From a virus, in IMG/VR virus record IMGVR_UViG_3300028388_004721, positions 1 through 28,649 of that record: a DNA stretch of 28,649 nt. One strand, given 5' to 3'. The notes beneath the pieces were generated by a model. It ran no database searches. It was not told where the DNA came from and was given only the letters and a program-made list of their open reading frames with translations. Made by a program: the position numbers and the translations under genes. Below are positions 1-28,649 of the stretch, piece by piece; within the stretch, counting starts at the first letter, position 1, and the number at the start of each line of letters is the position of its first letter.

Positions 1-1
1 C

Positions 2-1297
2 ATTTTCGTAAAGGGTGTTGATCGAGCCATGACTCAGGCCTCTATCGTTACCTATGAAAAAATTGCTGAAGGTCGTCGCGAAAATATCCAAAACCACTGG
101 GAAAAGTTTCCGGAAGATCAGTACCAAGAGTTTGTAAAAGAGACCAAGCAAGTTGTGAACATGATGGTCAAAGAATTCGAGATGCGCAAGGCAGCCTATC
201 GCTCTCAGCGGGCTCGGACTTCGACCAAGGGGTCTCTTGATGTGAACAAGCTTCATCGTTACAAGTATGATGACCATCTATTCAAGCAAGCCGTAAAGCT
301 TGCCGATGCGAAGAGCCACGGCATGATGATGATGATTGATCGTTCTGGCTCAATGTTCAATGAAATGCCTGCGGTGCTTCGCCAGACGATTGCTCTTGTG
401 ATGTTCTGTCGCCGAGTGAACATACCCTTCGAAGTATACTCTTTCACGAGCCATGATAGTTATGACATATACAAAGATGTCGCTGAAAAACAACTCGCGG
501 CTCGCGATGAGTCTGTTACTCAAATGATGATCGATGAGATGGCAATTCTCGAATTGTTCTCGTCAAAGATGAATCGACAGACCTTCGAAGAGGCATGCCG
601 AATGACTTGGTGGCAAACAAAGAATGAAAATAATTGGCGCTACATTGCCAGTCGTTATGAGGGGTTCGGCAGTACTCCTTTGAACGCGGTTCTTCAGTCA
701 CTGACATTCATGATCGAAGATTTCCGTAAAAAGTATGCTGTTCAGAAAATGAACCTAGTGACTCTGACCGATGGCGATAGTAACCAGCTTCGACTCAAAA
801 GAGGCAAAGATTTGAATGCTCGTGATTATTCTTATCGAGCAAAGAAATATACCGTATCGTACAATGGTCGAAACGTTGTTATTGATCAGAAAGAGTATCG
901 CAGTGGCTACTATAATAATGTTAACCAAGAATTCACTCAAGACCTGATCAAAGAAATTGAGAAGATGGGAGTGACCACAATCAACTATTACTTGTGTGCG
1001 CGCCGTCGTGATCTCAAGGGTGAGTTAAACCGAAGCCTGAATTTTAATTACGATGCAATTCGAAACGCTCAAAGCGATATTCGTAAAAAGGGTTGTTTCG
1101 TGATTGACAACAATCGTGGCTACAATCGCCGATTCATTCTTCTCGGAGATACTGATGCCATGCGTGGTGAGATCGATGATCTTGAAGTTGATAGCGATAT
1201 GTCAGCGGCTAAGATCGCTAAGGCATTCGGCAAGTCTAACAGTTCGAAGAAGATGAGCCGAGTGATCACTCAAAAGTTTGCTGAGATGGTCGCTTGA
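2..1297 (+). CDS. VWA-domain protein (CobT-like), 5' end cut by window edge
   Basis: The frame is open to the left edge: codons before the first ATG (29) read on without a stop, so the true start lies outside the window. A von Willebrand factor A domain is visible. Its MIDAS motif DRSGSM sits at residues 104-109 counted from the ATG at 29, preceded by four methionines. The downstream MIDAS threonine (FGSTPLN) and the strand ending VTLTDGDSN are also present. VWA proteins of this sort work with the MoxR/CobS AAA+ ATPases and bind a metal-coordinated partner. The adjacent gene is exactly such an ATPase, as in CobS/CobT cobaltochelatase-like pairs; related pairs occur in marine T4-like phages. 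The substrate is unknown; cobalt chelation would also need CobN, which is not seen here. Family call is secure, cellular role is not. Confidence 0.85.
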   Translation: MFVKGVDRAMTQASIVTYEKIAEGRRENIQNHWEKFPEDQYQEFVKETKQVVNMMVKEFEMRKAAYRSQRARTSTKGSLDVNKLHRYKYDDHLFKQAVKLADAKSHGMMMMIDRSGSMFNEMPAVLRQTIALVMFCRRVNIPFEVYSFTSHDSYDIYKDVAEKQLAARDESVTQMMIDEMAILELFSSKMNRQTFEEACRMTWWQTKNENNWRYIASRYEGFGSTPLNAVLQSLTFMIEDFRKKYAVQKMNLVTLTDGDSNQLRLKRGKDLNARDYSYRAKKYTVSYNGRNVVIDQKEYRSGYYNNVNQEFTQDLIKEIEKMGVTTINYYLCARRRDLKGELNRSLNFNYDAIRNAQSDIRKKGCFVIDNNRGYNRRFILLGDTDAMRGEIDDLEVDSDMSAAKIAKAFGKSNSSKKMSRVITQKFAEMVA

Positions 1298-1326
1298 AAA
1301 AAAAGTGAAAAAAGTGAAAAAAAGTG

Positions 1327-1355
1327 TTGACAACACCTTACGAACCATGTACCTT
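1327..1355 (+). promoter_or_regulatory. possible sigma70 promoter before the AAA+ ATPase gene
   Basis: TTGACA (1327-1332) is a perfect -35 box, but the best -10 at 17 nt (TACCTT, 1350-1355) is poor; TATATG at 1357-1362 is spaced too far. The -35 lies inside a small hairpin (GTGTT/AACAC, 1324-1336) that follows an A-rich stretch and could equally be a weak terminator on the minus strand. Confidence 0.25.
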
Positions 1356-1392
1356 GTATATGTAAGTTGAGATTAACCAGAGAGAGATGATT

Positions 1393-2586
1393 ATGAGTAA
1401 CGTGATTCTGACTGAAAACGAAACAGCAATGTTTCAAGCTTTCCAAATGTCTAACCCAGACACCACTGAGTTTCGTAAAGCCGAGTTCGTAAACTTTGCG
1501 ACGGCAAACGGCTTTCCAGAGAAAGAGGCCCACCAGTTTCTAAATACTAAAGTTGACCGAGTAAAGCGTGGTGTTTATTCCATGTCTCTCGGTGGGGCAA
1601 AGGTTGTGCAAATGCCCAAAGCAGTTTCAGCTCCAGTTTCTCAGCCTGAACCTGAAGCCCCAGTGTCTAAGGTAAAATCTACGATGACGGATGAAGTGTT
1701 CGTTCCTCAGAAAGCGAAAGAATTCGTCAAGTGGGGTTACTTCAATGATGTGAAGAAAATCATTCAAAGCGGAATGTTCTTCCCAATGTATGTTGCTGGT
1801 CTCTCCGGTAACGGTAAGACAATGATGATCGAACAAGCCTGCGCTCTTGCTGGTCGTGAATACGTTCGTGTTCAGATTACGCCAGAGACTGATGAGGATG
1901 ATCTGATTGGTGGTTTCCGCTTGCTTGATGGCGAGACTGTCTTTGCAAAGGGACCAGTCATCAAAGCGATGGAACGCGGTGCGATTCTTCTGATCGATGA
2001 GATTGATCGTGGTTCGAACAAACTCATGGCTCTTCAAGGCGTTCTCGAAGGCAAGCCAGTGTTGATCAAGAAGACTGGTGAGGTTGTTGAGCCTGCCCCA
2101 GGGTTCAACGTGTTAGCTACTGCAAACACAAAAGGTCAAGGCGATGAAGCTGGGCGCTTTATCTCTGCTACGATTATCGATGAAGCTTTCCTAGAGCGTT
2201 TCAATGTGACTCTTGAACAGCCTTATCCAAGCGGTACGGTTGAAAAGAAGATTGTTGTGAACCACATGGCAAAGTACAGTGAAGTCGATGCTGAGTTTGC
2301 TGAGAACCTTGTCAAGTGGGGTCAAGCAATTCGTAAGACCTTCGAAGACGGTGGTGTCGAAGACATCATTTCAACCCGCCGTATGTGTCACATCGTTCAG
2401 ACTTACTCAATCTTCGGTGACAAAAAGAAGGCGATTGAGTTGTGTGTGAACCGTTTCGATGCTGATACGCGAGCCGCGTTTATCGACCTCTACGAGAAAA
2501 TCGATGCGGGTCTTGATTCTGAAGCAAACACCGCAGTTGATGGAGTCTACTCCTATGGTGATGCAGAAGCTGAAGACTTATCGTAA
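1393..2586 (+). CDS. cobS: CobS/MoxR-type AAA+ ATPase
   Basis: Core AAA+ elements are in order (numbered from ATG 1393): Walker A GLSGNGKT at 136-143, Walker B ILLIDE ending at 203, sensor-1 asparagine in LATANT at about 245, and an arginine-finger-like ERFN at 268-271. An N-terminal region of about 95 residues precedes the ATPase and ends in a Pro/Val/Glu-rich linker. I chose ATG 1393 because AGAGAG (1381-1386) is correctly spaced for it; the ATG at 1387 abuts that ribosome site. MoxR/CobS ATPases act as hexamers with a VWA partner, and the VWA gene lies immediately upstream. Marine T4-like phages carry a core gene usually annotated cobS; whether it truly acts in cobalamin synthesis or remodels another complex cannot be told from sequence. 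Confidence 0.88.
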   Translation: MSNVILTENETAMFQAFQMSNPDTTEFRKAEFVNFATANGFPEKEAHQFLNTKVDRVKRGVYSMSLGGAKVVQMPKAVSAPVSQPEPEAPVSKVKSTMTDEVFVPQKAKEFVKWGYFNDVKKIIQSGMFFPMYVAGLSGNGKTMMIEQACALAGREYVRVQITPETDEDDLIGGFRLLDGETVFAKGPVIKAMERGAILLIDEIDRGSNKLMALQGVLEGKPVLIKKTGEVVEPAPGFNVLATANTKGQGDEAGRFISATIIDEAFLERFNVTLEQPYPSGTVEKKIVVNHMAKYSEVDAEFAENLVKWGQAIRKTFEDGGVEDIISTRRMCHIVQTYSIFGDKKKAIELCVNRFDADTRAAFIDLYEKIDAGLDSEANTAVDGVYSYGDAEAEDLS

Positions 2587-2592
2587 TAAATA
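2585..2592 (+). promoter_or_regulatory. possible T4-type late promoter (AATAAATA)
   Basis: AATAAATA overlaps the double stop TAATAA of the ATPase gene. It fits the relaxed NATAAATA form of marine T4-like late promoters and would start transcription near 2599, at the base of the following stem-loop. A match this short can occur by chance in AT-rich DNA. Confidence 0.35.
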
Positions 2593-2598
2593 AGCAAG

Positions 2599-2614
2599 AG
2601 GGGCGAAAGCCCCT
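2599..2614 (+). other. GAAA-tetraloop stem-loop upstream of the membrane-protein gene
   Basis: AGGGGC pairs perfectly with GCCCCT around a GAAA (GNRA) tetraloop. No T-run follows, so it is not a standard intrinsic terminator in this position. It would form the 5' end of a transcript from the late-like promoter at 2585 and could stabilise the message or limit readthrough. Confidence 0.55.
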
Positions 2615-2635
2615 ATGCTCAAAGGAAAAAAACAA

Positions 2636-2986
2636 ATGATTTATTTACACTTGGGTCTTGTTGCAGGAGCTTTATTTTATCCGCTCTCAGGACTCTTCGA
2701 AGCCTTAGCATTCGCTTCGGTCTTTTTAGCGTCATCATTCTATATGCTAATTGCTTCTATTTTTATTGGAATCAATCAAGTTCAGTTGTCAAAGGAAGTC
2801 AATTTAGAAAATGTTTGGCAATCAACATTAGTCCAAGTCATTGGTGTCGTAACTTTATTTACAAGTCCAGATCCAATAATCATCATGTCGGCTATGTACT
2901 GCGTACCTTGGTTGATCATTTCGGTAATTAACAGTTCTATTGTGACATTGTATAAGTTTGATATCATCGACTACCACACCAAATAA
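2636..2986 (+). CDS. small polytopic membrane protein, function unknown
   Basis: A 116-aa protein made mostly of hydrophobic segments. At least three to four membrane-spanning stretches can be seen (LHLGLVAGALFYPLSG, FASVFLASSFYMLIASIFIG, a segment around VQVIGVVTLF, and WLIISVINSSIVTLY). I chose ATG 2636 because AAAGGA (2621-2626) is about 9 nt upstream; the ATG at 2615 sits on the edge of the stem-loop without its own ribosome site. I do not recognise the family. Its position just ahead of a cell wall hydrolase makes a lysis role (holin-like) thinkable, but a terminator separates the two genes and the topology is not diagnostic. Confidence 0.7.
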   Translation: MIYLHLGLVAGALFYPLSGLFEALAFASVFLASSFYMLIASIFIGINQVQLSKEVNLENVWQSTLVQVIGVVTLFTSPDPIIIMSAMYCVPWLIISVINSSIVTLYKFDIIDYHTK

Positions 2987-3010
2987 TAAAATCTCTCTCT
3001 CAAAAACTTT

Positions 3011-3031
3011 AGGGGCATTGCCCCTTTTTTT
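3011..3031 (+). terminator. intrinsic terminator after the membrane-protein gene
   Basis: AGGGGC/GCCCCT stem with a 3-nt ATT loop, followed directly by a run of seven T. It ends the ATPase/membrane-protein unit just before the strong promoter at 3035. Confidence 0.85.
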
Positions 3032-3034
3032 GTA

Positions 3035-3063
3035 TTGACAGGTTGTATAATTTTTGATATAAT
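3035..3063 (+). promoter_or_regulatory. perfect-consensus sigma70 promoter
   Basis: TTGACA (3035-3040), a 17-nt spacer and TATAAT (3058-3063): both boxes and the spacing match the housekeeping consensus exactly. Predicted start is near 3070, giving a short leader to the hydrolase ATG at 3098. This marks an early, host-polymerase-driven unit. Confidence 0.9.
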
Positions 3064-3097
3064 GGCTTTGTAGTCAATAATATAAAGGTATTAAAGA

Positions 3098-3586
3098 ATG
3101 TTAAGAGTATTGAGTATTGCATCAGCAATGATGATTACAAGTATGGCACAAGCACAAGAGCCTGTAACAAGTGACTTTAAAATGCAAAGAGATTGTCTTG
3201 CTATGAACATTTATCATGAAGCAAGAAGTGAAAGTCGATTGTCACAAAAAGCAGTAGCTATGGTCACATTAAATCGAGTAGAGAGCGAAAGATATCCAAA
3301 CACTGTTTGTGACGTTATTTATCAGTCTCACCATGATAGTCGTGGTAATCCAATACGAAATAAATGTCAGTTCTCTTGGTACTGTGATGGTAAATCAGAT
3401 AAACCAAAAGACAAAGATACTTATGCAGAGATAGAAACTCTTGCGAATGAACTACTGCTTCGATATCCTTACTATGAAGACTTCACAGAGGGTTCTACAA
3501 TGTATCATGCAAACTACGTAGTACCATACTGGGCAAAAAACTATTCCCGAGTAGTTCAGATTGACAGTCATATTTTTTATAAATAA
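3098..3586 (+). CDS. secreted SleB-type cell wall hydrolase (endolysin candidate)
   Basis: A 162-aa protein of the Hydrolase_2/SleB family, which cleaves peptidoglycan glycan strands. Family features seen: NIYHEARSES with the likely catalytic Glu41, the KAVAMVTLNRV helix, the CQFSW block (residues 90-94), and HANYVVPYWA near the C-terminus. The N-terminus looks like a Sec signal peptide (LRVLSIASAMMITSMAQA, cleavage after Ala19 by the A-x-A rule), so it would be exported to the periplasm without a holin. Four cysteines (33, 71, 90, 96) could form disulfides there. ATG 3098 has AAAGGT 8-10 nt upstream. A perfect early promoter precedes it and a late promoter overlaps its stop codon. It could act in lysis or, if made early, in wall remodelling; the sequence does not decide. 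Confidence 0.85.
   Translation: MLRVLSIASAMMITSMAQAQEPVTSDFKMQRDCLAMNIYHEARSESRLSQKAVAMVTLNRVESERYPNTVCDVIYQSHHDSRGNPIRNKCQFSWYCDGKSDKPKDKDTYAEIETLANELLLRYPYYEDFTEGSTMYHANYVVPYWAKNYSRVVQIDSHIFYK
3578..3585 (+). promoter_or_regulatory. T4-type late promoter TATAAATA
   Basis: Exact TATAAATA, sharing its last two bases with the TAA stop of the hydrolase gene (TAT AAA TAA). It would drive the kinase, heme oxygenase and bilin reductase genes late in infection. Confidence 0.6.
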
Positions 3587-3619
3587 TCAGGAGCACATGA
3601 AAGAACATGGAGAAATAAA

Positions 3620-4519
3620 GTGCAAACCTTTGAAAGATACTTGAAGCAGATTCAAGAGTCAGAGAAACAGATTTCGAATGATTTTCTATCTGAATCATAT
3701 GATACACTGCTTGAGAAATTAATTACTTTTGGTGGGAAAGCTTATCCAAAATATGGTAATGTTGTGATTATGGCAGGCGGTGCTGGATCTGGTAAAGGAT
3801 TCGTGAAAGATAAACTTGTTGGAATTGAAGGTCGAACATTTGATGTCGATGATCTCAAGAGACTTGCCGCGAAAACTCCAGCGATCCAAAAGAAAGTAAA
3901 AGATGAGTTCGGAGTTGATATCGAAGAACTTGGCAAGAATATGCGCAATGCTGATAACGTTGCCAAAATGCATGAAATTATTGGTGATGCATTAAGCATC
4001 CCAGACAAGCAACAACAGATGATGTTTCGATCAATTCTGACAACACCTCAAGAACGTAAGCCAAATCTCATCTTTGACGTAACACTCAAAGACCTTCGTA
4101 AACTTGAGAAGATCACAAGACAGGTCGATTCGATCGGCTATGATAAAAAGAATATACACATCGTTTGGGTCATCAATGATATCGAAGTTGCCAAAGATCA
4201 GAATCTGAAGCGCGATAGAACAGTACCTGTTGATATCTTAGTCAATACACACAGAGGCGTTTCTGCGACAATGCAAGACATTCTGAATATGGGCAAGAGA
4301 CTCGATAAGTACATGGACGGAGATATTGTATTTGCCTTTAATAAAATCAAAGTTGATAGTGATGTTGTTCGCTCAGGTAAGGGTGGATCGTTTATTCAAG
4401 ACGCAAATTACTTCTATGTAAAGAAAGCGGGTAAGCCAGTCACTCCTGTTGAAAAACTCAAGAAAAGTATCAGAGCAAAGATATCATCTTATGTACCAAA
4501 AAACGTCGAATGGGTATAG
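3620..4519 (+). CDS. zeta-toxin-like P-loop kinase
   Basis: A 299-aa protein with a clear P-loop GGAGSGKG at residues 53-60 (Lys59). Further elements of the zeta-toxin/nucleotide-kinase fold are DVDD at 75-78, a second aspartate motif in LIFDVTLKDL, and an Arg/Lys-rich lid around NLKRDRTVP. It starts with GTG (3620), chosen because GGAGA lies about 6 nt upstream and no ATG exists in frame before it. Zeta-type enzymes phosphorylate UDP-activated wall sugars; related kinases act on proteins or nucleosides, so the substrate is open. No antitoxin-like gene adjoins it. Homologues are common in marine T4-like phages, often near virion genes. It lies between the hydrolase and the bilin genes, probably on the same late transcript. 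Confidence 0.75.
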   Translation: MQTFERYLKQIQESEKQISNDFLSESYDTLLEKLITFGGKAYPKYGNVVIMAGGAGSGKGFVKDKLVGIEGRTFDVDDLKRLAAKTPAIQKKVKDEFGVDIEELGKNMRNADNVAKMHEIIGDALSIPDKQQQMMFRSILTTPQERKPNLIFDVTLKDLRKLEKITRQVDSIGYDKKNIHIVWVINDIEVAKDQNLKRDRTVPVDILVNTHRGVSATMQDILNMGKRLDKYMDGDIVFAFNKIKVDSDVVRSGKGGSFIQDANYFYVKKAGKPVTPVEKLKKSIRAKISSYVPKNVEWV

Positions 4520-4520
4520 C

Positions 4521-4528
4521 AATAAATA
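4521..4528 (+). promoter_or_regulatory. possible late promoter (AATAAATA) before heme oxygenase
   Basis: AATAAATA lies 2 nt after the kinase stop and about 87 nt before the heme oxygenase ATG. It fits NATAAATA, but only one motif supports it. The gap 4520-4614 holds no convincing gene. Confidence 0.3.
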
Positions 4529-4614
4529 CACTCAGAGAGAATGGGATCGTGTAGTAGGCATAGGAAATGTGCCTGATGAATATAGATATGAACCAAAAGT
4601 GAAAGAAGTGAATA

Positions 4615-5175
4615 ATGAATCTAAAAGAACTGACTTGGGAAAACCATAAGAACGCTGAACGTAGAGAGTTCGCGAAGATACTGATGAGCGGTGAAATACC
4701 AACTCGCTTATACTATCAGTATTTACTTAACCAACACTCAATGTATTCTGTTCTTGAAGAAGCACTTAAAGATATAGGATTTAAAAAGAGTCTTCATCGA
4801 GTCTTTCGTGCCGATTTGATTTCAGAAGATTTGACTGAACTCGAATACACATATTCTTTTCGTCCAGCACAAAAAGACATTCTGCCTGTTGCACATGCTT
4901 ATCATAAGCATATCGAGGGAATCAAAGATAATCCAGATGCTTTAATCGCACATATGTACGTTCGTCACTTTGGTGATATGTATGGCGGTGCGATGATTCA
5001 GAAGAAAATTCCTGGCTCTGGTTCGATGTATGATTTCGAAGATAAAGACGAATTAAAGACTGAACTTCGTGAACTATTAAACAACGCTATGGCAGCCGAA
5101 GCAAATCTTTGTTTTAAATTTGCCATTCAACTATTTGAGGAACTTGAAAATGTACGTATGGGATCACCTGGTTGA
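4615..5175 (+). CDS. hemO: heme oxygenase
   Basis: A 186-aa member of the heme oxygenase family, which opens heme to biliverdin, CO and ferrous iron using reduced ferredoxin or another reductase. The N-terminal motif TWENHKNAER carries the proximal heme ligand, His11. The distal-helix signature YVRHFGDMYGGAMI (115-128) keeps the G-D-x-x-G-G pattern of canonical enzymes (Gly120, Asp121, Gly124, Gly125). The length is short for the family but typical of compact bacterial and phage forms. The gene overlaps the bilin reductase by 26 nt, implying coupled translation and a two-step pathway. AAAGAAG about 7 nt upstream supports the ATG at 4615. Alternative role: iron release from heme in an iron-poor ocean. 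Confidence 0.9.
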   Translation: MNLKELTWENHKNAERREFAKILMSGEIPTRLYYQYLLNQHSMYSVLEEALKDIGFKKSLHRVFRADLISEDLTELEYTYSFRPAQKDILPVAHAYHKHIEGIKDNPDALIAHMYVRHFGDMYGGAMIQKKIPGSGSMYDFEDKDELKTELRELLNNAMAAEANLCFKFAIQLFEELENVRMGSPG

Positions 5176-5848
5176 ACTGAAAGATTTCTTTATAGATCAG
5201 TTTGATATTCAAGCACAAGAAATCGATGAACCGGGCATGGAAAGATTTAACCAAAATGGTTGGGTCAATCGTGTTTGGAAAAACGAATTCGTTCGAAGAG
5301 CGCATATCGATGTCGTTGATGCTAGAGATTCAAAGGGTTTATGGATGATGCACGTTTGTATATTTCCTAATCTCGATAATGACGCACCCATTTTCGGTTT
5401 TGATGTTGTCAGTGGTAAGAATAAGATGACTGGAGCATTTCATGATTTTAGTCCATCAACAAATTTCGAGCATCCCATGATTGAACTCTTTGACGAATCT
5501 GTTAAAGATTTGCAGTGGAAACGTGAGCGAGAGCTTCCAGATTGGGCTAAACAAATCTTCAGTGACAATATGATGGCTGCAGGTAATGTTCGAGACGAAG
5601 AAGAAATCTTTCAAGTAATTGATACTGTGACAAAGAACCTTGACACATATCTTCTTGAGCTTCCCAATTATGTTGGTATGGGTCTAGAGCAAGAAGTGGC
5701 ACTAGCACACAACAACTATGCACACTATCAAAAACAAAATCCACATACGCCAAATGTAATGAAAAAATTAGGCTTGAATGAAGATGATGTTGATGCATTC
5801 ATTCAAGAGTGTCTTTTTCCAGAAGTGACGGGTTGGGGCATCGTCTAA
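5150..5848 (+). CDS. pcyX: ferredoxin-dependent bilin reductase (PcyX/PebS/PcyA family)
   Basis: A 232-aa protein with the family hallmark HVCIFPNLDNDAPIFGFD. His68 and Asp85 are exactly 17 residues apart, as are catalytic His88 and Asp105 of cyanobacterial PcyA. The SPS of FHDFSPS (about 97-103) and the C-terminal block QKQNPHTPNV...CLFP also match the family. Near the PcyA Glu76 position there is Asp54 (AHID) instead of Glu, with a loop two residues longer. Such enzymes reduce biliverdin IX-alpha; the compact phage forms PebS and PcyX make phycoerythrobilin by a four-electron reduction. I chose ATG 5150 because GAGGA (5137-5141) precedes it; it lies inside the heme oxygenase gene. PcyX is the best guess because it is known from uncultured marine phages next to a heme oxygenase gene, but PcyX versus PebS needs a tree. 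Confidence 0.88.
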   Translation: MYVWDHLVELKDFFIDQFDIQAQEIDEPGMERFNQNGWVNRVWKNEFVRRAHIDVVDARDSKGLWMMHVCIFPNLDNDAPIFGFDVVSGKNKMTGAFHDFSPSTNFEHPMIELFDESVKDLQWKRERELPDWAKQIFSDNMMAAGNVRDEEEIFQVIDTVTKNLDTYLLELPNYVGMGLEQEVALAHNNYAHYQKQNPHTPNVMKKLGLNEDDVDAFIQECLFPEVTGWGIV

Positions 5849-5856
5849 GAATGTGC

Positions 5857-6330
5857 TTATGCGTATGACGCGAAAAACCAAATAGAAACGCCTATAAGAC
5901 CAGCTAAGAGAAGTAATAAGAAGAATATCGTAATACCTTCAAAAATATTTCTCCACATTTGCTTCTGGCGATAGACTGCTTTTTCTCTTTGTTTTTTGAT
6001 ATCACGGCGCATTTGAATCATTTCACGATAAGTTTCAGCACCAAATCGATACATGATCATCGTGCGAAGCTCGGCTTCTTGTTCCTCAAGCTTTTTCTTG
6101 TGAATGATTGTATTAAGAGCTTCTTCTTCGATAGAGCCTGAGAAGAGTATTTTTCGAAAAAGGGGCGGATTATTTGCAAGCTCGTGTGCTTTATGAATAT
6201 CAGCCGCAGCCGTATACCACTTGCCTAGTTGACCAGAAATGTCTTCGATATCGCGTCCAACTTCTACCATTTTTTTAACGGTGTTGAACGCAGTTGTAGC
6301 TACCGCAATAGCGGATACTGGATCGATCAT
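5857..6330 (-). CDS. C-tail-anchored membrane protein with coiled coil, unknown
   Basis: A 157-aa protein. Residues about 70-125 are highly charged and helical (KKKLEEQEAELRTM, then QMRRDIKKQREKAVYRQKQ), and a single transmembrane helix follows near the C-terminus (ITIFFLLLLLAGLIGVSIWF). The N-terminal 45 residues are mildly hydrophobic with Ala/Val. The gene converges on the bilin reductase with an 8-nt gap and no clear terminator between them. Its ATG has a strong site on the minus strand (AAGGTGG) and a TATAAATA late promoter about 78 nt upstream. I do not recognise the family. One-TM, coiled-coil architecture in a late gene could suit a lysis accessory or virion-associated membrane protein, but that is speculation. 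Confidence 0.75.
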   Translation of the reverse strand: MIDPVSAIAVATTAFNTVKKMVEVGRDIEDISGQLGKWYTAAADIHKAHELANNPPLFRKILFSGSIEEEALNTIIHKKKLEEQEAELRTMIMYRFGAETYREMIQMRRDIKKQREKAVYRQKQMWRNIFEGITIFFLLLLLAGLIGVSIWFFASYA

Positions 6331-6407
6331 GATACCACCTTAAACTGTATCTTGTTTGTGAACATTGACAAAATAAAAGTAAAAAGTGTTTTCAAATCAT
6401 TCGATAA

Positions 6408-6415
6408 TATTTATA
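6408..6415 (-). promoter_or_regulatory. T4-type late promoter TATAAATA for the minus-strand membrane protein
   Basis: The plus strand reads TATTTATA, giving exact TATAAATA on the minus strand, 78 nt upstream of the membrane-protein ATG at 6330. It stands back to back with the tmRNA promoter. Confidence 0.6.
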
Positions 6416-6422
6416 TTTTTAC

Positions 6423-6453
6423 TTGACTTGGAATGAAAATTATGTTATAAATA
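6423..6453 (+). promoter_or_regulatory. tmRNA promoter, combined sigma70-like and late type
   Basis: TTGACT (6423-6428), 17 nt, then TATAAA (6446-6451), a good sigma70 pair. The -10 is embedded in TATAAATA (6446-6453), an exact T4-type late element. Predicted start is about 6458-6460, just upstream of the tmRNA acceptor piece. This could keep the RNA expressed both early and late. Confidence 0.65.
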
Positions 6454-6520
6454 CACTTGTAATTGATGAAGCAAATCGAAAACGGACTGGACTGGGGTGC
6501 GAATCCCCACAGCTCCACCA

Positions 6521-6590
6521 TAAACACACTGAGTACGTTTAGGCGTCAGTAAGTCTTGTAGGATCGCAACCTTAAGCAACAGTGTGTTTA
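6521..6590 (+). repeat. 11-bp inverted repeat bounding the tmRNA intervening segment
   Basis: TAAACACACTG (6521-6531) and CAGTGTGTTTA (6580-6590) are perfect reverse complements. The first arm touches the CCA end of the acceptor piece; the second ends 4 nt before G1 of the coding piece. In the precursor the helix would nearly continue the tRNA-like acceptor stem, holding both pieces together until the 74-nt segment (6521-6594) is removed. Confidence 0.85.
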
Positions 6591-6678
6591 TGATGGGGCT
6601 GAATTAGGAATCGACAGACGGACTAGAAGAGTGGAGATTACCGTGTTGACCTACGTTATTCGGTCGAATAAACTAAAC

Positions 6679-6711
6679 GCAAACGATAACTCGTATGCTC
6701 TAGCCGCTTAA
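6679..6711 (+). other. tmRNA proteolysis tag ORF (ANDNSYALAA, stop)
   Basis: Resume codon GCA at 6679, then 10 codons giving ANDNSYALAA and a TAA stop (6709-6711). ANDN is the start typical of alphaproteobacterial tags, and the LAA end is the ClpXP/ClpAP recognition element. With the charged alanine the added peptide would be 11 residues. It has no start codon of its own. Confidence 0.92.
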
Positions 6712-6777
6712 GGCTAGATGAGGTATGGGCTCCACCTTATCACCAAACGGGCCCACTTAAACAAAGGAGAATATATT

Positions 6778-6984
6778 ATGATTGTAATTTCAGAATATTT
6801 TAGTGAACAAAAATCTACTGCAGTTCGCGCAGAAGTTTTTCTCAATAGTGATGAGTATGGAATTCGATATTATTCGATTGACGGTGGTCTAATCAAAGAA
6901 GAAGCTTTTCCAGGTAAATCACTGACTTATGTTGAAGATGCCGCAGAAAACTGGGCAAAGGGGATTAAAGTACTCAATGGCTAA
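6778..6984 (+). CDS. small conserved protein between tmRNA and gp33, unknown
   Basis: A 68-aa protein beginning MIVISEYF, with no membrane segment and no motif I recognise; the alternation of short hydrophobic and charged stretches suggests a small beta/alpha fold. ATG 6778 is chosen for its strong AAAGGAG (6764-6769 region) 7-8 nt upstream; an in-frame ATG at 6718 lies inside the tmRNA P5 helix and has no ribosome site. The ribosome site begins about 8 nt after the last tmRNA pseudoknot, so tmRNA and mRNA share a transcript. The gene overlaps gp33 by 8 nt, which points to an operon 68-aa protein/gp33/gp59. Confidence 0.75.
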   Translation: MIVISEYFSEQKSTAVRAEVFLNSDEYGIRYYSIDGGLIKEEAFPGKSLTYVEDAAENWAKGIKVLNG

Positions 6985-7210
6985 TGAAATACGTGAAATT
7001 AATTCAGAGATGATTGTAAACGAAATTCAAGAATATCTTGATAAGGGTGTACCATACATTGACGCTATCGTAGACTATGCAGAACGAAATGAAGTTGAGA
7101 TTGAAGTTGTGGGCGAGATTGTTCGAAGATCACCGCTACTCAAAGCAAAAATCTATGAAGAGGCAGAAGTCTTAAATATGGTAGAGCCAGAAATAAGGTT
7201 GCCTATTTAA
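6977..7210 (+). CDS. gp33: gp33-like late transcription co-activator
   Basis: A 77-aa acidic helical protein (MANEIREINS... ending EPEIRLPI). Position is the strongest clue: it lies directly before gp59 and gp32, the T4 order 33-59-32. The block EIVRRSPLLKAKI and the ending NMVEP..RLPI are as I recall them in gp33 proteins of marine T4-like phages, which are shorter than T4 gp33 (112 aa). In T4, gp33 bridges RNA polymerase and the sliding clamp gp45 so that gp55 can fire TATAAATA late promoters, which are present in this window. I chose ATG 6977; the longer frame from 6929 uses TTG inside the upstream gene. Its stop overlaps the gp59 ATG (TAATG). Confidence 0.75.
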   Translation: MANEIREINSEMIVNEIQEYLDKGVPYIDAIVDYAERNEVEIEVVGEIVRRSPLLKAKIYEEAEVLNMVEPEIRLPI

Positions 7211-7803
7211 TGTCCTTGTATAACAAGCAAGACGCATTTGAAATCTACAAATACTATATTGCTCTTAAGCAACACTTTAACTCTTCTTATGATTATTTCA
7301 AATATAGAGGTAAAGTGAGTGCAGGCGAGATGGCTTTTGAAAATAGAAAGGATAAATTCTTTTTTTATAAGCTTTCAAAAAAGACAGAAGCAAAAGATAT
7401 CATTCTAGCAAATGCACTCGATGATCCTAATTTTTGGGCAGGTGAGTTGTTAGAAGATAAAGCCATAACCGTATATAACGAATGGCTGAAACGCAAGCAG
7501 TCACTTACGTATCAGTTTCAGTCTGATCTAAGTGAGTTGGAAGAAGACTTCAATTCGAACTTAATTGTCGAAAAAGGTCAACATCCTAAACTGCTTAAAT
7601 TGTATATGATGAGGAGAATTTGCCTTGAAACTGTTGTTATTCTTTGTGAGTTGACAAAATGTCAGCCCTACTGGGAGAAAAATATTTCTGATAATATAGT
7701 ATTTCCAGATATAAATACTCTTATCAAGAAGTACGCTCCCTTCTTAGAATATGATAAAGTGAAATTAAGGAAAATACTACTTGACAAATACAAAGAAACC
7801 TAG
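7210..7803 (+). CDS. gp59: gp59-like replicative helicase loader
   Basis: A 197-aa protein, close to T4 gp59 (217 aa). The opening AFEIYKYYIALKQHFNSSYDYFKY matches the family pattern (aromatic residues, then HF...YD.FKY.G), and the protein is mostly charged helices without membrane segments. gp59 binds forked DNA and gp32-coated single strands and loads the gp41 helicase during recombination-dependent replication. Synteny is T4-like: gp33 before, gp32 after. Start ATG overlaps the gp33 stop by one base, implying coupled translation. The promoter for gp32 lies within its last codons. Confidence 0.85.
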   Translation: MSLYNKQDAFEIYKYYIALKQHFNSSYDYFKYRGKVSAGEMAFENRKDKFFFYKLSKKTEAKDIILANALDDPNFWAGELLEDKAITVYNEWLKRKQSLTYQFQSDLSELEEDFNSNLIVEKGQHPKLLKLYMMRRICLETVVILCELTKCQPYWEKNISDNIVFPDINTLIKKYAPFLEYDKVKLRKILLDKYKET

Positions 7804-7809
7804 TAATAT
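7781..7809 (+). promoter_or_regulatory. sigma70-like promoter for gp32
   Basis: TTGACA (7781-7786), 17 nt, TAATAT (7804-7809). The -35 is perfect; the -10 matches 4 of 6. It lies over the end of gp59 and would give gp32 its own transcript starting near 7816, in keeping with the high demand for ssDNA-binding protein. Confidence 0.6.
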
Positions 7810-7850
7810 AACGTCACATAACGCAAATAAATCGCATATAGGAGAAATAC

Positions 7851-8783
7851 ATGACTAATTCATTTGCCTCACTTAAGAAGTCTCGCACTTCTAGCTTCGA
7901 TAAGCTGAACCAACAGCTTCAAAAACTTGATAATAGTAACCAGGGCTCTTCAGCGCAAGAGAATTACTGGAAACTTGAAGTCGATAAAGCGGGTAACGGT
8001 TACGCCGTAATTCGTTTTCTACCAGCACCTCAGAATGAAGATTTACCATTCGTTCGCGTCTGGGATCACGGCTTTCAAGGTCCAGGTGGTTGGTATATCG
8101 AGAACTCTCTTACTACACTGAACCAAGACGATCCAGTCTCTGAGTTCAACTCTTCGCTCTGGAACAATGGTACAGACGAAGGTAAGATGCAAGCACGAAA
8201 TCAAAAGAGACGCTTGTCATATCATGCCAACATTTACGTTGTCAAAGATCCAGCAAATCCAGAGAATGAAGGTAAAGTCTTTCTGTACAAGTTTGGTAAA
8301 AAAATCTTTGATAAACTGAATGCCGCAATGAATCCTGAGTTCGAAGATGAGCGCCCAATCAACCCATTTGATTTCTGGGAAGGTGCTAACTTCAAACTGA
8401 AGGCACGTAACGGTGACGGTGGTTATCGTACATATGAGCCTTCATCTTTTGAGTCTCAAAGCGCATTGCTTGACGACGATGAAGAACTAGAGAAAGTGTG
8501 GAATAACCAACACTCTCTTCAAGAAATCGTCGATCCTAAAAACTTCAAGTCGTATGACGAACTGAAAGCAAAGCTTTACAAAGTTCTTGCGCTTGATGGC
8601 ACACAACACGCACCCAAGACTGTGGCCGAGGACGACGAACCGGAGATGGACTTCAAGCCTAAGTTTAAAGAGCAATCTGCTCCCACTTTAGCAGAAGCTC
8701 CATCTCCATCAGAAGATGTTCCTTTTGATACTAATAGTGATGATGATGATTTGGACTTCTTCAAGTCTCTTGCTGATGATTAA
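7851..8783 (+). CDS. gp32: gp32 single-stranded DNA-binding protein
   Basis: A 310-aa homologue of T4 gp32 (301 aa), which coats single-stranded DNA in replication and recombination. The N-terminal basic LAST-like motif LKKSRTSS (8-15) mediates cooperativity. The core shares GNGYAVIRFLPAP, WYIEN (81-85), ANIYVVKDPANPENEGKVF, FGKKIFDK and WEGANFKLK with T4. The C-terminus is a Glu/Pro linker ending in the acidic tail DDDDLDFFKSLADD used to recruit partners. The protein has no cysteine, so the three Cys ligands of the T4 zinc site are lost, although the equivalent of T4 His64 (DHGF, His73) remains. ATG 7851 has AGGAG upstream (GGAGAAATAC spacing). A strong terminator follows. Confidence 0.95.
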   Translation: MTNSFASLKKSRTSSFDKLNQQLQKLDNSNQGSSAQENYWKLEVDKAGNGYAVIRFLPAPQNEDLPFVRVWDHGFQGPGGWYIENSLTTLNQDDPVSEFNSSLWNNGTDEGKMQARNQKRRLSYHANIYVVKDPANPENEGKVFLYKFGKKIFDKLNAAMNPEFEDERPINPFDFWEGANFKLKARNGDGGYRTYEPSSFESQSALLDDDEELEKVWNNQHSLQEIVDPKNFKSYDELKAKLYKVLALDGTQHAPKTVAEDDEPEMDFKPKFKEQSAPTLAEAPSPSEDVPFDTNSDDDDLDFFKSLADD

Positions 8784-8801
8784 TCACAATTGACTAAAAC
8801 C

Positions 8802-8828
8802 AAAAGGGGCTCTTCGGAGCCCCTTTTT
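8802..8828. terminator. bidirectional UUCG terminator between gp32 and the tape-measure candidate
   Basis: AGGGGCTC (8805-8812) and GAGCCCCT (8817-8824) pair perfectly around TTCG, the very stable C(UUCG)G tetraloop. A run precedes and a T run follows, so it ends transcripts from both the plus strand (gp32) and the minus strand (virion block), which converge here. Confidence 0.93.
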
Positions 8829-10892
8829 CTATGGTCCTATAGGATCACCAGAGCCGAGTGGTAGACTTGTGCTGTTGTAGTAGTTGTTAGTTGTGTTATT
8901 GTTTGTGGTATTATTTACTGTTGTTGGAGCAATTGCTGCCCCACCACCTCCATCTCTTTCACCGTCTTCAACTTCGGCAGTAGCATTACCAACTTCAAAT
9001 CCTAAAGCGCCGCGCAGTGCTGTAATGTTACGAATAGCATCATCATAGTTAATATCGGGTGATGCAAGACCTTTAAAGTCGATGTCATTATATAATCCAA
9101 ATTTTTCAATGGTTCCACCCATAATTGCTTTTTCAATTACTGGTACTGATTTAGCCAAGTCTTCAGCAAAATCTTCTAGACCCAAATCAGAACCGTCAAA
9201 TGAAAGTTGTCCGATTTTATCAAGAGAGCTTTCAAGACTTACAAGAGCGGCGGCACCTTTTTCAAGTTCGTCAGCGTTATTAGCAATAATACGAATTTGT
9301 TCAAATGGGCTTTCTGATCCAGAAAAGAATCCCAAAACTGCCGCACCAGCATTTGCTAATGCACCCACAAAGTTACTTCCACCAAAGCTGGATAATGCAT
9401 CACCCAAAGTTTCCATCGTAGTTTTAAATGTTTCTACTTCACCTTCTGAAGTAAGTGAAGGTATGCTTAAGAGGGTTGTAACCTCTCTCTTAATTCTATC
9501 TGCAAATTCTTCTCCTGTTGTAAATGCAGAAACGCCCGCTTGAAGTCCTGATGAAGCTCCCTCTACAGCTTTACCTATTGAGAAGGCAGCCAAGCCCAAA
9601 GCAATACCGCCCATTACTGCGATAAATCCAGCAGTATCTGCCGCAACACCAGGTAGACTTGGTATTTCAAGAAGTGTTTTAACTTCTCTTTTAATTCTGT
9701 CGGCAAATTCTTCTTCGCCAGTAAAATACTCTAATCCCTCTGATCCTGCTTCTGCAACACCTTCAACACCTTTGCCTACAGCAAAAGCCGCTAAGCCAAG
9801 AGCAAGGGTAGCCATAATTGCGGGAAACGCAACTAAATTTCCAAGAGTTGCATTTTTCAAGTCAGGGATTTCTAATAATGTTTTTACATTATCTTTAATT
9901 TTTGTCGCCCAATCACCGCCTTCTCCGACACCAGAAAACTTATCAATAGAATCAGTCATAGAAGTGGGTACAGATGCGATACCAGCAGTTGCTTGTCCCG
10001 CACTAAATGCGATGAGACCAAGCCCTAAAGATGCCATAATTAACGGAAATGATGCCAAATTACCTAGAGTGGCATTTTCAAGATCAGGAATTTCTAATAG
10101 TGTCTCAACATTATCTTTGACTTTCGTTGCCCAGTCACCACCCTCACCAGCTCCAGAAAACTTATCTAAAGAATCTGATGCTATTGTTGGTATTGCCGCT
10201 ATTCCAGAAACAGCTTGTCCCACTGAAAAGGCAATAAGACCAGCCCCTAAAGACGCCATAGTTAGAGGAAAAGACGCTATGTTGCCAAAAGTAGCATTCT
10301 TAAGATCGGGTATTTCTAATAATGTTTTTGTGTTGTCTTTTATTTTTGTTGCCCAATCTTCATTACCTGTAAACTTTGTGAGTGCCTGAGCAACAGCTCC
10401 CGTTGTTTGACCTATACCAAATGCCGCTATTCCAACACCAAGTGACGTAAGTGTTGCTGTAAGCGCAAGTACATTTTTTCCATCAGCGCCAGGTAAATCT
10501 GGTATTTCTAATAGTGTTTTGACATTATCTTTTATTGTTTGGGTCCAGTCATCTTCTGATACCCAATCTGCGAATGCAGTAACTGCTTGACCAGCGCCGA
10601 ATGCTGTTAATGCGACACCAAGACCAGATAACATTACAAAAAGTGTGCCTCCATCTTTCAAGAACTCAGATCGGCTTTCGTAGTTTTCTCCGATAGAAAG
10701 AAGGGTTTCGACGCTCTCTTTAATTGTGTCAGCATCTGGAATTTTATCGATGACTGTGGACAGACCTAAGAGCGCGGCGCCAATGCCAGCTCCTGCAAAA
10801 CCTATTCCTTTACCAAAACCGCCAGCAAGTGCGCCGAGACCTCCTAAGAATCCTCCTGCGCCTTCGCCAACATTTTTGATGGTCTTGCCGCA
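8829..10892 (-). CDS. tape-measure candidate with seven ~70-aa repeats (main body)
   Basis: The frame runs without a stop from 10892 to 8829. No ATG occurs before 10634 and the nearest alternative, TTG 10661, has no good ribosome site. The coding signal and the first repeat copy begin upstream of that, so the N-terminus is probably supplied by the 54-aa frame ending at 10844 through a -1 shift. Seven copies of a unit centred on W-x-x-K-I-K-D-N-V-K-T-L-L-E-I-P alternate with Gly/Ala-rich hydrophobic helices (about 65-75 aa per unit). A non-repeated helical region and an Asn/Thr-rich end follow. Size (about 720 aa with the N-terminal piece), hydrophobic repeats and position in the hub-gene cluster suit a tail tape-measure protein (gp29 analogue). 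Direct homology to T4 gp29 is not visible, so another virion role is possible. Confidence 0.7.
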   Translation of the reverse strand, partial: CGKTIKNVGEGAGGFLGGLGALAGGFGKGIGFAGAGIGAALLGLSTVIDKIPDADTIKESVETLLSIGENYESRSEFLKDGGTLFVMLSGLGVALTAFGAGQAVTAFADWVSEDDWTQTIKDNVKTLLEIPDLPGADGKNVLALTATLTSLGVGIAAFGIGQTTGAVAQALTKFTGNEDWATKIKDNTKTLLEIPDLKNATFGNIASFPLTMASLGAGLIAFSVGQAVSGIAAIPTIASDSLDKFSGAGEGGDWATKVKDNVETLLEIPDLENATLGNLASFPLIMASLGLGLIAFSAGQATAGIASVPTSMTDSIDKFSGVGEGGDWATKIKDNVKTLLEIPDLKNATLGNLVAFPAIMATLALGLAAFAVGKGVEGVAEAGSEGLEYFTGEEEFADRIKREVKTLLEIPSLPGVAADTAGFIAVMGGIALGLAAFSIGKAVEGASSGLQAGVSAFTTGEEFADRIKREVTTLLSIPSLTSEGEVETFKTTMETLGDALSSFGGSNFVGALANAGAAVLGFFSGSESPFEQIRIIANNADELEKGAAALVSLESSLDKIGQLSFDGSDLGLEDFAEDLAKSVPVIEKAIMGGTIEKFGLYNDIDFKGLASPDINYDDAIRNITALRGALGFEVGNATAEVEDGERDGGGGAAIAPTTVNNTTNNNTTNNYYNSTSLPLGSGDPIGP
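9430..10740 (-). repeat. seven tandem protein-coding repeats of about 200-220 bp
   Basis: The plus strand shows recurring blocks around 9455, 9665, 9875, 10095, 10315, 10505 and 10705, each reading like TTTCTAATAATGTTTT plus a variable part. They encode IKxxVxTLLxIPxL on the minus strand. The copies near 9875, 10095 and 10315 are the most alike. Spacing of about 190-220 bp corresponds to 63-73 residues. Boundaries are approximate. Confidence 0.8.
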
Positions 10893-11008
10893 TCACTCTG
10901 TGCTTCTTCTTGTGAAGTCAGCATATTTACCAGAGATTGCGTCTGCTTTTCAAGCTCTTCTTGTATGCTTCCTAATAAGTTGACTACTTGTTCGTTTTGT
11001 ACAGCCAT
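10844..11008 (-). CDS. 54-aa N-terminal piece of the tape-measure candidate, -1 frame
   Basis: Starts at ATG 11008, immediately after the TAA of the 59-aa gene (TAAATG), and reads MAVQNEQVVNLLGSIQEEL, a Gln/Glu-rich helix, then runs into TAG at 10844-10846. The last coherent residues are about QEEAQSDAA; after that the good coding sequence (Gly-rich, NVGEGAGGFLGG) continues in the -1 frame, open from 10892. The sequence TCAAAAATG (10870s) contains a run of five A where a -1 slip on AAA would join the frames. A sequencing or assembly indel would look the same, as would a real inactivating mutation. Either way this is best read as the start of the 8829-10892 protein, not a free peptide. Confidence 0.6.
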   Translation of the reverse strand: MAVQNEQVVNLLGSIQEELEKQTQSLVNMLTSQEEAQSDAARPSKMLAKAQEDS

Positions 11009-11188
11009 TTATTTTCTTTTAGACCTTTGTTTTTCTTGTACTTCTCTTAGATAATCAAGTAACATCTCCATATACAAGTCGCGTTCATATGGCAATAAAT
11101 TTTCAATATCTGCTATTCCATATCCATGATGTTGAGCCAAGCTGAAAATACTCCTATAGTAATTCGCAAGAGTATTATGACTCAACAT
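11009..11188 (-). CDS. 59-aa hub-cluster protein (possible baseplate-hub assembly factor)
   Basis: A short gene that reads MLSHNTLANYYRSIFSLAQ, then HHGYGIADIENLLPYERDLY and a charged helix ending in lysines and arginines. Its ATG overlaps the gp26 stop by one base (TAATG) and its stop touches the next ATG, so it sits tightly inside the minus-strand virion operon. The pattern Y-x-x-x-F-x-L-A-Q...LLPYERDLY resembles small proteins encoded after gp26 or its equivalents in other T4-like phages, sometimes labelled gp51 (hub assembly catalyst). T4 gp51 itself is far longer, so I give no symbol. In many tailed phages a small chaperone gene precedes the tape measure, and this one holds that place. 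Confidence 0.6.
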   Translation of the reverse strand: MLSHNTLANYYRSIFSLAQHHGYGIADIENLLPYERDLYMEMLLDYLREVQEKQRSKRK

Positions 11189-11907
11189 TACATAAAAAAA
11201 CTTTGCATACCCTCAATTACAAAAGTTTTTTGTTCGCCCTTTGAGTTCGTGTAAGGACACTCAATTCTCAACGATGGAATTGATTGAAAGAATGTCTGAA
11301 TCGAACTGATTGCTTTGCCACTCAAACTTTCAACAAAATCGTTGATTTCTTTTTTTGTAAAATCTGACATATTGTAGATATTTTCACCGTCACTTGATAC
11401 CAGCTTATCAATACATGAAATCATAACTTCAAAAGCAATATCAGACTGCTTCGACTTATCAATAAGAGTGTGTAGCTCAGTGAGGGTAGGATGCCTCATC
11501 ATCAAGAAATATTCATCAGAGATTTCAATCTTTGTATCAACTTCATCTAATCTTGCAATTTTTACATCTTTTACATTGAAAGAGAGATTTAGTGTACGTT
11601 TCTCATCTTCACCACTCTCTGGGTCTGGTACTTTAAATTCGAGTTGATCATTAACTGCTTTTGCGCGAATGCTTAGAATAATATATTCTAAATCAAACGT
11701 TGCCAACTTCTTTACGTCGATTTCTTCTTGAATGCAGTTTGAAACGACTTGTTCAATTGCAAGAAAGATTTGGTCAATCTCTCCACTTTCACGTGCAATG
11801 AGAAGAATTTTTTCTTCTTTTACAGTGAATGGTCTATAATGAATTACTTCTTTAGTAGAAGGAACTTTCAATTCAAAAATAGGTTGGTCTATCTTAGGTA
11901 ATGGCAT
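11188..11907 (-). CDS. gp26: gp26-like baseplate hub protein (T4_baseplate family)
   Basis: A 239-aa protein, close to T4 gp26 (208 aa). The opening MPLPKIDQPIFELKVPST and the following RPFTVKEEKILLIARES are the recognisable start of this family in marine T4-like phages. Later parts are mixed alpha/beta: LSFNVKDVKIARLDEVDTKI, then a helical C-terminal half ending in the GMQSFFM region. gp26 belongs to the central hub assembly of the baseplate with gp27, gp28, gp29 and gp51. Neighbours fit: the gp54-like gene lies 11 nt upstream and the 59-aa gene overlaps its stop. The minus-strand ribosome site is AAGGAGT just before the ATG. Confidence 0.85.
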   Translation of the reverse strand: MPLPKIDQPIFELKVPSTKEVIHYRPFTVKEEKILLIARESGEIDQIFLAIEQVVSNCIQEEIDVKKLATFDLEYIILSIRAKAVNDQLEFKVPDPESGEDEKRTLNLSFNVKDVKIARLDEVDTKIEISDEYFLMMRHPTLTELHTLIDKSKQSDIAFEVMISCIDKLVSSDGENIYNMSDFTKKEINDFVESLSGKAISSIQTFFQSIPSLRIECPYTNSKGEQKTFVIEGMQSFFM

Positions 11908-11918
11908 AATATAACTCC

Positions 11919-12686
11919 TTATTTAAATGCGCCTAATATTGTTTTAGCATCTGTGAATAAATTCACAGCATCTTGAATACTTCGAGGTCTGCGCAGACCT
12001 CGAATCGCTTGCCCAAATGTATTTAGCGATGACAAGAAACCGAATAAACTGTTGCCAGAATTTCTTTGCCCTAATACACCCGTATCTGTTCCTGTTACTT
12101 TTAATTCATCATATACAAACGTCACAGGAAGAGGCATCACTTCTGCGCCATTTTCCCAAGCAGTTTGAATGCTTCCTACAGATATTGGAAACGCATTTGT
12201 GAATTTATATGTGTAGAATCGATTACTTAAGTTCTCTGAAAAAACTGTAATCTCAAGTGTGCAAACATAATCATCTTTGTAACCAAACTCGTATGGAATA
12301 CGACCATCAGGTGTTTCAGAAGCATAGCCTGCTTCTACATCATAATTTACGATTTCTTGAACCCAACGATGAAAGAACTTAAGAACGGCAAAGTCGCTGT
12401 CTACCATAAAGACTGTCGAGAGTGGCGGGTACTCGAATGTAGAGGGACGCTGTTCAGATGGACCAGTTGTTCTTGATCTTACCGGTGTTGTGCCAATTGA
12501 TATCTCTGGCAGCGCGGCACTTCGACAGTAAAAGCGCAACTCCTTTGTGTCGATTTGACCACTCATATTATTTTGTAGTGCAGTACCACCAGCTTTTCCT
12601 AAAGTGATCTGAGCAACAAACAAGTTGCTTTTTGCAAGACCTCTTTTGTTTACTTGGGCACTAAACTCTGAAATATTGAAAGACAT
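11919..12686 (-). CDS. gp54: gp54-like tail tube initiator at the baseplate
   Basis: A 255-aa protein of the T4 tube family (gp19/gp54 fold). The N-terminus AKSNLFVAQITL, the segment FYCRSAALPEISIGTTPVRS, and KFFHRWVQEIV are the typical pattern: CRSA-LP, then a positively charged strand, then the helix before the C-terminal strands. At 255 aa it is larger than the tube protein gp19 (163 aa) and nearer gp54 (320 aa). It is encoded in the hub/initiator cluster rather than beside a sheath gene. gp54 caps the baseplate and starts tube polymerisation together with gp48, encoded in the divergent operon. Its ATG overlaps the stop of the upstream gene by one base. A second tube-like protein cannot be wholly excluded. 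Confidence 0.75.
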   Translation of the reverse strand: MSFNISEFSAQVNKRGLAKSNLFVAQITLGKAGGTALQNNMSGQIDTKELRFYCRSAALPEISIGTTPVRSRTTGPSEQRPSTFEYPPLSTVFMVDSDFAVLKFFHRWVQEIVNYDVEAGYASETPDGRIPYEFGYKDDYVCTLEITVFSENLSNRFYTYKFTNAFPISVGSIQTAWENGAEVMPLPVTFVYDELKVTGTDTGVLGQRNSGNSLFGFLSSLNTFGQAIRGLRRPRSIQDAVNLFTDAKTILGAFK

Positions 12687-13282
12687 TAGCTGTTCCTTAT
12701 GATTCTTCTTGAGTCTGCAAATGCAGTTGCTTTACTTGCTTTTTGGAATCTTTCGAGCGGTAAGAACAATGCAATGTCCCACTCTGAAGGATAGATGTAA
12801 AGAAAGCGACTTCGTAACTGTGAAGTGAGATAGTGCTTGACACAAGGTTTAAAGTATCTATATTTTGCGGCATTGTTTAAGATGCGGTAGTTAATCTTGA
12901 GTTTTGTGTTCTCATCATACGCATCGTTTGTTGCTGTGTCGTATAACGAGTCCATCAGTTGCGCTCTGAAGTTAAGAGGAAGATAGTGGAGGTTAATACC
13001 TAAAAACCCACCCTTCATCTTCTTGATTGGAAATATGAGAGGAAAAGTGTCATAGTATGGCAACTCAGCTTTGAGTTTAGGATCATAATTAAACATATAC
13101 ATATTGCCAATAATAGGACGCCCAGTCAATCGATCTCTGTCGCTTCTCAGTAATTGGTTTTCGTTAACACGACGATAGGTCTTTGCAGTTTCCCGATACC
13201 AGTCTCTGGCACTCTGTTGGCGCGCAGGTATTTTACCTGTTCGAACACCCTGCGTTAAGATTTCGTCAAAGATAATTGCCAT
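12686..13282 (-). CDS. conserved T4-like virion or packaging protein between gp4 and gp54, not identified
   Basis: A 198-aa soluble basic protein. Distinctive stretches are NMYMFNYDPKLKAELPYYDTFP, GGFLGINLHYLPLNFRAQLMDSLYD and YPSEWDIALFLPLERFQKAS; these are familiar from marine T4-like genomes, but I cannot attach a tested function. No catalytic motif, membrane segment or coiled coil stands out, and aromatic residues are abundant. The start is close behind gp4 (8-nt gap) and the stop overlaps the gp54 ATG by one base, so it is co-expressed with head- and tail-completion proteins. Candidates by position include an analogue of gp2 (DNA end protector) or gp3 (tail completion), both near gp4 in T4. 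Confidence 0.75.
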   Translation of the reverse strand: MAIIFDEILTQGVRTGKIPARQQSARDWYRETAKTYRRVNENQLLRSDRDRLTGRPIIGNMYMFNYDPKLKAELPYYDTFPLIFPIKKMKGGFLGINLHYLPLNFRAQLMDSLYDTATNDAYDENTKLKINYRILNNAAKYRYFKPCVKHYLTSQLRSRFLYIYPSEWDIALFLPLERFQKASKATAFADSRRIIRNS

Positions 13283-13290
13283 TGTTCTTC

Positions 13291-13752
13291 CTATTTAATA
13301 CCCAGATGACCTTCATGCATAATCTGAAATTTCCATCCGCGATCTTTACAGAACTCTTCTGCGGCTTTCCATTTTGCTTGATTTGTACCCCAAGCTTTTA
13401 CCTCATACAAATATTTTCTACTTACTTGTCCTGTAGGCGTTTTCTTTCTCGAAGGATCTGGCGGTAATGTCTGAGCCTTCGGTTTCACTTCAATCAAAAT
13501 TGTTTCTTTCTTACCATACTTATTTATCTGTTTTACAAGAAAGTCTGGAAAGTATCTATGCACTTTACCGTCGATTGGTGATCGATAGGGTATAAAAAAT
13601 TCTTCACTATTCCATTCGACCACATCTGGGTGTGCATCGAGGTAGCGCATAAGCTTTAGCTCCCAACTACTACGATAAATAATGTTAGTAGGATCTCCTG
13701 CGTATTTCGAAGCATTTCTTGGTTTAAACTTACCTTGATAATATTTTGACAT
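13291..13752 (-). CDS. gp4: gp4-like head completion protein (nuclease fold)
   Basis: A 153-aa protein, the length of T4 gp4/gp50 (150 aa). It has the layout of TnsA/PD-(D/E)xK-like proteins: YRSSWELKLMRYLDAHPDVVEW (Glu in the first helix), YFPDFLV (catalytic-type Asp after a strand) and ILIEVKPKAQ (the E-x-K element), with a final KWAAAEEFC-type helix (here KWKAAEEFCKDRGW). gp4 is needed to complete DNA-filled heads so that tails can join. It heads the minus-strand virion operon, 40 nt downstream of a TATAAATA late promoter. With all three acidic/Lys positions kept, residual nuclease activity is plausible but unproven. Confidence 0.88.
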   Translation of the reverse strand: MSKYYQGKFKPRNASKYAGDPTNIIYRSSWELKLMRYLDAHPDVVEWNSEEFFIPYRSPIDGKVHRYFPDFLVKQINKYGKKETILIEVKPKAQTLPPDPSRKKTPTGQVSRKYLYEVKAWGTNQAKWKAAEEFCKDRGWKFQIMHEGHLGIK

Positions 13753-13771
13753 ACTGAACTATAGATTCTCA

Positions 13772-13779
13772 TATAAATA
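13772..13779 (+). promoter_or_regulatory. late promoter TATAAATA for the gp48-gp10 baseplate operon
   Basis: Exact TATAAATA, 37 nt before the gp48 ATG, with the predicted start near 13786. It faces the minus-strand late promoter at 13794-13801. Confidence 0.75.
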
Positions 13780-13793
13780 ACACTGAACAAGAC

Positions 13794-13801
13794 TATTTAT
13801 A
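13794..13801 (-). promoter_or_regulatory. late promoter TATAAATA for the gp4-tape measure operon
   Basis: The plus strand reads TATTTATA, giving exact TATAAATA on the minus strand, 41 nt before the gp4 ATG. Predicted start is near 13788. It lies within the first bases of the opposing transcript. Confidence 0.75.
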
Positions 13802-13816
13802 ATTAAGGTCAAAAAC

Positions 13817-14704
13817 ATGATACCAAAACCAAAATCAAGGCCAGTAGAAAAAGTAATCGAAGCAAAAAAGCGCGAGAGTGCTGTAGGAGCATACAACTTT
13901 CCAGGCAGAGATAGTTACCACAATGTTGTCTTGATGTTCAGAAGCTTTAATCATAAATCTACAGGCGGTCTCATCAAAAGAGGCAGTGTGCCAGATTCTC
14001 GAATTAAGAGATCAATTGTTCTGCCTTTACCTACTAATCTTCAAGATACATTTAGCGTCAGTTTAAATCCATTTGAGTTGGGAATTTCTGGAGCGACTGC
14101 TTTAGAAGCGATGAGTTCAGATGGCAGAAGTGCTTTATTGGCAGGAGCGGAAAACCTAGACGTAGATAGTATTACCGGTGCGATTTCAACGGCCAAGACT
14201 GCTGGAGCATTTGCCGCAAGAAATATTATCGACGAAATAGGTATTGGTGGACTCGGTGCGGCTACTGATTTAGCGCAGGGAGCGGCAATTAATAATCACG
14301 TGACTTTACGTTTTGAAGGTGTTAATCTCAAGAACCACACATTTAATTGGTCACTATCGCCTCGTAATGTAGATGAAGCAGAAACATTAAAAAACATTGT
14401 TCAGTATATTCGAAATAGAATGTTGCCGTCTTATCAAAACGCATCTGGAGACGCAACGGGCGGAGGCTCTGCGTTAGATAGAGCATTACTTTCATATCCT
14501 AGCTTAGTAGATGTCTTTTTTATAGGTGCAAATCAAGATTATTTTTATTACTTTAAACCATGTATGATACAAAACTTTACAACTGATTATGCACCAAACG
14601 GCCTTGCGATGAATGTTGGAGGTAAACCTTCTGTTGTAAATCTTTCAATGCAGTTATCAGAAGCTCAAATTCACACAAGTTCAGATTATCCGATTAATGG
14701 TTAA
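13817..14704 (+). CDS. gp48: gp48-like baseplate tail-tube cap
   Basis: A 295-aa protein (T4 gp48 is 364 aa). The N-terminal half carries YHNVVLMFRSFNHKS and IVLPLPTNLQDTFSV. The middle is Ala/Gly-rich and variable. The C-terminal half has the tube-type pattern VTLRFEGVNLKNHTFNWSLSPRNVDEAETLKNIVQYIR and the end YFYYFKPCMIQNFTTDYAPNG, where a strand-rich domain packs on the baseplate hub. gp48 binds gp54 and the dome of the baseplate and seeds tube assembly. First gene of the plus-strand operon, with AAGG about 9 nt before the ATG; gp53 follows after 15 nt. Confidence 0.85.
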   Translation: MIPKPKSRPVEKVIEAKKRESAVGAYNFPGRDSYHNVVLMFRSFNHKSTGGLIKRGSVPDSRIKRSIVLPLPTNLQDTFSVSLNPFELGISGATALEAMSSDGRSALLAGAENLDVDSITGAISTAKTAGAFAARNIIDEIGIGGLGAATDLAQGAAINNHVTLRFEGVNLKNHTFNWSLSPRNVDEAETLKNIVQYIRNRMLPSYQNASGDATGGGSALDRALLSYPSLVDVFFIGANQDYFYYFKPCMIQNFTTDYAPNGLAMNVGGKPSVVNLSMQLSEAQIHTSSDYPING

Positions 14705-14719
14705 GAGTGAGAGTTAATT

Positions 14720-15301
14720 ATGCCAAATTATTTTAGAAATTTTCCAAAAGTTCGTCACTCACACAAAGCCGTGGTCGATATTACAAGGCGCGTAAGATTT
14801 AGTGATACACTTGGCTCAAATCCATATGCGTTTCTTCCGTACACTGTGAAAGAAGGCGAATCTGCAGATCAAGTTGCATTCTATTATTATGGTGACGTAT
14901 CATACGAGTGGCTTGTCTTAATGGCAAATAATGTTATCGATCCTTACTATGATTGGCCACTCAAACAAGAAGACTTAGAAGCATTCATCTCTGATAAATA
15001 TCGATCTCTCGCCGAAGCAGATGAAGGCCAAACGCTGAATGACCGACAAGTCGTAGAGTGGACACAAAATCAAACGACTACTAATAATATCGCGCATTAT
15101 ATCGATACCGATGACGAAGAGGTGCGCATTAGTCCAGAATCATTCACTCTCGATGAAAACATTGTTGCCTCTGATTGGAGACCTGTAAGATATTATGAAT
15201 ATGAATTTGAGCGCAATGAAGATAAAAGACACATCTTTTTAATTCGTAATGATCTTGCTGTTCAAATGCAAATTGATTTGGAGAAAGAGTTAGATGTCTA
15301 A
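14720..15301 (+). CDS. gp53: gp53 baseplate wedge protein
   Basis: A 193-aa protein, the size of T4 gp53 (196 aa). Near residues 50-80 it has YTVKEGESADQVAFYYYGD and YEWLVLMANN...DPYYDWP, corresponding to the LysM-like region and the YWVLLMCNDNYDPYYGW stretch of T4 gp53. The C-terminal half is acidic (TDDEEVRISPE, then EYEFERNEDKRHI). gp53 links neighbouring wedges and closes the baseplate around the hub. The gene overlaps gp27 by 8 nt. Confidence 0.92.
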   Translation: MPNYFRNFPKVRHSHKAVVDITRRVRFSDTLGSNPYAFLPYTVKEGESADQVAFYYYGDVSYEWLVLMANNVIDPYYDWPLKQEDLEAFISDKYRSLAEADEGQTLNDRQVVEWTQNQTTTNNIAHYIDTDDEEVRISPESFTLDENIVASDWRPVRYYEYEFERNEDKRHIFLIRNDLAVQMQIDLEKELDV

Positions 15302-16670
15302 TGTAGTTAAGCCTGCGGGTACATATGTCCTTAAGTCTTTTCGCATCTCACCTTTGACACAAGACGGTAAACCAAATCCAGATGATGCAAAAGAAACAGT
15401 TGAACTCAAAAGTATTATTCATACTTGGAATCTTGGTGAGTCAATTAAGAAAGGCTCAATTCAAGGTACAGCAAAGATATATGACACAAAAGGCGTGTTT
15501 TACAAATATCCTCTTCGTGGGCAAGAACTTCTTACGATTGAGTATGAAGATTTTTTTGGCGAACTGAGAACTGAAAAACTCTTTATCTTTGCAATCACTG
15601 ATGTCAATCCTGCAGGTTCGAACGCAGACGATACTCTTGAATATATGATTCACTTTTGTTCATTTGGAAAATTCTTTTCTGAGAGATATTCAATTCAAAG
15701 ATGTATTGCAGAGGGCAGCGGTGGTGGTCGACGTTATATTCCCATCAACGAACAGATTCAGACATTGTTTGAAGATTATTATGAAGGCGAAGGCGAAGGC
15801 ACTGAGAAAGAAATTCTCATTCATGAAACTGAAGGTGTTCATAAGATTGTAATACCAAATCTAAAGCCAGAAGGTGCAATGAACCTTCTCTCAAGAAGAG
15901 CGTACAATACAGAGTATCCGTCAAACATATATCGTTTCTTTGAAAATAGAGATCAGTATTATTTCGTCAGTATTGAGCAGTGGGTTGAAGAATACAATGA
16001 AGAAGATATTATCAAATTTCAGTATGTAAAAGGTCCTGTTGATCATACACCAGAAGAAGAAACAAAGCGCATGAAGTACATCACAAGCGCAAGTTTTGGT
16101 ACATATGTGAACACGATGGATTCTTTAAACAAAGGTGCATATCATCGAAACACATACGAGATTGATTTGAATAATAGAAAAACCATCGATAATGAATATT
16201 CACATAAAGAAGAGTTTAAGAATTACCTATATGCTCATAAAGAGAAAGATAAGATTCATTTAAAGCATACAGATCAGTTCGTTGATGAGCATTTAAATGA
16301 TTCATATACTACATATGTTTTTAAAGATTACCCAGATTCTGATGCTCCTCAAGCATATGGTCTTAGACCAAAAACAAATTTTGGTGAGATGTTAAACACG
16401 AGAGCCGCAACGCTTTTCAGTCTAGAAGAGAATAAGGTATCGATCACGATTTTTGGACATAATAAAATTGTTGCTGGTACCATTGTTGATGTAGAAATTC
16501 CAGAGTTCAAAGACGAAAATGATGTTGATACTCGAATATCGGGCAGATATATAGTCGAAAGTATTAATAATAGTTTTATAGAAAATACATATTTTCAAAA
16601 TGCTGTACTGATTCGAGGACCTCAGCTAAATAAGAAGCGTAGACAAAATAATGATGAGGTGCCAATCTAA
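15294..16670 (+). CDS. gp27: gp27-like baseplate hub protein
   Basis: A 458-aa protein (T4 gp27 is 391 aa). Typical segments are IIHTWNLGESIKKGSIQGTA, KIYDTKGVFYKYPLRGQELL, LFIFAITDVNPAG, and FCSFGKFFSERYSIQR. gp27 forms the trimeric hub that joins the gp5 needle complex to the tail tube. The additional length sits in charged stretches of the C-terminal half (for example YSHKEEFKNYLYAHKEKDKIH). The gene overlaps gp53 at its start and the beta-helix needle gene at its stop (TAATG), placing hub and spike subunits in one translated series. Confidence 0.88.
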   Translation: MSNVVKPAGTYVLKSFRISPLTQDGKPNPDDAKETVELKSIIHTWNLGESIKKGSIQGTAKIYDTKGVFYKYPLRGQELLTIEYEDFFGELRTEKLFIFAITDVNPAGSNADDTLEYMIHFCSFGKFFSERYSIQRCIAEGSGGGRRYIPINEQIQTLFEDYYEGEGEGTEKEILIHETEGVHKIVIPNLKPEGAMNLLSRRAYNTEYPSNIYRFFENRDQYYFVSIEQWVEEYNEEDIIKFQYVKGPVDHTPEEETKRMKYITSASFGTYVNTMDSLNKGAYHRNTYEIDLNNRKTIDNEYSHKEEFKNYLYAHKEKDKIHLKHTDQFVDEHLNDSYTTYVFKDYPDSDAPQAYGLRPKTNFGEMLNTRAATLFSLEENKVSITIFGHNKIVAGTIVDVEIPEFKDENDVDTRISGRYIVESINNSFIENTYFQNAVLIRGPQLNKKRRQNNDEVPI

Positions 16671-17758
16671 TGCCTAGGGTCAGTAAAGACTATATCGATA
16701 ACTTTGGTAAGCCGCCACAATCTCCTTGGATGTCGGGTGAACAAGCAGGATCAACTTCTGCACTCGCACAAGGTATTAATCATGAAAAAACAATTGAAGG
16801 TTCTACGTATTCTTGGACTGAGCCTCAAGTCAAAACTCCAATGCGTAGCACAAATACTGTCGTCTTTCAATCAAAGAATGGCGGAAACTCTATTGTTGTA
16901 AATGATGAAGGCTCTGATGGACCAGGGTTCATGTTGATTTCACATAACAGTGGCACAGTTGTGCAAATCGACGATCAAGGAACTGTATTGATTAAGTCAA
17001 CAGGCGATACACATAACAATACAATGGGGCTTCATTTTCAACGATCTCGTGGTGACACGAATGTGAATGTCGGTGGTTCTTGGAATGTCAAAGTTGAACG
17101 CGGCGCACATAATCTTTGGGTACGAGGTGATGTAAATGTTGAGTGTGAAAACTACAACGTCACTGCACGTGGCAAAATTGTAATGAATGCTGGTGAAGCG
17201 ATTGAAATTAAAGGTGCTAGGTACAGCGTTGAAGCTCACACAGATAATGTCGATCTTGTTGCAAAAAATATTAAAATTAAAACAACAGAAACATTCAATG
17301 TAATTACAGGACAATCTGCTTCAATCAATACAGAAACTTCACTGAATCTAAAATCAAAAGAAGATATGTTCTTTCAGAATCGTAACTTTCATCACATTAC
17401 AAGTATAGACTCTTTTATTCGTACTGGAGGAAACTCTGACGAAAAAGTTGCTGGCGAATTAAAGCTTGGAGTAGACGGTGAAATTAAGATGTCTGGTGAA
17501 AATGTTCGCATATATGGTGGCACAACATTCATCGACGATGTTGTTCGCATGGCAGAAGGCGGAGCAAGCTCTGTAACAACAACAGACGCAGAAGAGGGCG
17601 TTGGCGCACTTGATGCAAAGACTTCAAAGCTTCCTGATCCACCAGCAAGAGGCCCTTCAGACGATTCATCAAATGGCTCTACTGATGTGCGACCTTCTCC
17701 TCTATCAATCTCTGGTAGACAATACGACGATAATGATCCGACTGCCGAGGGACTATAA
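16670..17758 (+). CDS. gp5 C-terminal-like beta-helix needle protein
   Basis: A 362-aa protein whose middle (about 60-260) is a run of short beta strands of the VgrG/gp5-needle type: VVQIDDQGTVLIKSTGDTHN, FQRSRGDTNVNVGGSWNVKV, GDVNVECENYNVTARGKIVM. The C-terminus is Ser/Asp/Pro-rich and probably flexible. No lysozyme, OB-fold or PAAR domain is apparent. In T4 this helix is the C-terminal part of gp5; here it is a separate gene, and the gp5 N-terminal domain is encoded two genes downstream. It probably forms the membrane-piercing spike under gp27 and the gp5-like hub. Start overlaps the gp27 stop; the next gene begins 2 nt after its end. Confidence 0.78.
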   Translation: MPRVSKDYIDNFGKPPQSPWMSGEQAGSTSALAQGINHEKTIEGSTYSWTEPQVKTPMRSTNTVVFQSKNGGNSIVVNDEGSDGPGFMLISHNSGTVVQIDDQGTVLIKSTGDTHNNTMGLHFQRSRGDTNVNVGGSWNVKVERGAHNLWVRGDVNVECENYNVTARGKIVMNAGEAIEIKGARYSVEAHTDNVDLVAKNIKIKTTETFNVITGQSASINTETSLNLKSKEDMFFQNRNFHHITSIDSFIRTGGNSDEKVAGELKLGVDGEIKMSGENVRIYGGTTFIDDVVRMAEGGASSVTTTDAEEGVGALDAKTSKLPDPPARGPSDDSSNGSTDVRPSPLSISGRQYDDNDPTAEGL

Positions 17759-17760
17759 GA

Positions 17761-19095
17761 ATGACTATTGCATGTAAACCTTCTACCACTGCTTCAATAT
17801 ATGCTGATAAATTACTTCAGCAAGGTTCTCCTGCATTCGCTGAAGGCATTGTAGATATGGCGAATCTCCTTGAGAGACAGTCAAATCCTGTTGCTGGTTA
17901 TAATCAAGATCAACTCTTATCAACAACAAAGCAGTTAACAACAGCACTTCGTCGTTCAAACTTACAACAATATCCTTATCTTGAGAGTCGAGTGCAACAG
18001 TCTCCCATTCTGTTTCCAGAAGTCGCAGACTTTCTTAATCAATCGTCTTCTGATATTGCAACAGTACAAGCAACAGCGAATGAATTTATTGAGTATTCTG
18101 CAACTGTAAACAACGGCTATGATATCATTCAGCCAAATGACTTTTCAACTGACTACAAAAATACCCTTGATCAGCTAGAGTTCTATTATGTTGGAAACTT
18201 AGCAAACTCTATATCAGGCGGCTTCTGTGGTGTTTTTGGAAATGTTTTTGGTAAACTCTTAGGTATTCTTGGAGCGATTGAGGCTGGTCTTGATTTGATC
18301 GCGAATCTATTGAGTATCGACTTAACATTCTTATTTAAGCTTGCAAAACTAAAATTATCAATTGAAGCATTGAAGAAGAAACTTCTCGCGATTGTAGATA
18401 AATTGAAAGAGACTTTCTTAAATCAGATTAAGAATATTGTAAAGCAGTTTGAGAATATTGCTAATGATATTGTAAACACTGTTGAGTCAATTAAAGAAAC
18501 GATTCGTAAGAGAATAAATGACGTGAAAAGCTTCTTTGAGGATGGTAGTATTGACGGCATCAAAGAAAAAATTGAAGAGTTTATTCAGAAGTCGATTGAT
18601 CAATTTGAAGAGTTGACTCCTGAAAATATTGCTTTGCTCTTATTTCGCTTTTGTCAGTTCGCAGAATTAATTCAAGGCTTTATGAAGGGCCCAATTGATG
18701 GCATTCAAAGACTAGCAGTTGCAGTCACAGTGGAAAAAGAAATACTTGACTCACTTAGCTTAAGAGAAACTGAAAAAGCTGTCGAAGCTGGTGCAGTAAG
18801 ACTCTCAGAGAAAGAAATTCCGGAAGTAAAAGCACAACTGAAGAGAGCTTTCTCAGGCGTGAATAATGAAGCAGAACAGCCTAATGATAGAGACTTAAAT
18901 GATTTAAAATCTCTATCGAACAATGAGCTACAAGATATTGCATATGGAAATCAAAGTAGCGATGAAGCACTTGTGGCTGCGGCTGTGTTACAAACAAGAG
19001 GAGTTACTGTGGGAGTTCCTGGTGGAGATGAAAGACAGTCTCAGTTTATAGACACAGTAAAAGCAATTCGATCAAATTCACCATTACCAGTATGA
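17761..19095 (+). CDS. helical coiled-coil hub-region protein, unknown
   Basis: A 444-aa protein with three parts. Residues 1-130 are soluble and Gln/Ser-rich. From about 140 to 200 there is a glycine/leucine-rich hydrophobic stretch (GGFCGVFGNVFGKLLGILGA, then LDLIANLLSIDLTFLF) that could be membrane-active. Then come long amphipathic coiled coils (KKKLLAIVDKLKETFLNQIK, IVKQFENIANDIVNTVESIK). I do not recognise the family. Its place between the needle and the gp5-like hub in a tight operon argues for a hub or tape-associated virion part, possibly delivered into the envelope. It is an alternative candidate for tape measure or hub-core functions of T4 gp28/gp29. Confidence 0.7.
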   Translation: MTIACKPSTTASIYADKLLQQGSPAFAEGIVDMANLLERQSNPVAGYNQDQLLSTTKQLTTALRRSNLQQYPYLESRVQQSPILFPEVADFLNQSSSDIATVQATANEFIEYSATVNNGYDIIQPNDFSTDYKNTLDQLEFYYVGNLANSISGGFCGVFGNVFGKLLGILGAIEAGLDLIANLLSIDLTFLFKLAKLKLSIEALKKKLLAIVDKLKETFLNQIKNIVKQFENIANDIVNTVESIKETIRKRINDVKSFFEDGSIDGIKEKIEEFIQKSIDQFEELTPENIALLLFRFCQFAELIQGFMKGPIDGIQRLAVAVTVEKEILDSLSLRETEKAVEAGAVRLSEKEIPEVKAQLKRAFSGVNNEAEQPNDRDLNDLKSLSNNELQDIAYGNQSSDEALVAAAVLQTRGVTVGVPGGDERQSQFIDTVKAIRSNSPLPV

Positions 19096-19111
19096 GATAG
19101 GATAGTTAATT

Positions 19112-20104
19112 ATGTTTACATCAGATACAGGTTTTCGCCCATATTGGTTTATTGGAGTTGTCGTTGATAAAGACGATAAGATGAACCATGGGCGTGTGAA
19201 AGTTCGTGTTCTTGGTATTCATCCAGAAGATCCTAGAATCACTGTTCCGAGAAATGATAAAACTGAAAAAGATTATGTAGAAGACCAAGACTTGCCCTGG
19301 GCACATGTGATCAATGGTACTTATGGTAAAATGAACTTTTATCCAGATGAAGGTGAGTGGGTCATGGGATTCTTTGCAGATGGTCGTGACGCACAATATC
19401 CCTTTGTCATGGGTGGCATACCAGGTATGAATATTGATACGTTTAACTACGGTGCTGAATTTTTGAACGATGAAACTTCAAACGGAGGTTCTGGATCTTA
19501 TGATGGTGGAGCTGGTCAAGTAGCGCCAGATCCTCAAGATGGTGTTGAGAAACCACCTAATCCTCAGTACTATCCATCTGCGTTTTCAGCACTGAGTCCA
19601 GAAGAAATCACTGAAATTGAAAATGTCATTCAGAACGAAATGTCTGATAGCGGTGCGCCTGGATATTTGACTTTTGCTGGAGGCATTGCAAGATGTGGTA
19701 GAGCGTCTGATGGATATCCTGGTTGTGGATGGAAAGAAGTGAAATTTGATATCTGGAAAAGAATTATGACGGTATCTAAACGTTTGAATAAAAAAATACA
19801 AATTAACTCAGCATATAGAACTCCTAAATATAACGCATCTGTAGACGGTGCGCCAGGATCGATTCACATGTCGGGACGCGCTCTTGACGTTTCAATGACT
19901 GGATTGAATGATGATGATATTCGTAACTTTATTATTTTTGCAAGTCAAGAAGGGTTTTCGACGATTCAGTGCTACAACAGCTTCATTCATGTAGACACAG
20001 AAGGAGCAAGACGCTGGAGAAGCAGTGGACGCTTTGAGAGCTATGTAAATGCGGCGTACAGGGGTGAATTTAGAAATGGCGCATCTGGCAAGCAGTCAGT
20101 ATAA
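19112..20104 (+). CDS. gp5: gp5-like baseplate hub: OB-fold plus M15 peptidase
   Basis: A 330-aa protein. Residues 1-115 are the gp5 OB-fold (FIGVVVDKDDKMNHGRVKVR, VLGIHPEDP, DLPWAHVI, EGEWVMGFF, YPFVMGGIPG). A Gly/Ser/Pro linker follows. The C-terminal domain (about 165-315) is of the peptidase M15 type: SAYRTPKYN, then SIHMSGRALDVS with zinc ligands His252 and Asp259, and FIHVDTEGARRW with His293. M15 enzymes cleave peptide bonds in the peptidoglycan stem or cross-link. T4 gp5 carries a lysozyme at this place, so the wall-cutting module has been exchanged. The gp5 beta-helix part is encoded apart, at 16670. A late promoter overlaps its stop and precedes gp25. Confidence 0.88.
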   Translation: MFTSDTGFRPYWFIGVVVDKDDKMNHGRVKVRVLGIHPEDPRITVPRNDKTEKDYVEDQDLPWAHVINGTYGKMNFYPDEGEWVMGFFADGRDAQYPFVMGGIPGMNIDTFNYGAEFLNDETSNGGSGSYDGGAGQVAPDPQDGVEKPPNPQYYPSAFSALSPEEITEIENVIQNEMSDSGAPGYLTFAGGIARCGRASDGYPGCGWKEVKFDIWKRIMTVSKRLNKKIQINSAYRTPKYNASVDGAPGSIHMSGRALDVSMTGLNDDDIRNFIIFASQEGFSTIQCYNSFIHVDTEGARRWRSSGRFESYVNAAYRGEFRNGASGKQSV

Positions 20105-20107
20105 ATA
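20100..20107 (+). promoter_or_regulatory. late promoter TATAAATA for gp25 onward
   Basis: Exact TATAAATA containing the TAA stop of the gp5-like gene, 20 nt before the gp25 ATG; start near 20114. It would renew transcription in front of gp25-gp6-gp7-gp8. Confidence 0.65.
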
Positions 20108-20126
20108 AAAGAAAAGAGAAGGCACT

Positions 20127-20537
20127 ATGGCTCGCACACCTTTACGCAGAAGAAAAGAGATACTTTATTCTGACTTCTTTCGAGACTTTACTGAGAACCC
20201 AGTGAGTCTTGATCTTGCACGAAAGACAAATGAAGAAGCAGTAAAAGAGTCTATTATAAACTTAGTTTTAACTGATAGAGGCGAGCGACCCTATCAGCCG
20301 AATCTTGGGTGCAGTATTCGTGAAATGCTTTTCGATCTTGTTACACCAGACACGTTGCTTATATCGCGTGAGTTAATTATTGAGACGTTAAATTCTTATG
20401 AGCCTAGAGCAAATATCGTAGGAGTTGACGTAACATCTTCTATTGATGATAATGCACTTGATGTAACAATTGTTTTCAATCTCATAAATAGTGAAGATGA
20501 TATTGTTCTCACGACAACTATAACTAGGGTAAAATAA
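20127..20537 (+). CDS. gp25: gp25 baseplate wedge protein
   Basis: A 136-aa protein, T4 gp25 length (132 aa). Family marks: SDFFRDFTENPVSLDLARKT, then EAVKESIINLVLTDRGERPYQPNLGC and the IREMLFDL core, and the final strands LDVTIVFNL...LTTTITRVK. gp25 has a fold once likened to lysozyme and couples the sheath to the baseplate wedge with gp53 and gp6. A ribosome site AGAAGG precedes the ATG by 7 nt. The stop overlaps the gp6 ATG by one base. Confidence 0.95.
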   Translation: MARTPLRRRKEILYSDFFRDFTENPVSLDLARKTNEEAVKESIINLVLTDRGERPYQPNLGCSIREMLFDLVTPDTLLISRELIIETLNSYEPRANIVGVDVTSSIDDNALDVTIVFNLINSEDDIVLTTTITRVK

Positions 20538-22552
20538 TGGCAGATAATTTATCTTTCACGAAACTTGATTTTGGCGAAATTCGAGAAGAACTCAAAAACT
20601 TTCTGAAAAATCAAAACCAATTTCAAGACTATGACTTTGAGGGATCGAACATGGCTGTCCTGCTCGATCTTCTTGCCGCAAATAGTTATCAACAAAACTT
20701 CTATCGCAACATGGCATTTTCGGAAATGTTTCTGGATACTGCACAGTTGCGCCAAAACGCATTGTCTCATGCAAAAGAGATGAATTATTTACCTGCGTCT
20801 ATACAGAGTTCGGCATCACAACTGAATATCACATTTAACAATGTTACAGACAATCCCAATGCAATTACGATACCAAAAGGATCTAAATTTACTGCGCAGT
20901 GTGGCACAAAGTCATTTACGTTTCTGACAGATAAAGCACATACTGTCACACGCACAGGGAACAATTATCGAATTACTGGTGTGCCTGTCTATGAAGGTAA
21001 ATATGTCAAAGAATTTTATACAGTTGACGGCGAGGATCCAGTAGATTACATCATTAATAATGAGAATGTTGATATCTCAAGTTTGACTGTACGAGTACGC
21101 ACGACTGCAGATGTAAATTCAACTGCGAATGACTATGTGAGAGCAACAAGCATCTTCGGCATTGAAGCAAATGATCGTGTGTTTTATGTAGAGCCTTATT
21201 TCGATAATTTATACAAGGTTGAATTTGGTCGCGATAGATTTGGCAGACAACCTGTGACGGGTAATGTCATTGAATTACAATATCGTGTCACAAAAGGCGC
21301 CGAAGCAAATGGAGCGAAGAATTATTCATCTGTTGGAACGATTGCAGGATATTCTGTTCGAGTGACAAATAACCAAGCAGCCATTAATGGTTCTGATAGA
21401 GAAACTCTCGAAGACATTAAATTCTTTGCACCTAAATCGCTTCAAGTTCAAGACCGTGCTGTAACAAAGACCGATTACGAAATACTACTTAAGCAAAGAT
21501 TTCCAAATATTCAAGCGATTTCAGTATACGGCGGAGATGAATTGAACCCGCCAGACTACGGTAAAGTTTATATCTCTGTTGATGTTGTTGGCTCGATTGG
21601 AGCTGGAGACTCAGAGATTCTAAGCTACAAAGATTACATTCGAGATAAGACTCCACTCACGGTTGAACCAGTTTTCGTGCCTGCACAATTCATGTATGTA
21701 AGTATGGTAGTGGATCTTGTTTACGATCCAAAACTGACTTCAATGAAAGAGACAGAGATTCGAAATCTCGTTCAAAATGCTATCGTCAACTATAGCGAAG
21801 CAAATCTTAATAAGTTTAATTCGACTTTACGTCAGTCTCGACTTACTAATGTTATCGACAGCCTCGATGATTCAATTGTAAGCACTGACATTATCTCTAA
21901 ACCAATCATTGAATATACTCCAACTTTGGGCATTGCAACGAGTCCTGCATTTAATTTTAATGCGGTACTTCGTCAGCCATATCAACTAAACGAGAATGTT
22001 GGTTTTACTAATTATAGCCCCGCAATTGACACATCAAAGGTCACTGTTTCTGAAAATCTTGTAACACTACAAGATGACGGTGTTGGCAATATCAACTTAG
22101 TAACAGCAAGTGATAACACTCAAAGAATTTTCCAAAGGCGTATCGGCACTGTCAATTACAACACTGGTACTGTAAAGTTATCTAATTTTAAAGTATCGAG
22201 TTATCTTGGAAATGCAATTCAAATTATTGCAAACACTAATCAAAAAGATATCACATCACCTAAAGATCGTATTCTTGTCATTCGATCAAACGATTTGACC
22301 ATCAACGTGAGACCTTTAAATCAAGTGACAAATGTGAGATCGACTGGCTCTGTTTCATTCTCGACAAGCTCAAGCACATCCACCAGCACGACGACTACCA
22401 GCACACCTAGTAGCACAACGACGACTACTAGCACACCTAGTAGCACAACGACGACGACTACTACAGACGATGAAGTGACATATCCAAGCTCTGGAGGGTC
22501 ATCTGGTGGTAGTTCTGGAGGGTCGTCTGGTGGCGGCAGCTACGGATATTAA
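20537..22552 (+). CDS. gp6: gp6 baseplate wedge protein (baseplate J-like) with low-complexity tail
   Basis: A 671-aa protein, near T4 gp6 (660 aa). It opens with FTKLDFGEIREELKNFLKNQ and NMAVLLDLLAANSYQQNFYR, the classic gp6 start; the central domain shows the J-like pattern APKSLQVQDRAVTKTDYEIL, GDELNPPDYGKVYISV. gp6 forms the inner ring that holds the six wedges together. The last 65 or so residues depart from the family: a Ser/Thr block with the 10-aa unit TTTTSTPSST repeated, then an acidic linker and SSGG repeats ending GSYGY. This tail may be a flexible spacer. The stop is 16 nt before gp7. Confidence 0.93.
   Translation: MADNLSFTKLDFGEIREELKNFLKNQNQFQDYDFEGSNMAVLLDLLAANSYQQNFYRNMAFSEMFLDTAQLRQNALSHAKEMNYLPASIQSSASQLNITFNNVTDNPNAITIPKGSKFTAQCGTKSFTFLTDKAHTVTRTGNNYRITGVPVYEGKYVKEFYTVDGEDPVDYIINNENVDISSLTVRVRTTADVNSTANDYVRATSIFGIEANDRVFYVEPYFDNLYKVEFGRDRFGRQPVTGNVIELQYRVTKGAEANGAKNYSSVGTIAGYSVRVTNNQAAINGSDRETLEDIKFFAPKSLQVQDRAVTKTDYEILLKQRFPNIQAISVYGGDELNPPDYGKVYISVDVVGSIGAGDSEILSYKDYIRDKTPLTVEPVFVPAQFMYVSMVVDLVYDPKLTSMKETEIRNLVQNAIVNYSEANLNKFNSTLRQSRLTNVIDSLDDSIVSTDIISKPIIEYTPTLGIATSPAFNFNAVLRQPYQLNENVGFTNYSPAIDTSKVTVSENLVTLQDDGVGNINLVTASDNTQRIFQRRIGTVNYNTGTVKLSNFKVSSYLGNAIQIIANTNQKDITSPKDRILVIRSNDLTINVRPLNQVTNVRSTGSVSFSTSSSTSTSTTTTSTPSSTTTTTSTPSSTTTTTTTDDEVTYPSSGGSSGGSSGGSSGGGSYGY
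22388..22447 (+). repeat. 30-bp tandem repeat in the gp6 C-terminal tail
   Basis: Two 30-bp units (22388-22417 and 22418-22447) differ at one base and a third starts at 22448. Each encodes ten residues, TTTTSTPSST-like. About 40 bp downstream, 22490-22540 holds a second repetitive patch coding SSGG units. In-frame unit length means copy-number change would keep the frame. Confidence 0.9.
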
Positions 22553-22568
22553 TAATGATTGGTGAAAC

Positions 22569-25442
22569 ATGAACATTAGACCATCAAGCAAACAAGTACG
22601 TGAGAATATCTACACAGATATTCCTCAACAATTTCCTGCTATCTATCGTGATAGCGGCGCCTTGTTTGTTGAGTTCGTAAAACAATACTATCGCTATGTC
22701 GATTCTCGCCAAAATGATTTTCGCGATGCATTTGTTGTTCGCGATATTGATACAACGTATGAAAGATTTTTAATTCATTTTCGAAACAAGTATCTTCATG
22801 ATCTGCCTCTGAGCAGTGAAACAGACGTTCGCTTTGTTATTAAACATATTCAAGATTTGTATCAGAGAAAAGGCACAAAAGAAAGTCTTGAATTACTTTT
22901 TCAACTCTTTTTTAATGAAGAGATTGAAGTCAAATATCCAAGTGTTAATATTTTAAAGCCTTCTGATTCAAAGTATGGAACAAATAATTATCTTGAATTA
23001 AATCCTGTAAAGACATTTAAAGATTACCCTATTCGAAAAGGTGATCGAATCAAGGGCGATACTTCACTTGCAGAAGCATTTATTGATGAAATCGTCTTCT
23101 TGAATATTAAGGGGTTGATTGTACCTGTTGCATATCTTTCAAACTTAAATGGAAGATTTAACATTGATGACAACCTCACAGTAACAGGCACAAGAAATGG
23201 TGTGGAAGTTACATCATCTGTAGGCGAACTCATTTACGGCTCAATATCGAATATTCCTATCAATAGAACAGGAAGACGATCAGGTAATTTTGTAGGCGAC
23301 ACACTTGATCTTGTATCTAGAAAATCTGGTATTAAAGCTAAAGGCCGCGTGTCAGAGATTAAAGAAGCAGAAACTGCAGTTATCGACTTTACAGTTGAAG
23401 ACAGTGGTTGGGGATACTCTCTTGATGTAAATAAGAATATTGTTAAGTCTTCAACGGCAACGATTGTATATGTTTTATTTAATACAGAAACCTTTTCTGG
23501 CGGCTATCCTGGAAATGCTCAAAGCACTGCATTTCCAAAAGTTGGTGATTACTTTATATCAGATAGTACACTAAGTGCTGGCTCAGCCCGAGCTTCTGCA
23601 AACGTGGCATCGTCTGAACTTTCTGGAAACACAAATTTTGCATATGGTGAAGTTGTTGATGTTGATCTAGTTAACGGGCTCATATACATATACTATCAAG
23701 GTAGTGAGTTTACGATCAATTCGTCTAATTCAGAATTATATGAAATATCTACTGAAGAATCAACAGGATTTGATGTATATTTTTATGATAAGCCTTACAT
23801 AATTGATAGTGATAATCTACTCTTTGTCTTCAACAATTATGTGAATGATAACGAATCTGTTGGCAATATGAAATATTTCTTTGGAGAAATTATTCCTGGT
23901 CAATTGGACTCAAATGGAAATCCAAGAAAAAGATTTGACTTAAATGGTAATGGAATAATTGACTCAACAGATAAAACATTTCTTGATAATTATTTTAATG
24001 CAGAGCTTTCAGATGGCAATGCAAGGGTTTGGATTAAAGAACATATCGTCGATTATCTTCTGTCGAATATCGATAGAATTGTTGGCGGAAGATTAAGGAA
24101 TGGAGATACAACAGCGGCATTTGATTGGTATTTTACAGGCAATACGTCACTTGCTTCCAATGACATTATTGATTCCGATAATCCTCACGACAACGCAGGT
24201 GCAGGTTATCCTAGAACAGGATACATCACGTCCTCTTCGCCATTTAATAATTCTGCGTCGTACAGAATCGGGTCAATTAAAAATACGGAAAATGTATCCA
24301 TCATTCCCGATGTAATCGGTGATTATCTTGACGTAGAACTCGTTGATCAAAGATTTCCAAATGATCCTTTGCTTACTAACTACGGCATGAGTGGTGAAGG
24401 ATTTGAAAATATTAATACTCCTTTAAATGAAGCCTTCTCGCTTTCAACATTCACGATTGGTGAGATTGATAAACTCTTAGTCACAAACAATGGTGAGAAT
24501 TATCAAGCCGATGTAAGAAGTACGATCACACAGCCTGATATTGCACCGTATAATAAAAGAGATGTTGGAGTTATTTTCGACAATCCACAATTTATTATAG
24601 AATCTGGTGATATTATGGAACAGACGATTCAGGTCGAAGACTTCTTTAATTCGACTTTTTCTGATTACACTGTTCGTGCAAGATTCTTAAGAAGACAAGG
24701 TGATGTTTATTACTTTAGACCAATCTCTTTCTTTACTTTTGAAAAGCAATATCCTATTCGATTTAAGGGTTCAGATTTTACAGTTAATCGTATTATTTCT
24801 GACGATGAATCTTTAGGTATGGGTAAAAACGCAATTATCGGTGGTGAAGCACAATTTGCTAGAGGACAAATCTCAAAAGTAATTGCGATAGACACTGGAT
24901 TTAGATTTACTGATGGTGAACATGTTGACCTTGTTTCGACAACTGAAACGAGAGATGTGGTAAACACTGAAACAGGCGAGGCTGAAACAGTCGAAAATAT
25001 CAACTTCAATAAGATTGTTGGAAATGCAAACATCGAAGTTCGAGGTACTGGATTTACAGAAAGTGGTTGGAAAACAACAACATCTTTCTTAAATGAATCA
25101 ACAAAAGTGATACATGATAATTTCTATTATCAAGAGTATTCGTTTGATATTTCTTCAATTATTCCTGAAAACGATTACTTCGATATTGTGAGTGACTTAG
25201 TGCAGCCTGCAGGAACAAAACAGTTTGCTTCACCTCTTATAAATAGTGTTAACTTCGTAAATGCTGATCTGGATGCTTCATTTGAAGTATATGATATAGA
25301 TGTTCAAAATCTTTTGGCAGAGCCTGCAAATGTTGCCATCGATGTAGAAGAATCAAATACTGTAGTGGGTCAACTTTCTGCAGTAATTGAGGAGTTAAAC
25401 GAAGAAGCTTCGGCGAGTGTCACTGAAGACATAAACAACTAA
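22569..25442 (+). CDS. gp7: gp7 baseplate wedge initiator with EF-hand-like loop
   Basis: A 957-aa protein (T4 gp7 is 1032 aa). The N-terminus IYTDIPQQFPAIYRDSGALF, FVEFVKQYYRYVD and the helix DVRFVIKHIQDLYQRKGTKE are the conserved start of marine T4-like gp7. The remainder is strand-rich domains (for example VSRKSGIKAKGRVSEI and LVTNNGENYQADVRS). gp7 begins wedge assembly with gp10, then gp8 and gp6. Residues 457-468 read DLNGNGIIDSTD, a complete 12-residue dockerin/EF-hand calcium loop. The start ATG 22569 has a weak GGTGA. It is followed 13 nt later by gp8. Confidence 0.9.
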   Translation: MNIRPSSKQVRENIYTDIPQQFPAIYRDSGALFVEFVKQYYRYVDSRQNDFRDAFVVRDIDTTYERFLIHFRNKYLHDLPLSSETDVRFVIKHIQDLYQRKGTKESLELLFQLFFNEEIEVKYPSVNILKPSDSKYGTNNYLELNPVKTFKDYPIRKGDRIKGDTSLAEAFIDEIVFLNIKGLIVPVAYLSNLNGRFNIDDNLTVTGTRNGVEVTSSVGELIYGSISNIPINRTGRRSGNFVGDTLDLVSRKSGIKAKGRVSEIKEAETAVIDFTVEDSGWGYSLDVNKNIVKSSTATIVYVLFNTETFSGGYPGNAQSTAFPKVGDYFISDSTLSAGSARASANVASSELSGNTNFAYGEVVDVDLVNGLIYIYYQGSEFTINSSNSELYEISTEESTGFDVYFYDKPYIIDSDNLLFVFNNYVNDNESVGNMKYFFGEIIPGQLDSNGNPRKRFDLNGNGIIDSTDKTFLDNYFNAELSDGNARVWIKEHIVDYLLSNIDRIVGGRLRNGDTTAAFDWYFTGNTSLASNDIIDSDNPHDNAGAGYPRTGYITSSSPFNNSASYRIGSIKNTENVSIIPDVIGDYLDVELVDQRFPNDPLLTNYGMSGEGFENINTPLNEAFSLSTFTIGEIDKLLVTNNGENYQADVRSTITQPDIAPYNKRDVGVIFDNPQFIIESGDIMEQTIQVEDFFNSTFSDYTVRARFLRRQGDVYYFRPISFFTFEKQYPIRFKGSDFTVNRIISDDESLGMGKNAIIGGEAQFARGQISKVIAIDTGFRFTDGEHVDLVSTTETRDVVNTETGEAETVENINFNKIVGNANIEVRGTGFTESGWKTTTSFLNESTKVIHDNFYYQEYSFDISSIIPENDYFDIVSDLVQPAGTKQFASPLINSVNFVNADLDASFEVYDIDVQNLLAEPANVAIDVEESNTVVGQLSAVIEELNEEASASVTEDINN

Positions 25443-25455
25443 AGGTATTATAATA

Positions 25456-27570
25456 ATGGCAAAAATTGTCACTGAAAATTTTAAAACTGAAATTGCCGCA
25501 GAATTTTTTGATTCATTTCGAAATGAAAATGAAACTTTAATTCAGTCTTTTCTATCGAGTCTTAAGACTTATAATACTTCTGAGTCTATAGGTCTTACAG
25601 CAGATCAGTTAAATGAAATTTCTAGCCTTGCAAAGGGTGAAGTTGATAGATATTTGCCTGAAAACCATTACTATATTATTGGTTCAAGTGTAGATAAAGA
25701 AAACGAAATTGAAAATTCTCAATTTGAAAAGAGAGAGTTTCAGCGCAGAGTAATTTTCGGCACAAAAGCTGTAATTAGTGGTGTAAAGTATATGTTTTTA
25801 CGTAGACCTTGGACGCCAAATGTTGTGTACGATCAGTTTGACGACTTGCTTGATATCGAGCTTTCAAACATGTATGTTACCGTACCAGATGGTGAAGGAG
25901 ATCAAGGGCCATTTAAAGTATTTAAGTGTATCTCGAATAATAAAGGTACCGCTTCTACAGTCAAGCCATCTGTCAATAGTACTGATCCAGAAATTGAAGT
26001 TGAGAATGAAGGTGATGGATATATTTGGAAATATATGTTCACGATTTCAGTTTCTGATTACGATGAATATTCTACACGAACTTCTATGCCTTATGTAGAG
26101 GACAGAGAGATCGTTGAAGCCGCAAGAGAACAAGTTTCAAATATTCTTATTGAAGACACCGTGACAAGTTTGTTTTCTCAATATAAGCCTGGAACCCTTA
26201 AATTAAATAATATATCACAAGGTACACAAGAAAACACTTATGAGATTGAGCTACAGACCTTTGATGTAGCGCCTCGATCTGGCTCTCAAGCATACCGTAA
26301 CATGTATCTTCGCTCTGAAGAAGATGCAAAAGTATTCAATATTCTTGATAGTAGCGTGCCAAACTCAAATCCGTCAAACAGAACATTGAACCTTACTGTC
26401 TCTAGCGATATAGATATCAGAACGATTGGATATACGAATTTAACGAGTAACTTCGAGATTGTTCCCAAGATTGATATCTCACCATCGGACACAATTGCGG
26501 CAAATCAGGTCGATCAATCTTTCTCTGTAATAAACAACGGTCAAGGTAATTATGTGATTAACGGCTCATCAAATCCTGCACTTAGCCTTGTTCGTGGACA
26601 AACATATGAGTTTAATATTTCTGCAACGGGTCATCCTTTTTGGATTCAAACAGCGCCTCCAACTTGGCCGTTTACTGGAGTATCAACACTTACTACAAAT
26701 GACGGCGTTACAAACAATGGTACACAAAATGGTACAATTACCTATACAGTACCATTCGATGCTCCTAATACATTATATTATAGATGTCAGTATCATTCAA
26801 CAATGTTCGGAAGTATTCAAGTTTCTGGTGCAGGAAGTTCGCAGACAACAAATGCAATTGCATATGGAAGACTTGACGCAAACGGAACACTTGATCAAAT
26901 TAAGTTTGTAGATAAGGGTACTGGTTATAAGTTTGCAACAGCAAAAATTGCATTACCACCCGCTCTTTTACAAACTTATCCAAACCCAGAAAATGCTTCT
27001 CGACTAAGAACAATCATATCACCTAAAGGTGGTCATGGTTCTGATCCTGTCAGTGAGCTTGCAATGAGTCGTGTTTCTGTGATTGCAAATATTATTACAG
27101 ATGCACAGACAAATATTCCTGCTACTGGTACATACACAAAAGTTGGACTTCTAAAAAATCCAAGCTTTAGAGACGGACAGTTTCCTGCCTCTTTTGATAA
27201 TCGATTGAGACTTGAGCTTACTGCTTCACCAAACGCAACTGTTGGTCAATATATTATTGAAGAGAAATCGAACCAGACAATTTACGGAATCATACATGAA
27301 ATCAAACAAGAAAATGGTGTCTGGGTAGTATATCTTGTAGATTATACTGCAGACTTTAACAAGTCGTTTACACAAAGCGCACAAGTGAAAATAAAAACTG
27401 AACTTTCTGATACCGCGTTCGAAACGGCTACTATAAATAACACTAATACAGCAATACAAGTAGGCAACTATGTTCCTTTCTCAGGAAAGCTTCTACACTT
27501 TGTGGACTTTGATGCGATCACACGATCGGAATCGAGAAAAGAAAAAGTTAAATTTGTTTTCGACTTTTAG
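25456..27570 (+). CDS. gp8: gp8 baseplate wedge protein with inserted cupredoxin-like domain
   Basis: A 704-aa protein, twice T4 gp8 (334 aa). The N-terminal third is gp8-like: RRVIFGTKAVISGVKYMFLRRPW, then GPFKVFKCISNNKGTAS, GYIWKYMFTISVSDYDEY. A domain at about 350-455 (SVINNGQGNYVINGSSNPAL, FNISATGHPFWIQT, DAPNTLYYRCQYHSTMFGSI) has cupredoxin layout with all four type-1 copper ligands in order: His393, Cys444, His447, Met450. The C-terminal part returns to wedge-type strands (KFVDKGTGYKFATAKI). gp8 dimers bridge gp10 and gp7 in the wedge. AAAGGT about 10 nt before the ATG. Confidence 0.87.
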   Translation: MAKIVTENFKTEIAAEFFDSFRNENETLIQSFLSSLKTYNTSESIGLTADQLNEISSLAKGEVDRYLPENHYYIIGSSVDKENEIENSQFEKREFQRRVIFGTKAVISGVKYMFLRRPWTPNVVYDQFDDLLDIELSNMYVTVPDGEGDQGPFKVFKCISNNKGTASTVKPSVNSTDPEIEVENEGDGYIWKYMFTISVSDYDEYSTRTSMPYVEDREIVEAAREQVSNILIEDTVTSLFSQYKPGTLKLNNISQGTQENTYEIELQTFDVAPRSGSQAYRNMYLRSEEDAKVFNILDSSVPNSNPSNRTLNLTVSSDIDIRTIGYTNLTSNFEIVPKIDISPSDTIAANQVDQSFSVINNGQGNYVINGSSNPALSLVRGQTYEFNISATGHPFWIQTAPPTWPFTGVSTLTTNDGVTNNGTQNGTITYTVPFDAPNTLYYRCQYHSTMFGSIQVSGAGSSQTTNAIAYGRLDANGTLDQIKFVDKGTGYKFATAKIALPPALLQTYPNPENASRLRTIISPKGGHGSDPVSELAMSRVSVIANIITDAQTNIPATGTYTKVGLLKNPSFRDGQFPASFDNRLRLELTASPNATVGQYIIEEKSNQTIYGIIHEIKQENGVWVVYLVDYTADFNKSFTQSAQVKIKTELSDTAFETATINNTNTAIQVGNYVPFSGKLLHFVDFDAITRSESRKEKVKFVFDF

Positions 27571-27584
27571 AAAAGAGTACATAA

Positions 27585-28649
27585 ATGGGCATTAATACAG
27601 ACTTAAATATCGATCCGTACTTTGACGATTTCAGCGAAGAAAAACAGTTTAATCGTGTTCTTTTTCGTCCAGCTCGCGCAGTTCAGGCAAGAGAGTTAAC
27701 GCAACTTCAAACGATTCTTCAGAATCAAGTTGAACGTTTTGGAAGCAACGTCTTTAAAGAAGGTGCTGTTGTCAGTGGTATTAACTTAGCACAGCGCGAT
27801 GACATTAACTTTGTCAAAATTACAGACTCTGGTGTTCCTGATCCATCTCTCTATTCTCAAACTTATGATGACGACGGTACAGAAAGAAACTATAAACTTG
27901 TAGGTCAAAATACAGGTCTAGAAGCAAATATTATCTTGGGTGAAAATGGATTCGAAACAAGAAATCCAAACCTTAAAACATTCTATATCAAGTATCTGAA
28001 CACTCAAGTATCAACTGATACAGGCAGCGAACTTAAGCAGTTTGAAAAGGGTGAATCACTCACACTATTTGCGCCAACTGGTATTGAGGTACCTGGAGCG
28101 TCTGTCACTGTTGCAACAGTTGGTACTGCTGGCGGCGATCCAACATCTCAACATGCAGGTAAATCGTTCGGCATTTCAATCAAAGAAGGTATCATTTTTG
28201 CAAAGGGACACTTTCTTTTTGTTGAAGAACAGTTCGTAATTATTTCAAAGTATGACGCGATTCCTGATGATGTTTCTGTAGGATTCTCTGTTCAAGAATC
28301 TATTATTGATTCTGCAGAAGACACTTCTCTCTTAGATAATGCCCAGGGATTTAATAACTTTAATGCTCCCGGAGCAGATCGTTTACGCCTTCGTCCTATT
28401 CTTACTGCAGTAAATATCGATTCAGAACCAGAAGAGTTTTTTGCTCTTGCTCGTTACGAGGGCGGTAGACAGATCGGGCTTCGTGATGTATCGCAGTTCA
28501 ATGCGATCAACACAGAAATGGCACGAAGAAGGTTTGAAGAGTCTGGCAACTATGTCGTAAATGGCATGGATATGAAAATCATTCGTGACGGATCTGATGA
28601 AATAGGACCCAAAACATTTGCAGTTGTAAGCCCAGGTAAGGCATATGTT
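27585..28649 (+). CDS. gp10: gp10/DUF4815-like baseplate or fiber-base protein, 3' end cut by window edge
   Basis: The frame is open from ATG 27585 to the last base (355 codons). The N-terminus is the family signature: NIDPYFDDFSEEKQFNRVLF, RPARAVQARELTQLQTILQN, QVERFGSNVFKEGAVVSG, and later GISIKEGIIFAKGHFLFV. Marine T4-like phages carry a long protein of this type after gp8, often labelled gp10 or DUF4815; in T4, gp10 joins the wedge and carries the short tail fiber with gp11 and gp12. Equivalence to T4 gp10 is by position, and a fiber-base role is also compatible. AAAAGAG precedes the ATG by 8 nt. Confidence 0.82.
   Translation, partial: MGINTDLNIDPYFDDFSEEKQFNRVLFRPARAVQARELTQLQTILQNQVERFGSNVFKEGAVVSGINLAQRDDINFVKITDSGVPDPSLYSQTYDDDGTERNYKLVGQNTGLEANIILGENGFETRNPNLKTFYIKYLNTQVSTDTGSELKQFEKGESLTLFAPTGIEVPGASVTVATVGTAGGDPTSQHAGKSFGISIKEGIIFAKGHFLFVEEQFVIISKYDAIPDDVSVGFSVQESIIDSAEDTSLLDNAQGFNNFNAPGADRLRLRPILTAVNIDSEPEEFFALARYEGGRQIGLRDVSQFNAINTEMARRRFEESGNYVVNGMDMKIIRDGSDEIGPKTFAVVSPGKAYV

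Follow-up and report, generated by a model that had tools for sequence, protein, structure and literature searches.

The window, a 28,649-base viral contig of T4-like marine phage DNA, is likely to carry a functional permuted tmRNA gene of a phage lineage in which the intervening segment serves as an exchangeable passenger slot. Permuted tmRNAs in phages are as such already known and have been published for T4-like marine phages. What looks new is the exchangeable intervening segment, not the phage tmRNA itself. Our search, which was confined to the open-access literature, turned up no previous account of such exchange or of genes located in the segments of phage tmRNAs.

ARAGORN reports a permuted tmRNA with the tag ANDNSYALAA at positions 6428-6802. 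The Rfam covariance model for permuted tmRNA (RF04321, tmRNA_permuted) matches 6458-6711 with 117.4 bits against a gathering score of 47 (E 1.3e-22), and the alpha_tmRNA model (RF01849) matches 6414-6757 with 78.4 bits against a gathering score of 50 (E 6.4e-20). The beta_tmRNA model (RF01850) scores 82.8 bits at this tmRNA, slightly below its gathering score of 84 and slightly above the alpha_tmRNA score. A sequence-only reading had described positions 6455-6757 as a phage-encoded, circularly permuted two-piece tmRNA, and this description stands. Infernal with alpha_tmRNA and ARAGORN both match, all tmRNA parts are present including the tag frame and the permuted order, and the pieces end at 6520 and begin at 6595 exactly as it had named. 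Locus and extent were also right, except that the 5' boundary is better placed at about 6458 than at 6455. The gene has the following parts.

6458-6520, plus strand: mature 3' piece (acceptor-coding) with a P2 strand, the T arm, the 3' acceptor strand and CCA, from the RF04321 match
6521-6594, plus strand: intervening segment of 74 nt, removed on maturation, from the family alignment, segment model R2 (102.8 bits) and identity comparisons
6595-6757, plus strand: mature 5' piece with the 5' acceptor strand GGGGCTG, PK1, resume codon, tag, stop helix and second pseudoknot
6646-6673, plus strand: pseudoknot PK1, GACC/GGTC with GTTATTC/GAAT-a-AAC, by sequence reading
6679-6711, plus strand: tag frame ANDNSYALAA, resume codon and tag at 6679-6708, stop TAA at 6709-6711
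6699-6718, plus strand: stop-codon helix TCTAGCC-GCTTAA-GGCTAGA, from the fold
6721-6758, plus strand: second pseudoknot, AGGT/ACCT with TGGGC/GCCCA, by sequence reading, a stem of it also in the fold

The order is permuted, with the T arm and CCA upstream, the 5' acceptor strand and the mRNA domain downstream, and the intervening segment between them. The helices, the G3-U70 pair, the tag, the stop-codon helix and the two pseudoknots that had been proposed by eye can all be drawn from the sequence or from folds. The T arm reads TGGGG-TGCGAAT-CCCCA and holds TGGGGTGCGAATCCCCA and CAGCTCCACCA. The CCA end lies at 6520, and the 5' piece starts with GGGGCTG at 6595. The acceptor stem GGGGCTG/CAGCTCC has a G3-U70 wobble and is followed by discriminator A and CCA (ACCA), thus the alanine identity features are present. 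The LAA C-terminus of the tag would be fitting for ClpXP-type degradation.

The ANDN tag had been taken to point to an alphaproteobacterial origin, a conclusion that we do not share. A comparison of tags with bacterial ssrA found exactly ANDNSYALAA in the one-piece tmRNA genes of Oxalobacteraceae, where it is common, and thus the tag alone tells little about origin. These genes have the standard one-piece order, and beyond the tag region (approximately 33-47 nt) they have nothing else in common with the window. Permuted tmRNAs of alphaproteobacteria (RF01849 / RF04321, Caulobacter type) share with the window the gene order, G3-U70, the ANDN start of the tag and a short segment hairpin. They differ in the T arm and its loop, which is GGCGGTA in most bacterial rows and TGCGAAT in the window, and no relative of the window's segment was found among the bacterial permuted tmRNA segments examined. 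A tree of permuted tmRNAs from phages (118) and bacteria (35) places the two groups on opposite sides of one branch (SH-aLRT 100); the tree is unrooted, is built from a short alignment and has no SAR11, betaproteobacterial or cyanobacterial rows sampled by name. Within these limits the tree gives no sign that the gene was recently acquired from the sampled bacteria. It is very improbable that the gene is a relic, or a recent capture of host alphaproteobacterial ssrA, with no function in the phage. The match to the alpha model above its gathering score would suit such an origin, but the phage tmRNAs stand apart from the bacterial ones in the tree, and the window gene has an intact anatomy, a strong promoter and a conserved position.

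Nor are tmRNAs as uncommon in phages as the sequence-only reading had stated. Among phage isolates 53 two-piece tmRNA structures have been counted, 50 of them marine or aquatic, and the OM43-clade phage Melnitz has one at the same place as the window, directly before gp33 (PMC9004378). A single tag-pattern scan matched at least 120 IMG/VR contigs. About 120 viral loci among the matches listed were parsed as permuted tmRNA. Of 120 phage permuted tmRNA genes, 119 have the G3-U70 pair, and 95 of 108 phage tags end in LAA. Tags without this ending (ANDNSYRMVA, ANDNSFRQVA) occur in L012, L066 and L082 and possibly do not feed ClpXP. ARAGORN overlooked a phage permuted tmRNA at position 2034 of L009 (and in L010), whose tag is 30 aa long (ANDNASNVYSFVDFGSLKNTYVNEDFALAA).

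We did not find smpB in 34 viral contigs (mostly fragments) or in the complete genomes of Melnitz and HTVC008M, and the bacterial control was detected; host SmpB would thus be required. The lack of smpB in these contigs and isolates would also suit a phage tmRNA that competes with the host tmRNA or titrates SmpB and provides no rescue for the phage. There is a precedent in mycobacteriophage DS6A, which has a tRNA-like-only form for which inhibition has been proposed (PMC11915505, PMC4131195). A titrator, however, would not need the mRNA-like domain, tag, stop and pseudoknots that are kept here, nor the LAA ending found in most phage tags, and we regard this explanation as improbable. The roles suggested by the sequence-only reading, to keep ribosome rescue running when host ssrA RNA is degraded or to direct tagged host products to ClpXP, are repeats of published speculation.

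The tmRNA gene is preceded by a promoter and followed by genes of T4-like replication and late transcription.

6423-6453, plus strand: promoter TTGACT, 17 nt, TATAAATA, from the sequence, 5 nt upstream of the 3' piece
6778-6984, plus strand: small ORF of 68 aa, shared with relatives and preceded by AAAGGAG at 6763
6977-7210, plus strand: gp33-like late-transcription coactivator (phrog_25387, E 7e-10)
7210-7803, plus strand: gp59 DNA helicase loader (phrog_269, E 6e-51)
7851-8783, plus strand: gp32 single-strand DNA-binding protein (phrog_224, E 4e-120)

In the window, TATAAATA is sigma70-like and simultaneously the T4 late-promoter -10 motif. A TTGACA-N16-18-TATAAT score of at least 10 out of 12 is found upstream in 70% of 115 phage permuted tmRNAs (5% in shuffled sequence), and the exact late motif is found upstream in 58 of the 115 (2.2% in shuffled sequence). 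Of the 76 phage permuted tmRNA loci with 2.5 kb or more of sequence downstream, 54 are followed by gp33 and 48 by gp59. Beyond gp32, the window encodes T4-like structural proteins (tail tube, head closure, baseplate and others). The nearest gp59 proteins in the phage collection come from Sinorhizobium phages (45%) and Melnitz (41%), and the collection holds no close isolate of the window phage. The window tmRNA DNA gave no match against annotated phages, and neither did a search for gp33 in phages, for which the query was too short. Immediately upstream of the tmRNA, at 4615-5845, are genes for a heme oxygenase (Pfam E 7e-18) and a ferredoxin-dependent bilin reductase (Pfam E 1e-19), a pair of the phage hemO-pcyX type known from marine phages (PMC11480375).

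We suggest the following scheme. In brief, transcription from the strong promoter 5 nt upstream would continue through the tmRNA into the gp33-gp59-gp32 operon and give a single precursor. In this precursor the two segment ends would pair and TGAT would partly pair with ACCA, giving a nearly continuous helix, a step that covariation supports. By analogy with known two-piece tmRNAs, host tRNA-processing enzymes would then excise the segment, with RNase P acting before 6595 and 3'-end processing after the CCA at 6520. Judging by the complete anatomy, the product would be a two-piece tmRNA that accepts alanine, cooperates with host SmpB and marks stalled products with ANDNSYALAA for proteolysis. 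The cargo of the slot would be swapped precisely and often, and would consist of structured RNA cassettes or short protein genes. Least certain is the step in which the window cassette may be freed along with the tmRNA and act as a small RNA or RNA-binding element. The slot would tolerate foreign cargo because nothing placed in the segment ends up in the mature RNA. The most cautious interpretation is that of a site where inserts would be harmless, which phages may exploit to have small RNAs and proteins expressed from the strong promoter.

The sequence-only reading had passed over the intervening segment, which is the most unusual part of the gene. A discarded segment would be expected to be the least conserved part of the gene, and this is not what we observe. 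A search with part of the segment sequence found 12 IMG/VR contigs besides the window, and 11 of them hold the segment exactly between CCACCA and TGAT-GGGG (or TAAT-GGGG). Over 45 pairs of this window-type family the mean identity is 90% for the segment and 70% and 61% for the mature pieces, values in which segment conservation is inflated since the 12-contig family was ascertained through a segment pattern. The set ascertained by tag was therefore examined too. In this set, L022 and L248 are 99% identical in the segment and 61% and 66% identical in the mature pieces; as monophyly of the two is not rejected (AU p 0.56), the pair alone is no proof of transfer. For the 108 phage pairs whose mature pieces are at least 85% identical, segment identity is below 60% in 69 and at least 85% in 33. 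The mature RNA is nearly the same in L048, L083, L107 and L007, and their segments are 53, 3, 134 and 67 nt long. In the mature tmRNA tree, a single clade of the carriers of window-type segments is rejected (AU p 0.004; nine changes), the test being made on a 249-column alignment with a carrier group that was named after the segments had been seen.

The segment of L324 equals that of the window in 73 of 74 bases, and the mature pieces of the two are 77% and 66% identical. L324 is collinear with the window over the endolysin, two further genes, the tmRNA, the 68-aa ORF, gp33, gp59 and gp32, with proteins 51-69% identical. The matching DNA is approximately 66-75% identical, apart from one stretch of 87% formed by the segment and nearby tmRNA. 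L042 and L324 share long stretches of 86-88% identity and mature pieces of 91-93% identity, and their segments are 54% identical. The L042 segment is 8 nt longer than that of L324, and the alignment places the breakpoints of the replacement exactly at the segment ends. It should be noted that recent recombination, without any function, could also explain why the segments of the window and L324 are nearly identical.

The window segment comprises the following elements.

6521-6531, plus strand: 5' arm of segment stem P1, TAAACACACTG, pairing with 6580-6590 (covariation)
6580-6590, plus strand: 3' arm of segment stem P1, CAGTGTGTTTA (covariation)
6535-6546, plus strand: segment stem P2, ACG/CGT, 3 bp, capped in the window (alignment)
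6543-6580, plus strand: segment core GCGTCAGTAAGTCT...AGGATCGCAACCTT(A/G)AGCAACAG, with a variable loop at 6557-6559
6591-6594, plus strand: TGAT, just before the mature 5' end; it ends 87 of 97 distinct phage segments

Across the 97 distinct phage segments, the two ends form a 10-bp stem between bases 1 to 10 and the ten bases that precede the terminal four. Positions 2 to 10 of this end stem are paired in 90-100% of the segments; when partners are shuffled the range is 55-85% (n=97, z 7.6 to 13.5). Three P1 pairs have changed on both sides within the window-type family. Bacterial permuted tmRNA segments have a weaker version of the end pairing. TGAT can pair with ACCA (A-U, C.A, C-G, A-U) with one C-A mismatch, and the acceptor stem and the segment stem would thereby become one long, nearly continuous helix.

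These features could be read in another way, namely that the segment is a mere processing hairpin with no function of its own, and that its similarity across phages reflects ordinary homologous recombination in conserved acceptor-stem sequence. The conserved flanks CTCCACCA and TGAT-GGGG could seed such recombination, the end stem is the only feature common to nearly all long segments, and bacterial permuted tmRNAs also tend toward a short hairpin in the segment. Some phage tmRNAs, however, have segments of only 3 to 18 nt, and thus neither stem nor cargo is necessary for maturation; the 3-nt segments show that processing requires no hairpin. The core argues in the same direction. The sequence CTGAGTACG...GCGTCAGTAAGTCT...AGGATCGCAACCTT(A/G)AGCAACAG is almost invariant across the window-type family and is more constrained than the stem, with 2 of 35 columns variable in the core and 22 of 40 outside it (p 4e-6). 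It also recurs in circularly permuted form outside any tmRNA, at 12219-12300 of L327, where the R2 model matches with 45.5 bits. Considering these points, together with the segment ORFs under purifying selection described below, we find a mere processing hairpin rather unlikely and prefer the exchangeable slot.

In the L327 copy, a loop closes P1, and P2 is open with a length of 11 bp. The copy adjoins tandem GTGAAACTTCGTA repeats followed by TTTT, and it is the only copy found outside tmRNA. Tolerance of a fold to circular permutation is characteristic of aptamers and ribozymes. We considered a known riboswitch or ribozyme in the segment and rejected this idea, as covariance searches with the Rfam families gave no relevant match for the window segment or the L327 copy up to E 5. 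The segment model R2 had no match in 299 Pseudomonadota genomes. The whole 74-nt segment has an MFE with z -2.2 against shuffles, and the isolated core folds no better than shuffles; any inner pairing beyond P1 and P2 is thus putative. We give an even chance to the more specific proposal that the slot works like an intron without self-splicing and is filled with horizontally exchanged cassettes, and that the window cassette is an undescribed RNA fold, probably functional in infection.

Long segments of related phages hold ORFs, often with a Shine-Dalgarno motif, such as those of 73 aa in L026, 77 aa in L058 and 68 aa in L111. Families of segment ORFs include MVICSCRDIRDSQYTN..., MKNPLV...SICAD...YLVFF and MFDRLTEFFIKLF...YLSG. 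In all 16 pairs from four ORF families pN/pS is 0.05-0.47, and third-position changes are abundant in most pairs, suggesting that some segment ORFs are under purifying selection, which would not be expected of a mere processing hairpin. One such ORF begins at position 5144 of the Melnitz genome (L266), and since Melnitz is an isolate, segment ORFs are not merely metagenome artefacts. PHROGs and Pfam searches with the small segment ORFs gave only a DUF2061-like match for L111, just below the cut-off (E 2e-4), and two segment ORFs searched in phage isolates were not found there. The window segment is without such an ORF. The segment ORFs are approximately 30-77 aa long and several are membrane-type or cysteine-rich; the loci that have them are L026, L058, L111, L016, L068, L107, L029, L093, L103, L109, L065, L086, L099, L106, L050, L084, L097, L037 and L266.

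The ssrA gene of Methylophilales phage Melnitz (PMC9004378; MZ577098, L266 5061-5438) is likewise a permuted two-piece tmRNA of a marine T4-like phage. As in the window, a promoter lies just upstream (TTGACA-17-TATAAATA in Melnitz), gp33 and gp59 follow directly, and smpB is lacking. The Melnitz segment is approximately 140 nt long, and a short ORF in it (MFKWLSKTRLV...KYLSG...) extends into the 5' piece; the window segment, a structured cassette, has no ORF of this kind. Melnitz also has a glutamine riboswitch, which the window lacks. We rejected a location of this riboswitch inside the tmRNA, as it lies at L266 5446-5494, downstream of the tmRNA gene and before gp33. The statement that the tmRNA is controlled by a riboswitch (PMC9004378) thus appears doubtful. 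Group I intron tmRNA genes resemble the window-type slot in that a removed part holds foreign cargo, sometimes with a gene of its own (PMC11915505). The group I intron self-splices from the T loop, whereas the phage cargo sits in the segment removed by tRNA-type processing. From intervening sequences, the 2025 tmRNA database paper reports one tRNA gene and one repetitive element only (PMC11915505).

If the cargo slot is real, it would open a new site in the search for phage small RNAs and microproteins, and provide an example of nested genes that standard annotation overlooks. Cargo that is short, strongly promoted and fast-changing would have the profile of host-takeover and counter-defence factors. 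The window cassette would in addition provide a new structured RNA motif.

Some further genes of the window deserve mention. The minus strand at 8829-10661 encodes a repetitive protein of 610 aa in which a unit ending in LLEIPDL recurs many times; the protein is at the tape-measure position, yet has no PHROG or Pfam match. At 2-2586 there is a gene pair encoding a VWA-type peptidase-like protein and a CobS-like AAA ATPase (phrog_459, phrog_249). The ORF at 3620-4516 has a weak match to a Zeta-toxin/kinase domain (E 3e-7) and is kept in L324.
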